Of a stretch of 53,791 nucleotides of DNA, positions 1 through 53,791 are shown in pieces. Positions within the stretch are counted from its first letter, which is position 1; each line of letters starts with the position of its first letter. This DNA comes from Candidatus Saccharimonadota bacterium (GTDB lineage: Bacteria; Patescibacteriota; Saccharimonadia; Saccharimonadales; Saccharimonadaceae). The notes below the pieces were generated by a model. It was not told the DNA's origin and made no database searches. It saw nothing but the letters and a program-made list of their open reading frames with translations. The translations under genes were made by a program, and so were the position numbers. The DNA is taken from the NCBI GenBank assembly GCA_017511205.1, contig JAFWLE010000001.1, positions 1-53,791 of the forward strand. Reading direction: 5' to 3'.

Positions 1-27
1 ATTGTCAATCGTTGTGCTGGTTTAAGA

Positions 28-1395
28 TTAGCGTTTGGGGAGGAGTTTTTTAGCGGCGAGTTTGACAATTTGATTGTAACTATTGATGAGGTGAGGAGTG
101 CTGGCTAATTCAACGGTAGTGAGATTGTGGCGGACGGCTAGGGCGATTTCTTCGGCGATGAGACTAGCATTAGGCGCAACGATGGTGGCGCCTAAGATGT
201 GACAGGTTTTATCGACAATTAATTTGATGAAGCCATATTCAAAATGATAAATTTTACTTGCGACTACGTCGTCGAGTTTAATAATAGCTTTTTTGTATTT
301 GCGGTCACGTTTTAATAGGTCATTTTCATTGAGACCAACAGTGGCGATTTCTGGATAAGTGTTAACAAGACGGATGACGCCACTATAATTGACGACATTT
401 TTGGTTTTATTAACAATATTGGTGGCTAAGGTGAAGCCTTCGAGGTATGCGCGGTCGGTGGAGGATTCGTTCCCTAGGCAATCGCCAGCAGCGTAGATAT
501 TTTTGGCAGAAGTTTGCAGGAGCTTATCTACTGCGATGCCGGTATTTTTGAACTTAATACCAGCATTTTCGAGACCGAGGTCGAGATTGGGCTCACTGCC
601 AGTGGCAAGGACGATAGTATCGACTCGGACAAGTTTTTCGGTATTGTCTTGGCGGAAAATGACACGTTTGCTACAATCGTCTTCTTCGAGAGCAACAACC
701 TTGCTGTTTGTGAGGACGGTGATATCGAGTTTGCGGCTAAAATAATCGGAAAGAAGATCGCCGACTTCTGGATCTTCATTTGGGAGAAGATGCTCAGTCA
801 TTTCTAAGAGTATAACCTTTGAACCGAGTTCGGCGAAATATTCGGCAATTTCGCAGCCTGAGGCACCGCCACCAACTACAGTAACGACTTTTGGTAATCG
901 GTGGGTTTTGATGGCAGATTCTGGAGTTAAGAAACCTACAGTTTCGGTGCCGGTGATTTCGGTGGTTTTTAGATGGGAACCGGTAGCGATAATGAAATTC
1001 TCGGCAGTGAGTTTTTTGGAATTAATAGCAATAGTGTGTGAATCTAGAAAGTTGGCGTATCCGGGTATACAAACGATTCTAGCTTCTTCGAAACGTTTTT
1101 TGTTATTACCACCTGCTTCAATGACGGTACTAAGTTGACAGGCGGCGACAGTGGGAAGATTGAAAGAGAATTCTTGGTTTTGTAATTCTGGATAAGTAAA
1201 TAGCTTGTCATAGAAATGAGAAAAGTCTAGCGCGACGCTATACGGAATATCACGCGTGTTTAAATTGGAGCCACCAAAAAAATGACTTTCAATGATGGCG
1301 ACAGTTTTTTTGGTTTCGGCGAGTTTTAGAGCTGCGGCAGTGCCAGCTGGCCCGCTCCCAATCACAATATAGTTGAAATCGTATTTCTTACTCAT
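28..1395 (-). CDS. FAD/NAD-dependent oxidoreductase, lipoamide-dehydrogenase-like, lacking the redox cysteines
   Basis: This 455-residue protein has the two-Rossmann layout of pyridine nucleotide-disulfide oxidoreductases: an FAD loop GSGPAG at residues 13-18, an NAD loop VVGGGASG at 173-180, ATGSEPN, and the second FAD motif AAGDC near 300, followed by a dimerisation-type C-terminus. The family normally carries a CxxxxC disulfide after GG. Here the segment is GGSNLNTRDIP (41-51), with Asn and Asp at the cysteine positions. The C-terminal HxxxxE active-site pair is also not recognisable. It is probably an NAD(P)H-dependent flavoprotein with another electron acceptor, not lipoamide dehydrogenase; the substrate is unknown. 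It is the last gene of a three-gene operon and starts two bases after the stop of the 79-residue gene upstream. Confidence 0.85.
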   Translation of the reverse strand: MSKKYDFNYIVIGSGPAGTAAALKLAETKKTVAIIESHFFGGSNLNTRDIPYSVALDFSHFYDKLFTYPELQNQEFSFNLPTVAACQLSTVIEAGGNNKKRFEEARIVCIPGYANFLDSHTIAINSKKLTAENFIIATGSHLKTTEITGTETVGFLTPESAIKTHRLPKVVTVVGGGASGCEIAEYFAELGSKVILLEMTEHLLPNEDPEVGDLLSDYFSRKLDITVLTNSKVVALEEDDCSKRVIFRQDNTEKLVRVDTIVLATGSEPNLDLGLENAGIKFKNTGIAVDKLLQTSAKNIYAAGDCLGNESSTDRAYLEGFTLATNIVNKTKNVVNYSGVIRLVNTYPEIATVGLNENDLLKRDRKYKKAIIKLDDVVASKIYHFEYGFIKLIVDKTCHILGATIVAPNASLIAEEIALAVRHNLTTVELASTPHLINSYNQIVKLAAKKLLPKR

Positions 1396-1397
1396 CT

Positions 1398-1637
1398 TTA
1401 TACTATTTTATCACGATTTTCGAAAACGTAAGCTAAATCGGCGTGGTATTTTTTGAGCTCTTTGGTGACAGCTTTTTTGACGTCAAGATCAGTGATGATA
1501 GATTTTTTTTGAAGAGAATTTAAGGCAGCTTTGACGGATTTTTGGATAAAGACTTCGGCGGCTCCAGACGGAATGCCAAGGGCTCTTGCGTCTATTTTAA
1601 GAGTCTTAATGATGTCTTTTTCGTCTAAGTTATACAT
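1398..1637 (-). CDS. Small helical protein, ATP-cone-like C-terminus (weak)
   Basis: This 79-residue, Lys-rich and probably all-helical soluble protein is not recognised. The second half (TDLDVKKAVTKELKKY...AYVFENRDK) loosely resembles the end of ATP-cone nucleotide-sensing domains, but the characteristic start of that domain is missing, so the likeness is only suggestive. Its start overlaps the end of the upstream membrane-protein gene by 8 bases, and the flavoprotein gene begins 2 bases after its stop. Translation of the three genes is therefore probably coupled. A real gene is supported by the tight packing and by the lack of a competing frame on either strand. Confidence 0.6.
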   Translation of the reverse strand: MYNLDEKDIIKTLKIDARALGIPSGAAEVFIQKSVKAALNSLQKKSIITDLDVKKAVTKELKKYHADLAYVFENRDKIV

Positions 1638-2340
1638 TTTTTACTCCTGAGAAAAAGATTAAAGCGGCGATGAGAAAAAAGCTAAAACAGAGAACAATAC
1701 GAATGAGAGGTTTGTTTTTGATACGGTTTTTGAGAATATCTGCGAGTGTGTAGCTGGAACGATATTGCCAACTGATAAAAATGAGCGGTAGTATCGGAAC
1801 GAGTAAGAATGAGATCATCAAAAGGCCGATGGGAAAACCGGAGCTTTCGATTTTGATCAAGCAGATCGAAGTAATCACATATAAAGGTATGGTGAGGAGA
1901 AATTCACAACTAGTCGAGAATAGACCGAGCCTCATGGCGTCAGTACGTGATGAAATAGAGTAAGCATTGTGGTCGAGAGCACGAGCTAGTGATCTAGAAA
2001 TGAATAATCGGCTGTTTTTGCCGCGATGATAATAAAAGAACAAGCAAAACATAGCAAGGACTATAAAGATTATTCCAAAGCAGAGAGAAGAAGTGTAGTT
2101 ATCTGATATTAAATCTCCGAATGAAAAAACTGAAACCAAATAATAAATTGCTAGAAAAAAGAGAGTTGACGTGAGAAATGCACCGAGTATGAAAAAGAGC
2201 CTTAGGTCATTCGCTTTATTTTTGCTAAATTTACCAAGAGCATAATGGTTTAATAAGGCAAAAATTCCTGGGGCTAGCTGTAAGAATGCCATGATAAGCA
2301 TAGCGGTAATTATAATTAGTAAAGAGGTAAAAATGCTCAT
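1630..2340 (-). CDS. Polytopic membrane protein (about six TM segments)
   Basis: This 236-residue very hydrophobic protein has about six predicted membrane segments (residues 3-25, 48-70, 85-103, 145-165, 172-192 and 212-232) and a basic cytoplasmic loop near 105-140. The size and six-helix pattern resemble LysE/CcdA-type transporters, but no diagnostic motif is visible, so no substrate is proposed. It heads the operon with the 79-residue gene and the flavoprotein. A TATAAT box on the minus strand (2352-2347) lies exactly six bases before the ATG, so the mRNA is probably leaderless. The divergent lamin-tail gene starts 61 bases away. Confidence 0.65.
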   Translation of the reverse strand: MSIFTSLLIIITAMLIMAFLQLAPGIFALLNHYALGKFSKNKANDLRLFFILGAFLTSTLFFLAIYYLVSVFSFGDLISDNYTSSLCFGIIFIVLAMFCLFFYYHRGKNSRLFISRSLARALDHNAYSISSRTDAMRLGLFSTSCEFLLTIPLYVITSICLIKIESSGFPIGLLMISFLLVPILPLIFISWQYRSSYTLADILKNRIKNKPLIRIVLCFSFFLIAALIFFSGVKNV

Positions 2341-2401
2341 GTTTAAATTATATCATGAAGGGGGTTGCATTTCTAGTGGAACTATGCTAGCTTTCCTTGT
2401 C

Positions 2402-3787
2402 ATGAAAAAAGTTTTATTATTTTTAACAATAGTTATCGGATCGTTAATTGGGTTAATGTGTTGGGAAGAGAATATAAAAGCGCAGGATTTTTTGATAAAC
2501 GATGATATTCCGGAAATATATATAAAATCAGTCAATCCGGGATATAGAATTAGTGGAATTAATAACGTCGGAGAAATGATTGAAATTTCCCGTAAAAACT
2601 CCGACACACCGATTTTGCTCGCTGGCTTTACCTTAGGCTATACTAACTCGAGCGGGAATGAGTACACTTTGTTTGAATTTCCCGAGAACAGTGTCATGGC
2701 CGGCGAGACCATCCTCCTTCGTTTGGCTAGCTCGCCAGGGCACGAGCTAGCCGCCGCAAATTATAAGAAGACTTTGGCTATGAAGGGCGGTTTGACACTC
2801 AAGAATGGTGAGGAAATTATCGATAGCGTTTGTTGGACTAGTAAGGGTGGCTGTGAAAGTGAGTTTAAATCGAGCACGCCAACTACACTGGTGAGAAATC
2901 TAGAAACGGGATCGTTTGAACATTTTAGCGACTATGAACCGGATTATGATGAAAAAAGTTACTATTTAGAAACTATTGTGGAAGAGGAAGAATACGCTAA
3001 AGCCCCGAGTCGTTGTAGGGGCTTGAGGTTTTCTGAGATTTTATCTTATTATGAGACATCGCAATCGGAACAATTTATCGAATTATATAATTCTAGTGCA
3101 GAACAAATTTTGATGGATGGGTGCCAAATACGATATAAGAATAAAAATTACACTTTGGAGGGGATAACCAAACCAGATGGCTATTTTGTATATTATCCAC
3201 GTGATTTTAGATTAACAAAGAACCCGAATAATCAAAACACTTTAGAGCTCTTCGATATAAATGGAGATAAACTAGATGAAATGAGCTATCCGAATGGACA
3301 AAGAAAGGGAACGGCTTATGCGCTAGTTGGGTATGATAAAAAAGGTGAGCCGATCTGGCGGACGACTTATGCACCGACGCCAGGAAAGCCAAATAATTAT
3401 CAAGAATTCAAAACTTGCGAAAAAGGAAAAGTGATAAATAAAGTGACGGGGAATTGTGTCAAAGTGACGGAAGCGCAGACGAGAATTTGTAGAAAAGGAC
3501 AGTATTTGAACATTTTGACTGGTAGATGTAAGAAGGTTGCGACAAAAACTAAAAAAACTTGTAAAGAGGGATATTTTTTAAATCCGGAAACAAATCGGTG
3601 TCGAAAGATAAAAGAAAATAATGGAGCGGATTATAGTATAGAACCAGAAAACTTTGAAGAGAGCTCATCATTTACTGGGTTGTATGCTGTGATAGGTGTG
3701 GTAGCTTTAGGCGGTTTATATTTGATATATGAATTTAGACATGAGATTTTAAAGCTTTGGCGTAAAGTTTGTCGATTATTTCATTGA
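2402..3787 (+). CDS. Lamin-tail-domain surface protein with Cys-rich repeats and a C-terminal TM anchor
   Basis: The 461-residue secreted protein begins with a hydrophobic signal segment (MKKVLLFLTIVIGSLIG). Two domains of the lamin-tail (LTD) beta-sandwich type follow, at roughly 25-170 (VGEMIEIS) and 205-330 (SEQFIELYN, which closes with APTPGKPN). Then come three tandem Cys repeats of the form C-x2-G-x3-N-x2-T-x2-C-x-K (340-410), a hydrophilic linker, a TM segment (GLYAVIGVVALGGLYLIY) and a basic tail. It is probably anchored in the membrane and displayed outside; LTDs in bacteria are usually cell-surface domains. An upstream in-frame extension to 2291 was rejected because it lacks a signal-like start and overlaps the divergent promoter. 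The 3' end overlaps the convergent kinase gene by 53 bases. Confidence 0.8.
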   Translation: MKKVLLFLTIVIGSLIGLMCWEENIKAQDFLINDDIPEIYIKSVNPGYRISGINNVGEMIEISRKNSDTPILLAGFTLGYTNSSGNEYTLFEFPENSVMAGETILLRLASSPGHELAAANYKKTLAMKGGLTLKNGEEIIDSVCWTSKGGCESEFKSSTPTTLVRNLETGSFEHFSDYEPDYDEKSYYLETIVEEEEYAKAPSRCRGLRFSEILSYYETSQSEQFIELYNSSAEQILMDGCQIRYKNKNYTLEGITKPDGYFVYYPRDFRLTKNPNNQNTLELFDINGDKLDEMSYPNGQRKGTAYALVGYDKKGEPIWRTTYAPTPGKPNNYQEFKTCEKGKVINKVTGNCVKVTEAQTRICRKGQYLNILTGRCKKVATKTKKTCKEGYFLNPETNRCRKIKENNGADYSIEPENFEESSSFTGLYAVIGVVALGGLYLIYEFRHEILKLWRKVCRLFH

Positions 3788-4358
3788 AAACGGCTTCACG
3801 AGTTTGGTCACCATTAACTTCGATGAGGAGACCAAGGGAATGATAGTACTTCAAAACTGGTAAAGTTTTATAGTGAAACTCATGGAGGCGGGTTTTGAAA
3901 ATGGCAATGTCTTTGTCGTCGTCGCGTTCGCCACGATCATTCAAGGTTTTAGCTTCTTCGAAACGTTTTTCGACGTCGGCTTCGGAAATATTGAGGATGA
4001 TAGCGGCTTTGATTTCGTGGCCACTGCCGGCTGCTACAGACATGACTTGATTTTCTTCACCATGCCAACGGCCGATTGACGAAAGGATGAGTGGGAAGTC
4101 ATAGAGATCCTTTCTTTCAAAAAATGGTAAAACCCACTCGTAAAAAATATTAGTGGGGACAAGATAGCCTTTTTTTGAATAATCGTTTTGGCTGGTTTTT
4201 TCCATAGCGCGAATGATCATGCCTGATGATAAGAATTTGGCATTCAGAGCCTTAGCGAGTTTGATGCCTTGGGTATCTTTGCCTGACATCGGTAAACCAA
4301 AGATGTTAATGCTGCCAGTGCCAAGCCAGGATTTAATTGTAGAGATTTTATCTTCCAT
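3735..4358 (-). CDS. Divergent adenylate-kinase-like nucleoside monophosphate kinase
   Basis: This 207-residue P-loop kinase of the adenylate kinase family has a Walker A of GLPMSGKDTQG near residue 22 (family GxPGSGKGTQ), a LVP segment as in the NMP-binding region, and a LID-like stretch RGERDDD followed by FKTRLHEF and PVLKYY. Two usual signatures are altered: the STGDMLR region reads SSGMIIR, and DGFPRT is replaced by SSIGRW. Substrate specificity may therefore differ from AMP. The ATG at 4358 is preferred over an upstream in-frame ATG at 4391 because a TATAAT box (4370-4365, minus strand) lies exactly six bases before it. The C-terminal codons overlap the end of the convergent LTD gene. 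Confidence 0.75.
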   Translation of the reverse strand: MEDKISTIKSWLGTGSINIFGLPMSGKDTQGIKLAKALNAKFLSSGMIIRAMEKTSQNDYSKKGYLVPTNIFYEWVLPFFERKDLYDFPLILSSIGRWHGEENQVMSVAAGSGHEIKAAIILNISEADVEKRFEEAKTLNDRGERDDDKDIAIFKTRLHEFHYKTLPVLKYYHSLGLLIEVNGDQTREAVFNEIIDKLYAKALKSHV

Positions 4359-4380
4359 GGTGCCATTATAACACGAAAAT

Positions 4381-4403
4381 GGCTCTAGCAAGTTGCTAGA
4401 GCC
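4381..4403 (-). terminator. Hairpin downstream of the 85-residue gene
   Basis: There is a 10-bp perfect stem, GGCTCTAGCA/TGCTAGAGCC, with a 3-base loop. On the minus strand it follows the gene ending at 4431 and is followed by ATTTTCG, a weak T tract. It probably ends that transcript just before the promoter of the kinase-like gene. Confidence 0.55.
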
Positions 4404-4430
4404 TGGATAAAACTATTGGATACGTTTGCC

Positions 4431-4688
4431 CTATTCGAGGATAGGTTCACCAAAGATATAAAATTCAAAATCTCTTTTGACTTCATTTGGTATCGAAACG
4501 CGTTCGGACCACATTTTGGTTTCAATGTTTAGTATACCGACTCTGAGTTTTTGGCCTGGAGCGGTACGCTCTTCGGTAATTTTGACTTCGCCGTTTTCGA
4601 CTATGCCATCATACTTGACCCCCTTTTTTGATTTTACCGTGACATGTCTCTTTGGTTTACTACTTTTCTTGGTTTTTTGGGTACCCAT
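4431..4688 (-). CDS. Small basic protein of unknown function
   Basis: The 85-residue soluble protein has a Lys/Ser-rich N-terminus (KTKKSSKPKR) and a probable small beta domain (HVTVKSKKGVKYDGIV...KLRVGILNIE...EFYIFGEP). I do not recognise the family. A strong Shine-Dalgarno sequence, GGGGGAGGAA, lies 4 bases before the ATG, in contrast to the leaderless starts of its neighbours. This suggests independently regulated and efficient translation. A hairpin terminator follows at 4381-4403. Basic charge and small size would fit a nucleic-acid or ribosome-associated role, but nothing direct shows it. Confidence 0.6.
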   Translation of the reverse strand: MGTQKTKKSSKPKRHVTVKSKKGVKYDGIVENGEVKITEERTAPGQKLRVGILNIETKMWSERVSIPNEVKRDFEFYIFGEPILE

Positions 4689-4787
4689 GTTTCCTCCCCC
4701 TTCTTAAACGTACAACTAGTTTTATTTGACTTGCGTTTTCTAGTAAAAACGCGGAATTTGTCTATTATAACACAGCTATTAAGAATA

Positions 4788-4957
4788 GTAAAGAGTGATA
4801 GAGCTGTCACATAATTCACTAGTATTTCAGGAGCTTCGCGACGTGATAATCTAAAGATTATATCACGTCGCTTCGCCCCTTCGGCGAAAAAATCATAGAT
4901 TTTTTCTTTATGTCCTTCAATACTAGTGAATTATGTGACGAAATTGGCACTCTTTAC
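4788..4957. repeat. Palindromic element with flank-matched arms, upstream of hrcA
   Basis: The arms 4788-4826 and 4919-4957 are inverted copies (32 of 39 bases; the inner 21 are perfect). The right arm contains the left CIRCE half-site and the -35 box of hrcA, so the left arm is an inverted copy of part of the hrcA control region. The core holds three further hairpins: GCGACGTGAT/ATCACGTCGC, TTCGCC/GGCGAA and AAAAAATC/GATTTTTT. There is no coding potential. This element fills most of the 299-base gap between 4688 and 4988. Confidence 0.85.
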
Positions 4958-4970
4958 ATTTTAGTGCTAA
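4944..4970 (+). promoter_or_regulatory. CIRCE operator
   Basis: TTGGCACTC-N9-TAGTGCTAA matches the CIRCE consensus TTAGCACTC-N9-GAGTGCTAA at 16 of 18 positions. It is the binding site of HrcA, which is encoded immediately downstream, so hrcA-grpE is probably autoregulated by heat shock. The N9 spacer contains the -35 box TTTACA. Confidence 0.9.
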
Positions 4971-4981
4971 TTTTGTATAAT
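4953..4981 (+). promoter_or_regulatory. hrcA promoter (leaderless start)
   Basis: A -35 box TTTACA (4953-4958) and a -10 box TATAAT (4976-4981) are separated by 17 bases. The ATG begins six bases after the -10 box, so the predicted transcription start is at or next to the start codon. HrcA bound to CIRCE would cover the -35 box. Confidence 0.85.
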
Positions 4982-4987
4982 TAGGTT

Positions 4988-5707
4988 ATGAAAATAACAC
5001 CGAGACAAGAGGAAATTTTACGCCAAATTATCGAGGAATATGCTGAGACGGCTTCTCCGGTCGGTAGTGTGACGATGGCGAAGCTTTTCAGGGTGTCGCC
5101 GGCGACGATTCGAGCAGAAATGGCGAGACTGGAGGCGCTAGGTTTTATTGCGCAGCCGCATACTTCGGCTGGGAGAGTGCCAACTGACGCTGGTTATCGG
5201 TATTATGTGAATAGTTTGGAAAAAGAGAAAAGTAGCATTGATGTAGCTGAGAACGGTTTGGATCGAGGAATGCATGCACTAGTAAGACGAATCTCTTCGC
5301 AGTCAGAGGCTGATGCAGCGATTCGGGGAGCAGTAGATATTTTGGTAGAATTAACTGGAGATTTGGGTCTTGCTACGATTGGCGAACAACTATATCTTTC
5401 GGGGATTTCGAATCTATTTATGCAGCCGGAGTTTGTAGATACAAGAAGGGTGCAAGCGGTAGCGAGATTATTAGATAATTTGGAGCCGTGGTTACGTGAG
5501 ACGGCGCCTGGAGAACCACTAAACATTTTCATTGGACAAGAAAACCCGATTGGTAGGAATTCGGAGGTTTCTTTGATTATTTCTAAATTTAGGTCACCGT
5601 TTTCGGATAGAAGTTATATTGGGGTTTTGGGACCGACGCGACAAAACTATTCGAAAGTGATGTCTTTAGTTAAATATGCAGGAGATATGCTAGAGGAGGT
5701 ATTATGA
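4988..5707 (+). CDS. hrcA: Heat-inducible transcription repressor HrcA (short form)
   Basis: HrcA represses chaperone genes by binding CIRCE as a dimer. The N-terminal winged helix is clear: PRQEEILRQIIEEY, then SPVGSVTMA and SPATIRAEMARLEALGF, then the wing PHTSAGRVPTDAGYRYYV. The C-terminal GAF-like effector domain is present (SDRSYIGVLGPTRQNYSKVM), but the protein is 239 residues, against about 340 usually. The inserted and dimerisation regions are thus shortened, while both end signatures remain. It sits directly behind a CIRCE site. Its stop overlaps the grpE start (ATGA-type overlap), so the two are co-translated. dnaK and dnaJ are not in the window. Confidence 0.95.
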   Translation: MKITPRQEEILRQIIEEYAETASPVGSVTMAKLFRVSPATIRAEMARLEALGFIAQPHTSAGRVPTDAGYRYYVNSLEKEKSSIDVAENGLDRGMHALVRRISSQSEADAAIRGAVDILVELTGDLGLATIGEQLYLSGISNLFMQPEFVDTRRVQAVARLLDNLEPWLRETAPGEPLNIFIGQENPIGRNSEVSLIISKFRSPFSDRSYIGVLGPTRQNYSKVMSLVKYAGDMLEEVL

Positions 5708-6141
5708 AAAAAAATGAAAAAACGGAGCAGAATGGGGAATTAGAGGCCAAGATTAATGAATTAACCGGTGATTTGCAAAGGACGCGGGCGGACTTTGAGA
5801 ATTTTCGGAAACAGACAGAAATGCAAAAAGAAAAAGCGAAGGAAGCCGTGGAGTTTGCGACAATTTGTAAGGTTTTGCCAGTGATCGATGACATGGACAG
5901 GGCAATTTTAAGCTATGAAGAATTAAAGCCTTTGGCAAAGTCTTTGGAAAAAACGATGAACGATCTAGATTTAACAAGGATTGATTCTAGGCCAGAAGTG
6001 GAGTTTAATCCAGATTTACATGAGGCGGTGATGGTAGAAGGAGAAGGAGAGAAGGAAGTAATTGCAGAGACTTTGAGGCCAGGGTATTTTTATAGAAAGC
6101 AGGTGCTACGTCCAGCTATGGTAAAAGTGAAGAAAATATGA
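5704..6141 (+). CDS. grpE: GrpE nucleotide exchange factor
   Basis: GrpE releases ADP from DnaK in the Hsp70 cycle. The protein is 145 residues, shorter than the usual 180-200. It has a charged N-terminal coiled coil (residues 1-45, ending LQRTRADFENFRKQTE), helical dimer segments (VLPVIDDMDRAI) and the C-terminal beta wing (FNPDLHEAVMV, LRPGYFYRKQVLRPAMVKV) typical of the family. It is translationally coupled to hrcA by a four-base overlap and therefore falls under the same CIRCE control. The shortened N-terminal tail is in line with the reduced HrcA upstream. Confidence 0.95.
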   Translation: MKKNEKTEQNGELEAKINELTGDLQRTRADFENFRKQTEMQKEKAKEAVEFATICKVLPVIDDMDRAILSYEELKPLAKSLEKTMNDLDLTRIDSRPEVEFNPDLHEAVMVEGEGEKEVIAETLRPGYFYRKQVLRPAMVKVKKI

Positions 6142-6165
6142 TATAATAAAGAGAATTAGAAAGGA
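6142..6165 (+). promoter_or_regulatory. rplY -10 box and Shine-Dalgarno sequence
   Basis: TATAAT at 6142-6147, preceded by TGA (an extended -10), overlaps the grpE stop region. A leader with AGAAAGGA at 6158-6165 precedes the ATG at 6172. rplY can thus be transcribed independently of the heat-shock operon, as a leadered mRNA. Confidence 0.65.
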
Positions 6166-6171
6166 TTATAT

Positions 6172-6882
6172 ATGGCTGAATATAAGTTGACGCTGGAAAA
6201 GCGTGAGATTACAGGGAAAAAATTGAAAAGTTTAAGAGCTAAAGGGCTAGTTCCTTCAGTGGTTTATGGTGGTAAAGAGCCAGTGATGCTAGCTTCTGAA
6301 TATGTAGAAACGGAAAAAGTTCTGGAGAAGGCTGGTTATCATTCACCAATCGATTTGACAGTTGATGGGAAGAAAAAGCTTGCAATTGCGAAGCATGTGA
6401 GTATTGATCCGGTTTCGAGAAGGATTATTAATGTAGAATTTCAAGCGATTTCGGCAAAAGCGGTGGTGGAAGCTACTACTCCGGTGGTGGTGGTAAACTT
6501 TGAAGAATCGGAGGCTTCAAAGACTTATCATTTGGCTATGACACAATCAATTGAGGAATTAGCCGTGAAAGCTAAACCAGCAGATTTACCGAGTGAATTA
6601 GAAATTGATGCTACGAAACTAGAGAATGTGGAAGATAAATTGACGATTGCGGATATCAAATTGCCTGAGGGTGTGGAATTTGCGGATAAAGAGTTGGATT
6701 CTGAACAAGTGGTGGTATCATTGTTTGACCCGGCAGTTGAGGCAGAAAAACGGGCAGCGGAAGAAGCTGCAGCGGCGGAAGCTGAGGCGGAAGCTAGCGA
6801 AGGTGCGGAAGAAGCTGAAGAAACTGAAAAACCAGCTGAAGAGACCAAAGAAGAGTCTGACTCCGAAAAAGCAGCAGAATAA
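6172..6882 (+). CDS. rplY: 50S ribosomal protein L25 (TL5/CTC type) with long acidic tail
   Basis: L25 binds 5S rRNA in the large subunit. Residues 1-90 form the L25 core (LTLEKREITGKKLKSLRAKGLVPSVVYG, with the typical G-K-LR-G-PaVvYG pattern). Residues 95-185 form the TL5/CTC beta domain (PVVVVNFEESEA, LPSELEIDATKLE, GVEFADKELDSEQVV). The final 45 residues are an Ala/Glu-rich acidic tail (AEAEAEASEGAEEAEE). The total of 236 residues is at the long end for CTC proteins because of this tail. The stop lies one base from the stop of the convergent aldolase fusion, with no obvious terminator between them. Confidence 0.93.
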   Translation: MAEYKLTLEKREITGKKLKSLRAKGLVPSVVYGGKEPVMLASEYVETEKVLEKAGYHSPIDLTVDGKKKLAIAKHVSIDPVSRRIINVEFQAISAKAVVEATTPVVVVNFEESEASKTYHLAMTQSIEELAVKAKPADLPSELEIDATKLENVEDKLTIADIKLPEGVEFADKELDSEQVVVSLFDPAVEAEKRAAEEAAAAEAEAEASEGAEEAEETEKPAEETKEESDSEKAAE

Positions 6883-6883
6883 T

Positions 6884-8725
6884 TTAGACTTCAGCAGACT
6901 TCAAAGCATTACAATTGGCAGCTAGACGGTTCTTGAAAGCATCTTGAGCCGCCTTTTTATTGTCATTATTGCCAGCCCAGGCATGGAGGGCAGGATCTTG
7001 GAGAGCGCGGGCAAAGGAGAAAGTGACAGGCCAAGGGAATGGCCCGTTTTTGATAACTTCGCTTAAATTTTCTGTAGCTTCTTCAGGAGTTTGACCACCG
7101 GAGAGGAAGACGACGCCAGCTAGTTCGGCCGGGACATGGTTTTTTAGAGTCTCGGCAGTTTTAGCACCAACTTCTTCGGGTGTAGATTTGGTTTCAAATT
7201 GTTTGCCAGCGAGCACCATATTGATTTTGAGAATGCAGGCTTTGAGATTGACTTGAGACTCTTTGAGTTCTTTGAAAAGCGTATCGAGAATTTTTCCGGT
7301 AATCGTACTAGACTTTTCGATAGAGTAATTGCCGTCGTAAACTAGTTCGGGTTCAACAATCGGTACGAGCTCATTATTCTGGCATTTTTTAGCGTATTCG
7401 GCAAGGATACGGCAATTTTCGTTGATAGCCTGATCGGTTGGGGTAAGGAGATTGTCGGATTCATCAAGATGGATTTCAAAAGCGGCACGCCATTTAGCGA
7501 AGCGTAAACCCATTTGGTAGTATTCTTGTAAACGGTTATCTAATCCTTCGAGACCTTTAGTAAATGTTTCATCAGAATCTGGGAATTTTTCTAGGCCTTG
7601 GTCGACTTTGATGCCCGGAATGATGCGTTTGGCGGTAAGGAATTCGGTAAACGTTTGTCCGTTATCGGCAAGTTGACGGGCGGTCTCATCGAAGAGAATT
7701 ACGCCATTTATGTAGTCTTCTAGACCAGGTGTAGTGAAAAAGACATTACGATAATCGCGACGGTTTTCGTAAGTATCATCGATATTTAAGTTTTCGAATT
7801 TTTTGTGAATGGAGCCGCCAGATTCGTCAGCAGCAAGTATACCTTTTGGTTTTAGAACGAGATTTGAGGCAATAAGTTCGAGATTATCGCTGGGCGCTTG
7901 TGGGAGGTTTTCGGCGAGAGATTCTAGCTGTGATAAAGAAAGTGTGGCGTCAAGTTTGGAGCTTTCGACGTTGATCTTGGCGAGCTTTAGACTATCTTCA
8001 ACGGATTTGCCGAGGATGAAACAACCAAGGATAGTGGCGGAAGCGATGGAGTAGAATGAAAGATGAGTTAGAATGTCAACACGTTGTGGCGTAATTGCCA
8101 TAGAGACATTTTGGTAGGAAAAAAGTTGTTCAGAAAGATGGATTAGTTTTTCTTCTGAGATTTGGGTGAGTTTAGGTGCATTTTTTAGATTTTCGCAAAA
8201 AATTAGATCAGCTCTGGATAAAAGATTATTTAGTGTAGGATTTTGGAAATTTTCTAGATAAACAATTAGTTTGGTATTTTTGGATAAATCTAAGTAAGCA
8301 TTGATTTGGCTAAGAGAATCACTGCTAATAAAGGCGGAACGATCAATAAAAATGTAGTCGTAAAATTCAGTCGGAGCGATAAAATGAGTGGGACGAAGAT
8401 TGGTAGGAACAAAATAGCAGGGCTGGTCGTTTGAGATGAGAATATAGCGGTAGGTTTCGGCGGGTTGGTTGGAAGTGAGACCGTCCTCGGTGTTTTTTAA
8501 ATCAGAACCGCTAACAGTTGCTTCTAAAGTGAGTTTGTTTAGGACTTCTAAGGTGACGGCAGCACCGCCGAGACTGGAGTCACGATTGAAAAAATGGTGT
8601 TCACTGGCGTCGAAACTAAGATCAAGCCATTCGGTGGAATTTTGATCAGTTTCAAGATGTTCGGATCTAGTATCGAGATTTAAATAGACATCCTTTAAGA
8701 CATTGCCTACGATTAGAATATGCAT
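6884..8725 (-). CDS. Fusion of a degenerate PfkB-like sugar kinase domain and class I fructose-bisphosphate aldolase
   Basis: The 613-residue protein has two domains. Residues 1-275 resemble PfkB/ribokinase (MHILIVGNVLKDVYLNLD, LGGAAVTLEVLNKL, and a closing helix GKSVEDSLKLAKINVES). However, the DTxGAGD motif with the catalytic Asp is replaced by a segment reading YSIASATILG, so kinase activity is doubtful. Residues 285-613 are a class I aldolase with all key residues visible: LAADESGGSI, GIKVDQG, FAKWRAAFEI, PIVEPELVYDG and the Schiff-base lysine in CILKINMVLAG. The second domain cleaves fructose 1,6-bisphosphate in glycolysis, or condenses triose phosphates. A TATAAT box six bases before the ATG (8737-8732) predicts a leaderless mRNA. 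Confidence 0.9.
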   Translation of the reverse strand: MHILIVGNVLKDVYLNLDTRSEHLETDQNSTEWLDLSFDASEHHFFNRDSSLGGAAVTLEVLNKLTLEATVSGSDLKNTEDGLTSNQPAETYRYILISNDQPCYFVPTNLRPTHFIAPTEFYDYIFIDRSAFISSDSLSQINAYLDLSKNTKLIVYLENFQNPTLNNLLSRADLIFCENLKNAPKLTQISEEKLIHLSEQLFSYQNVSMAITPQRVDILTHLSFYSIASATILGCFILGKSVEDSLKLAKINVESSKLDATLSLSQLESLAENLPQAPSDNLELIASNLVLKPKGILAADESGGSIHKKFENLNIDDTYENRRDYRNVFFTTPGLEDYINGVILFDETARQLADNGQTFTEFLTAKRIIPGIKVDQGLEKFPDSDETFTKGLEGLDNRLQEYYQMGLRFAKWRAAFEIHLDESDNLLTPTDQAINENCRILAEYAKKCQNNELVPIVEPELVYDGNYSIEKSSTITGKILDTLFKELKESQVNLKACILKINMVLAGKQFETKSTPEEVGAKTAETLKNHVPAELAGVVFLSGGQTPEEATENLSEVIKNGPFPWPVTFSFARALQDPALHAWAGNNDNKKAAQDAFKNRLAANCNALKSAEV

Positions 8726-8800
8726 GAGATAATTATAGCATAAGCTTTAAAAAGTAGGAAGAATTAAGAAACATTGAAGAGATGATGTCTAAGATTTATA

Positions 8801-9400
8801 TTATTCAATAGTCTTAGATTTGTATCCTTTATTGTCGGCGTCGATTTTTTTGAGGATAGCGTTGAACCAGTCTGGTTGTTCAGTGTTGCCGCTAGCATAG
8901 CAGGAACCATCGGTAGATGAGATTTCGATGCCCCATGCTACGTCAAGGTCAAAGCTTTCTTTTCCACAATGCTCTAAATCGTTTTCAAAAATATAGTTGA
9001 AAAGTGGGCTAACATCAGTTTCAATGTCTTCTCCATGATAATCGCCTTCCGTATCGAGTGCGTAATAATCTATGTAGTCGCCTTCATCTTCGTCTTTGAC
9101 GATATTAACGTAGTCTTTACCATTATTGTAGGTAATAGCAACATAGTCAATGTCGTTGACGGTGGCTGGTTTGCTAAATTCAGGTTCATCTACGAATTCA
9201 TCTTCTGCCTCAAATGATCCTGCTTCTTCGTCGCTAAATTGGCTTATGGTGTTGTTAACTTGGATGGTGCTGTAGATTCCTAAGCCGACGCCTGCGACGG
9301 CGAGAATCATACAGACAATTAGCACGATTGTAATGGTATGAACGGTGCTTACAAGAGACTTGGCACTTAAGTTCTCTGGTTTTTGATTATCTTCATTCAT
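8801..9400 (-). CDS. Membrane-anchored acidic extracellular protein, unknown
   Basis: This 199-residue protein has a short cytoplasmic N-terminus, one TM helix (residues 22-46, TITIVLIVCMILAVAGVGLG) and a strongly acidic extracytoplasmic domain. The latter contains two cysteines (in DLEHCGKE and DGSCYASG) that could form a disulfide. The pattern VAITYNNGKDYVNIVKD...DYYALDTEGDYHGE suggests a beta-rich fold. I do not recognise the family. A GAGGACC Shine-Dalgarno-like site and an upstream TATAAT indicate a leadered transcript. It lies between the aldolase fusion and the HAD gene on the same strand but is probably transcribed on its own. Confidence 0.65.
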   Translation of the reverse strand: MNEDNQKPENLSAKSLVSTVHTITIVLIVCMILAVAGVGLGIYSTIQVNNTISQFSDEEAGSFEAEDEFVDEPEFSKPATVNDIDYVAITYNNGKDYVNIVKDEDEGDYIDYYALDTEGDYHGEDIETDVSPLFNYIFENDLEHCGKESFDLDVAWGIEISSTDGSCYASGNTEQPDWFNAILKKIDADNKGYKSKTIE

Positions 9401-9487
9401 TGATATTGGTCCTCGATTATATAATTGTTATGTTTATTATACACCAAAAAAGTGAATAAAATAAAAAAATGTAGTAAAAAGTTGATT

Positions 9488-10252
9488 TTATAATACGCCA
9501 AGTATACCGCGAAGTGCATAGGCAGTGTCTTCATGGTTTCTAACGGTGATAGTATCGATACCCATTTTGACGACTGGATAATCATTGCCACCGGGTTGAG
9601 TCATATCGCCAAAGTAGAGAATGTCTTTCTTTTCGACTTTTAGTTCTTCTAATAGATGTGTCATACCGAAGACTTTGTTCATGCCTGGTATCATAGCATT
9701 GATGGAGGTAGTGCCACCGATTTCAAAATCAAATTCCGGAGCGAGTTCTTTGGCACGTTTAACGATTTTTTCACGTTTTTTGTGATCAGGATCCCAAGCG
9801 TATTTGGCCTCAGTGCCAGCTTTTTGGCCGAGGGCGGAAAAAGTAACTTGGGAAAGGCGGTTTTCGATAATTTCGTCGCCGGGTTGTAATTTATCTTCTT
9901 CCCAGTAATTAAGCTCTTTTGCGGCTTGTTCGAGACTAACAGTAATTTTTTGGACTTGTTCATCGGTAAGAGGGAAATTATAGACTTGCTGCCATTCTTT
10001 GCCGTCAAAGCGATAATATTGGGTACCCTGGGCAACAAAAAGATGCAAATGTGTGAGCTCGGTGTCGGTGACGTCGTTTTCTTTGAGACGATCTACGATT
10101 TGGATGAGGAATTGGTCAAATTTTTGACCCGAAATGGGGCAAATCTCGAAGTGGTCGAGACATTTAATAAGTAATTTGGCGATGTCGTCCGTGATGGGCG
10201 TTTTCGCGACGTTTAAAGTTTGGTCTATGTCAAATGCTAAAACTTTTTTCAT
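9488..10252 (-). CDS. HAD-IIB family phosphatase, phosphomannomutase-like
   Basis: This 254-residue HAD-superfamily protein has motif I FDIDQTL at residues 7-13 (two nucleophile/acid aspartates), motif II PISGQ near 40, a cap domain (residues 85-190), the lysine region NKVFGM and motif IV YFGDMTQPGGNDYPV. The IENR...VTFSALG segment and FGD-T-PGGNDYPV resemble eukaryotic-type phosphomannomutases and mannosyl-phosphoglycerate phosphatases, so a sugar-phosphate substrate is likely. Mutase and phosphatase activity cannot be told apart from the sequence. It is divergent to tpiA, and the two promoters share 45 bases. The -10 TATAAT (10267-10262) lies nine bases before the ATG. Confidence 0.8.
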   Translation of the reverse strand: MKKVLAFDIDQTLNVAKTPITDDIAKLLIKCLDHFEICPISGQKFDQFLIQIVDRLKENDVTDTELTHLHLFVAQGTQYYRFDGKEWQQVYNFPLTDEQVQKITVSLEQAAKELNYWEEDKLQPGDEIIENRLSQVTFSALGQKAGTEAKYAWDPDHKKREKIVKRAKELAPEFDFEIGGTTSINAMIPGMNKVFGMTHLLEELKVEKKDILYFGDMTQPGGNDYPVVKMGIDTITVRNHEDTAYALRGILGVL

Positions 10253-10261
10253 AATAATTTG

Positions 10262-10290
10262 ATTATATCATATTCTATTTATGATATAAT
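10262..10290. promoter_or_regulatory. Divergent -10 boxes for the HAD gene and tpiA
   Basis: A minus-strand TATAAT at 10267-10262 serves the HAD gene (nine bases to the ATG), and a plus-strand TATAAT at 10285-10290 serves tpiA (six bases to the ATG). Both predict leaderless or near-leaderless transcripts. No good -35 is visible for tpiA. Confidence 0.7.
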
Positions 10291-10296
10291 GTGGTT

Positions 10297-11067
10297 ATGA
10301 AAACTTATATCGTGGGCAACTGGAAGCTGAATTTCACGGTCGGTGAGGCTTCTATTTATCTTCATAAGCTAATGAAAGCTTTACCAAATTATCGTGATAT
10401 AGAGGTGGTAGTAGCGCCTTCGACCATTGCTTTGCAGCCATTATCTCTGCAAGTTGATCGGCATAAAATAAGATTGGCAGCGCAGAATGCATTCTATCGG
10501 GATTTTGGGGCGTTTACGGGTGAGACGTCGTTCTTGCAGTTAAGTGGGGTGGTGAACTATGCTTTGGTGGGGCATTCGGAACAGAGATATATTTTTGGCG
10601 AAGATGATAAAATGATTGCAAAGAAGACGGCGGCAGCGGTGAGGAATCGAATTCAGCCAATTCTTTGTATTGGCGAAACGGAATCAGAACGGGCGTTTAA
10701 TGAAACGGCAGATGTGATTCGGGATCAGCTACTTGGGGGACTCTCGGAAATTTCTGATGATGACTTAGATAAGGTCTTGATAGCTTATGAGCCGGTATGG
10801 GCAATTTCTTCGACTAAAGTAGCGAAATTGGCGACACCGGATGAAGTAGCGGAAGTGGTAAAGCTCATTCGTAAGACTTTGACAGAAGCCTATGGTAAAA
10901 AAGCGGCAGAGAACGTGCCAGTATTATTTGGTGGGAGCGTTAATCCATCGAATGCAGGGGGCTATCTAACAGTGCCAGGAGTAAATGGACTTTTGGTGGG
11001 TGGTTCGAGTTTGATTCTGAGTGAATTTGTTGATATAATAGAAGTAGCTAAAAGAGTACAATCATGA
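10297..11067 (+). CDS. tpiA: Triosephosphate isomerase
   Basis: TpiA interconverts glyceraldehyde 3-phosphate and dihydroxyacetone phosphate. All catalytic landmarks are present in 256 residues: GNWKLN (catalytic Asn/Lys), VGHSEQR (catalytic His), YEPVWAI (catalytic Glu) and GGSVNPSN (phosphate loop). Loop 6 reads AISSTKVA instead of the usual AIGTGKxA, a modest deviation. The ATG at 10297 is chosen over a GTG two codons upstream because it lies exactly six bases after TATAAT. The stop overlaps the start of the next gene (ATGA), so the two are coupled. It complements the aldolase domain encoded 1.6 kb upstream on the other strand. Confidence 0.95.
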   Translation: MKTYIVGNWKLNFTVGEASIYLHKLMKALPNYRDIEVVVAPSTIALQPLSLQVDRHKIRLAAQNAFYRDFGAFTGETSFLQLSGVVNYALVGHSEQRYIFGEDDKMIAKKTAAAVRNRIQPILCIGETESERAFNETADVIRDQLLGGLSEISDDDLDKVLIAYEPVWAISSTKVAKLATPDEVAEVVKLIRKTLTEAYGKKAAENVPVLFGGSVNPSNAGGYLTVPGVNGLLVGGSSLILSEFVDIIEVAKRVQS

Positions 11068-11819
11068 ATAAAAGATATATAGATTTCGTACCGTCTCAGA
11101 ATAAGACAGCTGCTAGGAAACAAAGTGTTGCGCCTAAGCCAAAGGTATCGAGACCTGTTACGCCAAAAGCGGTTGCGCCAAAGGTGGCCCCAAGGGTGGC
11201 CGCGCCGAGACAGGCAGCATCAAGGCCTGTGGCGCCGAGGACGGTGGCATCAAGGCCTGTTGCACCAAAAGTTGTGCCGCGTCAGGTAGCGCCAAGAGTA
11301 GCGATGTCTAGTCGAGTGACGCCTAGAGCAAATACGTCACAGGCGGTTGCACCGAGAGCTGCAATGTCTAGGACGAGTTTAAGAGAGACTTCGGCTTTAG
11401 GTGAAATTGAAGACTTGAATCAGAGACGATCAGTTAGTAAGGCGGCTGACGAGGAGCTATTAAGGGCAAAAGCGACTAAAGTAAGGGCGACTGCGAATTT
11501 GAAAGCTACTGCAGGTGCTGCTTCTACTAAACCTGTGGAAAAACCTGTGGAAAAGTTAGCGAAAAGTGAGGAGAAATCGACTTTTAAGACACCGAAAACA
11601 CCGTTTATTAATCAAGAAAAAGTAGTAAAAAGACCGCTTTCGAAGAATGTTTATCAGAAACAGGCTAATAAGGTTGCGAAAACTGTAGAGCCGAAGGGGA
11701 CAGTGATTATTGCTAAGCCAGAAAAAGATGCTCACGTGAGCATTGTGGTGACGATTATTATCACGATTATTTTAGGTGCGGCAGCGGGGACGGTGGCGTT
11801 CCTGTTATTGCCAAAATAG
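11064..11819 (+). CDS. Pro/Ala/Arg-rich low-complexity protein with C-terminal membrane anchor
   Basis: The 251-residue protein has a long basic, disordered N-terminal region. Residues 20-105 consist of imperfect repeats of the type RPVAPR/APKV, and a Lys-rich linker follows. One C-terminal TM helix (VSIVVTIIITIILGAAAGTVAF) ends in LLLPK. The bulk should be cytoplasmic and the protein tail-anchored. No enzymatic domain is recognisable. Positive, Pro-rich regions of this kind could bind nucleic acid or the inner face of the membrane, but that is a guess. It is coupled to tpiA by a four-base overlap. The repeats are also visible at DNA level (gcgccgag/gcatcaag alternation), which suggests growth by slippage. 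Confidence 0.7.
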   Translation: MNKRYIDFVPSQNKTAARKQSVAPKPKVSRPVTPKAVAPKVAPRVAAPRQAASRPVAPRTVASRPVAPKVVPRQVAPRVAMSSRVTPRANTSQAVAPRAAMSRTSLRETSALGEIEDLNQRRSVSKAADEELLRAKATKVRATANLKATAGAASTKPVEKPVEKLAKSEEKSTFKTPKTPFINQEKVVKRPLSKNVYQKQANKVAKTVEPKGTVIIAKPEKDAHVSIVVTIIITIILGAAAGTVAFLLLPK

Positions 11820-11844
11820 AGTGATGTGTTATAATTAATGGAAT

Positions 11845-11922
<78 letters not shown>

Positions 11923-11936
11923 TGTTTACAATTTGC

Positions 11937-12011
11937 GCGGGTGTAGTACAGCGGTTAGTATACAAGTTTTCCAAACTTGGGATAGGGTTTCGACCACCCT
12001 CACCCGCACCA
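11937..12011 (+). tRNA. tRNA-Gly (TCC)
   Basis: Acceptor GCGGGTG/CACCCGC, anticodon stem CAAGT/ACTTG with loop TTTCCAA (anticodon TCC, reading GGA), T stem AGGGT/ACCCT and an encoded CCA. It lies 14 bases after tRNA-His and is probably co-transcribed. Its last 21 bases are repeated downstream, see 11991-12125. Confidence 0.95.
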
Positions 12012-12125
12012 ATGCCTCTTAGGAGGCTTTTTTGTCGGGTAGTCGAACCTGACGGTGCGACCACCCTCACCCGCACCAATGCCTCTTAGGAGGCCTTTTT
12101 TGTCGGGTAGTCGAACCTGACGGTG
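11991..12125 (+). repeat. Tandem duplication of tRNA-Gly 3' end plus terminator
   Basis: A 67-base unit (11991-12057) is repeated at once as 12058-12125, with a single extra C before the T tract. Each unit contains the 3' end of tRNA-Gly from within the T loop to CCA, a terminator hairpin GCCTC-TTAG-GAGGC-TTTTTT, and a second hairpin GTCGGGT/ACCTGAC. The second copy has no 5' tRNA half. It is either a simple tandem duplication or the footprint of an element that integrated at the tRNA tail. Confidence 0.9.
12014..12033 (+). terminator. Terminator of the tRNA pair
   Basis: GCCTC-TTAG-GAGGC followed by six T. It begins three bases after the CCA of tRNA-Gly. An identical hairpin with one more stem base is found at 12081-12101 in the duplicated unit. 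Confidence 0.85.
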
Positions 12126-12140
12126 CTTACATACTGAGGT

Positions 12141-12617
12141 TTAATTATTGCTTTTTTTGGTTCCACTGATTTGTAAAATTTGATGCCAATGGTGATGACC
12201 TATTTCGTTATCAAATATTCGAAAAACTTTATAGGATTCGGGTTTTAGAGTGGTATTTTCAAACAGCTTTGCGATTGACTCCTTTGTATATTTTTTCTTT
12301 ACTACTTCATCAGATTTATCAAAAGTATGGATGAAAAACTTTCCGCCGTCTTTGAGATTCTTTTCGATTGTAATAATTAGGGATTCTGGTGCTTTTAGTT
12401 GTTGAATTACGTAATTTGAATAGACAAGGTCGTATGGTGCGTTGGGAGACAGATAAACTTCATTCAGATCCGTTCCGGTTGTGAGGTCAACACCATCGCA
12501 TTTCCATCCCATCTCTTTTAATCCCTTGACGTCGGTTCCGTTGCCGCACCCCAAATCTAGAGCTTTGCCACCTTCGGGGAAGTATTGCAGTATAAACTGT
12601 TTTAATTCTGGATTCAT
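12141..12617 (-). CDS. Class I SAM-dependent methyltransferase
   Basis: The 158-residue protein has a Rossmann methyltransferase fold with SAM motif I ALDLGCGNGTDVKGL (residues 16-30), the acidic post-I GVDLTTGTDL, motif IV YDLVYSNYVIQQL and a beta strand GKFFIHTFDKSD. It resembles small-molecule or tellurite-resistance-type (TehB) methyltransferases, but the substrate cannot be told. The ATG at 12617 is preferred over one five codons upstream because it lies six bases after TATAAT (12629-12624, minus strand). It sits beside the duplicated tRNA-Gly tail, a common place for acquired genes, so transfer is possible. Confidence 0.85.
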   Translation of the reverse strand: MNPELKQFILQYFPEGGKALDLGCGNGTDVKGLKEMGWKCDGVDLTTGTDLNEVYLSPNAPYDLVYSNYVIQQLKAPESLIITIEKNLKDGGKFFIHTFDKSDEVVKKKYTKESIAKLFENTTLKPESYKVFRIFDNEIGHHHWHQILQISGTKKSNN

Positions 12618-12718
12618 GTTTCTATTATACAATAAAAAGGTCAGAGGCGCTTAGATTATACCTCTTAGCTACAACAATTTTATACCTATCCACTAATGAG
12701 TATATTGTGTTTTAAGAG

Positions 12719-12747
12719 TTGACAATTCTTGGTATGTGTGATATAAT
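12719..12747 (+). promoter_or_regulatory. Consensus promoter with GTGTGA extension
   Basis: TTGACA-N17-TATAAT, with the spacer ending in GTGTGA. It drives the leadered coiled-coil gene at 12799, which has GGAGG ten bases before its ATG. The GTGTGA just before the -10 recurs at 13615, 24840 (minus strand) and 47742. Confidence 0.9.
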
Positions 12748-12798
12748 AAAGATATCTGCACGTTAACATATAGACAGCGATTATTCGGAGGTAGTGTA

Positions 12799-13506
12799 AT
12801 GAGTAGAAGGGACGATAAGAAGAATAAAGAGAAGGAATCTGTAGTGGCACCAGCATCTGCGGAGCCTGCGAAATCTGAGTCGGAGAAGTCTGAACCAGTG
12901 AAGTCAGCGCCTGCAAATGCGAAGCCTGAGACAGCAACTCCAGCTGCACCTGCAGCACCTGTAGCAGCTAATGAGAGCTTGGACGAACTCAAAAAACAGC
13001 TTCAGGAGAAAGAGAGGTTGTTAAAGGCTTATGAAAGAGATCTAAAAGAGAAAACCGTGGAAGCAAATAAGCTTGAAAAAGAGCTGAGTGCTGCAAGAAG
13101 GCAGGTTAGCGATCTCCAGGTGATTGGAGATAAAATGAAGAGGGATCATGCTGAAGAGATTAAGAAATTGAGATCAGAAGCGAAGGTTCCTCTGCGTTTG
13201 GCTTCGGAAGAACATCCACAGGTAACGGTTTCGTTCGACAAGTATCTTGAGGAGGTGTCGTTGCTTGATAAAAAGCTTGTGACGGATGCTTGGCAGGAGC
13301 TTGTTAAGAAACTGTATTCCGACATCGATACTGCTAAGACGGAAGTTGAAGTTGCTATGAAGAAGATTCGCGATGATATTGAAAAAGAGATTGCGGATGA
13401 AGAGAAAGCGAGGAAGGAAGAGAAGGAAAGAGCTGAAAGAATCAGTGAGTACAAGAGGAAAGCTGAGTATTATCAGCATAAAATTGAAGAAGAGGAAAAC
13501 AAGTAA
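12799..13506 (+). CDS. Coiled-coil protein with disordered Pro/Ala/Lys N-terminus
   Basis: The 235-residue cytoplasmic protein has residues 1-60 that are disordered and rich in Lys, Ser, Pro and Ala. A long coiled coil follows (62-130, SLDELKKQLQEKERLLKAYE), then a central segment HPQVTVSFDKYLEEVSLLDK and a second very charged helix to the C-terminus (KARKEEKERAERISEYKRK). No known enzymatic domain is seen. Coiled-coil proteins of this shape are often scaffolds or cytoskeletal elements. It has a near-perfect promoter, a strong Shine-Dalgarno sequence and its own terminator at 13528, so it is a monocistronic and probably well expressed gene. Confidence 0.75.
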   Translation: MSRRDDKKNKEKESVVAPASAEPAKSESEKSEPVKSAPANAKPETATPAAPAAPVAANESLDELKKQLQEKERLLKAYERDLKEKTVEANKLEKELSAARRQVSDLQVIGDKMKRDHAEEIKKLRSEAKVPLRLASEEHPQVTVSFDKYLEEVSLLDKKLVTDAWQELVKKLYSDIDTAKTEVEVAMKKIRDDIEKEIADEEKARKEEKERAERISEYKRKAEYYQHKIEEEENK

Positions 13507-13527
13507 ATATCGTTAACGTGCGGAAGG

Positions 13528-13552
13528 GGCCGGTCGATTGACCGGCCTTTTT
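13528..13552 (+). terminator. Rho-independent terminator
   Basis: GGCCGGTC-GATT-GACCGGCC followed by TTTTT, 21 bases after the stop of the coiled-coil gene. Confidence 0.95.
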
Positions 13553-13597
13553 CATTAAGCATAAACTTGATAAGATGTTATTAAAGTGCTGAAACTA

Positions 13598-13626
13598 TTG
13601 ACAAAAAAGCGAAAGTGTGATACAAT
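13598..13626 (+). promoter_or_regulatory. Promoter of the 48-codon gene/membrane protein operon
   Basis: TTGACA-N17-TACAAT, with the spacer ending in GAAAGTGTGA. The leader that follows holds the 48-codon gene at 13667. Confidence 0.9.
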
Positions 13627-13666
13627 GTAGATAGTCTGAGTTTTGGGTGTGTTTTTCGGAGCACAG

Positions 13667-13813
13667 ATGAAACTTAACAACCAAATCATCCCAGATTTCA
13701 AATACACTGAAATCTGTATATATAGAGCTATCAAACAATTCGTTTTTTTGTGTCCCTGGAGTAATCTGGAGGCACAGCCTCCAGAATTTTGTTATTTGGA
13801 GGTGATAAAATGA
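13667..13813 (+). CDS. 48-residue small protein, coupled leader gene
   Basis: An ATG preceded by GGAG (cggagcacag) opens a 48-codon frame beginning MKLNNQIIPDFKYTEIC and ending EFCYLEVIK. Its TGA overlaps the ATG of the next gene as ATGA, and its last codons contain that gene's Shine-Dalgarno sequence GGAGGTGAT. It therefore looks like a real, translationally coupled small gene and not a chance frame. The protein has no membrane segment and three cysteines. Near its end the mRNA forms a perfect hairpin, CTGGAGGC/GCCTCCAG (13766-13784), whose right arm could instead pair with the downstream Shine-Dalgarno site. It may act as a leader peptide controlling the membrane protein. Confidence 0.65.
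   Translation: MKLNNQIIPDFKYTEICIYRAIKQFVFLCPWSNLEAQPPEFCYLEVIK
13766..13784 (+). promoter_or_regulatory. Hairpin able to compete for the downstream ribosome binding site
   Basis: CTGGAGGC-ACA-GCCTCCAG is an 8-bp perfect stem. The arm CCTCCA (13779-13784 region) is also complementary to TGGAGG at 13797-13802, the Shine-Dalgarno site of the gene at 13810. Two exclusive structures are thus possible, depending on ribosome passage through the 48-codon gene. Confidence 0.55.
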
Positions 13814-15495
13814 ATATAATATGTTTTTTACTTGTTTTTGCTTGGGTAAGTTGTTGCCTGACGACAGCTACTTGCCGGATGAAAGGTGTTTCGCTTTCCT
13901 TTAAAGAAAAAGATTTCTTCAAGAATCTTGAGAAATCTCTTGATGGAGAGGACGTCAAAAGAATCCTGGCAATAAGTGTTTTGACAGGTCTCGTGACCGC
14001 AATGATGTGGGAAAAACCTGACATCGGTACAGCAATCTTTGGACTCGCTTTGATGCTGGGCGTCATAGCCTACATGGATTACTGGGTTTATATGGACGTA
14101 GAGAACTTCAAACAGTTGTTTCCTATGGGCCTTGCCTACATCACTATTGGTTTTACAACCATGTCGGCTATCGGTGGTATCGTAGATTACCTTGGAAAGG
14201 ATAATTTCTGGGGATCTCTAATCCATACGGGTGGTATCATATTCGTTCTAGGTGCAGCAGGATTAGCTATTTATTTCTGCATTTCTTATAAGAAAGAGCA
14301 GGCGGAGGCTAATCATGATGATCATGCTGCAAATGTGCAGCGTGTCGAAGCTGGAGTTCTAGCGGCTCTTATGCTTTTTGCTGCGGCTTTTACGTCGTAT
14401 GCAGGAGTTGACTGGAAGGCATTAAGTGACTTGATGCCTAGTAACGATGAAGCATATGCTGACGAAAGTGGCAATGGTAATGGTAATGGTAATGGAAATA
14501 GCAATAATGGCGCAGATTGGGCAGTTTTTTATAACTTAGAGCTTCAGGATGACGGAATCGACGAGAACGATTTCAACTTCGGGCCAGTCCCAAGCGGTAA
14601 AACGCCAGAGGAACTGGACGAAGAATTCAGAGCTAGAGTTAAGAAAGACCCTGCCCTTGGTTCGGCAGATATGGCTTGGGCTGACGCGATCGTTGGAACT
14701 CGCTATTTAGGAGAGTTCTACCAGTCCTGTAAAAAGGATTGGGCGAAGACGATAAACGTTTCAAAGGAATCCTTTATCAATGATGAGGCCAGCTATCAAA
14801 AGACATATGAAGCTTTCTTCAAGTTTTTGGACAAAGCTAAGGTGTCAGTTGAAACAGCCTCTAACTTGGAGGACCAGATGTACCAGAACCCCTTCACTAC
14901 TGATGATGTTCCGGATGTCATAGTCCTAAAGACTAAGAATCACAAAGGTTCCTTCTTGGTGTACACCTTTAAAATAAAGGGTGATACGTTTAAGGTGGCA
15001 TACCGCATTGAATGCGGATTCCAACCGACGAACGTGCAGAAAGTTATGGGGATTAAGCCTCAGGCTACACCAAAGAACCCTGGAAAGGGTGATAATGGTA
15101 AGCCCAAGAAGCCGTCCAAGCCTGGCAAGGGAGACGACAGCAAGCCAAGATATAACAAGGATCCAAGTAAGGCGCCGAAGAAAAACACCGAACCTAATGA
15201 TGACAAGGGGCCAGGGCCAAACACCAATAACCCTAAAGACCCGAATCATTCGACGGAAGATACGCCTGATTCGTCGACTTCAGGTAGTTATGATGACTAC
15301 AAGAAGGGAGTCGATGAGAAGAAGGACATCAACCAGAACCAGAAACAAGGTGGCGACTCGTCAAAGCCTTCTACTGGTGGCGGAGGTGACGCTAAGCAGG
15401 ATAATAACGGCAGTAAAGCCGATAAACCGACTGAGGTTCACGACGGAACTGCCAAAGGACAGGACAATGATGGTCAGGTGTCAGAGCCTGACTAA
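13810..15495 (+). CDS. Large envelope protein: multi-TM N-terminus, extracellular domain, low-complexity tail
   Basis: The 561-residue protein has about five TM helices in residues 1-210 (MNIICFLLVFAWVSCCL, RILAISVLTGLVTAMM, TAIFGLALMLGVIAYMDYW, the LAYITIGFTTMSAIGGIV region, and a helix near 150-165), with a further one near AGVLAALMLFAAAFTSYAG. A Gly/Asn linker (GNGNGNGNGNSNNG) follows, then a soluble domain (230-395, with cysteines in YQSCKKDW and RIECGF) and a very hydrophilic tail rich in Lys, Pro, Asp, Asn and Gly. The tail contains repeats like KPSKPGKGDD. No family is recognised. The start at 13810 has an excellent Shine-Dalgarno site, GGAGGTGAT, and is coupled to the 48-codon gene. 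Codons with C in third position are commoner than in its neighbours, as also in the gene at 15695, which hints at high expression. Confidence 0.75.
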   Translation: MNIICFLLVFAWVSCCLTTATCRMKGVSLSFKEKDFFKNLEKSLDGEDVKRILAISVLTGLVTAMMWEKPDIGTAIFGLALMLGVIAYMDYWVYMDVENFKQLFPMGLAYITIGFTTMSAIGGIVDYLGKDNFWGSLIHTGGIIFVLGAAGLAIYFCISYKKEQAEANHDDHAANVQRVEAGVLAALMLFAAAFTSYAGVDWKALSDLMPSNDEAYADESGNGNGNGNGNSNNGADWAVFYNLELQDDGIDENDFNFGPVPSGKTPEELDEEFRARVKKDPALGSADMAWADAIVGTRYLGEFYQSCKKDWAKTINVSKESFINDEASYQKTYEAFFKFLDKAKVSVETASNLEDQMYQNPFTTDDVPDVIVLKTKNHKGSFLVYTFKIKGDTFKVAYRIECGFQPTNVQKVMGIKPQATPKNPGKGDNGKPKKPSKPGKGDDSKPRYNKDPSKAPKKNTEPNDDKGPGPNTNNPKDPNHSTEDTPDSSTSGSYDDYKKGVDEKKDINQNQKQGGDSSKPSTGGGGDAKQDNNGSKADKPTEVHDGTAKGQDNDGQVSEPD

Positions 15496-15551
15496 AGTTT
15501 GATAGCGGGACGTTAAAATTGGGACATTTAAACGTCCAAGGTACATTATTT

Positions 15552-15575
15552 GCCCGGCGGATTTATCCGCCGGGC
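15552..15575. terminator. Strong GC hairpin after the envelope gene
   Basis: GCCCGGCGGA-TTTA-TCCGCCGGGC is a perfect 10-bp stem. It lacks a downstream T tract on the plus strand, so it may act as an mRNA 3' stabiliser or a poor terminator. Confidence 0.6.
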
Positions 15576-15631
15576 AGGAACCTAGATTTTGATTTGAAAC
15601 TGAGATGATTTGGTTGCGATATAGACGAATG

Positions 15632-15660
15632 TTAACAATTCGACTAGCAAGGATTATTAA
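15632..15660 (+). promoter_or_regulatory. Promoter of the DUF11-type surface protein
   Basis: TTAACA-N17-TATTAA, followed by a leader with AGAAAGGATAA before the ATG at 15695. Confidence 0.6.
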
Positions 15661-15694
15661 TTTTCGTATTTATTAAATTTTAGAAAGGATAATT

Positions 15695-16978
15695 ATGAAT
15701 AAAGTATTTAAATCTATAGCAGGTGTGGCTGCAGCGGCAGTGGTCGCAGCGGCAGCTTTGACGCCTGTTCTAGTGGTAGCCTGGGGTGACAATACTGGTA
15801 CACAGGAAGGTCGTCCTAGCTATACATTGGACGAAATCAATGCCGGCAAGCTCGGCGATAAAATTACGTTTAACTCGATTTCTAACGGTAAAATCGGTGA
15901 CGAAAAGAACTTCGTAGGCGCTAAGGTAGCTGGTGCAACAGTCAGCACTTGGAACGCTAACGAAATTAAGGTGAAAGACGGCGAAACTTATACGATTCGT
16001 TTGTTCGTTCACAATAACAGCCCTCGTGGCATGCAAGCAATTGCAAAGGGTGTAAAAGCCACTTTCTCAATTCCTACTAATGTAGCTAAGACTCAAACGA
16101 TTGTGGGTTACCTTGATTCTACCAATGCTACCCCTACTCGTTACTTTGACGAAGTGAAATTAGTGTCGGATGAGAATATTTACCTTGAATACGTAGATGG
16201 CTCTGCCATGTACAATAACAACAAGGGTGATTTCAAACTTCCTAACGAAGTAATCACTTCTGGGGCGTTAGTTGGTTATGAATCAATGAACGGTGAAATC
16301 CCTGGTTGTTTTGAATATTCTGGTGTAGTAACTATCAATGTGAAAGTTCACAGCTCGGTAGCTGCTAAATTACAGAAGAAAGTACGTATTAAAGGTACAA
16401 AAGAATGGAGCGAATCCGTTGACGCTAAGATTGGTGATGAAGTTGAGTACCAAATTGAGTACCAAAACTTACTTGCTGAGAAAGTCAACGACGTAATGAT
16501 CCGTGACGTACTTCCTACGAATGTAGAGTATGTCAATGATTCTACTACGCTTTACAATGCTTCAAATCCAGATGGTCTTCACATCAAGGAGAATACGATT
16601 GCCACTACTGGTATAAACATTGGTAACTATACTGCAAAAAGTAATGCGTATGTACGCTTTACTGGTAAAGTTGTGGACAAAACCATGGACTGTGGTAAGA
16701 ACCAATTAGTGAACTGGGCGGCAGCTACGGTGAATGCTTCTTCTATTAAGAATGCAGTTTACAAGGACGATGCTTCTGTAATGGTAGATAAGACTTGTAA
16801 AAATCCGGAACCTACCCCTGTCAATCCTGACAAGCCAGTCACGCCAGATAATCCTGGTGAGACTCCTACTACGATTGTGAATACTGGTGCTGGGACTATA
16901 GCAACTGGTGCGATTGGTGCTGGTTCTATGGTAACTACACTTGGCTATTATCTTGCTAGCCGTAAAAAATTGATGTAG
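15695..16978 (+). CDS. Secreted DUF11-type surface protein with sorting-signal-like C-terminus
   Basis: The 427-residue protein starts with a signal peptide (MNKVFKSIAGVAAAAVVAAA...VVAWG). An N-terminal beta region (30-220) is followed by a DUF11-like domain at about 225-350 (KIGDEVEYQIEYQNLL, MIRDVLPTNVEYVNDSTTL, VRFTGKVVD). A Pro-rich spacer (PEPTPVNPDKPVTPDN) then leads to TTIVNTGAGT, a hydrophobic stretch and the basic end YYLASRKKLM. The last part has the three-part layout of a sortase signal, with a non-canonical IVNTG in place of LPxTG. It is probably an abundant cell-wall or S-layer-type protein, as its codon bias differs from neighbours in favouring C-ending codons. It has its own promoter and terminator. 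Confidence 0.8.
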   Translation: MNKVFKSIAGVAAAAVVAAAALTPVLVVAWGDNTGTQEGRPSYTLDEINAGKLGDKITFNSISNGKIGDEKNFVGAKVAGATVSTWNANEIKVKDGETYTIRLFVHNNSPRGMQAIAKGVKATFSIPTNVAKTQTIVGYLDSTNATPTRYFDEVKLVSDENIYLEYVDGSAMYNNNKGDFKLPNEVITSGALVGYESMNGEIPGCFEYSGVVTINVKVHSSVAAKLQKKVRIKGTKEWSESVDAKIGDEVEYQIEYQNLLAEKVNDVMIRDVLPTNVEYVNDSTTLYNASNPDGLHIKENTIATTGINIGNYTAKSNAYVRFTGKVVDKTMDCGKNQLVNWAAATVNASSIKNAVYKDDASVMVDKTCKNPEPTPVNPDKPVTPDNPGETPTTIVNTGAGTIATGAIGAGSMVTTLGYYLASRKKLM

Positions 16979-16999
16979 GGTGGGGGGACCGCTTCACGA

Positions 17000-17027
17000 A
17001 AATAAGCCTCTAATGAGGCTTATTTTT
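17000..17027. terminator. Bidirectional terminator
   Basis: AAATAAGCCTC-TAAT-GAGGCTTATTT with A and T tracts on both sides, placed between the convergent surface-protein gene and folD. Confidence 0.85.
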
Positions 17028-17067
17028 GTGGTTTGAAAGCCTGTGTTTTGTTACATGATTATATAAT

Positions 17068-17856
17068 TTAGCCATTAGTAGCGGCTTGGATGAGGTGATC
17101 AAAGAGGCAGGAAACAGTGAGTGGACCGACGCCACCGATGACAGGAGTGATGGCGGTGAGGTCGGTGCGGGTGCGGACAGAATCGGCGACGTCGCCTTTT
17201 AAGATACCGTTTTCGCTGGCAGTGCCAGCGTCTACAATGGAAGCGCCAGGACTAATCATAGAATCAATAATTAGCCCCGGAGCTCCCGTGGCAGTGATGA
17301 TTATATCATACTGCTTAAGTTTTGTCAAGTCATCACCGTGGTGGAAAAGGGAAACGTCGAGGTTGGAGTCTTTGAACATTTTGTATAATGGCGCGCCAAC
17401 CAGCTTGCCACGGCCAACGATGGCGATTTTGCGATTTTTTAGCTCTATATCGTAGCCGGTGAGGAGCCAATTAATGGCAGTAGCAGTAGCTGAATCATAA
17501 TTTGCATTTTCACCGAGGCCATCAACGTCTTTTGATGGTGTAATGAGATTACAGAGGTCGTCGGTTTTTTCTGAGTTTTTTAGAGGTAGCTGGATGATAA
17601 TACCATTGATATTGGGGTTTCCATTGGCCGCATCAATTTTTTCTTTGATTTCGTTTAAATCTTTAGCATAAAAATCGATGACGTTTATACCAATATCTTC
17701 GCCATATTTGATTTTTAATTGGACATATTTTTGGATGGCAGGAGTGTCATTATCACGGATGATTAGAAGCTGCGGCTTTTTAGCTAGACTAGCAACTTGG
17801 TGAGCTTGACGCTCTTTAATAAAGCCGGCGAGCTCACTACCACTTAAGATTTTCAT
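17068..17856 (-). CDS. folD: Bifunctional methylenetetrahydrofolate dehydrogenase/cyclohydrolase
   Basis: FolD interconverts methylene-, methenyl- and 10-formyl-tetrahydrofolate, supplying one-carbon units. The 262 residues hold the main signatures: YVQLKIKYGEDIGI (Tyr and catalytic Lys of the active site), GIIIQLPL, the PSKDVDGL loop, the NAD(P) loop GRGKLVGAPL and TPVIGGVGPLTVSCL. The protein is about 20-25 residues shorter than usual, mostly at the N-terminus. Its start overlaps the murB stop by one base (TAATG), so it is co-translated behind murB. It is the only cofactor-related enzyme in this window. Confidence 0.95.
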   Translation of the reverse strand: MKILSGSELAGFIKERQAHQVASLAKKPQLLIIRDNDTPAIQKYVQLKIKYGEDIGINVIDFYAKDLNEIKEKIDAANGNPNINGIIIQLPLKNSEKTDDLCNLITPSKDVDGLGENANYDSATATAINWLLTGYDIELKNRKIAIVGRGKLVGAPLYKMFKDSNLDVSLFHHGDDLTKLKQYDIIITATGAPGLIIDSMISPGASIVDAGTASENGILKGDVADSVRTRTDLTAITPVIGGVGPLTVSCLFDHLIQAATNG

Positions 17857-18935
17857 TATTGAATCTCCACAGGCTCTTGTTCAAGCCAATAGCCGAATTT
17901 ATCATAAACGCGGCCGGTGATTTCGCTACGAGCTTTGGCAAGGTCATTGTAGCTTTTGGCGGATTCATTGATCAGTACTAGGCAGGCTTTGTCGTTGACG
18001 CGGAAGCCGTGTAGGAGCTTTCCTTTGAAACCGGCTTTTTCAATTAACCAACCAGAATTGATTTTGTTACCATCTTTACCGCGGTAGACAGGATAGCCTT
18101 TTTCCTCGGCTCTTTCGGCGTCGGCGTCTGATAAATAGATGTTTTTGAAAAAGGAGCCGGAACTGGGTTTAACCATAGGATCGGGAAGTTTGTCGGCACG
18201 AATGGCGGAAACGATTTGACGAATGCCATTCGGAGAGAAATCGGTAAGCTGATGTTCGGAAATATATCTTTCGATGGAATTATAAAAGGGGCGAGACATT
18301 TGGCCGTGACGGAGATTTAAAGTGATCGAGATGACGAAATAGCGATTTTTGGCGGTAGTATTTAGAAGACTGTGACGATAAGAGAAATTTAGTTCAGTAT
18401 TATTGAGAATTCTATAAGTCTGGCTGGCAGAATCGTAAACTTCGATACTATCTAATGTATCGGAGATCTGTTGACCGTAGGCACCGATGTTTTGGACAGG
18501 AGCAGCGCCGGCGAGACCAGGGATTTTAGATAAGGCTTCGATGCCAGTGAGGCCGTTATCGCAAGCGTAAGCGACGACATTGTCCCAATATTCACCACCC
18601 ATAACCTTAATCTTTTCAACGGGTTCTGACTTTGCAGCTTCTCCCTCGTTTCCTGAGGGCTCCGTGGGGGTCTCCCATGTGGCGTCACCCGTCAATGTAT
18701 TAAGTTTTTGGATTCCTTGCATGCGGTTGATGATGATGGCACCGTTAAATCCTTCGTCGTGACCGATACTGTTGGCACCGTAACCGAGGACGAAAACTGG
18801 CAGATTGTATTGAGCGGCAAAGCCGTAGGCGTCTGCAACGTCTGCGGGAGTTTCGACTTCTAGGACATAACGGGCAGGGCCGCCAAGGCGCATAGTAGTT
18901 AAGCTTGAAATCAAAATATTTTCATGAACTCGCAT
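17856..18935 (-). CDS. murB: UDP-N-acetylenolpyruvoylglucosamine reductase with in-frame palindrome insert
   Basis: MurB reduces UDP-GlcNAc-enolpyruvate to UDP-MurNAc with NADPH and FAD. The protein has 359 residues. Visible are TTMRLGGPARYVLEV, the FAD segment VLGYGANSIGHDEGF, GIEALSKIPGLAGAAPVQNIGAYGQ split over 145-170, the catalytic Ser region PSSGSFFKNI and the C-terminal GWLIEKAGFKG. Residues about 78-110 (LTGDATWETPTEPSGNEG...) are an extra hydrophilic stretch, encoded by a palindromic element at 18600-18711 and located where MurB proteins have a short turn before the GGExWD-like segment. A TATAAT box (18947-18942) six bases before the ATG predicts a leaderless murB-folD mRNA. Confidence 0.93.
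   Translation of the reverse strand: MRVHENILISSLTTMRLGGPARYVLEVETPADVADAYGFAAQYNLPVFVLGYGANSIGHDEGFNGAIIINRMQGIQKLNTLTGDATWETPTEPSGNEGEAAKSEPVEKIKVMGGEYWDNVVAYACDNGLTGIEALSKIPGLAGAAPVQNIGAYGQQISDTLDSIEVYDSASQTYRILNNTELNFSYRHSLLNTTAKNRYFVISITLNLRHGQMSRPFYNSIERYISEHQLTDFSPNGIRQIVSAIRADKLPDPMVKPSSGSFFKNIYLSDADAERAEEKGYPVYRGKDGNKINSGWLIEKAGFKGKLLHGFRVNDKACLVLINESAKSYNDLAKARSEITGRVYDKFGYWLEQEPVEIQ
18600..18711. repeat. Palindromic element inside murB
   Basis: The imperfect inverted arms are near 18600-18630 and 18684-18711 (CTTAAT...ACGGGT...GAC against its complement). They enclose a core with CCCTC-gtttcct-GAGGG and CTCCGTGGGGGTCTCCC. The core shares the spaced pattern CTCCCTC...GGGCTC...CTCCC with the truB copy. 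It stays in frame and adds about 30 residues. Confidence 0.75.
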
Positions 18936-19031
18936 AAGATAATTATACCATTTTGTGAGGGGGGTTGTAAAATAATTTTATTCGTGGTATAAGAGGCGCA
19001 GAAAACTGGGTGGATTTTATCAAAAATAATG

Positions 19032-19060
19032 TATAATAGATACAAGAAAGGTAGTACTAA
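19032..19060 (+). promoter_or_regulatory. recA -10 box and leader
   Basis: TATAAT at 19032-19037, then a 24-base leader with AAGAAAGG before the ATG at 19062. No LexA or SOS-type box is apparent. Confidence 0.65.
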
Positions 19061-19061
19061 T

Positions 19062-20093
19062 ATGGCAAAAAAAGATGCGGTGGAAAAGAAAAACACTAAA
19101 ACGGAAGCTAGCGACGGCAAATCTCAGGCATTGAAGCTGGCGATTGATCAGATTACCAAACAGTTTGGTGATGGCTCAATTATGAAGCTAGGTGAAGCTC
19201 CGAAGATGAACGTGGAGCTAATTCCTTCTGGGTCGCTGTCTTTAGACTTAGCGCTAGGTGGTGGTTGGCCAAAGGGGCGAATTATTGAGATTTACGGACC
19301 AGAATCTTCGGGTAAGACGACTTTGGCACTACATGCCATTGCGGAAATGCAGAGGCAAGGTGGTCAAGCGGCGTTTATTGATGCGGAGCATGCGCTCGAT
19401 CCGGCTTACGCGAAAAAAATTGGCGTAAATACAGCGGATCTTTTGATTTCGCAACCGGATAATGGCGAGCAAGCGCTCGAAATTTGTGAAACATTAGTGC
19501 GGTCAAATGCAGTGGATCTTATTGTGGTGGATTCGGTAGCGGCGTTAGTGCCACAGGCAGAAATTGACGGTGAAATGGGCGATGCGCAGATGGGTCTCCA
19601 GGCGAGACTAATGTCGCAAGCAATGCGGAAACTCACCGGGATTATTTCTAAATCAAAGGCTACAGTGATTTTCATTAATCAAATTCGGATGAAGATTGGA
19701 GTGATGTTCGGTAATCCTGAGACTACAACTGGTGGTAATGCATTAAAGTTTTATGCGTCGGTGCGGGTAGACATTCGGCGAATTGGTCAAATCAAAGAAG
19801 GCGATAACATAGCTGGGAACCGGACTAAGATAAAGGTAGTGAAGAATAAGATTGCGGCGCCATTTAAGACAGCTGAATTTGATATTATGTATAACGAGGG
19901 AATTTCGAAAGCTGGCGATGTGCTAGATCTTGGGGTACTGTATGGCATTTTGGAAAAGTCCGGGGCGTTTATTAAGTATAATGGTGAGACTTTAGGACAA
20001 GGGCGTGAAGCGGTAAAGAAGTTGTTCCGCGAAAAGCCGGAATTGATGGCAGAAATTGAAGCAAAAGTGCGTGAAAAAGCGCAGGAAGAATAA
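19062..20093 (+). CDS. recA: Recombinase A
   Basis: RecA forms filaments on ssDNA and drives strand exchange and SOS co-proteolysis. At 343 residues it is a standard RecA: Walker [14 protein letters not shown], Walker [11 protein letters not shown], the L1/L2 DNA-binding loops around [19 protein letters not shown] (including [19 protein letters not shown]), and the C-terminal domain [16 protein letters not shown]. The ATG at 19062 is used because AAGAAAGG lies upstream; an in-frame extension to 19029 would start inside the -10 box. A Nudix gene and recX follow at close spacing, forming a recA-Nudix-recX operon. Confidence 0.98.
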
Positions 20094-20099
20094 CCCATC

Positions 20100-20678
20100 A
20101 TGCATCATGATGAGCTTTGGCAGGTTTTTGCTGGAAACGGTGAGCCGATTCCCGGCGAGGGGTGGGATTCGGCTCTAGGTAATCCTGAGGTTTCAGGTTC
20201 TGATAAAATTGTGGGGATTGCAATTGTGTTTTTGTATCGTTTTAATAATAAGAACGAGTTGGAATTTTTGTGGCAGAAGAGATCTGAAAAAGTGGATCGG
20301 TATCCGGGAGATTACGATATTTCGGCAGGTGGACATATTAATCTTGGAGAGTCTCTTACTGAGGCGGCAATTAGGGAAACGCGAGAAGAAATTGGCGTAG
20401 AGATTCGTGAAGATGAATTGCAGTTTATGATTGAAGCGGCATTTAATCGAAATCGGTTTGCTTGGGTGTATGCTGTGGACTTTACAGGTAGAGGTGACGA
20501 GTTCATATTTGATGATGGGGAGGTGTCAGAGGTGAAATGGGTGCCTTACGCTGAAATGCGAGATTTTGTGAAAAAATATGCAAAAAAGCCACTAAAAGAA
20601 GATGAATTCACCTTTTTGTCGATAGAAAAATGGCTGAAAATGCATGGGCTGATAGAAGGGCGAGATGGAAATCATTAA
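20100..20678 (+). CDS. Nudix hydrolase, isopentenyl-diphosphate-isomerase-like N-terminus
   Basis: The 192-residue protein has a full Nudix box, GGHINLGESLTEAAIRETREEIGVE (pattern Gx5Ex7REuxEEuGu, residues near 78-102), which binds Mg and cleaves nucleoside diphosphate-linked substrates. The N-terminus ELWQVFAGNGEPI resembles the start of IPP isomerase-type Nudix proteins (DELW...NG). It lies 6 bases after recA and overlaps recX by 14 bases, so it belongs to a DNA-repair operon. A house-cleaning role on damaged nucleotides would fit, but the substrate cannot be read from the sequence. Confidence 0.88.
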   Translation: MHHDELWQVFAGNGEPIPGEGWDSALGNPEVSGSDKIVGIAIVFLYRFNNKNELEFLWQKRSEKVDRYPGDYDISAGGHINLGESLTEAAIRETREEIGVEIREDELQFMIEAAFNRNRFAWVYAVDFTGRGDEFIFDDGEVSEVKWVPYAEMRDFVKKYAKKPLKEDEFTFLSIEKWLKMHGLIEGRDGNH

Positions 20679-21471
20679 TTTGAAAGATCAGACGCCAGAA
20701 GAAAACAAAAAGGGTGAGAATTCGGTTTTAAAAATAACTGGTTTAAAGCAGGGGGCAAAAAATCCAAATCGGGTGAATGTGTTTATAAACGAGAAATATG
20801 CATTTTCTCTAGATGTGACACAGGTGGTGGATTTTAAACTGAAAACTGGGATGGAGATTTCGGAAGAACAGCTCTTTGAATACAAAAAAGCGTCGGAATT
20901 CGGAAAACTGTATCAGAGAACGCTGGAGTGGGTGCTTATGAGACCTAGAGCAGAAAAAGAAGTTCGAGATTACCTTTGGAGAAAACTCCACAAGGCTTCT
21001 TCGGGCACGGCGTCGCGCCGGCCCGTCTTCACGGGCGGCGCGCGCCTTCGTTCTCGGCAGCAGCCTCCGAAAGATCCCTCAGAAGCCTATGTGGAGTTTT
21101 CTGAAGAGCTCGATCGTCCTGATGGCTCGATGTCTTCAGAGGACGTTTCGGAGCTTTCTGAGAACATCCTTAAACGGCTATCTGAGCGGGGGTATGTGGA
21201 TGATCGGAAGTTTGCGGAATTTTATGTGGAAAACCGGTTTGTGAAAAGGGGAATTTCGAGGAAAAGATTACAGATGGAATTAATGAAGAAGGGCGTGGCG
21301 AGAGAGATTATTGACGAGGTTTTAAATGGGCGTAATGATGAAGAAGAGATTTTAAAGATTATTGCGAAAAAACGATCAAAATATGACGACGAAAAATTAA
21401 CTGCCTATCTAGTGCGACAGGGATTTTCATATGATTTGGTGACTAAGTGTGTGCAGGAGTCTGATAATTAA
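20665..21471 (+). CDS. recX: Regulatory protein RecX with in-frame palindrome insert
   Basis: RecX binds RecA filaments and limits their growth. The 268-residue protein shows RecX helical repeats: KASEFGKLYQRTLEWVLMRPRAEKEVRDYL, then LSERGYVDDRKFAEFYVENR, KRGISRKRLQMELMKKGV and the last repeat LTAYLVRQGFSYDLVTKC. Residues about 104-147 (HKASSGTASRRPVFTGGARL...) interrupt the first and second repeats and are encoded by a GC-rich palindromic element at 20974-21106. Without it the length would fall in the normal RecX range. Its start overlaps the Nudix stop, and its stop overlaps the stop of the convergent PRC-barrel gene by four bases. Confidence 0.9.
   Translation: MEIINLKDQTPEENKKGENSVLKITGLKQGAKNPNRVNVFINEKYAFSLDVTQVVDFKLKTGMEISEEQLFEYKKASEFGKLYQRTLEWVLMRPRAEKEVRDYLWRKLHKASSGTASRRPVFTGGARLRSRQQPPKDPSEAYVEFSEELDRPDGSMSSEDVSELSENILKRLSERGYVDDRKFAEFYVENRFVKRGISRKRLQMELMKKGVAREIIDEVLNGRNDEEEILKIIAKKRSKYDDEKLTAYLVRQGFSYDLVTKCVQESDN
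20974..21106. repeat. GC-rich palindromic element inside recX
   Basis: The inverted arms 20974-21000 and 21081-21106 share AGAAAACTCCACA and AGGCTTCT. The core segment 21007-21073 aligns without gaps to the lepA copy at 27688-27754 (52 of 67 identical) and forms the inner hairpin GCGCCGGCCCG/CGGGCGGCGC. The reading frame relative to the core differs from that in lepA. Confidence 0.92.
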
Positions 21472-22070
21472 TCTTTTGGTTCTTCGGTATTGGCGGATTC
21501 GGTATCGGCGGGGGCGAAATCGGCTTTTCTGAAGGGATTGACGAAATTTGGTACGAAATCTTCTTTTTCGGCGCGGGCTTTGATGGTTTTTTCTTCGTCT
21601 TTCACAATGACTTTGTAATCAGTGATTTCGACGATTTCGGTGCGGGGAATGGTGAGCTCTGGATCGACGAGAGCTTTAATGGCGGGGCGTTTAACAATGA
21701 GTTGTTGAATGGTAAAATCTTCTGGTGTGACGGTGAAATCGATGACATGACCGAGCTTGCTACCTTTTTTGGTTTCAACTTTGAGAGTGAGAAGATCAAA
21801 ATTGAGGTCGAGAACTTCTTTAATTCTAATGACGTCTTCTGGACCGACGAGCTCGTCAACATCGTCGATAACGGCGCCGAGATTGGAGTATTCACGAATA
21901 CTTTTGACGTCTAAAAGATTGGCGGTACTATCTGGAGCGTCGTTGATGCGGAAGGCGAGGATTTTGAGGGTATCTGGATCAACGATGGCGCTAGAAAGGT
22001 GGCCGATAGGTTTGCCGTATTGGACGCTGAGAACTGGGGTGCCAAGAAGTCTAGAATTTGTCACTAACAT
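21468..22070 (-). CDS. PRC-barrel domain protein
   Basis: The 200-residue protein has two PRC-barrel-like beta domains: residues 1-85 (SRLLGTPVLSVQYGKPIGHLSSAIVDPDTLKILAF) and 86-165 (TKKGSKLGHVIDFTVTPEDFTIQQLIV). A charged acidic tail follows (FAPADTESANTEEPKD). PRC barrels occur in RimM and in photosynthetic reaction-centre H subunits; the stand-alone bacterial forms are of uncertain role, perhaps in RNA processing or envelope association. A TACAAT box (22082-22077) six bases before the ATG predicts its own leaderless transcript, although truB ends only 25 bases upstream on the same strand. Confidence 0.85.
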   Translation of the reverse strand: MLVTNSRLLGTPVLSVQYGKPIGHLSSAIVDPDTLKILAFRINDAPDSTANLLDVKSIREYSNLGAVIDDVDELVGPEDVIRIKEVLDLNFDLLTLKVETKKGSKLGHVIDFTVTPEDFTIQQLIVKRPAIKALVDPELTIPRTEIVEITDYKVIVKDEEKTIKARAEKEDFVPNFVNPFRKADFAPADTESANTEEPKD

Positions 22071-22094
22071 AACCTTATTGTAGCACGTTTTTGA

Positions 22095-22841
22095 TTAGTT
22101 TTTGGTAAAATTACTAAGCGGTTGAGCATTTTCTACAGAGTAATCGCCGATTTTGAGACGACGAAGGGCGGTGAGATAGGCGCCAGTGCCGAGTTTTTTA
22201 CCGATGTCTTCGGCGAGAGTTCTAATATAGGTACCAGAACTGCAGTGGACGCGGATTTTTAACTCGGGATAATCGTATTTAAGAACGTCGATCGAGTAAA
22301 TTTTGACTTGGCGGCTGGGGATTTCGAAAACTTCACCTTTTCGAGCCATTTTATAAGCGCGCTCGCCGTTGATCTTGATGGCGCTGAAACGAGGTGGAGT
22401 CTGGTTAATGACGCCGATAAAACTATTGGTAGCAAACTCAATACCATTCCGTTTCGGACGCGCTCCCTCACGCCCGTCGTTACGGGGCTCGGTCGCTCCG
22501 TTGGCTCCCGTTGTCGCCAAAGGGTCCTCAACGAAACGATATTGAGTTTGCTTTGAATATTCTTGGATGTGTCCTTCAGGGTCTCCTGTATCGGAAATAT
22601 AGCCAAGTTTCAGGGTGGCGTCGTAGACTTTGTCGAGCTTTAGAAATTCGGTGGATTTTTTAGTGTTTTTGCCGGTCAAGATGATGAGAAGGCCTGTGGC
22701 GAAGGGGTCTAGAGTTCCGGTGTGGCCAACTTTGACTTTGTGGCCGAAGTCTTGTTTCAAAAAACCACGAATTTTGGCAACGACGCCAAAACTTGAAATA
22801 TCGGTGGGCTTGTCGATTAATATGATTTGGTTTTCGTCCAT
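22095..22841 (-). CDS. truB: tRNA pseudouridine-55 synthase with in-frame palindrome insert
   Basis: TruB converts U55 of the T loop to pseudouridine. The 248-residue protein has IILIDKPTDISSFGVV, HTGTLDPFATGLLIILTG split at the catalytic Asp (GTLDP), YDATLKLGYISDTGDPEG, QTPPRFSAIKINGERAYKMAR and the C-terminal CSSGTYIRTLAEDIG. The C-terminal PUA extension is reduced. Residues about 97-137 (TQYRFVEDPLATTGANG...) are an extra insert encoded by the palindromic element at 22432-22551, placed between the GDPEG and GVINQTPP segments. The start at 22841 (MDENQIILIDKP) fits family alignments better than the upstream in-frame ATG at 22877. Confidence 0.93.
   Translation of the reverse strand: MDENQIILIDKPTDISSFGVVAKIRGFLKQDFGHKVKVGHTGTLDPFATGLLIILTGKNTKKSTEFLKLDKVYDATLKLGYISDTGDPEGHIQEYSKQTQYRFVEDPLATTGANGATEPRNDGREGARPKRNGIEFATNSFIGVINQTPPRFSAIKINGERAYKMARKGEVFEIPSRQVKIYSIDVLKYDYPELKIRVHCSSGTYIRTLAEDIGKKLGTGAYLTALRRLKIGDYSVENAQPLSNFTKN
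22432..22551. repeat. Palindromic element inside truB
   Basis: The arms 22432-22456 and 22532-22551 share GCAAACTCAATA and CGTTTCG as inverted copies. The core includes CGCCCGTCGTTACGGGG. Its first 29 bases (22458-22486) match the lepA core at 23 positions, after which alignment needs gaps. It is oriented antisense to the truB coding strand. Confidence 0.85.
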
Positions 22842-22898
22842 TAGCTTATTATTACTACAAAAACAGAGATTTTTCAAGAGGTGAGGGTGCTATAACAG

Positions 22899-22927
22899 TT
22901 GACACTTATGCTAAAGTGTGGTATAAT
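22899..22927 (+). promoter_or_regulatory. Consensus promoter of the gene at 22999
   Basis: TTGACA-N17-TATAAT, with the spacer ending AAAGTGTGG. A leader of about 65 bases with GAGAGGAGAG precedes the ATG. Confidence 0.9.
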
Positions 22928-22998
22928 GTAGGTATGATTACCTAGTTGTAGGTGGTTTGCTGTTTAACAGGTTTGCAGAGTGAGAGGAGAGTGGACTG

Positions 22999-23970
22999 AT
23001 GAAAATGATTGATGCTTATAGGTTAGACAAGCATTCGATGGTAGTGAAGTTTTTAAGTGGGATTAAGCTGTTAAGCAATATGCTCAACAGTGATCCTGGA
23101 AGGTTTAACGGGATGGCAAAAAAAGCTGAAGAAGCTAGAATACCGATTGATGATTTTGTTGCAGATTATTGTGAAGAGAATTGCCTTAACGATGAGCAAA
23201 AGGAACCACTTGCGATTAGCATGATGACAGCGATATATTTAACTGATTGGTGTAAATATCAACAGAGTTATATCATGAGTGCTTCGATGTTCCAAGATTT
23301 CAATCTGGACGTATATGACGGGGTTCTTAAGGATATCAAATTGCCTTTTCCGACTATCTTTGTACTTCTTCAAAATAAAAAAGAAGTGCTTTTGGGACTT
23401 TTGATACATCAGCATGAAAATGGTGACTTTAGCATATCGGCAATGAGCCGGCATGGGTTGGTCTATTATTATCTAAATAAAGATATATTAGACCAAATTA
23501 CTCATCAAAAGTTAAGAGACCAAAATCAGGCGAAGACTTCGTTAATGGCTTTATATGTGGCAGAATTGCTTTCAGTTTATCGTCAAGATCGGAAGGCTCT
23601 TAAAGCGAATAAAGTTTTGAGAAAAGGAAAGGTCGAGCGGAAAGGATTGAATCCAATAGAGTGGCGACTCGAAGATTCGACAATCATTGAAAGGACGCCA
23701 ACTCCAGAGGGCAATTTAAAAGATGCTTTTAATCTTGAAGGATTGATCCCTCCTAATGAGAGAAAAGAAGAGGTAATTGTTGAGGCGGAGCATACACATG
23801 CTTCTCCTAGACGCCATCACGTGAAAACTCATACGTGCGTTTACTGGACTGGCAAAGGCCGGAAGATACCAGTAGTTAGAACAATACAGAGTTATGAGCG
23901 TGGAGGAAAAAAGACCGATCACGCTAGGGGAGCAAGAAGAATCTGCAAATCCGATGATGAATTAAAATGA
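22999..23970 (+). CDS. Unknown protein with a basic His/Arg-rich C-terminal motif
   Basis: The 323-residue soluble protein has a helical N-terminal half (residues 1-200) without recognised motifs. The C-terminal part SPRRHHVKTHTCVYWTGKGR...VVRTIQSYERGG resembles a short motif (RRxHxRxxHxxxYWxG-KxRKPxVxxI) that I associate with proteins carried on phages and integrative elements. That association is from memory and unverified. It has its own consensus promoter, leader, Shine-Dalgarno sequence and terminator, so it is a monocistronic gene set between truB and rpsO. An accessory or mobile origin is possible, but no integrase or repeat is nearby. Confidence 0.6.
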   Translation: MKMIDAYRLDKHSMVVKFLSGIKLLSNMLNSDPGRFNGMAKKAEEARIPIDDFVADYCEENCLNDEQKEPLAISMMTAIYLTDWCKYQQSYIMSASMFQDFNLDVYDGVLKDIKLPFPTIFVLLQNKKEVLLGLLIHQHENGDFSISAMSRHGLVYYYLNKDILDQITHQKLRDQNQAKTSLMALYVAELLSVYRQDRKALKANKVLRKGKVERKGLNPIEWRLEDSTIIERTPTPEGNLKDAFNLEGLIPPNERKEEVIVEAEHTHASPRRHHVKTHTCVYWTGKGRKIPVVRTIQSYERGGKKTDHARGARRICKSDDELK

Positions 23971-23975
23971 CAGTG

Positions 23976-23998
23976 ACCCCGCCGTTAAGGCGGGGTTT
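23976..23998 (+). terminator. Terminator
   Basis: ACCCCGCC-GTTA-AGGCGGGGTTT followed by further T-rich sequence, immediately after the gene ending at 23970. Confidence 0.85.
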
Positions 23999-24030
23999 AC
24001 TTTTTTCTCTTGAAATGATATAATGAGAGT

Positions 24031-24297
24031 ATGATAACAAAAGAGAATAAAGACAAGGCTATTGCCAAGGTCGCCCGAAATAAGGCGGATGTTGGTTCTC
24101 CTGAAGTTCAAGTTTCGATTTTGACGGAGCGCATCAAAGAAGTGACTGAGCACGTCAAAAACAACAAACATGACTTTATGGCTAAAAGAGGTTTAATGCA
24201 GATGGTCGGGAAACGGAAACGACTTCTCAAATATCTGGAAGAGACTGATTTTGAGCTATACAAGAAAACAGTTAAGAAATTAGGCCTCAGGAAATAG
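24031..24297 (+). CDS. rpsO: 30S ribosomal protein S15
   Basis: S15 binds the three-way junction of 16S rRNA helices 20-22. The 88 residues are a standard S15: NKADVGSPEVQVSILTERI, VKNNKHDFMAKRGLMQMVGKRKRLLKYL and the C-terminal ELYKKTVKKLGLRK. TATAAT at 24019-24024 lies six bases before the ATG, so even this ribosomal protein mRNA appears leaderless. pnp lies downstream, as in many bacteria, but here separated by a palindromic element and an antisense gene. Its stop codon lies within the left arm of the element at 24288-24409. Confidence 0.97.
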   Translation: MITKENKDKAIAKVARNKADVGSPEVQVSILTERIKEVTEHVKNNKHDFMAKRGLMQMVGKRKRLLKYLEETDFELYKKTVKKLGLRK

Positions 24298-24409
24298 AAT
24301 TTGGCAAAATACTTCGTTAGTGTTTGCGCTACGCAGGGGACGTACAAAAAGTACATCCCCTTTGCGTTGTCCAACGCTGCCTCGCCTTTTGCGCAAATTC
24401 TATTCCCTG
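24288..24409. repeat. Palindromic element after rpsO
   Basis: The left arm CAGGAAATAGAATTTG (24288-24303), which contains the rpsO stop TAG, is mirrored by CAAATTCTATTCCCTG (24394-24409), 15 of 16 paired. The stem continues with GCAAAA/TTTTGC. Inside are GGGGACGTAC/GTACATCCCC and CGCA...TGCG pairs. It could act as a terminator or a 3' stabiliser. Confidence 0.85.
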
Positions 24410-24440
24410 AAGAAAATGAATTTTGGCGGGTTAGAAAAAG

Positions 24441-24466
24441 CCCGTCGGTAAAACCGGCGGGTTTTT
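24441..24466. terminator. Bidirectional terminator
   Basis: CCCGTCGG-TAAAA-CCGGCGGG with AAAAAG before and TTTTT after, beside the stop of the minus-strand gene at 24469. Confidence 0.8.
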
Positions 24467-24468
24467 GA

Positions 24469-24783
24469 TTAAAATGGCGAATTATCTAATTCTTTTTGAA
24501 AGTAACTTATGAACTTTGCGACATCGTCAAAGCTTAAGTTATTTTCTTTCAACGAGATAAATAGATCGACAATGTCGTTCCTCTTCGGATTCGGAGTTGT
24601 TTTTAATGATGCTCCGTCGTTTGTGAAGAGTGTTGTTGCAAAGAATGCAGCTGATACTCTTGCCACGAGATTGTGGCGATCTTCATTCGCTTTTTCCTCC
24701 GGTACTGCTTTCAACTTTACATCAATAGCAGTTATCTTCCTTTCGTCGTTGAAATGAATATCCAGGTGTATTATATTTACCAT
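24469..24783 (-). CDS. Small unknown protein
   Basis: The 104-residue soluble protein starts with a beta-rich segment (MVNIIHLDIHFNDERKITAIDVKL) and ends with helices (LSFDDVAKFISYFQKELD). The family is not recognised. It has a consensus promoter, a leader of about 45 bases and the strong Shine-Dalgarno sequence AGGGGGAG seven bases before the ATG. It is divergent to pnp, and the two promoters overlap, so expression of the two genes may be mutually exclusive. Confidence 0.6.
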   Translation of the reverse strand: MVNIIHLDIHFNDERKITAIDVKLKAVPEEKANEDRHNLVARVSAAFFATTLFTNDGASLKTTPNPKRNDIVDLFISLKENNLSFDDVAKFISYFQKELDNSPF

Positions 24784-24833
24784 CTTGCTCCCCCTAATTG
24801 TAGAAAATTGCTATAGAAATATCTATCATGTAT

Positions 24834-24862
24834 ATTATATCACACTTTGCGTAAAATGTCAA
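24834..24862 (-). promoter_or_regulatory. Consensus promoter of the small unknown gene
   Basis: On the minus strand, TTGACA (24862-24857), a 17-base spacer ending CAAAGTGTGA, and TATAAT (24839-24834). It overlaps the pnp promoter on the other strand. Confidence 0.88.
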
Positions 24863-24875
24863 TGTTTGGTATAAT
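24847..24875 (+). promoter_or_regulatory. pnp promoter, overlapping the divergent promoter
   Basis: TTGCGT-N17-TATAAT. The -35 box sits within the spacer of the opposing promoter, so RNA polymerase cannot occupy both. Confidence 0.75.
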
Positions 24876-24895
24876 GGATACAGTAAATTAACACA

Positions 24896-24943
24896 GGGAA
24901 GACGGCAGATACAGGATAGGGGCCTATATCTGAGGTTTTCCCG
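24896..24943 (+). promoter_or_regulatory. Leader hairpin of pnp mRNA
   Basis: In the leader, GGGAA...TTCCC encloses CAGATA...TATCTG and TAGG/CCTA, forming a long interrupted stem before the GGGAAAGG ribosome site. In enterobacteria a pnp leader stem is cut by RNase III and mediates PNPase autoregulation; the same logic here is an inference. Confidence 0.6.
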
Positions 24944-24958
24944 GGAAAGGTATTTTTT

Positions 24959-27136
24959 ATGGAAATTATTAATCCAAGTGGCAAAAAAACGGTGAGGGTT
25001 TCGACCGAGTGGCTCGGAAGGGAGCTGACTCTTGAGGTGAATAGAGTGGGATTTCGTTCGACTTCTTCTGTACTAGTCACCTATGGTGATACAGTAGTAC
25101 TGGGGTCAGTAGTGGTTGGAACTAAGCCCGTAGTGCAGGACTTTTTCCCTCTATCTATTGATTATGAGGAAAAATGGTATGCGGCTGGGAAGATCTCTGG
25201 TTCTAAGTTTATTAAGCGTGAAGGAAAGCCGGCAGATGAAGCAGTTTTAGTGGGACGTTTAATTGATCGTCCGATTCGACCATTGTTTCCTAAGGGATAT
25301 CGACAGGAAATACAAGTGGTTTGTACGGTTCTTTCGATGGATCCGAATTTCCGGCCAGATTGTGTGGCGATGATTGCGGCTTCTTCGGCTTTGATGAATG
25401 CCGGAGTGCCATTTGATGGCCCAGTAGCGGGGATTAGAATTGGTAGAATTGGGGGTGAGTTTAAGGGATTTTTGTTACCGGAAGAGCGGGAAAAATCGCC
25501 GATGGACCTAGTGGTAGCTTGTAAAGATGGTAAGGTGATGATGGTGGAAGCTGGTATGAAAGAAGTGCCAGAAGAAATGATTATTGAGGGCATGCATTGG
25601 GCAGTAAAGAATGTCCAACCAGTTTTGGATTTACAGAGAGAACTAGCTAAACAGGTAGCAGCCCCAGAGCAAGAATATGAGCTGGTACTGCCTAGTGAAG
25701 AGGTAACTAAAGAGGTAGAAGAATGGACGAAAGGTAAATTTGGCTCAAAGGTCAGAGGAAATGTGATTGAAAGAGCACACGTTCTAGATGATCTGAAATA
25801 TGCGATGCATGATGAATTTGCGCTTTCCAAGGGGCAGGGCGAGACGGATAACGAAAAGGTAGAATGGTATGATGAGAATCTTAGAGATGTGTACGATCAG
25901 GCGTTTGAGCTAGCGGTACATAAAGAGGTGAGAAGAGGAATTCTAGAGGAGGGAGTACGTCCAGATGGGCGAAAACTTGACGAAGTGAGACCTTTATCTT
26001 CACAGGTTTCGATTTTGCCAAGAGTGCATGGGTCATCTCTCTTTACTAGAGGGGTAACACAGGCGATGAATATCGTGACTTTAGCACCTTTATCTTATGC
26101 ACAAGATGTAGATACGATGGAAGTAACAGATGGGAAACGGCGTTATATGCATCACTATAATGCACCATCTTATACTGTAGGTGAACCAGGGAGGATTGGC
26201 TCCCCAGGGCGGCGGGAAATTGGACACGGGTATCTAGCTGAAAGAGCGCTTTTGCCGGTGCTCCCTTCAGAGGAGGAGTTTCCTTATGCGATTCGCTCAG
26301 TAACTGAGATTATGTCACAAAACGGTTCGACTTCGATGGCGGCGACCTGTTCGTCTTGTATGGCTCTGATGGACGCGGGTGTGCCTTTGAAGCGACCAGT
26401 ATCTGGGGTAGCAATGGGGTTAATGGTGGATGTGCCAAAGGGCACGCCGATTGAGTCCAAAGATGTAGATAAAGCCTATGTTCTGACGGATTTGATGGAC
26501 GCAGAGGATTTTGCTGGAGATATGGACTTTAAGGTAACTGGTACCACAGAGGGCGTGACGGCGCTCCAAATGGATATGAAAGTGCATGGTCTGCCGGTAG
26601 AAATTATGGAGAAGGCTTTGAAACAATCGCATGAAGGCAGGATGTTTATTTTGAAGCATATCCTCAGTGTGATTGATAAACCACGGGCAGAAATTAGCAA
26701 ATATGCGCCGAGAATTGAAAAATTGATGATTTCACCAGATAAAATTGGTGCAGTGATTGGTAAGGGTGGCGAAATGATTAATAAGATTACGACTGAAACT
26801 GGTGCAGAGGTAGATATTGAAGATAGCGGTCTCGTGACGGTGGCTGGAAATGATCCAGAAAAGATTAAGAAGGCATTAGATTGGATTAAAGAACTAACAG
26901 AGGAGCCGGAAGTTGGTAAAGTTTACGAAGGTACAGTAGTTTCGATTAAAGATTTCGGGGCGTTTGTGAATATTCTGCCAGGAATTGATGGAATGCTTCA
27001 TATTTCTCAGATTACGGATAAGAGACGACTCAAAAAAGTGGAAGAAGTTTTGCATATGGGTGACACGGTGAAAGTACGGCTAGTGGCAATTGACCATGGA
27101 AAACTTAGCCTTTCGATGATTGGCGTCGATAAATAA
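24959..27136 (+). CDS. pnp: Polyribonucleotide nucleotidyltransferase
   Basis: PNPase degrades RNA 3' to 5' with phosphate and can add tails. The 725-residue protein has the full domain order: first RNase PH-like domain (residues 10-230, with DYEEKWYAAGKISGSKFIKREG), an all-helical linker, the second RNase PH domain (330-560, RPDGRKLDEVRPLSSQVSILPR, TRGVTQAMNIVTL, MSQNGSTSMAATCSS), a KH domain (IGAVIGKGGEMINKITTETGA) and S1 (GKVYEGTVVSIKDFGAFVNILPG). It has its own promoter and a structured leader. lepA starts one base after its stop, forming a pnp-lepA operon. Confidence 0.97.
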   Translation: MEIINPSGKKTVRVSTEWLGRELTLEVNRVGFRSTSSVLVTYGDTVVLGSVVVGTKPVVQDFFPLSIDYEEKWYAAGKISGSKFIKREGKPADEAVLVGRLIDRPIRPLFPKGYRQEIQVVCTVLSMDPNFRPDCVAMIAASSALMNAGVPFDGPVAGIRIGRIGGEFKGFLLPEEREKSPMDLVVACKDGKVMMVEAGMKEVPEEMIIEGMHWAVKNVQPVLDLQRELAKQVAAPEQEYELVLPSEEVTKEVEEWTKGKFGSKVRGNVIERAHVLDDLKYAMHDEFALSKGQGETDNEKVEWYDENLRDVYDQAFELAVHKEVRRGILEEGVRPDGRKLDEVRPLSSQVSILPRVHGSSLFTRGVTQAMNIVTLAPLSYAQDVDTMEVTDGKRRYMHHYNAPSYTVGEPGRIGSPGRREIGHGYLAERALLPVLPSEEEFPYAIRSVTEIMSQNGSTSMAATCSSCMALMDAGVPLKRPVSGVAMGLMVDVPKGTPIESKDVDKAYVLTDLMDAEDFAGDMDFKVTGTTEGVTALQMDMKVHGLPVEIMEKALKQSHEGRMFILKHILSVIDKPRAEISKYAPRIEKLMISPDKIGAVIGKGGEMINKITTETGAEVDIEDSGLVTVAGNDPEKIKKALDWIKELTEEPEVGKVYEGTVVSIKDFGAFVNILPGIDGMLHISQITDKRRLKKVEEVLHMGDTVKVRLVAIDHGKLSLSMIGVDK

Positions 27137-27137
27137 A

Positions 27138-29009
27138 ATGGAAAAGATACGAAATTTTTGCATTATTGCGCATATTGATCACGGTAAATCTACCATTGCG
27201 GATCGGATGATGGAACTTACCGGGACGGTGGCGAAGCGTGAAATGAAAGCGCAGCTTCTGGATTCGATGGAATTGGAGCGCGAAAAAGGGATTACGATTA
27301 AACTGACGCCAGTGACGATGCATTGGAAGGGTTATATTCTGAATTTGATTGATACGCCAGGGCATGTGGATTTTTCGTATGAAGTGTCGCGGTCGCTTGC
27401 GGCGGTAGAAACGGCGGTTTTAGTAGTGGATGCAACACAAGGGATTCAGGCACAGACACTTGCGAATGTGTATCTTGCTCTCGAACAGGATTTGAAGATT
27501 ATTCCGGTAATCAATAAGATAGATTTGCCGGCGGCGGATGTAGAAAAAGTTGCTGTGCAAATCATGAATCTACTCGGATGCAAACGTGAAGAGATCATCG
27601 AAGTTTCCGGTAAAACCGGGCTAAATGTGGATAAAATATTAGATGCTGTAGTAGAGATAGGGCCTGGACCAAGGATTGTTTTGGGGGACGGGGTCGCTCC
27701 GGCCCGTCGTCACGGGCGGAGCGCCCCTCATACCTCGGTCGTAACCTCCGGAAGCCCCCAAAACAACCTTGGCCCCAGTCCCTTTAGCTCTACGCGGGCG
27801 TTAATATTTGATTCGTATTTTGACGACTATCGGGGGGTGGTGCTGTATGTGAGGGTGTTTGAGGGGAGTATTCCGAAGGACGCGAATATTTTGATGATGG
27901 GGACGAAGACTAAAGGTGAAGCACTGGAAGTCGGGTTTTTGACGCCAAAGATGAAGCCGGAAGATAGTTTGGAAGCGGGCGAAATTGGTTATATTGTGAC
28001 GAACTTGAAATCAACTAGGGAAGCGCGAGTGGGCGATACGATTACACTGGCGGAGGCGCCGGCAGAGGAAGCTTTGCCGGGGTATAAGCACGTAATACCT
28101 TTTGTATATGCGGGGTTTTTCCCGGTTTCGAATGACCAGTATAAAGAACTTAAAGAGGCGATTGAGAAGCTGAGCTTGTCGGATTCGGCGTTAGAGTATG
28201 AGCCGGAAAATTCGCCGATTTTGGGGTTTGGCCTTCGGATTGGGTTTTTGGGACTATTACATTTAGACATTATTAAAGAGAGGCTGGAACGAGAATTTAA
28301 ATTAGATTTAATTGTCACGAACCCTTCAACAAATTATGAGGTAGTGATGAATAATGGCGAAGTGAGGGAAATAAAATCGGCAGCAGAACTGCCGGACGCA
28401 TCGGAAATTTTGGAAATTCGAGAGCCGTGGGCGAAAGGTGAAATTATTTTGCCGAAAAATATGATTGGGAATGTGTTAAATCTAATTAATGAGAAGCGGG
28501 GGCATCAGACAAACGTGTCATATATTGAGTCAAAGGCGGTGATTGATTTTGAAGCGCCGATGGCAAATCTTTTAACAGATTTCTATGATCAGTTGAAATC
28601 GGTAACGTCGGGCTATGCGTCGTTTAATTATGAGCTGGCGGGGTATCGGGCAGGTGATTTAGTAAGGATTGATTTTTTGGTGGCTGGGCATAAAATGGAT
28701 GCACTTTCGGTGGTGGCGCACCGGACGGAAGCGGAAGCGATTGGCAGGGAGGTAACGAAAAAACTCAAGGAAATTATTCCGCGACAGAACTATGAGGTGG
28801 CACTACAGGCTGCTATTGGTGCAAGGATAATTGCGCGGGAAACGATTGGGGCATATCGTAAGGATGTGACGGTGAAAATTCATACAGGCGATCGGGATAG
28901 AAAAGCAAAACTTCTCGATAAGCAAAAACGCGGCAAAGCGCGTATGAAAAGATTTGGTAAAATAGACATTCCTTCTGAGGCGTTTACCGTGATGCTAAAA
29001 AGAAACTAA
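27138..29009 (+). CDS. lepA: Elongation factor 4 (LepA) with in-frame palindrome insert
   Basis: EF4 is a ribosomal back-translocation and biogenesis GTPase. The 623-residue protein shows G1 AHIDHGKSTIADRM, switch I REKGITIKL, G3 DTPGHVDFSYEV, G4 NKIDLPAAD, domain II (ALIFDSYFDDYRGVV) and the LepA-specific C-terminal domain (GDRDRKAKLLDKQKRGKARM). Residues about 172-219 (between EIGPGP and RALIFDS) are an extra low-complexity insert encoded by the palindromic element at 27651-27793. In other EF4 proteins this place is a short linker of roughly ten residues between the G domain and domain II. The start at 27138 (MEKIRNF) is chosen, one base after the pnp stop. Confidence 0.96.
   Translation: MEKIRNFCIIAHIDHGKSTIADRMMELTGTVAKREMKAQLLDSMELEREKGITIKLTPVTMHWKGYILNLIDTPGHVDFSYEVSRSLAAVETAVLVVDATQGIQAQTLANVYLALEQDLKIIPVINKIDLPAADVEKVAVQIMNLLGCKREEIIEVSGKTGLNVDKILDAVVEIGPGPRIVLGDGVAPARRHGRSAPHTSVVTSGSPQNNLGPSPFSSTRALIFDSYFDDYRGVVLYVRVFEGSIPKDANILMMGTKTKGEALEVGFLTPKMKPEDSLEAGEIGYIVTNLKSTREARVGDTITLAEAPAEEALPGYKHVIPFVYAGFFPVSNDQYKELKEAIEKLSLSDSALEYEPENSPILGFGLRIGFLGLLHLDIIKERLEREFKLDLIVTNPSTNYEVVMNNGEVREIKSAAELPDASEILEIREPWAKGEIILPKNMIGNVLNLINEKRGHQTNVSYIESKAVIDFEAPMANLLTDFYDQLKSVTSGYASFNYELAGYRAGDLVRIDFLVAGHKMDALSVVAHRTEAEAIGREVTKKLKEIIPRQNYEVALQAAIGARIIARETIGAYRKDVTVKIHTGDRDRKAKLLDKQKRGKARMKRFGKIDIPSEAFTVMLKRN
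27651..27793. repeat. GC-rich palindromic element inside lepA
   Basis: The outer arms 27651-27687 and 27755-27793 are imperfect inverted copies; the inner 24 bases (CCAAGG...TTGTTTTGGGGG) are nearly perfect. The core 27688-27754 is 52/67 identical to the recX copy and forms GCTCCGGCCCG/CGGGCGGAGC. The host frame runs through without a stop. Confidence 0.93.
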
Positions 29010-29165
29010 TTAGGTGATTTTATTCGCTGTTCGCTGCACGTCAGGAAAAATTTCATAAATTTTCGGGCGGAAAATTTTAAAAACTAATTAAAATTTTCCT
29101 AAAATTTATTCAATTTTTCTTGGGTTTGCTCTATGCTCATAAAATCGCTTAATTAGTTTCTTTTT
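28997..29165. repeat. AT-rich palindromic element after lepA
   Basis: The arms 28997-29023 and 29139-29165 pair at 25 of 27 positions. The left arm contains the last lepA codons and the stop (AAAGAAACTAATTA). Inside, 29041-29124 forms a nested quasi-palindrome and matches the reverse complement of 38380-38463 at 66 of 84 bases. It ends six bases before the TACAAT of the next gene. Confidence 0.93.
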
Positions 29166-29182
29166 CGTGTTACAATAGTTAT

Positions 29183-29704
29183 ATGACAAGAAGAAATATA
29201 TTTTTCTATTATAGCATATTTTTGTCAATTTGTCTAGTATTGGCTGGGTTAACGATGGTTTTCCCGGTGGAAGCGGCGAATAAAAAGCGGGAGGATTTGA
29301 TTAAGGAGCGTTGTGAAACTATAAAAGATGATCTGAAAAACGTGCAGCGGGAAGATGCGAAGGTGAGAGTACACTTAGGTAGTAAATATGAGATAATTTT
29401 AAATCGTTTTATTATGCCATTGAACGTGAAACTGGTGGAAAAGAATATGTCAAATGCAGATTTGGTGGAAAATCAGAATAATTTTGTGGAGGCAAAAACC
29501 ACGTTTTCGAATGATTATATCGTTTATCAGCAGCAGCTGGAGGAATTAGTGGCGATGGATTGTAAAGCTGAGCCAGGGCAGTTTTATGAAAAATTGATAA
29601 AAGTTCGGCAAAAACGTAAAACGATGGAGCAGGATACGATGCTACTTCGGAATTTAATTTCAAAGCATATTCGCTTGGTGACTAGATTGAAGGAGAAGAT
29701 ATAA
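29183..29704 (+). CDS. Secreted helical protein, unknown
   Basis: The 173-residue protein has an N-terminal signal segment (IFFYYSIFLSICLVLAGLTM, cleavage likely after VEA) and a helical, partly coiled-coil body (KKREDLIKERCETIKDDLKN, YQQQLEELVAMDCKAEP) with two cysteines. No family is recognised. TACAAT at 29171-29176 lies six bases before the ATG (leaderless). The stop and the next start share a base (TAATG), so it is coupled with the 131-residue anchored protein and probably co-transcribed with the fibro-slime protein further on. Together these look like an envelope-associated operon. Confidence 0.7.
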   Translation: MTRRNIFFYYSIFLSICLVLAGLTMVFPVEAANKKREDLIKERCETIKDDLKNVQREDAKVRVHLGSKYEIILNRFIMPLNVKLVEKNMSNADLVENQNNFVEAKTTFSNDYIVYQQQLEELVAMDCKAEPGQFYEKLIKVRQKRKTMEQDTMLLRNLISKHIRLVTRLKEKI

Positions 29705-30099
29705 TGGATGAGGAAAAGCCGAAGTTTAGAATAAGAGAAGGTTCAAGGAACCTTTTGGTTTTGGGTTTAGCTTCGATTTTGGTAGCATTAGCGACTACTG
29801 GTGTGAGTTTGGCGATTTATCATGGTTCGGGCGATATTTATTTGGATCGGTCACGGCCTGGTTTTTTGCCAGATGAGAAAGAAATAGAAGACGACAATAA
29901 CGATGAAGAAGAGTATGATTTTTCTAAAACTGGGGATTTGACGAGCGAAAGTTTGGGAGAATATTTGGAAAAAATTGGAGCTGAAGTGGAAGAAATTGAT
30001 GAGTATGAAAAACCGTTTGACACAAAGGTTTTGTCAGATGAAAAATTTGGCATTTCTACGGATGATACTGATGGGTCAGATGATTCGTCGGATGATTAG
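29704..30099 (+). CDS. Single-TM protein with acidic extracellular tail
   Basis: The 131-residue protein has a cytoplasmic basic N-terminus (KPKFRIREGSRN), one TM helix (residues 18-40, LLVLGLASILVALATTGVSLA) and an outside region very rich in Asp and Glu (EIEDDNNDEEEYDF, ending DDTDGSDDSSDD). The acidic tail suggests cation binding or surface charge. The family is unknown. It is coupled to the secreted helical protein upstream (TAATG), and the fibro-slime gene begins 63 bases later with its own -10-like box, TATACT. Confidence 0.68.
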   Translation: MDEEKPKFRIREGSRNLLVLGLASILVALATTGVSLAIYHGSGDIYLDRSRPGFLPDEKEIEDDNNDEEEYDFSKTGDLTSESLGEYLEKIGAEVEEIDEYEKPFDTKVLSDEKFGISTDDTDGSDDSSDD

Positions 30100-30162
30100 T
30101 TTTTTAGTAGGCAGAACTTGCTTTTTTGAATAAATAGGCTTATACTAAAGTTGGAGAAAAAT

Positions 30163-31296
30163 ATGAAGAAGAATAAGCAGAAAAAGAAGCGAGATAGTTC
30201 GAAAATTTTCGGGTTGGTAGCTTTAGGAATTTTTGCGATGGCGATGGTTCTGACAGTGATTGGAATGTCGCAAACCGTAAGTGAAATAGATAAAGTGGCG
30301 ATTTCGCACTCTCCGGACGTGATTTTAGCGAATGCGGGAGTTGCGGATGGCAAAGATGTGTTTTTGTCGGTGATGTATTTTGATGAAAGATCAGATGAAT
30401 GTGTAAACATGTATGATATGGCTCAGAAAGAGGCTTTGGAAGCGAGACAGTTTGAGTGGAGTCGATGTGGATACCATAATAAGACAATTGAAAAAGGTTT
30501 GGTAGAATATGAGCTAGGTGAAGATTATTTGCCGGTGGCAAAAGGTGGTAATTTGACTCCGAACCGTGGTTTGAAAGATTTGACGCGTTGGTTCGATGAA
30601 GTAGAAGGTAAAAGCGCTAATTATATTGGAAATTTGAAATTGGATTATAAAGCTGATGGGGCGGAGTTTTCGTTTTATCAAAGTAATTTTTACCCTCTAG
30701 ATGAAGTGAAATTTAGTGATGGGGACATTGTGAATGAAGATGGACACAATCATTTGTTCACGATGAACTTTGTGGTGCCATTTACGGTTTTGAAGAGCGG
30801 GAATGAAAGGTTTGAAATTACGGCAGATGATGATACTTTTGTGTTTGTGGGTAATAAACTAGCGATTGATATGGGTGGTATACACAATGCAACGACTGGG
30901 CACTTTGAAATTACGGAAGCTGGTGAAGTATATGCGGGTGTGGAGGATGAAGATCTGGCTTATACGGGGATAAATGTGGAAGATGGTGATGCGATGGTGC
31001 GAATTTTCCATGCTGATCGTGATTCGGATGAGTCAGTGTTTAAAATCAAATTTGCGGGTATGAATTTGGGCGTGACAGATGCGAAACTAGCAAATCGAAA
31101 GGGTGATGGGCTTCAGATTGCATATGATCCGACGGATCCGACGTATGTGGCGCCACTCGGTGAGAGTTCAGTTGTGAAACCGGATGGAACGAAAGGTTTT
31201 ATGATAATGGCGACGATTGAGGGGGTTTTAATAGTAGTTTTGGCAGTATTTCTGATGGTTTCAATCAAGACTCTGATAAAGAAAAATATTAAGTAG
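30163..31296 (+). CDS. Fibro-slime/PA14-like domain protein anchored at both ends
   Basis: The 377-residue protein has an N-terminal TM (IFGLVALGIFAMAMVLTVIG), an extracellular domain of about 290 residues and a C-terminal TM (GFMIMATIEGVLIVVLAVFL) followed by a basic tail. The central ITADDDTFVFVGNKLAIDMG followed by GIHNATTGHFEI is the fibro-slime signature (DDxxxxFVxxKLxxDxGGxH), a PA14-related beta fold usually involved in binding carbohydrate or surfaces. Two cysteines near the start (SDECVNM, WSRCGYHN) may form a disulfide. The ATG at 30163, with GGAG eight bases before it, is the start. It is likely an adhesin-like envelope protein. Confidence 0.78.
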   Translation: MKKNKQKKKRDSSKIFGLVALGIFAMAMVLTVIGMSQTVSEIDKVAISHSPDVILANAGVADGKDVFLSVMYFDERSDECVNMYDMAQKEALEARQFEWSRCGYHNKTIEKGLVEYELGEDYLPVAKGGNLTPNRGLKDLTRWFDEVEGKSANYIGNLKLDYKADGAEFSFYQSNFYPLDEVKFSDGDIVNEDGHNHLFTMNFVVPFTVLKSGNERFEITADDDTFVFVGNKLAIDMGGIHNATTGHFEITEAGEVYAGVEDEDLAYTGINVEDGDAMVRIFHADRDSDESVFKIKFAGMNLGVTDAKLANRKGDGLQIAYDPTDPTYVAPLGESSVVKPDGTKGFMIMATIEGVLIVVLAVFLMVSIKTLIKKNIK

Positions 31297-31300
31297 TAGG

Positions 31301-31633
31301 CTATTTCTTGGGAGTACCGATATTGGCGGCGTGACCGTATTCTGGTAGAATAATTTGATGTTTTTTACCGTGATGGTCGTAGAGCGGAATATTTAGTTCG
31401 GTGGAGAGAGTATTGACGATGGTAGCGCCGATACGAAGACCAGTGAAGGAACCGGGACCAGACATAAAAGTGATTTTTTTGATATCCGACCAGTCTTTTT
31501 TGTTTTCCTTTAGTTTATCTTTGATAAAATGTAATAGTTTTTCGGCAAGATCATTAGCAAAGGTATATTTATATTCATGGTCGTCTAGTCGTAAAATAGT
31601 TTCTGGAGTGGAGGTATCTAAATATAAATTCAT
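31301..31633 (-). CDS. tsaB: TsaB-like protein, N-terminal half only
   Basis: TsaB is the scaffold and partner of TsaD in making the tRNA t6A37 modification. The 110-residue protein contains the N-terminal ASKHA fold with LYLDTSTPETILRL and the signature MSGPGSFTGLRIGATIVNTL, but it ends where other TsaB proteins (about 220 residues) continue with a second lobe. The TsaD-contacting N-terminal helices are retained, so a functional minimal TsaB is plausible; a recent truncation is less so because the frame is otherwise clean. It overlaps tsaE by four bases (ATGA), a conserved pairing. Confidence 0.85.
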   Translation of the reverse strand: MNLYLDTSTPETILRLDDHEYKYTFANDLAEKLLHFIKDKLKENKKDWSDIKKITFMSGPGSFTGLRIGATIVNTLSTELNIPLYDHHGKKHQIILPEYGHAANIGTPKK

Positions 31634-32031
31634 GATATGATTCTTCCTCCTGCTTCGTCGTAGGCTATTTTGATGATGATTCTATCTTTAGGCAATAAAT
31701 CGGAGACAGTGTCACTCCATTCAATAATTGTAATGGTATTTTTGTCGCTAATTGATTCGTTGAGGTCTTCAGCCATAAGACCAGGATCTTTGAGACGGTA
31801 AAAATCATAATGGACGAGGCGATTGCCGCTTGGCATGGCATAGGTTTTGGAGATGGTGAAGCTAGGACTGGTGATGGGCTCCTTGATGCCAAGGCCTTTA
31901 GCGAGGCCGCGAACAAAGGTGGTTTTGCCAACACCAACGTCGCCAATGAGCTCAATGACGGTTGGAGGCTTAATTTTGGTGGCATACTTTCGACCAAAAT
32001 CGAGCATTTCTTGTTCTGAATCGATTTTCAT
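31630..32031 (-). CDS. tsaE: TsaE, tRNA t6A biosynthesis ATPase
   Basis: TsaE is the ATPase that recycles the TsaBD complex in t6A formation. The 133 residues show Walker A IGDVGVGKTTFVRGL, SPSFTISKTY, the HYDFYRL motif and IIEWSD. The start at 32031 is used; an in-frame opening to 32397 lies antisense to murC and is not part of the gene. The minus-strand TATAAT (32046-32041) lies nine bases before the ATG. tsaB follows with an ATGA overlap. tsaD is not in the window. Confidence 0.93.
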   Translation of the reverse strand: MKIDSEQEMLDFGRKYATKIKPPTVIELIGDVGVGKTTFVRGLAKGLGIKEPITSPSFTISKTYAMPSGNRLVHYDFYRLKDPGLMAEDLNESISDKNTITIIEWSDTVSDLLPKDRIIIKIAYDEAGGRIIS

Positions 32032-32033
32032 TG

Positions 32034-32046
32034 TATAATTATTATA
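32034..32046. promoter_or_regulatory. Interlocked divergent -10 boxes for tsaE-tsaB and murC
   Basis: TATAATTATTATA contains a plus-strand TATAAT (32034-32039) and a minus-strand TATAAT (32046-32041), each nine bases from its ATG. The start codons are only 17 bases apart. The two start sites would overlap, so firing is likely to be mutually exclusive. Confidence 0.75.
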
Positions 32047-32048
32047 GC

Positions 32049-33278
32049 ATGAAAATATATATCTCTGGAATATCTGGTACGGGAATGGGGCCGCTAGCTT
32101 TGATGGCGAAGCAGGCGGGAATGGAAGTTTGTGGTTCGGATCTCGAGGAGGGGGCGATTTACGATGAACTAAAACACGCTGGGATAGAAGTGAAAATTGG
32201 TGAACAAGACGGTGAGTTTTTGCAAGAAAAAATAGAAGAAGGTCTGGACTGGTTTGTGTATACTTCGGCTCTACCAAAAGATCATCCGGAACTTGTATTA
32301 GCAAAAGGAGCTGGCGTAAAATGTACGAAGCGAGATGATTTGACGGCGTATTTGGTAGATGAGCTGGGCTTAAAAATGGTGGCAGTAGCGGGTACACATG
32401 GTAAGACTACTACGACGGCGATGATTGCATGGGCGGCACTAGAATTATATTTACCAGTTTCTTATATAGTGGGGACAACTTTAGGTTTTGCAAGATCCGG
32501 TTCGTATAAACCGGGAGATCAATATTTTGTGTATGAAGCAGATGAGTATGATCGCAATTTTTTGAAGTATCATCCATGGTTGGCGGTGATTCCGACGATT
32601 TCGTATGACCATCCAGATATTTATCCAACGGAAGATGATTACAAAAAAGCTTTTTTGCAGTTTAAGTCACAGTCAAAAAAGGTGATTGCAGGCGAATTTT
32701 TGGATAGTGATTTTGAACTAGCTGGAGAAGTGAGGCGTAAAGATGCTGGTTTGGCCTTTTTAGCTGTGAGGGAAATATTGAATGATCTGGGGCTTACGGT
32801 TGACGAATCGAAGATTAGGCAAATTTTGAATGAATTTCCGGGAGTAGGGCGGAGATTTGAAAGAATTTGTAATGGACTTTATTCGGATTATGCGCATCAT
32901 CCAGAAGAAATTGCGGCGACTATGGAAATTGCGCAGGAAGAATGTGAGAGGCTACATAAAAGAGGCATAGTAGTGGTTTATCAACCACATCAGAATACTA
33001 GACAATATGAAGTGCGTGAAGAATACCATGATGCTTTTGAAGGTGCGGATAAGATTTATTGGCTCCCGACCTTTCTGACGCGTGAAAATCCAGATTTGCC
33101 TGTGTTAACGCCGCAGGATTTGGCTAAAGAGTTAAAAAACAAAGATGCAGTGAGCTTGGCGGACTTATCTAAGGGGTTAGAAACTGCTGTGAGAAATGAT
33201 TTGAGAGATGGATACTTGGTGGTTTTGATGACAGCTGGGCCGGCAGACAAGTGGTTAAGGAAAAGATTTAGTAAATAA
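32049..33278 (+). CDS. murC: UDP-N-acetylmuramate-L-alanine ligase
   Basis: MurC adds L-Ala to UDP-MurNAc in peptidoglycan precursor synthesis. The 409-residue Mur ligase has the N-terminal Rossmann MKIYISGISGTGMGPLA, P-loop VAGTHGKTTTTAMI, the Glu/Asp metal region YEADEYDRNFL, H-bond motif ISYDHPDIYP, the substrate loop PGVGRRFE, and DYAHHPEEI with YQPHQNTR of the C-terminal domain. It is a little shorter than usual (about 450) and could also be a MurC-like ligase such as Mpl; the HHP and PHQ-TR motifs favour MurC. With murB in the same window, peptidoglycan synthesis is intact here. Confidence 0.93.
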   Translation: MKIYISGISGTGMGPLALMAKQAGMEVCGSDLEEGAIYDELKHAGIEVKIGEQDGEFLQEKIEEGLDWFVYTSALPKDHPELVLAKGAGVKCTKRDDLTAYLVDELGLKMVAVAGTHGKTTTTAMIAWAALELYLPVSYIVGTTLGFARSGSYKPGDQYFVYEADEYDRNFLKYHPWLAVIPTISYDHPDIYPTEDDYKKAFLQFKSQSKKVIAGEFLDSDFELAGEVRRKDAGLAFLAVREILNDLGLTVDESKIRQILNEFPGVGRRFERICNGLYSDYAHHPEEIAATMEIAQEECERLHKRGIVVVYQPHQNTRQYEVREEYHDAFEGADKIYWLPTFLTRENPDLPVLTPQDLAKELKNKDAVSLADLSKGLETAVRNDLRDGYLVVLMTAGPADKWLRKRFSK

Positions 33279-33331
33279 TTTTGATTTGGTGGATAGTTTG
33301 AAATGATTTTGCAGATTTTTTAAAAAAGTGT

Positions 33332-33360
33332 TTGCATTTTTATGGCGGTTGTGGTAAATT
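33332..33360 (+). promoter_or_regulatory. Promoter of the 1202-residue surface protein
   Basis: TTGCAT-N17-TAAATT; the ATG lies eight bases after the -10 box, with no Shine-Dalgarno sequence. Confidence 0.55.
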
Positions 33361-33368
33361 CATAGTAT

Positions 33369-36300
33369 ATGGACGGAAAGTGTCGAAAAAAAATTGGAGG
33401 TAGAAGGAAAATTCTTAGTAAGTTGATGGTTGCTGTTATTTTGCTGAGCTTTGTGGGGGTTGGTTTCTTAACTGGAGATGTTTTTGGCGAATCAGGTGAA
33501 GGTCAGGGTGGTGGTGCTACTTCGAAAAAAAATTGTAACAATAGTAAAACTTACGTGCTTGGCCCTCCATGTAGCGATGGGTTAGGCGGTGCGAACTGGG
33601 TGTTATTCAAAACAAAGAGTAAGACTCAAACGTATCCAAAATATGGTTTGTTTAAGGGTGGTCCTCGATACTGCAAAAATATTAGCGGGTATAATAAAAA
33701 TAAGCCACTATGCAGTCGAATTATTGCTTTGAAAGGCAGTGATAATGTGTATGACAGAAAGCTGGCAACGAGGTGTAGTAAAGAGAAGGGTTATGATTAC
33801 TATTTCGCGTATGTTCTTATTGGTTGGTGGGGTAATAAGAATAAAAGTCTTTATGGGAAGCCACAAAGGCAAAATGTACCCACTTATTGGGGTCCAATGG
33901 CTTACAATACTCCATTAAAAGGAGATAATGGTAAAAGTTATGAGTTAAAAGAAAATACAAAGAATACTTCGAATAAAATATCGAAAAGGTGGACAAAAAA
34001 GAGTGATGTTGACAAAATTATGAAAGAAGGGAAGCTAGATAAGCAAAGAGTTTCGGACAAAGTCGCTAAGCAGTATTATAAGATTTCTAGGAAGCAGGTT
34101 GATAGAGGGGCAATTACGGGAAAAGGGTATTTTTGTGTGGCAAAGCAGAAGGTAAAACTGTATCATATTCTTGTCGATGAATCAGGGTCGTTTGTAAAAT
34201 ATATACCGCCGGATAAAGGGTTGAGAAAAACGTATTTGGTAGATTATGGCGAAAAGAAAACGATAGCTACTAGTGGCGAAAAAAAGTATAAATTTACGGG
34301 GTACTTTAGGATAAATGATAAAAATGCAAAAAACGTAAAAGGTGCTGGTAGTGGGAACAAAAAATATACATTTAAAAATGGAGTGAAAAAGAATTACAAC
34401 GTTTATGCTGTTTTTACGAGTTCTCCACCAGAAACTCTTTATACTGATTTGTCCATTGATGTAAGTAATGTAGATGGTAAGGATGGAGATAAGGAATTTC
34501 AAAACAAGGTTTTTGCGAGACCTGGTAATAAGATAGTGTATCGGGCTATTTATAGCCCGGATCCACAGAAAGAGTACAGCAAGACGGCCAGTACAGTTAA
34601 AGTGAATGGTACAAAGGTCGATTATAAGGGAACGGTGGGCAAATCATTGCCTAATTGGGGAAACGCTTTTGAGGTTGGTGAGAGTGGTCAAAAATGGAGA
34701 GACACTTTTAGCTATACGAAGGGGAGTTATGGTGATAAAACTGAGTATAGTAGTACGAAACAGACCATAGAGATAGAAGAAAGTGACGTAGGGAAGGAGT
34801 TAGCAGAGAAGGCTTGGACTACTAGGACTGCAAGTGTGACTACTCCTGATATGACTAAAAGGGATAATAACGATGTGAACATTGTCACTAACGAAGGGGT
34901 AACAGATACTGCATATGTGAGAGTGCCTTATAATTTTAAGACGGGGGTTTTAGTTGATCCGTCGGCTAAAGGTGTATGGTATGCTGGTGAGGAAGTGAGT
35001 ACTAAGGGAAGTGTCAGAATAAAGAATAAGGAGAATGATGAGACAACTAATGGTGGTAGTGATGAGGCTTATTCTACTAAGGCGGATGATGTAGTGGTGA
35101 AAAAAATAGTTTATATTTCTAATGTTGAGGTGGATGATGATGATGATTTATCAGATAATTGTAGTGTTGAAGATAATGATGGTGATGGTGTTCCAGATAA
35201 TGGCGAGGATCGTGATGGCGATGGCGTACTAGATAATTGTAACAGCGATGATGATGACGACGATGAAGCGATTTTCTCTGGTGATGAGTATACTAGATTT
35301 GGGGGTAGTGAAAATGATCTTGTTATAGAGTCTGTTGGTAAGGTAGGTGATAGTATAAAAACCGTTACGATTCAGTCTCGTGAGGAGGATGGTGGTGGTG
35401 GCGAGTTAGCTAAGGGTAGTTGTTGGAAAACTGAGAGTAATGATTCGAACTTAAATTTGATGGTTTTTGCGAGCTGTTTAAATGAGTATGATATCGACGA
35501 GTATGATATAACTGTTCAATTGCGACGTTCTGGCGATTCTAAGGATTCCTATGCAGTATTTGGCCTTTCGATTGAAGATGCTGAGGCAGAAGGAGGTGAA
35601 GAAGGGGGTGAGGAAGGTGGTGAAGAAGGGGGTAACGGTGTGGATTGTGCTGATAGTGACGACCCATCTTGTGATGGAGCTAGTGATGAGGGAATAGTAA
35701 TTGAAGGTGTAGGTAGGGACTTTGATGGTTTTTGCGAGAAGGTCAATGGGACTGATTGTGTGGCTAGTGACGCTCCGGAATTTACAGGAAATTATAGTAG
35801 CGGAGAAGGGAGAGAACGGGATATTAGCTTTCAGATTCCGGATTTGACTGCTGGCTCAACGGTTTGTGTGACACTTGCGGTCTTTCCGGCTGATAGTGGA
35901 GGCGATGATAATATAGATAAAGAAGTTTATAGTAATTCTTGGAGGATTTCTGAACCTCAATGCCAAAAGGTGGCGAAAAAACCAAGTTTACAAGTTTGGG
36001 GTGGAAATGTCTTTAGTTACGGTAAGCTGAAAACGCCGACGGCAGATAAAAAGGTTCTTAATGGCTATACATATGGACGTACGTTTGGCTCTTGGGGTGA
36101 ACTAGGTGTGATTGATTTTAATGGTGTGGATGGATTCGATAGTGGGGCTGGCCTAGGTTATACTTTTAATTCAAATGGTACGCTTTGGCCGAGCTATAAT
36201 ATTGGTGATGGTTTTGGTAATAATGTCGGTGGTTTTGGTGGCAACTTACCTGGTGGTAATGACAAGCTAATGAGTACACTTACTATACCAAATACCAACG

Positions 36301-36977
36301 TGAGCTCTGGTATGACTAGATTATCGTCAGTGAGTCAAAATATGAATAAAGAGAAGAGCTCGATTATTTCTCAGCTGGCTTACAAGGGAAATGCCAATAT
36401 TAAGTCGTATACAGATTTACGGTTAAATGATAGTGGCAATTTGAAAGACGAAAAACGTCATATTTATTATTACTATGGTGGCAGCAAGGATATAACAATT
36501 AAGCAGGGGCAGACATTATGGAAGAATATGGTACAAGTAGTGCATTCTAGAGAGAATATAATTATCCAGGGCGATCTTCTGTATGATTATAATTTAACTA
36601 GTTATTCGGAGATACCTAAATTGGTGATATATGCGGAAAAAGACGTGAAGATTGCTTGTGGAGTGAAGAGAATTGATGCATTAATTATCGCAAAGAATGT
36701 GAATACCTGCTACGATTCTAATAATATGAGTTCACCAAAGAATTCGAATCAATTGATGGTAAATGGTGCGATTATCGCGGATAATTTAGTGGCAAATCGA
36801 ACTTATGGTGCGGCGACGGGTGCCAATTCAATGATTCCTTCAGAAATCATTACTTTTGACCCGACGCTTTATGAATGGGCAGAAAGAGAAGAAGATAATT
36901 CAGGGACACCAGAAAAGAATGATGATGGTTCGTATTTGACTATTACGCACTTGAGAGAAGTTGCTCCTAGGAGATAG
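33369..36977 (+). CDS. Giant secreted surface protein (1202 residues)
   Basis: After a basic start and a signal segment (LMVAVILLSFVGVGFL) comes a Cys- and Lys-rich N-terminal domain with CGS/CSRI/CSKEKG cysteines (50-270). A beta-rich middle follows (370-570). An acidic segment then resembles calcium-binding thrombospondin type 3 repeats (NDGDGVPDNGEDRDGDGVLD, near 600-625). A Gly/Glu repeat (EEGGEEGGEEGG, about 745) and a domain with paired cysteines (CADSDDPSC) come next. The last 330 residues start at PSLQVWGGNVFSYGKL and contain right-handed-helix-like stretches (VVHSRENIIIQGDLLYDYN, IVGAIIADNLVA-type). No C-terminal anchor or LPxTG is seen, so it may be released or held by other proteins. 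It is a probable adhesin or host-contact protein; homology was not checked. Confidence 0.75.
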   Translation: MDGKCRKKIGGRRKILSKLMVAVILLSFVGVGFLTGDVFGESGEGQGGGATSKKNCNNSKTYVLGPPCSDGLGGANWVLFKTKSKTQTYPKYGLFKGGPRYCKNISGYNKNKPLCSRIIALKGSDNVYDRKLATRCSKEKGYDYYFAYVLIGWWGNKNKSLYGKPQRQNVPTYWGPMAYNTPLKGDNGKSYELKENTKNTSNKISKRWTKKSDVDKIMKEGKLDKQRVSDKVAKQYYKISRKQVDRGAITGKGYFCVAKQKVKLYHILVDESGSFVKYIPPDKGLRKTYLVDYGEKKTIATSGEKKYKFTGYFRINDKNAKNVKGAGSGNKKYTFKNGVKKNYNVYAVFTSSPPETLYTDLSIDVSNVDGKDGDKEFQNKVFARPGNKIVYRAIYSPDPQKEYSKTASTVKVNGTKVDYKGTVGKSLPNWGNAFEVGESGQKWRDTFSYTKGSYGDKTEYSSTKQTIEIEESDVGKELAEKAWTTRTASVTTPDMTKRDNNDVNIVTNEGVTDTAYVRVPYNFKTGVLVDPSAKGVWYAGEEVSTKGSVRIKNKENDETTNGGSDEAYSTKADDVVVKKIVYISNVEVDDDDDLSDNCSVEDNDGDGVPDNGEDRDGDGVLDNCNSDDDDDDEAIFSGDEYTRFGGSENDLVIESVGKVGDSIKTVTIQSREEDGGGGELAKGSCWKTESNDSNLNLMVFASCLNEYDIDEYDITVQLRRSGDSKDSYAVFGLSIEDAEAEGGEEGGEEGGEEGGNGVDCADSDDPSCDGASDEGIVIEGVGRDFDGFCEKVNGTDCVASDAPEFTGNYSSGEGRERDISFQIPDLTAGSTVCVTLAVFPADSGGDDNIDKEVYSNSWRISEPQCQKVAKKPSLQVWGGNVFSYGKLKTPTADKKVLNGYTYGRTFGSWGELGVIDFNGVDGFDSGAGLGYTFNSNGTLWPSYNIGDGFGNNVGGFGGNLPGGNDKLMSTLTIPNTNVSSGMTRLSSVSQNMNKEKSSIISQLAYKGNANIKSYTDLRLNDSGNLKDEKRHIYYYYGGSKDITIKQGQTLWKNMVQVVHSRENIIIQGDLLYDYNLTSYSEIPKLVIYAEKDVKIACGVKRIDALIIAKNVNTCYDSNNMSSPKNSNQLMVNGAIIADNLVANRTYGAATGANSMIPSEIITFDPTLYEWAEREEDNSGTPEKNDDGSYLTITHLREVAPRR

Positions 36978-36997
36978 AAGCATGATATAATGGGGGA

Positions 36998-38347
36998 ATG
37001 AAGGCAAAAACTCAGTTTGTATGTCAGCAGTGTGGCGTTGCTTATGCTAAGTGGGTGGGGCAGTGCGCTAATTGTAAGGCTTGGAATTCCTTAGTTGAGC
37101 AGGTAGTGGAGCCAGAGCTCGGGAAAAAGGCTGCCATTGAAAAGGCAAAGACCAGTGGAAGGAAACTAGATTTTGTAAAAATGTCTACAGTGGTACCTTC
37201 GGATGCTAAAGCGAGACTTTCTACGGAGTTCAGGGATCTTGATACGGTACTTGGTGGCGGGATTCTGCTAGGTTCGGTGACACTACTAGCTGGTCAACCT
37301 GGGATTGGAAAATCTACACTTCTGATGCAAATTTGCGCTAGAATTGCGAAGAAACGTGATGTTTTATATATTTCGGGGGAGGAATCGGCGGGTCAAGTGA
37401 AACTACGGGCTGTGAGGCTGGGGGCAGATTCCGAAAAATTAAGCTTTGCAGCTTCGACTAGTGCGAATGATATTGCGAAAACAATTGAAACTGGTGAATT
37501 TGATTTAGTAATTGTAGATTCGATTCAGACGTTGGCGATGGATGAAATTTCTAGTGCGCCTGGTACGGTGTCACAAGTAACAAATTCAGGGAATTTGATT
37601 ATTAGAGCGGCGAAAAAAACTGATACGGCAGTAGTGATAGTGGGACATGTCACGAAGGAAGGGACTTTAGCTGGGCCGAAAGTACTAGAACATTTGGTGG
37701 ATGTGGTTTTGAATTTTGAAGGTGATAGATACGGTGGTTTTAAGACGGTGCGAGCAGTAAAGAATCGGTTTGGCTCGACGAATGAGGTGGCGATTTTTGA
37801 GATGCTGGGATCAGGGTTAAAAGAAGTACAAAATCCTTCAGCGGCTTTGCTTGCAGAAAGAACTAATACGGATGGTTCGATTATTCTTGCGACACTGAAT
37901 GGGAATCGGCCGATTTTAGTGGAGATTCAGGCTCTAGCGACGAAAACGAACTTTGGTTATCCGAAACGAACGGCTTCAGGGTTTGATTTGAATCGATTAA
38001 ATCTTTTAATTGCGGTGCTTGAAAGAAGGACAAAACTAAAACTATCTGATAAAGATATTTTTGTGAATGTAGTAGGTGGGATGAAATTGGCAGATTCGGC
38101 AGCTGATCTTGCGGTATGTATGGCAATTGCATCAGCGGTAGCAGGTAGGAAGCTTTCTGAAGATTATGTGGTGTTTGGTGAGGTGGGGCTAGGTGGAGAA
38201 ATTCGCTCGGCGTTTCGGGCAGATCAAAGAATTGCAGAAGCGAAGAAATTAGGATTCAAACACGCGATTGGACCAGCCACTATTCACGACAAATTTGTAG
38301 TGCCAGTGAAAGATTTACGTGAAACACTCATAAAATATGTTAAATAA
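36998..38347 (+). CDS. radA: DNA repair protein RadA
   Basis: RadA (Sms) is a RecA-like hexameric helicase that extends heteroduplex in recombination and natural transformation. The 449 residues show the N-terminal zinc finger CQQCGVAYAKWVGQCANCKAW, Walker A GQPGIGKSTLLMQ, Walker B LVIVDSIQTL, the RadA-specific KNRFG motif and the C-terminal Lon-like domain (VNVVGGMKLADSAADLAV, GEVGLGGEIR). TATAAT at 36986-36991 lies six bases before the ATG. It leads a row of recombination genes (radA, ruvC, ruvA). Its stop is at the left arm of the AT-rich palindrome that fills the gap to ruvC. Confidence 0.96.
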   Translation: MKAKTQFVCQQCGVAYAKWVGQCANCKAWNSLVEQVVEPELGKKAAIEKAKTSGRKLDFVKMSTVVPSDAKARLSTEFRDLDTVLGGGILLGSVTLLAGQPGIGKSTLLMQICARIAKKRDVLYISGEESAGQVKLRAVRLGADSEKLSFAASTSANDIAKTIETGEFDLVIVDSIQTLAMDEISSAPGTVSQVTNSGNLIIRAAKKTDTAVVIVGHVTKEGTLAGPKVLEHLVDVVLNFEGDRYGGFKTVRAVKNRFGSTNEVAIFEMLGSGLKEVQNPSAALLAERTNTDGSIILATLNGNRPILVEIQALATKTNFGYPKRTASGFDLNRLNLLIAVLERRTKLKLSDKDIFVNVVGGMKLADSAADLAVCMAIASAVAGRKLSEDYVVFGEVGLGGEIRSAFRADQRIAEAKKLGFKHAIGPATIHDKFVVPVKDLRETLIKYVK

Positions 38348-38501
38348 CAAATCATGCGATTTTATGAGAATTAAGCGCGCCCAAGAAAGTCCGAATAAAT
38401 TTCAGGAAAATTTCAACAGTTATTTGAAATTTTCCGCTCGGAAATTTATGAGAACTTTCCTGGCGCAAGCGACGACAGCTCATAAAATCGTATGATTTGT
38501 T
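38346..38501. repeat. AT-rich palindromic element between radA and ruvC
   Basis: The arms 38346-38368 and 38479-38501 pair at 22 of 23 positions. The left arm begins in the radA stop codon and the right arm ends on the first base of the ruvC -10 box. The core is homologous, in inverse orientation, to the element after lepA (66/84), including the shared CTCATAAAATCG ends. Confidence 0.94.
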
Positions 38502-38513
38502 ATAATAATATAT

Positions 38514-39029
38514 ATGAGGATTTTAGGAATTGATCCGGGACTGGGGATTTGTGGATTTGGTTTAATCAATACTTCGACGCGGGCGGGAGCAAAAGCACTT
38601 GATTTTGGTGCGGTGACGACGACTGTAGATGCGCCATTACCGTTTAGATTAAAAGAATTATATGATTCGTTAGTAGAAGTGTTTGAACAGACGAAACCAG
38701 AAATGGTGGCAGTGGAGAAATTGTTTTTTTCCAAGAATATCACTACGGGAATTGCGGTAGCAGAAGCGAGAGGGATTGTGCTTCTGGTAGCAGAGCAAAG
38801 AAACTTGCCAGTATACGAGTATTCTCCAAATGAGATTAAGAAATCGTTGACTGGATATGGCGCGGCGACAAAGACGCAGATTGAGGAGATGGTACGGATT
38901 CATTTGGGACTAGAGAAAAAACCGAAACCGGATGATGCGGCGGACGCGCTCGCAGTAGCGATTACTTGTAGTTTCTTATACAAAGAGGGGCCAGATGATA
39001 AATATAAGTTTTCTAATTCGCGTAAATGA
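38514..39029 (+). CDS. ruvC: Holliday junction resolvase RuvC
   Basis: RuvC cuts Holliday junctions. The 171-residue protein has the catalytic acidic residues in ILGIDPGLGICGFG, VAVEKLFFSKN and, at the end, KPDDAADALAVAI. The connecting helix YSPNEIKKSLTGYGAATKTQ is also typical. TATAAT (38501-38506) lies seven bases before the ATG; there is no ribosome binding site. ruvA follows after an 89-base gap filled by a palindromic element. ruvB is not in the window. Confidence 0.96.
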   Translation: MRILGIDPGLGICGFGLINTSTRAGAKALDFGAVTTTVDAPLPFRLKELYDSLVEVFEQTKPEMVAVEKLFFSKNITTGIAVAEARGIVLLVAEQRNLPVYEYSPNEIKKSLTGYGAATKTQIEEMVRIHLGLEKKPKPDDAADALAVAITCSFLYKEGPDDKYKFSNSRK

Positions 39030-39104
39030 GGTGTTTAAGCTTTGTGAGAAATCAAGCGAGCTTGCGAGCGCGATAGCTGAGCAGAACTAAAGCACTTCAT
39101 TTGT
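39023..39104. repeat. Short palindromic element between ruvC and ruvA
   Basis: The arms 39023-39040 and 39087-39104 (GTAAATGAGGTGTTTA against TAAAGCACTTCATTTG) include the ruvC stop codon on the left and end two bases before the ruvA -10 box TAAAAT. The core carries AAGCGAGCTTGCGAGCGCG, rich in GCGAGC. At 82 bp it is the shortest copy. Confidence 0.78.
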
Positions 39105-39118
39105 GATAAAATAGTAAT

Positions 39119-39700
39119 ATGATTGCGCATGTAAGAGGTAAAATTGAAGAAAAGTTTGGTTCGAATGGGATTATTGTGGACGTGAATGGAGTGGGATATG
39201 AACTGATGGTGCCAGCGACGGACTTTGAAGCTTGTAATTTGGGTGAAGAAAAGAAGTTTTATACTTATCACCAAGTACGAGAAAATGTAGAGGAGCTATA
39301 TGGGTTTTCGTCGCTCACGGCAAAGAGGATTTTTGAGTTACTAATTAGTGTGCAGGGAGTAGGGCCGAAGGCCGGGATCGCAATTATGTCGCTCGCGGAA
39401 GCGGAAGAGGTAAGAAATGCGATTGCCAATGCAGATACTGCTTTTATTGCAAAGGCAGCTGGTGTAGGTAAAAAGTCGGCGGAGCGTGTAATTGTGGATT
39501 TGAAAGACAAAGTGGGAATTCCATCGCATTATGGTGCGACAGAAGCCAAGAAAGAGAATATTGGCGAAGAGCCTGACGAAGCTTTAGATGCCTTAATTGC
39601 TCTCGGATTTCCACTAAAAGAGGCGACGGCAGCACTTGAAAAAGTTGCGAAGGATTTGCCAGTAGAGGAGAGGATTAAACTGGCGCTTAAGAATCGCTAA
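39119..39700 (+). CDS. ruvA: Holliday junction branch migration protein RuvA
   Basis: RuvA tetramers hold Holliday junctions for RuvB. The 193 residues contain the N-terminal OB fold (MIAHVRGKIEEKFGSNGIIVDVNGVGYEL), two helix-hairpin-helix motifs (LLISVQGVGPKAGIAI and IAKAAGVGKKSAERVIVDLKDK) and the C-terminal RuvB-contact domain (DEALDALIALGFPLKEATAAL). TAAAAT at 39107-39112 lies six bases before the ATG. The stop directly abuts the stop of the convergent RNase HII-YraN gene with no base between. Confidence 0.96.
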   Translation: MIAHVRGKIEEKFGSNGIIVDVNGVGYELMVPATDFEACNLGEEKKFYTYHQVRENVEELYGFSSLTAKRIFELLISVQGVGPKAGIAIMSLAEAEEVRNAIANADTAFIAKAAGVGKKSAERVIVDLKDKVGIPSHYGATEAKKENIGEEPDEALDALIALGFPLKEATAALEKVAKDLPVEERIKLALKNR

Positions 39701-40660
39701 TTATTCTGGGAGTGGGAACCATTTGATTTGGTTATAGTTTGAACCAGTGACGGAAGCTACGGCGAGGAGGGGGTTAAAGGATTGATATTTAGTGTTTTGG
39801 TATTTGAGATAACTTAAGGCGGCGAAATGCATTTGAGCTAATTTTTCGGGTGTAATGGCATCGAGGCCGGAGCCACGAAGATTTGATTTGCGATATTTGA
39901 CTTCGGTGAAATAGATTTGTTTTTCTTTAATGGAAATGATGTCGATTTCGTAGAAAAAAGTTTTGTGATTTCTAGCAATAATGGTGTGGCCGAGTTGTTC
40001 TAGGTAATTTGCAACGGCGGATTCGGCGGCTTTTCCAGTTGTGGTAGTGTTTTTCTTGGGACTTTTTGGTGACTGATAACCAGAAAGAGATTTACAAGGT
40101 CCAAAAGACTTGCGATGTTCGGGGGTAAGACCATACTTATAAATTGCGGCGACGTGGGCTTTAGTGCCGTAGCCGACGTGTTTGTCGAAGTTATATTCTG
40201 GATACTTGTTGGCTAGCTCTATCATGTAGTGATCACGGGCGACTTTAGCAATGATAGAAGCGGCGGAGACTTCGCGAATTAGGGAGTCGGCTTTAACACA
40301 GGTGGAAACGTAGTTCTCGAGCGGAGTGTGCTTTAAGAAATTAACTTTTCCGTCGATTATTATCTGAGAAAATGGTACGTGGAGTGTTTGGATTGACTTC
40401 ACGGCACGGCGGGTGGCGAGCGCTAGAGCCTTGGAAATGCCAATTTCATCTAGTTCGTTGGCTGGGACCCAGCCTAGTCCGGTGGTAGATTCTTCCAGAA
40501 TTAATTCACTTAAAACTTCGCGTTTTTTAGCGGTGAGCTGCTTGGAATCTTTGAGATCTTTGAACCAGGGTTTTTCTGTGGATGGTAAAATGACAGCGCC
40601 AATAACAAGCGGCCCTGCAAGGGGGCCGCGTCCAACTTCATCAATACCAAGAACAGGCAT
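39701..40660 (-). CDS. rnhB: RNase HII fused to a YraN-family (UPF0102) endonuclease-like domain
   Basis: The 319-residue protein has two domains. Residues 1-195 are RNase HII, with GIDEVGRGPLAGPLVIGAV (catalytic DE), DSKQLTAKKRE, IIDGKVNF, REVSAASIIAKVARDHYM and GYGTKAHVAAIYKYGLTPEHRKSF. After a short linker (PKSPKKNTTTTG), residues 208-319 match YraN/UPF0102 (GKAAESAVANYLEQLGHTIIARN, YEIDIISIKEKQIYFTEVKYR), a PD-(D/E)XK-type fold. The two genes are neighbours in many bacteria; here they are one polypeptide. The start shares a base with the rplS stop (TAATG), so it is co-translated with L19. Confidence 0.94.
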   Translation of the reverse strand: MPVLGIDEVGRGPLAGPLVIGAVILPSTEKPWFKDLKDSKQLTAKKREVLSELILEESTTGLGWVPANELDEIGISKALALATRRAVKSIQTLHVPFSQIIIDGKVNFLKHTPLENYVSTCVKADSLIREVSAASIIAKVARDHYMIELANKYPEYNFDKHVGYGTKAHVAAIYKYGLTPEHRKSFGPCKSLSGYQSPKSPKKNTTTTGKAAESAVANYLEQLGHTIIARNHKTFFYEIDIISIKEKQIYFTEVKYRKSNLRGSGLDAITPEKLAQMHFAALSYLKYQNTKYQSFNPLLAVASVTGSNYNQIKWFPLPE

Positions 40661-41151
40661 TATTTGGTTTCTTCAGCTTTAGGTTCGGTTTCGGCTTCGG
40701 TTGGTTTTTCTTCAACTGGAGTTTCTTCAGCGGTTTTAGCTGGAGCTTCTTCTTTGGCTGGCTCTTCTTCTACGGTGACGTCGTTAACGGCGGCACGGTC
40801 GAAACTTTTGCCAGTGAGACGTGCAGATTTACCAGAACGGTTGCGCAAGTATTTGAGATTGTTGCGGCGAACTTTGGAGCGTTTGACGATCTCGATTTTT
40901 TCGACAAGTGGAGAATGAATAAGGTAAGATTTCTCGACGCCGACGCCGGAAGTAACTTTTCTAACTACAATGCGAGCAGTGTGGGATTCTTTGCGGTCAA
41001 CGCGGATTACTACGCCCTCAAAAGTCTGGAGGCGGAATTTATTACCTTCTTTAATTTTTTGGGTGACTTTGACGGTATCACCAGAGCGGACGTCTACGAC
41101 GGCCTTCTTTTTTTGTGCATCACCAATTTCTTTTAGAATTGAAAAACTCAT
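40660..41151 (-). CDS. rplS: 50S ribosomal protein L19 with acidic tail
   Basis: L19 lies at the subunit interface. Residues 1-115 are a normal L19: GDTVKVTQKIKEGNKFRLQTFEGVVIRV split over 24-52, TARIVVRKVTSGVGVEKSYLIHSP and KVRRNNLKYLRNRSGKSARL. The last 45 residues are an unusual Glu/Pro/Ala-rich acidic extension (EEEPAKEEAPAKTAEE...), similar in character to the tail on L25 in this window. A leader with AAAGG before the ATG indicates Shine-Dalgarno translation. The stop overlaps the RNase HII start, giving an rplS-rnhB pair as in many bacteria. Confidence 0.95.
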   Translation of the reverse strand: MSFSILKEIGDAQKKKAVVDVRSGDTVKVTQKIKEGNKFRLQTFEGVVIRVDRKESHTARIVVRKVTSGVGVEKSYLIHSPLVEKIEIVKRSKVRRNNLKYLRNRSGKSARLTGKSFDRAAVNDVTVEEEPAKEEAPAKTAEETPVEEKPTEAETEPKAEETK

Positions 41152-41277
41152 ATTATACCTTTACTATTAGACAATTACCTGTTATTTTAGCATACTTCTG
41201 AAAGATTTTCAAGTCCAATATGTATGAAGCCCATTACTATGAGTATTGCGTGGATTACCTTGTGCTATAATGGCATT

Positions 41278-42705
41278 ATGATAGGTGAAACAATTAAACA
41301 GACGGCTGAAGAGCAAAAACAAACTGGCTGGGAAGAAATCGCTAAATTAGCGGAGAATAAGCAGAGCATGTTCAAAAGAGCTTGCGATGAAGGTAACAGA
41401 GAAATGCGGGTTCTGGATGGAAAAATCGATGGGTCATCAAGCTTTTTTATGGCTTTTAATGGTTTTACCGAGACTTGTTCTGAGAAAAGTGCTGAATGTA
41501 TTGACACTGCAGCGAAGAGGGCTAAGCAACTTTTTGAAGAGAAAGATTCGGAGATAGATATTCTTTTGAATAATTGGCGGGCTGGGGTAACTGGTGGAAG
41601 ATGGGGTTCCCGTGGTGAGATGGGGACTGGGGAATATATTTTCGAAACACTTGGTTCGAAATGCGAGCCGAAAAATATTGGGCGGCTCGAAACTATTTCA
41701 AAAACGATCCCGAGTTCGGATTTTGCGAGATTTGAAAATATGCGGATGGATGCTTACAGAATTGAAGGAGTAGTAGTTGGTGGAAGAAGTTTTATACATG
41801 ATTGTGCTCCGGAAGCATATAGACTGATTAGCGCGATGGTTGACTATTATGACGCGAGAGATGATGAGGAAAAAGTTGAAGAAAAACGTGTTGAGCTATC
41901 TGAACTTTTGTCGGAATTGAGGAATAAGCATGGGGCTGGCTATACGGATCCGCATGAGGAATACATGTTTGATTTAGCTAATTATGATATGCCGGCGAAG
42001 GATTATTGTGGTGATGGGGCTGGGTTGTCTAGGAGCAAAGAGACTGAGGGGGATAAGCTATATGATGGCGAAAGGAATGGGGTAAAAGCGATTGATATTT
42101 TAAGAAGATTAGAAAAAAATATGGAGCCAGTGCCGCTGAATGCTCCGCAGACTAAAATACCAGAGTTAAACGCGGCTTTTTCACGGTTGGGCCAAACATC
42201 GGTTAATGAACAGACTAGTGAACTAGAGGTTTCAATTGATGATCTTGCGGAAGTTTTGGATGTGATGAATCGACATTTGCTGGAAAATCAAGGTCAGCGG
42301 ACGCTATTTCCATCTACAATTTCGGCTGTGGCGTATATTGATAAACTTTCGGCGGCTGCACTAAAGAATTGTTCTAAAAAAGCCTGGAGGGAGATTGCCT
42401 TTGATCCAGCTTTTAAGGAGATGCTTAGATTTTCTCAGCTGACTATGGGTGGAGGGTATTCTGAAAATGAATTTGAGCGAATGTACTCAAAGTTTACACA
42501 AAAAGCAAGCGAGGCTTTTAAGGAAGACAGAATTGATGATCAAAAAATTGCGGAGGCTTATGGAATAGTTCGTACTCAATCCTTAAAAAATGCGGAGGCG
42601 GTAGCAAATGAGTTTTCTGATAATCCGCATTTGGAATACCTTTCTAAGGCAGTCTGGTCTGGGAACTTGATGCATGAACTGATCGGTCTTGGTGAAAAAT
42701 ACTGA
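41278..42705 (+). CDS. Large cytoplasmic helical protein, unknown
   Basis: The 475-residue protein has no signal or TM segment. It is mostly helical, with charged heptad-like stretches (KRVELSELLSELRNKH, EAFKEDRIDDQKIAEAYG) and several cysteines. No domain is recognised. The ATG at 41278 is selected because TATAAT (41266-41271) lies exactly six bases before it; an in-frame extension to 41224 would include the promoter. It is a monocistronic gene between rplS (divergent) and a convergent Nudix gene. The length and lack of homology clues make it a lineage-specific candidate. Confidence 0.65.
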   Translation: MIGETIKQTAEEQKQTGWEEIAKLAENKQSMFKRACDEGNREMRVLDGKIDGSSSFFMAFNGFTETCSEKSAECIDTAAKRAKQLFEEKDSEIDILLNNWRAGVTGGRWGSRGEMGTGEYIFETLGSKCEPKNIGRLETISKTIPSSDFARFENMRMDAYRIEGVVVGGRSFIHDCAPEAYRLISAMVDYYDARDDEEKVEEKRVELSELLSELRNKHGAGYTDPHEEYMFDLANYDMPAKDYCGDGAGLSRSKETEGDKLYDGERNGVKAIDILRRLEKNMEPVPLNAPQTKIPELNAAFSRLGQTSVNEQTSELEVSIDDLAEVLDVMNRHLLENQGQRTLFPSTISAVAYIDKLSAAALKNCSKKAWREIAFDPAFKEMLRFSQLTMGGGYSENEFERMYSKFTQKASEAFKEDRIDDQKIAEAYGIVRTQSLKNAEAVANEFSDNPHLEYLSKAVWSGNLMHELIGLGEKY

Positions 42706-42768
42706 TGATAGTATATCTGTAAGTAAAGGTATTTATTGAATTTTTTACTATATTTGTGTTTTTTCAGA

Positions 42769-43182
42769 TTAATAAGGCGTGTTCTTTATCCTATATAGTA
42801 ATTCTTTCCAGGCGTCACTATAATAATCATCAAAGTATTTACTGGCTTTATTGATCTGTACCCATTTTGCTTTTTCGACTTCATCCTCTTGCTTTTTTAT
42901 TTCATCATTTAATGGCTTAGCAACAAATAGTAATATTTCTTTGTATGCAGTTCCACCGTGTACCAAATGCCCAGTCTTAATCGGCTCATCATCAACAATC
43001 TTAACGTCCAAATTAGTTTCTTCCTTGGTCTCCCGAATCGCCGTCTCGACATCAGTCTCGCCGTCTTCTTGATGTCCTTTTGGAAATGACCAAAACAATT
43101 CACCGTTGTCATCTTTAGCACCAATCAAAAGCACCTTTTTATCTCTCAAAACAATACACCCGCAACTTTTTTCTTTATTCAT
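42769..43182 (-). CDS. Nudix hydrolase (MutT/Ap4A-type)
   Basis: This 137-residue single-domain Nudix protein has the box GHQEDGETDVETAIRETKEE followed by TNLDV near residues 36-60. The WSFPKGH lead-in is typical of diadenosine polyphosphate or NTP pyrophosphohydrolases. It probably hydrolyses signalling or damaged nucleotides. TATAAT (43195-43190, minus strand) lies seven bases before the ATG (leaderless). It borders the islet that separates the duplicated ychF leader copies and is the second Nudix gene in the window, unrelated in context to the one in the recA operon. Confidence 0.88.
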   Translation of the reverse strand: MNKEKSCGCIVLRDKKVLLIGAKDDNGELFWSFPKGHQEDGETDVETAIRETKEETNLDVKIVDDEPIKTGHLVHGGTAYKEILLFVAKPLNDEIKKQEDEVEKAKWVQINKASKYFDDYYSDAWKELLYRIKNTPY

Positions 43183-43223
43183 GCCTTATATTATACATCA
43201 AAATATGTTATAATTTTATTCAC

Positions 43224-43266
43224 AATAACAGATAGAAAGGTTGGTTTTGAATTTAAAGATCGGAAT
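43224..43266 (+). pseudogene. Detached copy of the ychF leader and first codons
   Basis: The segment is nearly identical to 44961-45004, the leader and first codons of ychF, apart from one indel and a few substitutions; the start codon ATG has become TTG. A TATAAT at 43209-43214 lies upstream of it, like the box before ychF. It looks like the remnant left when a 1.7-kb block was inserted at, or duplicated with, the ychF 5' end. Confidence 0.8.
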
Positions 43267-43287
43267 CTTGAATTTCTAAACCAACCT
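43238..43287 (+). repeat. Hairpin made from the ychF leader remnant
   Basis: The left arm 43238-43260 (AGGTTGGTTT...AAAGAT) is mirrored by 43265-43287 (ATCTT...AAACCAACCT), 20 of 23 paired with a 4-base loop, then GATTTTT. With the TATAAT at 43209 this could give a small terminated RNA of about 70 bases. The right arm is complementary to the ychF start region at 19 of 23 bases. Confidence 0.7.
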
Positions 43288-43387
43288 GATTTTTATGTTC
43301 CATTCTCTCTTAAAATTAAACTACCAAAACCAAAATGGAAAAACATAACGATTTTTGTTCATAAATAAAATGATTTATAATAATACC

Positions 43388-43780
43388 ATGCAAAATAAGA
43401 GAAAAACTGGAATCTATATCGCACCAGGTCGCAAGCCTTGGCCTCATGAGCTAAGAGTAGCAGAAATTCTTTCTTTAGCTGGGCATTATATTGAATTCTT
43501 AGAAGAAGGAAATTTACATACCGCAGATATTAAACTAGATGGTATAGAATACGAAATAAAATCTCCAGAATCTTTCAACTCAAATACTTTTGAACATAAA
43601 CTAAAAGACGCCACAAAGCAATCGCCAAATTTAATCATCGATACTTCTCGTATGAAAAAGGTCCGAGATTTGAAAGTTCGTAATTTTCTCATTAATCAAA
43701 TGCGCAAACAGAAACAAATTAAACGTATGGTTATGGTAACAAAACGCGGTCAAATTATTGATATTTCTGCGCTAATTTGA
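43388..43780 (+). CDS. CdiA-CT-like (PD-(D/E)XK) RNase-type protein
   Basis: The 130-residue protein resembles the tRNA-nuclease CdiA C-terminal toxin family. A predicted catalytic core, TADIKLDGIEYEIKSPES (Asp, then Glu-x-Lys), is followed by SNTFEHKLKDATKQSPNLI and IDTSRMK, with a C-terminal KRMVMVTKRGQIIDIS. The E-x-K motif is that of PD-(D/E)XK nucleases. It stands alone, without the secretion domains of CdiA and without a clear immunity gene next to it. It might be a domesticated nuclease, an effector, or part of a toxin pair. TATAAT (43376-43381) lies six bases before the ATG at 43388. It sits in an islet with different codon use from its surroundings. Confidence 0.72.
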   Translation: MQNKRKTGIYIAPGRKPWPHELRVAEILSLAGHYIEFLEEGNLHTADIKLDGIEYEIKSPESFNSNTFEHKLKDATKQSPNLIIDTSRMKKVRDLKVRNFLINQMRKQKQIKRMVMVTKRGQIIDISALI

Positions 43781-43844
43781 TATAATATATGTATCGAAGT
43801 TCTTGCAGGGCGCAGTATGTGCCGAGCGCGAGAGCTTCTTTTTT
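43781..43844 (+). ncRNA. Small-RNA-like unit 1 (promoter, hairpin, T tract)
   Basis: TATAAT (43781-43786) is followed by GTATC and a stem-loop, GAAGTTCTTGC/GCGAGAGCTTC (43796-43838), ending in TTTTTT. An inner GCGCAGTATGTGC can form a second hairpin. The predicted RNA is about 50 bases. It has the same plan as unit 2 directly downstream. Confidence 0.6.
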
Positions 43845-43848
43845 ATGA

Positions 43849-43912
43849 TACAATGTTATCGAAAGTCCGCCAGGCAGTGATGGATATGCACAGGTTCGGG
43901 GCTTTCTTTTTT
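43849..43912 (+). ncRNA. Small-RNA-like unit 2, tandem paralogue of unit 1
   Basis: TACAAT (43849-43854), then TTATC and a stem GAAAGTCC/GGGGCTTTC (43861-43906), ending in TTTTTT. Shared with unit 1 are TATCGAA, CAGG, CAGT, an ATGTGC or ATGCAC stretch and CTTTCTTTTTTATG or CTTCTTTTTTATG. Spacing from box to stem is the same in both. The HD gene's TACAAT follows five bases after the T tract. Confidence 0.6.
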
Positions 43913-43928
43913 ATGCTACAATATAGAT

Positions 43929-44945
43929 ATGAAAACTGCGAAAACAATTGGTTACTTTAAAATTTTGAGCGCGGATTTTCCGGAATGGTTAAATGCTTAT
44001 ACCAACACCAAGGAACTCCAAACCCAAAAATATATCAGCACTACTTGTGGCACATTATATACTGATTTGTTTGATAGTGATATTTTTTATTCTAGCTTAG
44101 ACCATTCTATTGCAGTTGCACTAATTGTCTGGCATTTTACCCACGATAAAAAACAAACTCTTGCTGGATTGTTCCATGACATTTCAACTCCCGCCTTCAA
44201 ACACTGCGTAGATTTTATGAATGGAGATTATCTAAAGCAGGAATCTACAGAAGATTTAACCACTGAATTCATTAAAAAATCTCAAGACGTAATGAATATG
44301 CTTAAAAAAGACAATATTAAGATTGAAGAAATCGATAATTATCATATTTATCCAATCGCTGACAACGATACGCCAAAACTATCTGCTGACAGACTAGAAT
44401 ATTCATTATCTAATGCGCTATTTACTTACAAGCTATTAAGTCTAGCAGAAGTCAAAGAAATATACAATGATATAGAAATCGAGCAGAATGAATCAGGGGA
44501 GCCGGAACTCGGTTTCAAAACTAAATCCATCGCTAGAAAATTTGTCCAAGTTACCAGTAGAATGTCCGTCATTTATCGTGATGATAGAACTCGCTTTTCT
44601 ATGCAATTTATTGCCGATATATTAAAAAGACTAAAAGAAAGTGGCAAGATTACGATAGAAGATTTATACGACGATAAGGAATCTGATATTATCAAAATAA
44701 TCGAAAGTTCAAAATATAAAGATATCTGGAACACTTGGCGAAAAGCCAAAAAAGTTAATATTTCAAAAACTGAGCCCAAAGATGTTTACTATGTACATCA
44801 AAAATCTAAAGTCCGCTACATAGACCCGCTATGTAATGGTAAACGTATGTCAGAAATCTGCAAAATTGCCAAGAATGCTATCAATAAAAACCTTTCTTAT
44901 GATATGGATAACTACGTCTATCTAGATTTTAAACTCGGAAAATGA
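43929..44945 (+). CDS. HD-domain phosphohydrolase
   Basis: The 338-residue protein has the HD metal-binding residues in SSLDHSIAVALIVWHF, AGLFHDISTPAFKH (the HD pair) and a downstream Asp in SADRLEYSL. This pattern is found in dNTPase-like and SAMHD1-like phosphohydrolases. The C-terminal part is Lys-rich with DVYYVHQKSKVRYIDPL. The substrate is unknown; nucleotides are likely. TACAAT (43917-43922) lies six bases before the ATG. Neighbours are a CdiA-CT-like nuclease and two small-RNA-like units, between two copies of the ychF leader, so the block may be an acquired stress or defence module. Confidence 0.82.
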   Translation: MKTAKTIGYFKILSADFPEWLNAYTNTKELQTQKYISTTCGTLYTDLFDSDIFYSSLDHSIAVALIVWHFTHDKKQTLAGLFHDISTPAFKHCVDFMNGDYLKQESTEDLTTEFIKKSQDVMNMLKKDNIKIEEIDNYHIYPIADNDTPKLSADRLEYSLSNALFTYKLLSLAEVKEIYNDIEIEQNESGEPELGFKTKSIARKFVQVTSRMSVIYRDDRTRFSMQFIADILKRLKESGKITIEDLYDDKESDIIKIIESSKYKDIWNTWRKAKKVNISKTEPKDVYYVHQKSKVRYIDPLCNGKRMSEICKIAKNAINKNLSYDMDNYVYLDFKLGK

Positions 44946-44984
44946 TATAATTATACCCATAATAACAGATATCATAGGTTGGTT

Positions 44985-45974
44985 ATGAATTTAAAGATCG
45001 GAATTGTTGGGTTGCCAAATGTGGGAAAATCCACATTGTTTAATGCGTTGACAAATGCGGGAGCGCTTGCGGCGAATTATCCTTTTGCAACGATTGAACC
45101 AAACGTCGGGATTGTGCCGGTGCCGGATGAGCGATTAGATGTGCTAGCTAAAATGTATGAAACAGAAAAGATTGTACCTGCGACGGTGGAATTCGTGGAT
45201 ATCGCTGGTCTAGTCAAAGGCGCTTCGAAAGGTGAAGGACTTGGTAACCAGTTTTTGGCGCATATTCGGGAATGTCAGGCGATTTGTCATGTAGTGAGAG
45301 CCTTTAAAAATGGTGACATCGTGCGAGCGGATAATGTGCCAGAGGATGATATCGTAAAACAGGCTAAAGATGATATCGACATTATTAATTTAGAGTTACA
45401 ACTAGCTGATGACGAAACAAAAGCGAAGATTGCGGCGAAGCGGAAAAAGGATCCAAATGATGAAAACATTCCGTTTCTGACGGATAAGCCGGTAATTTAT
45501 ATGTTTAACGTAGATGAGAATGGCCTAACTGATAAAGATTTGCAGGAGAAACTGCGTGACTTAGTAAAGCCGAATGAAGCAATTTTTGTGAATGCGAAGT
45601 TAGAGGAAGAAATGTCAGATATGGACCGCGAGGAAAGGAAGGAATTCTTGGAGAGTTACGGCGTAAAAGATGATGCTCTGGGCGAGCTGATTAAGGCGGC
45701 CTATAAGACACTGGGTTTGCAGTCATTCTTGACGGCTGGTAAAAAAGAATGTAGAGCTTGGACGATTAAAAAGGGAGCAACGGCGCCAGAAGCGGCAGGT
45801 ACGATTCACACGGATTTTGAACGCGGTTTTATTGCGGCACAAATTTGTAATTATGATGATTTGAAGAAACTTGGTTCGGAACAGGCGGTAAAACAGGCTG
45901 GTAAACTGCGTACAGAGGGTAAAACTTATGTAATGCAGGATGGTGATGTGGTGGAATTTAAATTTAACGTTTAA
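44985..45974 (+). CDS. ychF: Ribosome-binding ATPase YchF
   Basis: YchF (Ola1) is an Obg-family P-loop ATPase that binds ribosomes and responds to stress. The 329-residue protein (usually about 363) has G1 GLPNVGKSTLFNALTNAGALAANYPFATIEPN split at residues 8-40, G3 DIAGLVKGASKGEGLGNQF, the NVDE segment replacing the canonical G4 (which changes specificity to ATP) and the C-terminal TGS domain (KKECRAWTIKKGATAPEAAG, DGDVVEFKFNV). The ATG at 44985 is preferred over a TTG two codons upstream. The leader is duplicated at 43224-43266. A TATAAT lies at 44945-44950. Confidence 0.96.
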   Translation: MNLKIGIVGLPNVGKSTLFNALTNAGALAANYPFATIEPNVGIVPVPDERLDVLAKMYETEKIVPATVEFVDIAGLVKGASKGEGLGNQFLAHIRECQAICHVVRAFKNGDIVRADNVPEDDIVKQAKDDIDIINLELQLADDETKAKIAAKRKKDPNDENIPFLTDKPVIYMFNVDENGLTDKDLQEKLRDLVKPNEAIFVNAKLEEEMSDMDREERKEFLESYGVKDDALGELIKAAYKTLGLQSFLTAGKKECRAWTIKKGATAPEAAGTIHTDFERGFIAAQICNYDDLKKLGSEQAVKQAGKLRTEGKTYVMQDGDVVEFKFNV

Positions 45975-45991
45975 AGCGGTATAATTGAATT

Positions 45992-46963
45992 ATGAAGATA
46001 GTGCGGATTTTCTTATGGGGATTTATGGTTTTGATCATAGCGCTAGCTGTGACAATTATAATGAACCGGGGGTGGGTGCAGGACTATCTCAGAGGGAGAT
46101 TTTATGAGCCTTCGGTGGAAATGGCGAGAATTCGGAGTGATCTTGATTTGACGGAGCGAGGTGAGTTTTTGTTTAATGCGGCGCAGCCGGTACTAAACGA
46201 GCGGGAAGATTTTAATAATAATTGTCGGGCAGGGGCAAGTGTGGAGATTGCAGTTCTGGGTTGCTATGCAGGGAATAATATCTATATATATAATATAACG
46301 GAAAAAGAGTTAGATGGCATTAGGGAACTAACGACGGCACATGAGCTTTTGCACGCAGTGTATGCGAGGATGAGCGAAGATGAAAAAGTGGCGTTAGTGG
46401 AGCCTTTGACGCGAGTATTTGAAGCAAATCAAGAAGTGCTAGGAGAAGAAATTGAAACTTATGATACTTCAGAAAAACAAGAAGAACTATATGTACGGGC
46501 TGGAACGGAAATAGCAGATTTGCCGGCGAGTTTAGAAAAGCACTATGGAGAGGTTTTTAGTGATCAGGATAAAATTGTAGCTTTTTATAATAAATATATT
46601 GCGGTATTTAAGAAGCTTGAGACGGATATGAAAACATTGAAGCAAGAGATGGAGGAGCTCCAGGCGGTAATCGATGCAAAAAATGCAGAATATGAGCGAA
46701 GACTTGAGGGGTTGAATGCAAGGGTTGATGAATTTAATAAATGCGCTAAAACAGAGGGTTGTTTTAAGACGGAGACGGAGTTTAATGTAAGGCGTCAGGT
46801 AATAGTAGCAGAACAAGAGGCATTGAATGGTTTGCGCGATGAGATAAATGCGACTATAGATCAGTATAATGTTAAAGTAGGTGAGTATAATGAAAATGTG
46901 TTTTATAACGAGCAGTTGAACAAAATTGTCAATTCGAGCGAGAAACCAGATACGATTAAATAA
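45992..46963 (+). CDS. Membrane-anchored HExxH metallopeptidase-like protein with coiled coil
   Basis: The 323-residue protein has an N-terminal TM (IFLWGFMVLIIALAVTIIM) and an outside domain with TTAHELLHAVYARM, an HExxH zinc motif near residue 115. Before it lies CRAGASVEIAVLGCYAGNNIYIYN, whose cysteines may pair. Residues 195-310 form a long coiled coil (FKKLETDMKTLKQEMEELQA). It is probably a zinc-dependent peptidase or a fold relative acting outside the cell; no third zinc ligand could be assigned with confidence. TATAAT (45980-45985) lies six bases before the ATG. It is followed at 22 bases by a secreted HNH nuclease gene with its own -10 box. Confidence 0.75.
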   Translation: MKIVRIFLWGFMVLIIALAVTIIMNRGWVQDYLRGRFYEPSVEMARIRSDLDLTERGEFLFNAAQPVLNEREDFNNNCRAGASVEIAVLGCYAGNNIYIYNITEKELDGIRELTTAHELLHAVYARMSEDEKVALVEPLTRVFEANQEVLGEEIETYDTSEKQEELYVRAGTEIADLPASLEKHYGEVFSDQDKIVAFYNKYIAVFKKLETDMKTLKQEMEELQAVIDAKNAEYERRLEGLNARVDEFNKCAKTEGCFKTETEFNVRRQVIVAEQEALNGLRDEINATIDQYNVKVGEYNENVFYNEQLNKIVNSSEKPDTIK

Positions 46964-46984
46964 TTATTTGATATAATTATAGGT

Positions 46985-47710
46985 ATGAAATTGAAGGTGC
47001 GGAGAGTATCGGTGGCGGTGTGCGCTTTTGTGGCGGCGCTGATTTGGTTAATAGTCAATCCGGCGAGCTACGAGGCGATTTTTACGCAAGTAGAAAATAC
47101 TGGTGCGGAAGGGGGAATTGAAGACGCAAATCAGGCTAGTGAAGGTAGTGAAAAAAAAGCGACAGAAGTTTTAGAAGAATTAGAAGTAAAAGGGAGAGCG
47201 CCAAAAACTGGATATAAAAGAACGGAGTTTTACGATGGTTGGCCGACGGTGGAGGGTTGTTCGCTAAGACAAAAAATTTTGAAGAGAGAATTAGGTGATA
47301 CGGCGGTTTTAGATGGATGTAACGTAATAAAAGGTGAATATGATGAACCTTATACGGGCGAACATAAGGTGTTAAACAGTCGAGAAGAGGTAAGTAAAAT
47401 TCAAATTGACCATGTGGTGGCGCTTTCGGATGCATGGCAAAAAGGAGCGCAACAATTATCTAAGGAAAAGCGATATGAGCTTGCTACAGACCCTTTAAAT
47501 TTGTTGGCAGTAGATGGAGCGGCAAATAAGAAGAAATCTGATGGTGATGCGGCGACGTGGTTGCCTTCTAACAAGAAGTTTCGCTGTCAGTACGTGGCAA
47601 GGCAAGTTTCAGTGAAAAGAAAGTATGCGCTATGGGTGACAGTGGCTGAAAAGGAAGCGATTTTGAAAGTTTTAGAGAAATGTCCGAACGAAATGGCGGT
47701 AGGAATGTAA
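46985..47710 (+). CDS. Secreted HNH nuclease (DUF1524/GmrSD C-terminal type)
   Basis: The 241-residue protein has an N-terminal signal or anchor (VAVCAFVAALIWLIVNPASY), an acidic linker and a nuclease domain from residue 75: YDGWPTVEGCSLRQKIL, LDGCNVIKGEYDEPYTG, the HNH-like IQIDHVVALSDAWQKGAQ (catalytic DH) and DPLNLLAVDGAANKKKSDGD, then ATWLPSNKKFRCQYVARQV. This matches secreted DUF1524-family nucleases known in Gram-positive bacteria. Extracellular DNA or RNA degradation would suit nucleotide scavenging by an organism with few biosynthetic pathways. TATAAT (46972-46977) lies seven bases before the ATG. Confidence 0.87.
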   Translation: MKLKVRRVSVAVCAFVAALIWLIVNPASYEAIFTQVENTGAEGGIEDANQASEGSEKKATEVLEELEVKGRAPKTGYKRTEFYDGWPTVEGCSLRQKILKRELGDTAVLDGCNVIKGEYDEPYTGEHKVLNSREEVSKIQIDHVVALSDAWQKGAQQLSKEKRYELATDPLNLLAVDGAANKKKSDGDAATWLPSNKKFRCQYVARQVSVKRKYALWVTVAEKEAILKVLEKCPNEMAVGM

Positions 47711-47741
47711 CGCCTGAATGAGGTGGCGGCGGAAATATAAT

Positions 47742-47774
47742 GTGTGATATAATAATGATAAATAAGCGGAGGAT
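47742..47774 (+). promoter_or_regulatory. Extended -10 and Shine-Dalgarno sequence of the rhodanese-like gene
   Basis: GTGTGA followed by TATAAT (47748-47753), with a second TATAAT-like box just upstream, and then GCGGAGGATAA before the ATG at 47778. Confidence 0.65.
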
Positions 47775-47777
47775 AAT

Positions 47778-48458
47778 ATGAAAAAACTGTTTTGGTGGAT
47801 GTTTGTGTCAGCGTTAGTTTTGATTATAGGAGCGTTTCTTCTTGGTAGATTTGTTTTTCCGAATACATTGAAGGATTTGCCAGCACCGGAGTTAGCTGAG
47901 GGTGAGAGAGGGCAGCTGGGGGTTGATAAAAACATAAACGAGGGCACGATAGATGAATACTTAAATCGTGAAGATGCAGTGTACCGTGACCTTAGGATGT
48001 TGAAAGATCCGGGGAATTACGAGGCGATTGACGGAGATTCGTATTTATCGGGATTTGTGGATGGATTTGAAGTGGTGCCGTTTCCTTATATCGTGAATGT
48101 GATGGGTTTGCCGGAAGAAGTTGGAGACACTTATAAAGGCAAGACTTTGTTTAAAACTGATGGAACGAATTATACGGCAAACTATGCGGAGTCGATGGAT
48201 ATTCTAGAGGCGCTTTTCCCGAAAGATAAAGTTATTTTTTTGATGTGTGGTGGTGGGGGATACTCTGGCATGATGAAAAAAATGTTAGTTGAACTAGGTT
48301 GGGATGAAAGAAAAATATATGATGTAGGTGGCTATTGGCTTTATAAAGGAAAAAATGATGTAAAAGTGCGGCGAGAGCTTAGCGATGGCACGTCGAAATA
48401 TGATTTTTATAAGGTGCCATATCACGAGATTGATTTTAGTGAGCTAACGGCGAAATAA
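47778..48458 (+). CDS. Membrane-anchored rhodanese-like protein
   Basis: The 226-residue protein has an N-terminal TM (FWWMFVSALVLIIGAFLLG) and an outside rhodanese-like domain: IDEYLNREDAVYRDLRM (the entry strand), DGFEVVPFPYIVN, then KVIFLMCGGGGYSGMMKKML with the active-site Cys followed by a Gly-rich loop, and IYDVGGYWLYKG at the end. The usual loop CRxGxR is changed to CGGGGYS, so classical sulfurtransferase activity is uncertain. The next gene begins one base after its stop and encodes an anchored thioredoxin-like protein, which suggests an extracytoplasmic thiol or sulfur function for the pair. Confidence 0.75.
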   Translation: MKKLFWWMFVSALVLIIGAFLLGRFVFPNTLKDLPAPELAEGERGQLGVDKNINEGTIDEYLNREDAVYRDLRMLKDPGNYEAIDGDSYLSGFVDGFEVVPFPYIVNVMGLPEEVGDTYKGKTLFKTDGTNYTANYAESMDILEALFPKDKVIFLMCGGGGYSGMMKKMLVELGWDERKIYDVGGYWLYKGKNDVKVRRELSDGTSKYDFYKVPYHEIDFSELTAK

Positions 48459-48459
48459 G

Positions 48460-49038
48460 ATGACGAAACAAAAACCAAAAGGTGGAGTTACTGAATCAAA
48501 GATTGGCGTAGCTAAGTCGAAAGGTTGTGTGACTGAGATTAAAAATGGTGTGACTAAATCAACAATTGGCGTAGCTGGTTTAGTTGGTTTATTGGTTTTG
48601 GTAGTTGGTGGTGGGATTTTATTTATGGGAGCTGTGAGCGGCTGGTTTGACCACTCAAAAGTAGTAATAGATGGGGAATATAATTGCGAAGAGGACTGTG
48701 ATAATTTTATTGACATAAATGCAGAAGAGTATGAAAAATTGATAAATGAGAAAAAGTCATTTGTTTTATTAGTGGATCAAAATGGTTGCACGACGGCAGA
48801 TAGAGTGAGAGATTTTATGAAAAATTGGACTCTAGAGAACAAAAAGAGAGTGAATCGGATTATGTTTAGCGAGATGAAAGAAACATCTTTGCATGATTTT
48901 GTGAAATATTATCCCTCAGTAGTGATTGTGGGAGAAGGAAAAGTAAGGGTGTTTCTGAGGGCGGATTCCGATGAAGATGCGGATAAGTATAATGATTTTG
49001 AAGTGCTTAAAAGTTGGTTGAATGATCAGATACAATAG
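48460..49038 (+). CDS. Membrane-anchored thioredoxin-fold-like protein with N-terminal repeats
   Basis: The 192-residue protein has a cytoplasmic N-terminus made of short repeats (GGVTESKIGVAKSKGCVTE, then IKNGVTKSTIGVAG), a TM helix (LVGLLVLVVGGGILFMGAVSG) and an outside domain. In that domain KSFVLLVDQNGCTTADRVRDFM sits where thioredoxins have CxxC; only the first Cys remains (CTTA). The end has YYPSVVIVGEGKVRVFLRAD like the cis-Pro strand of thioredoxins. It could be a redox-inactive or single-Cys thioredoxin relative. It is coupled to the rhodanese-like gene upstream. The DNA repeats coding for the N-terminus are about 30-36 bases long. Confidence 0.72.
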   Translation: MTKQKPKGGVTESKIGVAKSKGCVTEIKNGVTKSTIGVAGLVGLLVLVVGGGILFMGAVSGWFDHSKVVIDGEYNCEEDCDNFIDINAEEYEKLINEKKSFVLLVDQNGCTTADRVRDFMKNWTLENKKRVNRIMFSEMKETSLHDFVKYYPSVVIVGEGKVRVFLRADSDEDADKYNDFEVLKSWLNDQIQ

Positions 49039-49075
49039 GTTGTGGAAAACTTTTTAAGAAAACTGAAAAAAATAC

Positions 49076-49104
49076 TTGACAATATATTAATGCTTATGTA
49101 AAAT
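49076..49104 (+). promoter_or_regulatory. Promoter of the small secreted beta protein
   Basis: TTGACA-N17-TAAAAT. The leader of about 65 bases holds the hairpin TCCACA-AAA-TGTGGA (49149-49163), which overlaps the first bases of the Shine-Dalgarno site GGAGGAG. Confidence 0.88.
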
Positions 49105-49174
49105 GAAAGATGTTAAAGGTTATACATTTAACAAAATATAAATTAATTTCCACAAAATGTGGAGGAGAAAAAAT

Positions 49175-49774
49175 ATGAAAAAATCAATAATTGCAGCTTC
49201 GGCCTCCGCGGTGGCACTTGCTGCTATGCCGGTGCTCGGTGCGTTCGCCGATGTGACGGATACCGTACAGGTAACTATTACCCAGTCTTGTACGGTGGCT
49301 TCTGACACGAACACTTCAGACCCAGGCGCTGCTAATGCAACGTTTTCGGCGAATGTGGCGAATGGTGCGACTAAGACTTGGGCAGCCGCAAGCGGTACGG
49401 GCGGTAGCCTTTATATCTCTTGCAATGACGCTTCTGGTTGGAACGTGAAGGCGCAAGGGTACAGCAATGATACTGCTGGAACAACTACTATGGTTACGAC
49501 CGGCTCTGGTACACCAATTGCTACTGGTACGACCTTTAGCGGTGCTACGTCTGCTTGGGCGTTTAAGCTAGCTGACGATGGCACTGGTGCTACTATTGTG
49601 GCGGATGACTGGACGGCGGTTCCTGCTAGTGCAACGTTGGTAGCTTCTAAGTCTGGTACTGTAAGCCAAGGGCATATTTTCACTGGCTATCAGGTATATG
49701 TAAGCCCGACGCAGGTAGAGGGTACTTATATTGGTAAGGTTAAATACACCGTTGCTGCTGGTCTTGGCTCATAA
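49175..49774 (+). CDS. Small secreted beta-sandwich protein, WxL-like candidate
   Basis: The 199-residue protein has a clear signal peptide (MKKSIIAASASAVALAAMPV, cleavage after GAFA). The mature part is Ala/Thr/Ser/Gly-rich and beta-rich (TVQVTITQSCTV, GGSLYISCNDASGWNVKAQG, GTYIGKVKYTVA at the end) with two cysteines. This resembles small major surface proteins of the WxL or DUF4402 kind, and the DUF916-like gene nearby supports the comparison. No anchoring motif is seen. The consensus promoter, strong GGAGGAG ribosome site, own terminator and codon bias indicate one of the most highly expressed genes here. Confidence 0.78.
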   Translation: MKKSIIAASASAVALAAMPVLGAFADVTDTVQVTITQSCTVASDTNTSDPGAANATFSANVANGATKTWAAASGTGGSLYISCNDASGWNVKAQGYSNDTAGTTTMVTTGSGTPIATGTTFSGATSAWAFKLADDGTGATIVADDWTAVPASATLVASKSGTVSQGHIFTGYQVYVSPTQVEGTYIGKVKYTVAAGLGS

Positions 49775-49791
49775 TTATGGCTAGACTAACA

Positions 49792-49821
49792 ATACAGCTC
49801 CGAAAGGGGCTGTATTTTTTT
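49792..49821 (+). terminator. Terminator
   Basis: ATACAGCTCC-GAAA-GGGGCTGTAT followed by seven T, after the small secreted protein gene. Confidence 0.95.
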
Positions 49822-49858
49822 ATTTTGTGTTATAATTGATTCAATAAGTGAGGTGCAT

Positions 49859-50431
49859 ATGGAAGAAGAAAAGAAAAGTAAGATGTTAAAGTTAATTGGT
49901 TCGCTCTTAGTACTGCTAGGAGTTTTTGCCGTAATCATTCTTTTGATTTTGACGAATGGCGGTGAGACGAGGACGTCGGATAATTCGGATGGAGATGTGG
50001 TCTCGGCTTTAGTTTGTAGGAGTGGTGGAAGAGATGACGGGTTTTTTAAGTCGGAAAAAGCCAATAATCTTACTAATGAGGTAAAGGTGACTTTTAGTGA
50101 TAAGACATACGATAAGATTTATTATTCTTATGAGGGGGTATATCGTGCAACGGAAGTGGCAGACGAAGACGAAGTGAGAATGCATGCTGACTATAATATA
50201 TATATGGGCGATAATAATCTTTCAGATAATTTGCTATCGCCTTCGTATTCGGTGGCAAAGAATAAACTGCATATGACCCTGATTGCTGATGATAAGAGTG
50301 ATTTAAACCAAGTAACGGCAGTTTTTTTCTATGTAGAGAAGGACGATTTGGAAAAATTCAAGAATTTTTCGATGGGTGAGATGAGAAAATACTATGAGTC
50401 CAAAGATTTTAGTTGTGGCGAGACAAAATAA
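49859..50431 (+). CDS. Membrane-anchored extracellular protein, unknown
   Basis: The 190-residue protein has a Lys/Glu-rich N-terminus, one TM helix (residues 10-32, LKLIGSLLVLLGVFAVIILLIL) and an outside beta-rich domain with cysteines near both ends (ALVCRSGG, DFSCGETK) that may be joined. The family is not recognised. The ATG at 49859 follows GAGG by eight bases; a TATAAT lies about 25 bases upstream. It sits between the abundant small secreted protein and the DUF916-like gene and may belong to the same surface system. Confidence 0.65.
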   Translation: MEEEKKSKMLKLIGSLLVLLGVFAVIILLILTNGGETRTSDNSDGDVVSALVCRSGGRDDGFFKSEKANNLTNEVKVTFSDKTYDKIYYSYEGVYRATEVADEDEVRMHADYNIYMGDNNLSDNLLSPSYSVAKNKLHMTLIADDKSDLNQVTAVFFYVEKDDLEKFKNFSMGEMRKYYESKDFSCGETK

Positions 50432-50458
50432 ATGCTATAATAGAGAAAAAGGAGGCAG

Positions 50459-51418
50459 ATGAGAAAATCTATAATTGTAGTATTGGCGGTGGTGCTTGGT
50501 GGGTTGTTCTTTAGTGTATTAAAAGCTTCAGCTGATGAAGAGATGACTGGCTCTATTATGACGGTTTCACCTCCGACTCAGGAGATAGTTCTAGTGCCAG
50601 GTGAGAAATTCGAGGGTTCGATTGACGTTTCTAACTCAGTGAATTCGGGGTCAGATCTTAAATATTCGGTAACGATTGGCTCCTTTGGACTAGGGAAAGA
50701 TGAAAATGGCAATGTTGATTATAACAATACAGACGTTGACACGATTACTAGTTATAACCAAATCATGGATTGGATCAAATTAGGTAAGGAAAGCGGTGTA
50801 GTAAAACCAAATGAAACTGATACGATACCTTTTACTATTACGGTGCCTAGTGATGCGCCAGCTGGCGGGCAATATGCTACTATTATTGTACAGGATGATT
50901 CTGACAATGGGGAGAATAACGATGGCAATGTGGCCATTCAGAATGTGGTACAGTTTGCTTCGGCAATTATCGCTGAAGTAGCTGGCGAGACTAGAAATGA
51001 AGCTGAGATTGTAGAGAACAATATTCCGGCGTTTATATTTAGTAGTCCTTTATCCGCAAGTTCTTTAGTCAAAAATAATGGTAACGTACATACGAATGCA
51101 AAGTATATTTTACAGGTATGGCCACTATTTAGTGATGAGGAAATCTGTACTAATGAGGAGGATCCGACCGAGAGTTTGGTAATGCCAGAGGCGGAGAGAT
51201 TACATGTAGAGGAATGCGGTTTGCCAGCGATTGGTATTTTCAAAGCTAAGCAGACAGTTGAGATTTTTGGCGAAAAGTCAGTGATGGAAAAAACGGTTTT
51301 CGTGTGTCCGCTATGGTTACTATTCTTGATCGTGTTTGCTATTGTAATGCTAGTGATTTGGATTGTGATGAAGACGAAGAAAAGGAAGCCTGTAAAACGA
51401 GAGGAAGGGGAACAGTAG
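50459..51418 (+). CDS. DUF916/WxL-interacting-like surface protein
   Basis: The 319-residue protein has a signal peptide (IIVVLAVVLGGLFFSVLKASA), then a beta domain (MTVSPPTQEIVLVPGEKFEGS, WIKLGKESGVVKPNETDTIP, then VPSDAPAGGQYATIIVQ) of the DUF916 type. A second beta domain follows (SSLVKNNGNVHTNAKYIL), with a C-terminal TM (PLWLLFLIVFAIVMLVIWIV) and a basic tail. In Firmicutes such proteins bind WxL-domain proteins and peptidoglycan at the cell surface. Here the partner could be the small secreted protein at 49175. An AGGAGG site lies six bases before the ATG. A bidirectional terminator follows. Confidence 0.82.
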   Translation: MRKSIIVVLAVVLGGLFFSVLKASADEEMTGSIMTVSPPTQEIVLVPGEKFEGSIDVSNSVNSGSDLKYSVTIGSFGLGKDENGNVDYNNTDVDTITSYNQIMDWIKLGKESGVVKPNETDTIPFTITVPSDAPAGGQYATIIVQDDSDNGENNDGNVAIQNVVQFASAIIAEVAGETRNEAEIVENNIPAFIFSSPLSASSLVKNNGNVHTNAKYILQVWPLFSDEEICTNEEDPTESLVMPEAERLHVEECGLPAIGIFKAKQTVEIFGEKSVMEKTVFVCPLWLLFLIVFAIVMLVIWIVMKTKKRKPVKREEGEQ

Positions 51419-51420
51419 AC

Positions 51421-51447
51421 AAAACCGCCCTTACGAGGGCGGTTTTT
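51421..51447. terminator. Bidirectional terminator
   Basis: AAAACCGCCC-TTACGA-GGGCGGTTTTT between the convergent DUF916-like and helicase genes; it overlaps the helicase stop codon. Confidence 0.92.
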
Positions 51448-53227
51448 ATAAATCTTGCCAAGAATTGAGGTTTTTACCGAGGAATTTAATGAAACTGTTC
51501 TTGGTGGGTTGATCGTGAATAATGTAGAGCTTTTTCTTAGCACGAGTGATGGCGACATAGAAAAGACGTTTTTGGTCTAGAAGTGCGATTTCGTTGGTTT
51601 CTCCAAAGATGGTGTAAAGTGAAGTGTCGGGATGAGTTTTGGGGATGACGCCTTCATCAGCTTCTAGGATAATTACGACTTCGGCCTCGAGACCTTTAGA
51701 TTTATGCATAGTCATGATGTGAATTTTTTGATCGAACTCGGCTGAGTCCATAATATTAAAGATGATGAGTGCTTTTCTGAGGTTAGATTGCAATTGTTCT
51801 AGCGAGATGGATTCAATGTTCATTTCGTTGTTACGGTGTAAAATTAGAATATTATTCGCGGATTTATTCTCTTTGATAATGTTCGTAAGGACTTTGAGGT
51901 ATTTGGCAGTAGTGATTTTGGGAGAGTGAGAAAGCAGTTTTCGCAAAGTTTTTTGGTATATCTGGTCTTCTTTATTAGCGCGAGGATCATAATCGGTCAT
52001 GGCTGGGTGATATTCTATCAGATTTATATTAATAGAAATGACTTGGCCAGATTTTTTGCTGAAGGCTTTAAAACTACCCTTATCATGCATGGCTTTTTTC
52101 ATGAACTTATGAGCCACACGTACGATTTCGTAGCCGCAACGGTAATTAGTGGAGATGGCGAGACGGCTGCTGCTTTTGCCGAAGTAATCTTCGAAATTTT
52201 TGAAGTATTCTACTTCGGAGCCGGCGAAACGATTGATGGCCTGGAGGTCATCACCAACTACGAAGAGTTTAGCGGAACTTGCTACGCTTCTAATGGCGAA
52301 AACGGCGTAGAGAAAGAGTTGGGAAAAATCCTGGTACTCATCAATTAGGAGATATTTTTTGTGGGCGAGAAGTTTCTTAGTTTTGCCACGTTTTTCTTCA
52401 ATTAATTTACTAGCCCAGGAGACAATCAGATTAAAATCGGTGCCATATTTAGAAAAGGCGCTAGATTTTAGTGGGTTTTTACTGAGTAAGTAGCGGTGAT
52501 AGCGGTTGTAGCATTCGTTGCCTAGTTCGATAAAAAGTCGTTCTCGTGATTCGACATCGTGAGTTTTTAAATATTGATTGGTTTTTTCGCCTAGTGAACT
52601 GCCGCTGCCGAGATATTTTTGTTGGGCGCGGTTAACGAATTGAGCCATCATTTTAGCAAAACGTTCTAATTCGGTTGTGACGTATTCCGGCCTTTGCCAC
52701 AGGTTTTCTAAAGTTTCATCACTTAAGTCACCTAGTAGAAATTGTTTAATTTTAACCTCCCAGATTTCTTCTTTCATTAATTGCTTTACTATATATAATA
52801 GGTAGTCTTCTTTTTGTTCGGCAAGAATTTCTTTGCATTTGGCTTTGCCACCGCACCAGTTATAGACGACTTGGCGTGAAAAAGCGTGGAAGGTGCTGGC
52901 GATTTTGGCGTCTTCTATGATGGGCTTTTGATTGACTTTCATTTGCGAGAGTCTGGCATTTATTTCTTTGGCGGCATTGGCATTAAAAACGAAAACCATG
53001 ATTTCATCGGGTTTGATTTTTTGTTTAGCGACGAGATAAACGATTTTGGCGACGATGGTGCGAGTTTTGCCGGAGCCGGCTCTCGCTGCAACGATGGTAC
53101 TATTATTATCATCTATTACGGCGGTGGCTTGCTCTAAATCGATGACGTAAGGCTCATCTTCGAAAGTCACAGAGGTTTTGAACCAATCTTGGATAGCTTT
53201 AGCTAGTTTTTGGTCTGATCTTTTCAT
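51446..53227 (-). CDS. UvrD/PcrA-type superfamily I DNA helicase
   Basis: The 593-residue SF1 helicase has the Q motif (EQATAV), motif I ARAGSGKTRTIVAKI, Ia FVFNANAAKEINAR, Ib STFHAFSRQVVY, II LLIDEYQDFSQ, III VVGDDLQAINRFAGSE, IV STNYRCGYEIV, V IHIMTMHKSKGLEAEVVI and VI LFYVAITRAKKKLYI. It is shorter than UvrD (about 720) because the 2B and C-terminal regions are reduced. It is likely to act in repair or replication-fork processing, with 3'-to-5' polarity expected for the family. No leaderless -10 or clear Shine-Dalgarno sequence is seen before the ATG; its promoter is unclear. Confidence 0.92.
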   Translation of the reverse strand: MKRSDQKLAKAIQDWFKTSVTFEDEPYVIDLEQATAVIDDNNSTIVAARAGSGKTRTIVAKIVYLVAKQKIKPDEIMVFVFNANAAKEINARLSQMKVNQKPIIEDAKIASTFHAFSRQVVYNWCGGKAKCKEILAEQKEDYLLYIVKQLMKEEIWEVKIKQFLLGDLSDETLENLWQRPEYVTTELERFAKMMAQFVNRAQQKYLGSGSSLGEKTNQYLKTHDVESRERLFIELGNECYNRYHRYLLSKNPLKSSAFSKYGTDFNLIVSWASKLIEEKRGKTKKLLAHKKYLLIDEYQDFSQLFLYAVFAIRSVASSAKLFVVGDDLQAINRFAGSEVEYFKNFEDYFGKSSSRLAISTNYRCGYEIVRVAHKFMKKAMHDKGSFKAFSKKSGQVISININLIEYHPAMTDYDPRANKEDQIYQKTLRKLLSHSPKITTAKYLKVLTNIIKENKSANNILILHRNNEMNIESISLEQLQSNLRKALIIFNIMDSAEFDQKIHIMTMHKSKGLEAEVVIILEADEGVIPKTHPDTSLYTIFGETNEIALLDQKRLFYVAITRAKKKLYIIHDQPTKNSFIKFLGKNLNSWQDL

Positions 53228-53302
53228 TTTTTGGAGCCTAGCATGACATTATGAGCTTTTCAACCCCCTTTAGATTTTTATAAAAATATGTAAAAAAGGG
53301 GG

Positions 53303-53331
53303 TTGATTTTTTCGAAAAAGTGCGCTATAAT
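53303..53331 (+). promoter_or_regulatory. Promoter of the 23S rRNA transcript
   Basis: TTGATT-N17-TATAAT. The nearly 200 bases from here to 53529 contain no gene and represent the rRNA leader, with several short inverted repeats. A promoter placed this close to 23S, with a protein gene directly upstream on the other strand, indicates that 23S is not co-transcribed with 16S. Confidence 0.8.
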
Positions 53332-53529
53332 AGAGAAAGTTGAAGCATGTCGTCTTTTGCGACCTCTGTAAAAAAGATAAGGAAAGCGAGGGAATCTTTT
53401 GGGGTCGCTTTAGCGGCTGCAGAAGTCATTCTTAAACGGCCTTCCAATTAACAATTTGGAAACGATAAAGATTTTAAAGACGGAACGAGTAATCGAGCAA
53501 CGATTGCTAGTTAAGTCAATGCATAAAAA

Positions 53530-53791
53530 GGTAATTAAGGGCACTGATAGTGGATGCCTGGACAATCAATACCGATGAAGGCCGTGGAAGTCTGCGATAA
53601 GCCTCGGGGATCTGACAGCGAGAAATGATCCGGGGATTGCCGAATGGGGAAACCTAATCTGGGTTATGCCAGATTGTCGCTACCTGAACACATAGGGTAG
53701 ATGACGGGTACCGACCGAACTGAATCATCTTAGTAGGCCGAGGAAAAGAGAATAACCAATGATTCCGAAAGTAGTGGCGAGCGAAATTGGA
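53530..53791 (+). rRNA. 23S ribosomal RNA, 5' end (runs off the window)
   Basis: Conserved 5' landmarks of 23S rRNA are present: GTGGATGCC, CGATGAAGG, TCTGCGATAAGCC, CCGAATGGGGAAACC, and AGTAGTGGCGAGCGAAA at the end. The start at 53530 is estimated from the GGT...AAG pattern of other 23S 5' ends and could be off by several bases. No 16S or tRNA spacer lies upstream. Confidence 0.95.

Follow-up and report, generated by a model that had tools for sequence, protein, structure and literature searches.

A nuclease gene and a small RNA gene directly behind it, found in a 53,791-nucleotide stretch of DNA from a Candidatus Saccharimonadota bacterium (contig JAFWLE010000001.1; hereafter the window), look like a previously undescribed toxin-antitoxin system with an RNA antidote in the Saccharibacteria, which are ultra-small, streamlined epibionts living on other bacteria. 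It is likely that both genes form a toxin-antitoxin (or toxin-immunity) module, in which the RNA would bind and neutralise a toxic nuclease. The best reading of the loci described below is a type III-like toxin-antitoxin family, which combines a CdiA_C tRNase-type toxin with downstream RNA antitoxins that stack into arrays. The RNA-antidote reading is based on the family and fold of the nuclease, its invariant residues, the near-universal RNA neighbour, the promoter embedded in the nuclease gene, the covariation of the RNA, the matched diversification of RNA and protein and the retention of the RNA where the nuclease is broken or lost. No description of this nuclease-RNA system was found in the open-licence PMC literature searched.

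The nuclease and the RNA units of the window

The window nuclease matches the Pfam family CdiA_C (PF18451) with 34 bits, the cut-off being 26.6, and all 83 members of an alignment of its relatives match PF18451 at an E-value of 0.01. The residues E21, D47, E56 and K58 are invariant in this alignment. The AlphaFold model of the protein (pLDDT 93.3) has its top PDB match in 4g6v, the CdiA-CT tRNase of B. pseudomallei 1026b (Foldseek E 1.3e-5; VIA: Z 14.3, rmsd 2.6 over 116 residues), followed by 5j4a; PDB matches of the model outside CdiA-CT are weak (XisH, Z 7). A profile of the 83 relatives also recovers 4g6v (E 4e-7), and the CdiA_C and 4g6v matches span the whole length of the nuclease. Both 4g6v and 5j4a are PD-(D/E)XK tRNases; their cleavage sites lie in the acceptor stem of tRNA-Ala and the T-loop of tRNA2-Arg (PMC9086364). 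Judged by family and predicted fold, the window nuclease is most likely a tRNase, with a tRNA as its presumed target.

In the window genome (796 kb in 12 contigs), the nuclease is present as a single copy. No MuF match was found in this genome, and the window protein consists of the nuclease domain alone. CdiA/TPS domains were not found in the window genome either, an absence that is only suggestive because the search was run without a positive control. Beside the nuclease there is no CdiI-type immunity gene; the next protein-coding gene encodes an HD-domain dNTPase, which is unlinked to the nuclease in relatives. The initial annotation had described a CdiA-CT-like nuclease with a D...ExK core that stands without an adjacent immunity protein, and this description holds: the Pfam match and the catalytic residues agree with it, the search of the predicted structure against CdiA-CT folds gives 4g6v as best PDB match, and a loss of catalytic residues among homologues, which was to count against the reading, is absent. 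It had also named two structured RNA units next to the nuclease; these are indeed present and lie between the nuclease and the HD gene (Table 1). At 46985-47710, the window encodes a protein that looks secreted and carries a GmrSD C-terminal (HNH-like) nuclease domain.

RNA1 matches the R1 model with an E-value of 2.9e-16 (this copy is included in the model), and its hairpin has a fold z of -4.1, with none of 200 shuffles being as stable. RNA2 matches the R3 model with an E-value of 9e-19, its copy being one of the six in the model; by energy alone its hairpin is not clearly exceptional (z -1.7; 11 of 200 shuffles), yet it is a member of a conserved family. A scan of both strands of the window for a -10 box followed by a compact hairpin and a T-run gave five matches, including RNA1 and RNA2. 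Family C RNAs, to which RNA2 belongs, are located directly behind other nucleases at four loci (L042, L045, L047 and L087). Since family C thus accompanies nucleases of its own elsewhere and the window genome contains a single nuclease, RNA2 is best read as a putative orphan antitoxin of another subtype.

Table 1. Features of the nuclease-RNA locus and its surroundings (positions in the window)
Feature	Position	Strand	Details and basis
Att-like repeat on the left side of the cargo (incomplete copy of the ychF 5' region)	43215..43262	+	Sequence; native ychF start at 44962-45005
CdiA_C-family PD-(D/E)XK nuclease, candidate tRNase toxin	43388..43780	+	130 aa; catalytic E21, D47, E56xK58; Pfam PF18451, residue invariance, predicted fold
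-35 box TTGATA of the RNA1 promoter, within the nuclease C-terminal codons	43758..43763	+	17 nt from the -10 box
-10 box TATAAT of RNA1, immediately past the nuclease stop TGA (43778-43780)	43781..43786	+	Sequence
RNA1, family A, candidate cognate RNA antitoxin	43793..43844	+	Predicted transcript of ~52 nt, hairpin 43796-43838 and T-run; R1 model, covariation, fold z
-10 box TACAAT of RNA2	43849..43854	+	Sequence, window scan
RNA2 (family C), antitoxin-like orphan from another subtype	43858..43912	+	Hairpin 43861-43906 and T-run; R3 model
HD-domain protein, dNTPase fold, neighbour outside the module	43929..44945	+	Predicted leaderless (-10 box TACAAT 43917-43922); fold, distribution

Distribution of the nuclease family and its phage relatives

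Among genomes that are nearly all drafts or MAGs and sample the relatives unevenly, the nuclease family was found in 49 of 100 related genomes (up to nine copies per genome) and, patchily across the class, in 90 of 295 genomes and 24 of 129 genera, the maximum being 12 copies in one genome. A Pfam CdiA_C scan of 333 genomes of the phylum gave matches outside the class in only four, most of them weak. When the RNA-A pattern was searched in 257 Gb of species genomes, it was found on 34 contigs, 31 of which are labelled Saccharibacteria, and most of these places have a nuclease directly upstream. Two MAGs from rabbits that are labelled Oscillospiraceae (L257 and L266) carry the nuclease together with RNA-A, and the gene content of L266 suggests misbinned Saccharibacteria DNA. 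In another family of the phylum, two loci (L237 and L240, in the genomes G589 and G544) encode nucleases that are CdiA_C-like and 172-180 aa long; behind them lies a candidate RNA gene in convergent orientation, with a TATAAT on the reverse strand, and the nuclease-RNA pairing may thus reach beyond the Saccharibacteria. A comparison with the PADLOC defence systems gave no meaningful match, a plasmid search for the nuclease found none, and viral collections queried with the window nuclease and an L053-type nuclease contained no relatives.

The nuclease-RNA family is probably linked to the MuF toxins of phages. Two IMG/VR phage contigs carry the nuclease together with RNA-A, and on the phage contig L279 the pair lies 28 bp behind MuF in the head operon, between the portal and scaffold genes. 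The MuF protein of this phage is 94% identical to a prophage MuF in a related genome (G044), and MuF is fused to CdiA_C in L296 and L299. RNA patterns of the families J and C were not found in viral contigs. The MuF polymorphic toxins of temperate phages resemble the system described here in that CdiA_C-like domains are fused to MuF and a phage copy of the module immediately follows MuF; they differ in that the nuclease here is a separate ORF with an RNA gene, whereas small ORFs downstream of MuF toxins have been described as likely immunity genes (PMC5576092). It is plausible that the nuclease has been exchanged between MuF toxins and stand-alone cassettes. In L299, the fusion of the C-terminal part of MuF to CdiA_C (1431-2172) is located directly behind ribosomal genes resembling rpsL and rpsG.

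These phage copies bear on the alternative that the locus is a mobile polymorphic-toxin cassette, whose nuclease is delivered to other cells, for example in phage particles as a relative of MuF, and whose RNA confers immunity on the producer and on cells with orphan RNAs. Biochemically the pair would be the same; its ecological role would be that of a weapon, not of an addiction or defence module. The module behind MuF in a head operon, the close relationship of that MuF to one in a related genome and the MuF-CdiA_C fusions all point in this direction, CdiA-CT and MuF domains are toxins whose delivery is established or proposed (PMC5576092), and the orphan RNAs and arrays described below resemble orphan immunity genes. 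However, the window gene and most other copies lack a MuF, TPS or other delivery domain, and the chromosomal copies have no known delivery route; this alternative is rather unlikely. Equally tentative is the wider proposal of a widespread RNA-based counterpart of polymorphic toxin/immunity systems, in which hypervariable CdiA_C tRNase-type toxins would be common to Saccharibacteria and their phages, each with a matched RNA immunity factor of ~45 nt, and orphan RNA arrays would record past toxins.

Occurrence, structure and diversification of the RNA gene

Downstream of the relatives of the window nuclease, a -10 box coincides with or closely adjoins the stop codon; a hairpin of ~35-50 nt, usually ending in a T-run, follows after 10-14 nt. 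Such a unit is present at 120 of the 122 intact nucleases with readable room downstream that were found by protein search (99 strong; 21 weaker or opposite-strand), a looser tally made partly manually or by eye, with manual judgement in the 21 weaker assignments. A strict automatic scan assigned the unit to 87 of the 122 nucleases and to 8 of 282 control ORFs; five of these eight are true units of nuclease loci, leaving a background of ~1%. The initial annotation had offered one of the RNAs as a possible partner of the nuclease and had suggested a survey of gene neighbourhoods for conserved co-occurrence; it is the RNA that is conserved beside the nuclease, and around 120 homologous loci support the partnership. 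Among 115 units whose -10 box is good, a -35 box matching at five or more of six positions is found at a distance of 16-17 nt in 73 (50 are perfect), compared with 7 of 575 random upstream points. In 71 of these 73 cases, the strong -35 box falls within the nuclease ORF, usually in its last codons. The RNA gene thus appears to possess a sigma-70-type promoter of its own, from which it would be transcribed. At four loci (L075, L208, L220 and L228), the RNA gene is located on the strand opposite to the nuclease, which indicates that the RNA is not merely the nuclease terminator.

An alignment of 37 RNA-A sequences, realigned with a covariance model and therefore fitted to the structure, which favours the pairing score, has 94.6% of cells paired compared with 83.0% after shuffling (reached by 0 of 500 shuffles). 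Changes on both sides occur in 14 of 17 pairs, and slid structures reach 39-52%. For the D/G families, a structure-free alignment gave 94.0% pairing, likewise reached by 0 of 500 shuffles, and a covariation score of 0.62 compared with 0.23 for shuffled alignments. Family C comprises only six sequences, in which 4 of 14 pairs changed on both sides. The covariation of RNA-A, examined for nested pairing, supports a two-stem hairpin. A coding function was rejected: since the stems covary and unit lengths vary by 1-2 nt within a family, the units do not encode peptides. A comparison of 21 stretches with Rfam 15 gave no match at gathering thresholds and only chance-level matches at E-values up to 5. 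On L062, a LOOT RNA (RF03000; 3021-3137, minus strand) is located ~1.2 kb from the nuclease-RNA locus.

The hairpin is unlikely to be an ordinary terminator, a regulatory RNA derived from the 3' end or a type I antisense RNA directed against the nuclease mRNA. Its position at the 3' end and the terminal T-run would be expected of such an element, but it has its own promoter with the spacing given above, its inner helix covaries, some of its genes lie on the opposite strand, and such units are rare at control genes. The type I antisense variant was rejected since there is no excess complementarity to the cognate nuclease mRNA (KS p 0.64).

The RNAs fall into about 36 sequence clusters, a number that depends on the chosen threshold, and share no single core, which is unusual for one type of antitoxin and counts against the RNA-antidote reading. 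The RNAs ToxI and CptI likewise differ between families. A recurrent apical-loop motif, YUGRAU, is shared by 7 of the 36 representatives of the clusters (2000 shuffles: mean 1.0, at most 6) and was not used as evidence. RNA similarity correlates with nuclease identity (Mantel r 0.76; 0 of 2000 permutations), a correlation that is also expected from simple co-descent of linked genes and to that extent counts against the reading. At equal nuclease identity, copies within one genome resemble each other in their RNAs no more than copies in different genomes do, which indicates that the RNA tracks its nuclease. Between nucleases of 70-90% identity, the identity of the RNA is 0.92-0.95 and that of the nuclease DNA 0.70-0.78; the sequence beyond is at ~0.4.

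A genome-wide search for family A, in which the authors' own count covers all places and the surroundings of six were inspected, yielded 46 places: 29 behind an intact nuclease, four behind a broken one, 12 orphans or array members and one contig-end duplicate. In L134, the nuclease is deleted down to its last codons and the RNA is kept; L135 looks similar. RNA arrays were found in the window (A-C), in a relative of the same genus (A-C-A; L002 in G001) and in L003 (A-C), and further ones in L214 (A-F), L226 (two units), L246 and L274 (both C-A). RNAs without an intact nuclease are thus common and nucleases without an RNA nearly absent, an asymmetry that is expected of a toxin and its antidote and difficult to reconcile with a guide or a terminator. 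That the RNA is a cofactor or guide, which activates or targets the nuclease as in RNA-guided systems, is accordingly improbable; the tight pairing of nuclease and RNA would suit such a role, but the RNA persists without the nuclease while the converse is seldom seen, and family A RNAs are near-identical across many genomes and lack a variable spacer. A family-A-like hairpin without a nuclease is present on L268 (~6548-6590, minus strand), a contig of a Coriobacteriia MAG with the str ribosomal operon, beside a DinD/BRO-like gene; it could be an orphan RNA in a group that includes hosts of Saccharibacteria, or a chance match.

The neighbouring HD protein, known systems and proposed mechanism

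The HD protein of the window is of the dNTPase type, as initially proposed: its predicted fold is closest to the dNTPases EF1143 and SAMHD1 (E 1e-6 to 3e-5), and H59, H83-D84 and D154 are conserved. Its proposed membership in a module with the nuclease did not stand. The HD gene occurs in 18 of 100 related genomes, mostly without the nuclease, and adjoins a nuclease nowhere but in the window and at a single distant homologue (L109/L087); elsewhere it is separate cargo of an insertion hotspot upstream of ychF (without the nuclease in G012 and G030) or found in unrelated places. The observation named beforehand as speaking against the link, nuclease homologues far from any HD protein, was thus made, and on the strength of this distribution the HD protein was rejected as partner of the nuclease. 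The initial interpretation therefore stands in part, namely for a CdiA-CT-like nuclease with an RNA partner instead of an immunity protein, and falls for the HD protein. The hotspot is marked by partial copies of the ychF 5' region, of which 13 were found in 11 related genomes; ychF lies 0.3-2.2 kb downstream of 11 of them, and the cargo in between varies. At these loci (the window, L281-L293, L134, L092 and L095), the promoter and start codons are copied, at times in tandem, which resembles a site-specific integration in which the start of the gene is restored; a recombinase was not identified at the hotspot. That the HD gene is hotspot cargo explains its adjacency to the nuclease in the window. 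A single defence module of nuclease and HD dNTPase, suggested by this adjacency and by the plausibility of both proteins in defence, is thus largely refuted by the gene neighbourhoods and highly improbable.

Among known systems, the type III toxin-antitoxin systems ToxIN, CptIN and TenpIN come close, as they also consist of a small nuclease-type toxin and a structured RNA with a terminator. A structured non-coding RNA adjoins the toxin gene here as well (at the 120 of 122 loci, with covariation), and in type III systems, too, RNA and protein diversify together (PMC5086642). However, the toxin fold is CdiA_C PD-(D/E)XK rather than ToxN, CptN or TenpN, and the RNA lies downstream, with its own promoter in the toxin gene and at times on the opposite strand, whereas type III RNAs are upstream tandem repeats in one operon with one promoter and a terminator in between. 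As these two defining features, toxin fold and gene order with promoter, differ, the system was not filed under ToxIN, CptIN or TenpIN. In addition, its units are single or form arrays of different subtypes, and two-stem hairpins are predicted from an analysis of nested pairing, in contrast to the known type III pseudoknots. AbiF is a protein toxin neutralised by an adjacent non-coding RNA with its own promoter and terminator (PMC12373285), an arrangement that resembles the one found here and the antidote role proposed for the RNA; AbiF, however, is HEPN-type with a ~100-nt RNA upstream (RCd22, Rfam RF03085), and the present system has a CdiA_C nuclease and an RNA without Rfam match. With the CdiA-CT/CdiI pairs of B. 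pseudomallei 1026b and E479, the nuclease shares the fold and catalytic residues of PD-(D/E)XK tRNases, but it is a stand-alone gene with no CdiA filament found beside it and an RNA instead of CdiI.

In the proposed mechanism, the upstream gene would produce the 130-aa CdiA_C nuclease, most likely a tRNase, and the sigma-70-type promoter built into the end of this gene, including its stop codon, would drive a two-stem hairpin RNA of ~45-52 nt that is closed by a terminator of its own. Binding of the RNA to the nuclease, specific for each subtype, would block the enzyme, perhaps by mimicking its substrate, in the way that ToxI acts on ToxN. The nuclease would become active once the short-lived RNA was lost or overwhelmed, for example when a phage takes over the cell or the locus is lost. 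RNAs whose toxins are lost or foreign may be kept and stacked behind resident units, thereby providing protection against other subtypes.

If confirmed, the system would add a tRNase-fold toxin family to the few in which a protein toxin is directly neutralised by RNA, and its dozens of matched RNA-protein pairs would allow specificity to be compared. It would also give the Saccharibacteria an abundant conflict system, with up to 12 copies per genome, and link stand-alone modules to toxins encoded among phage head genes.
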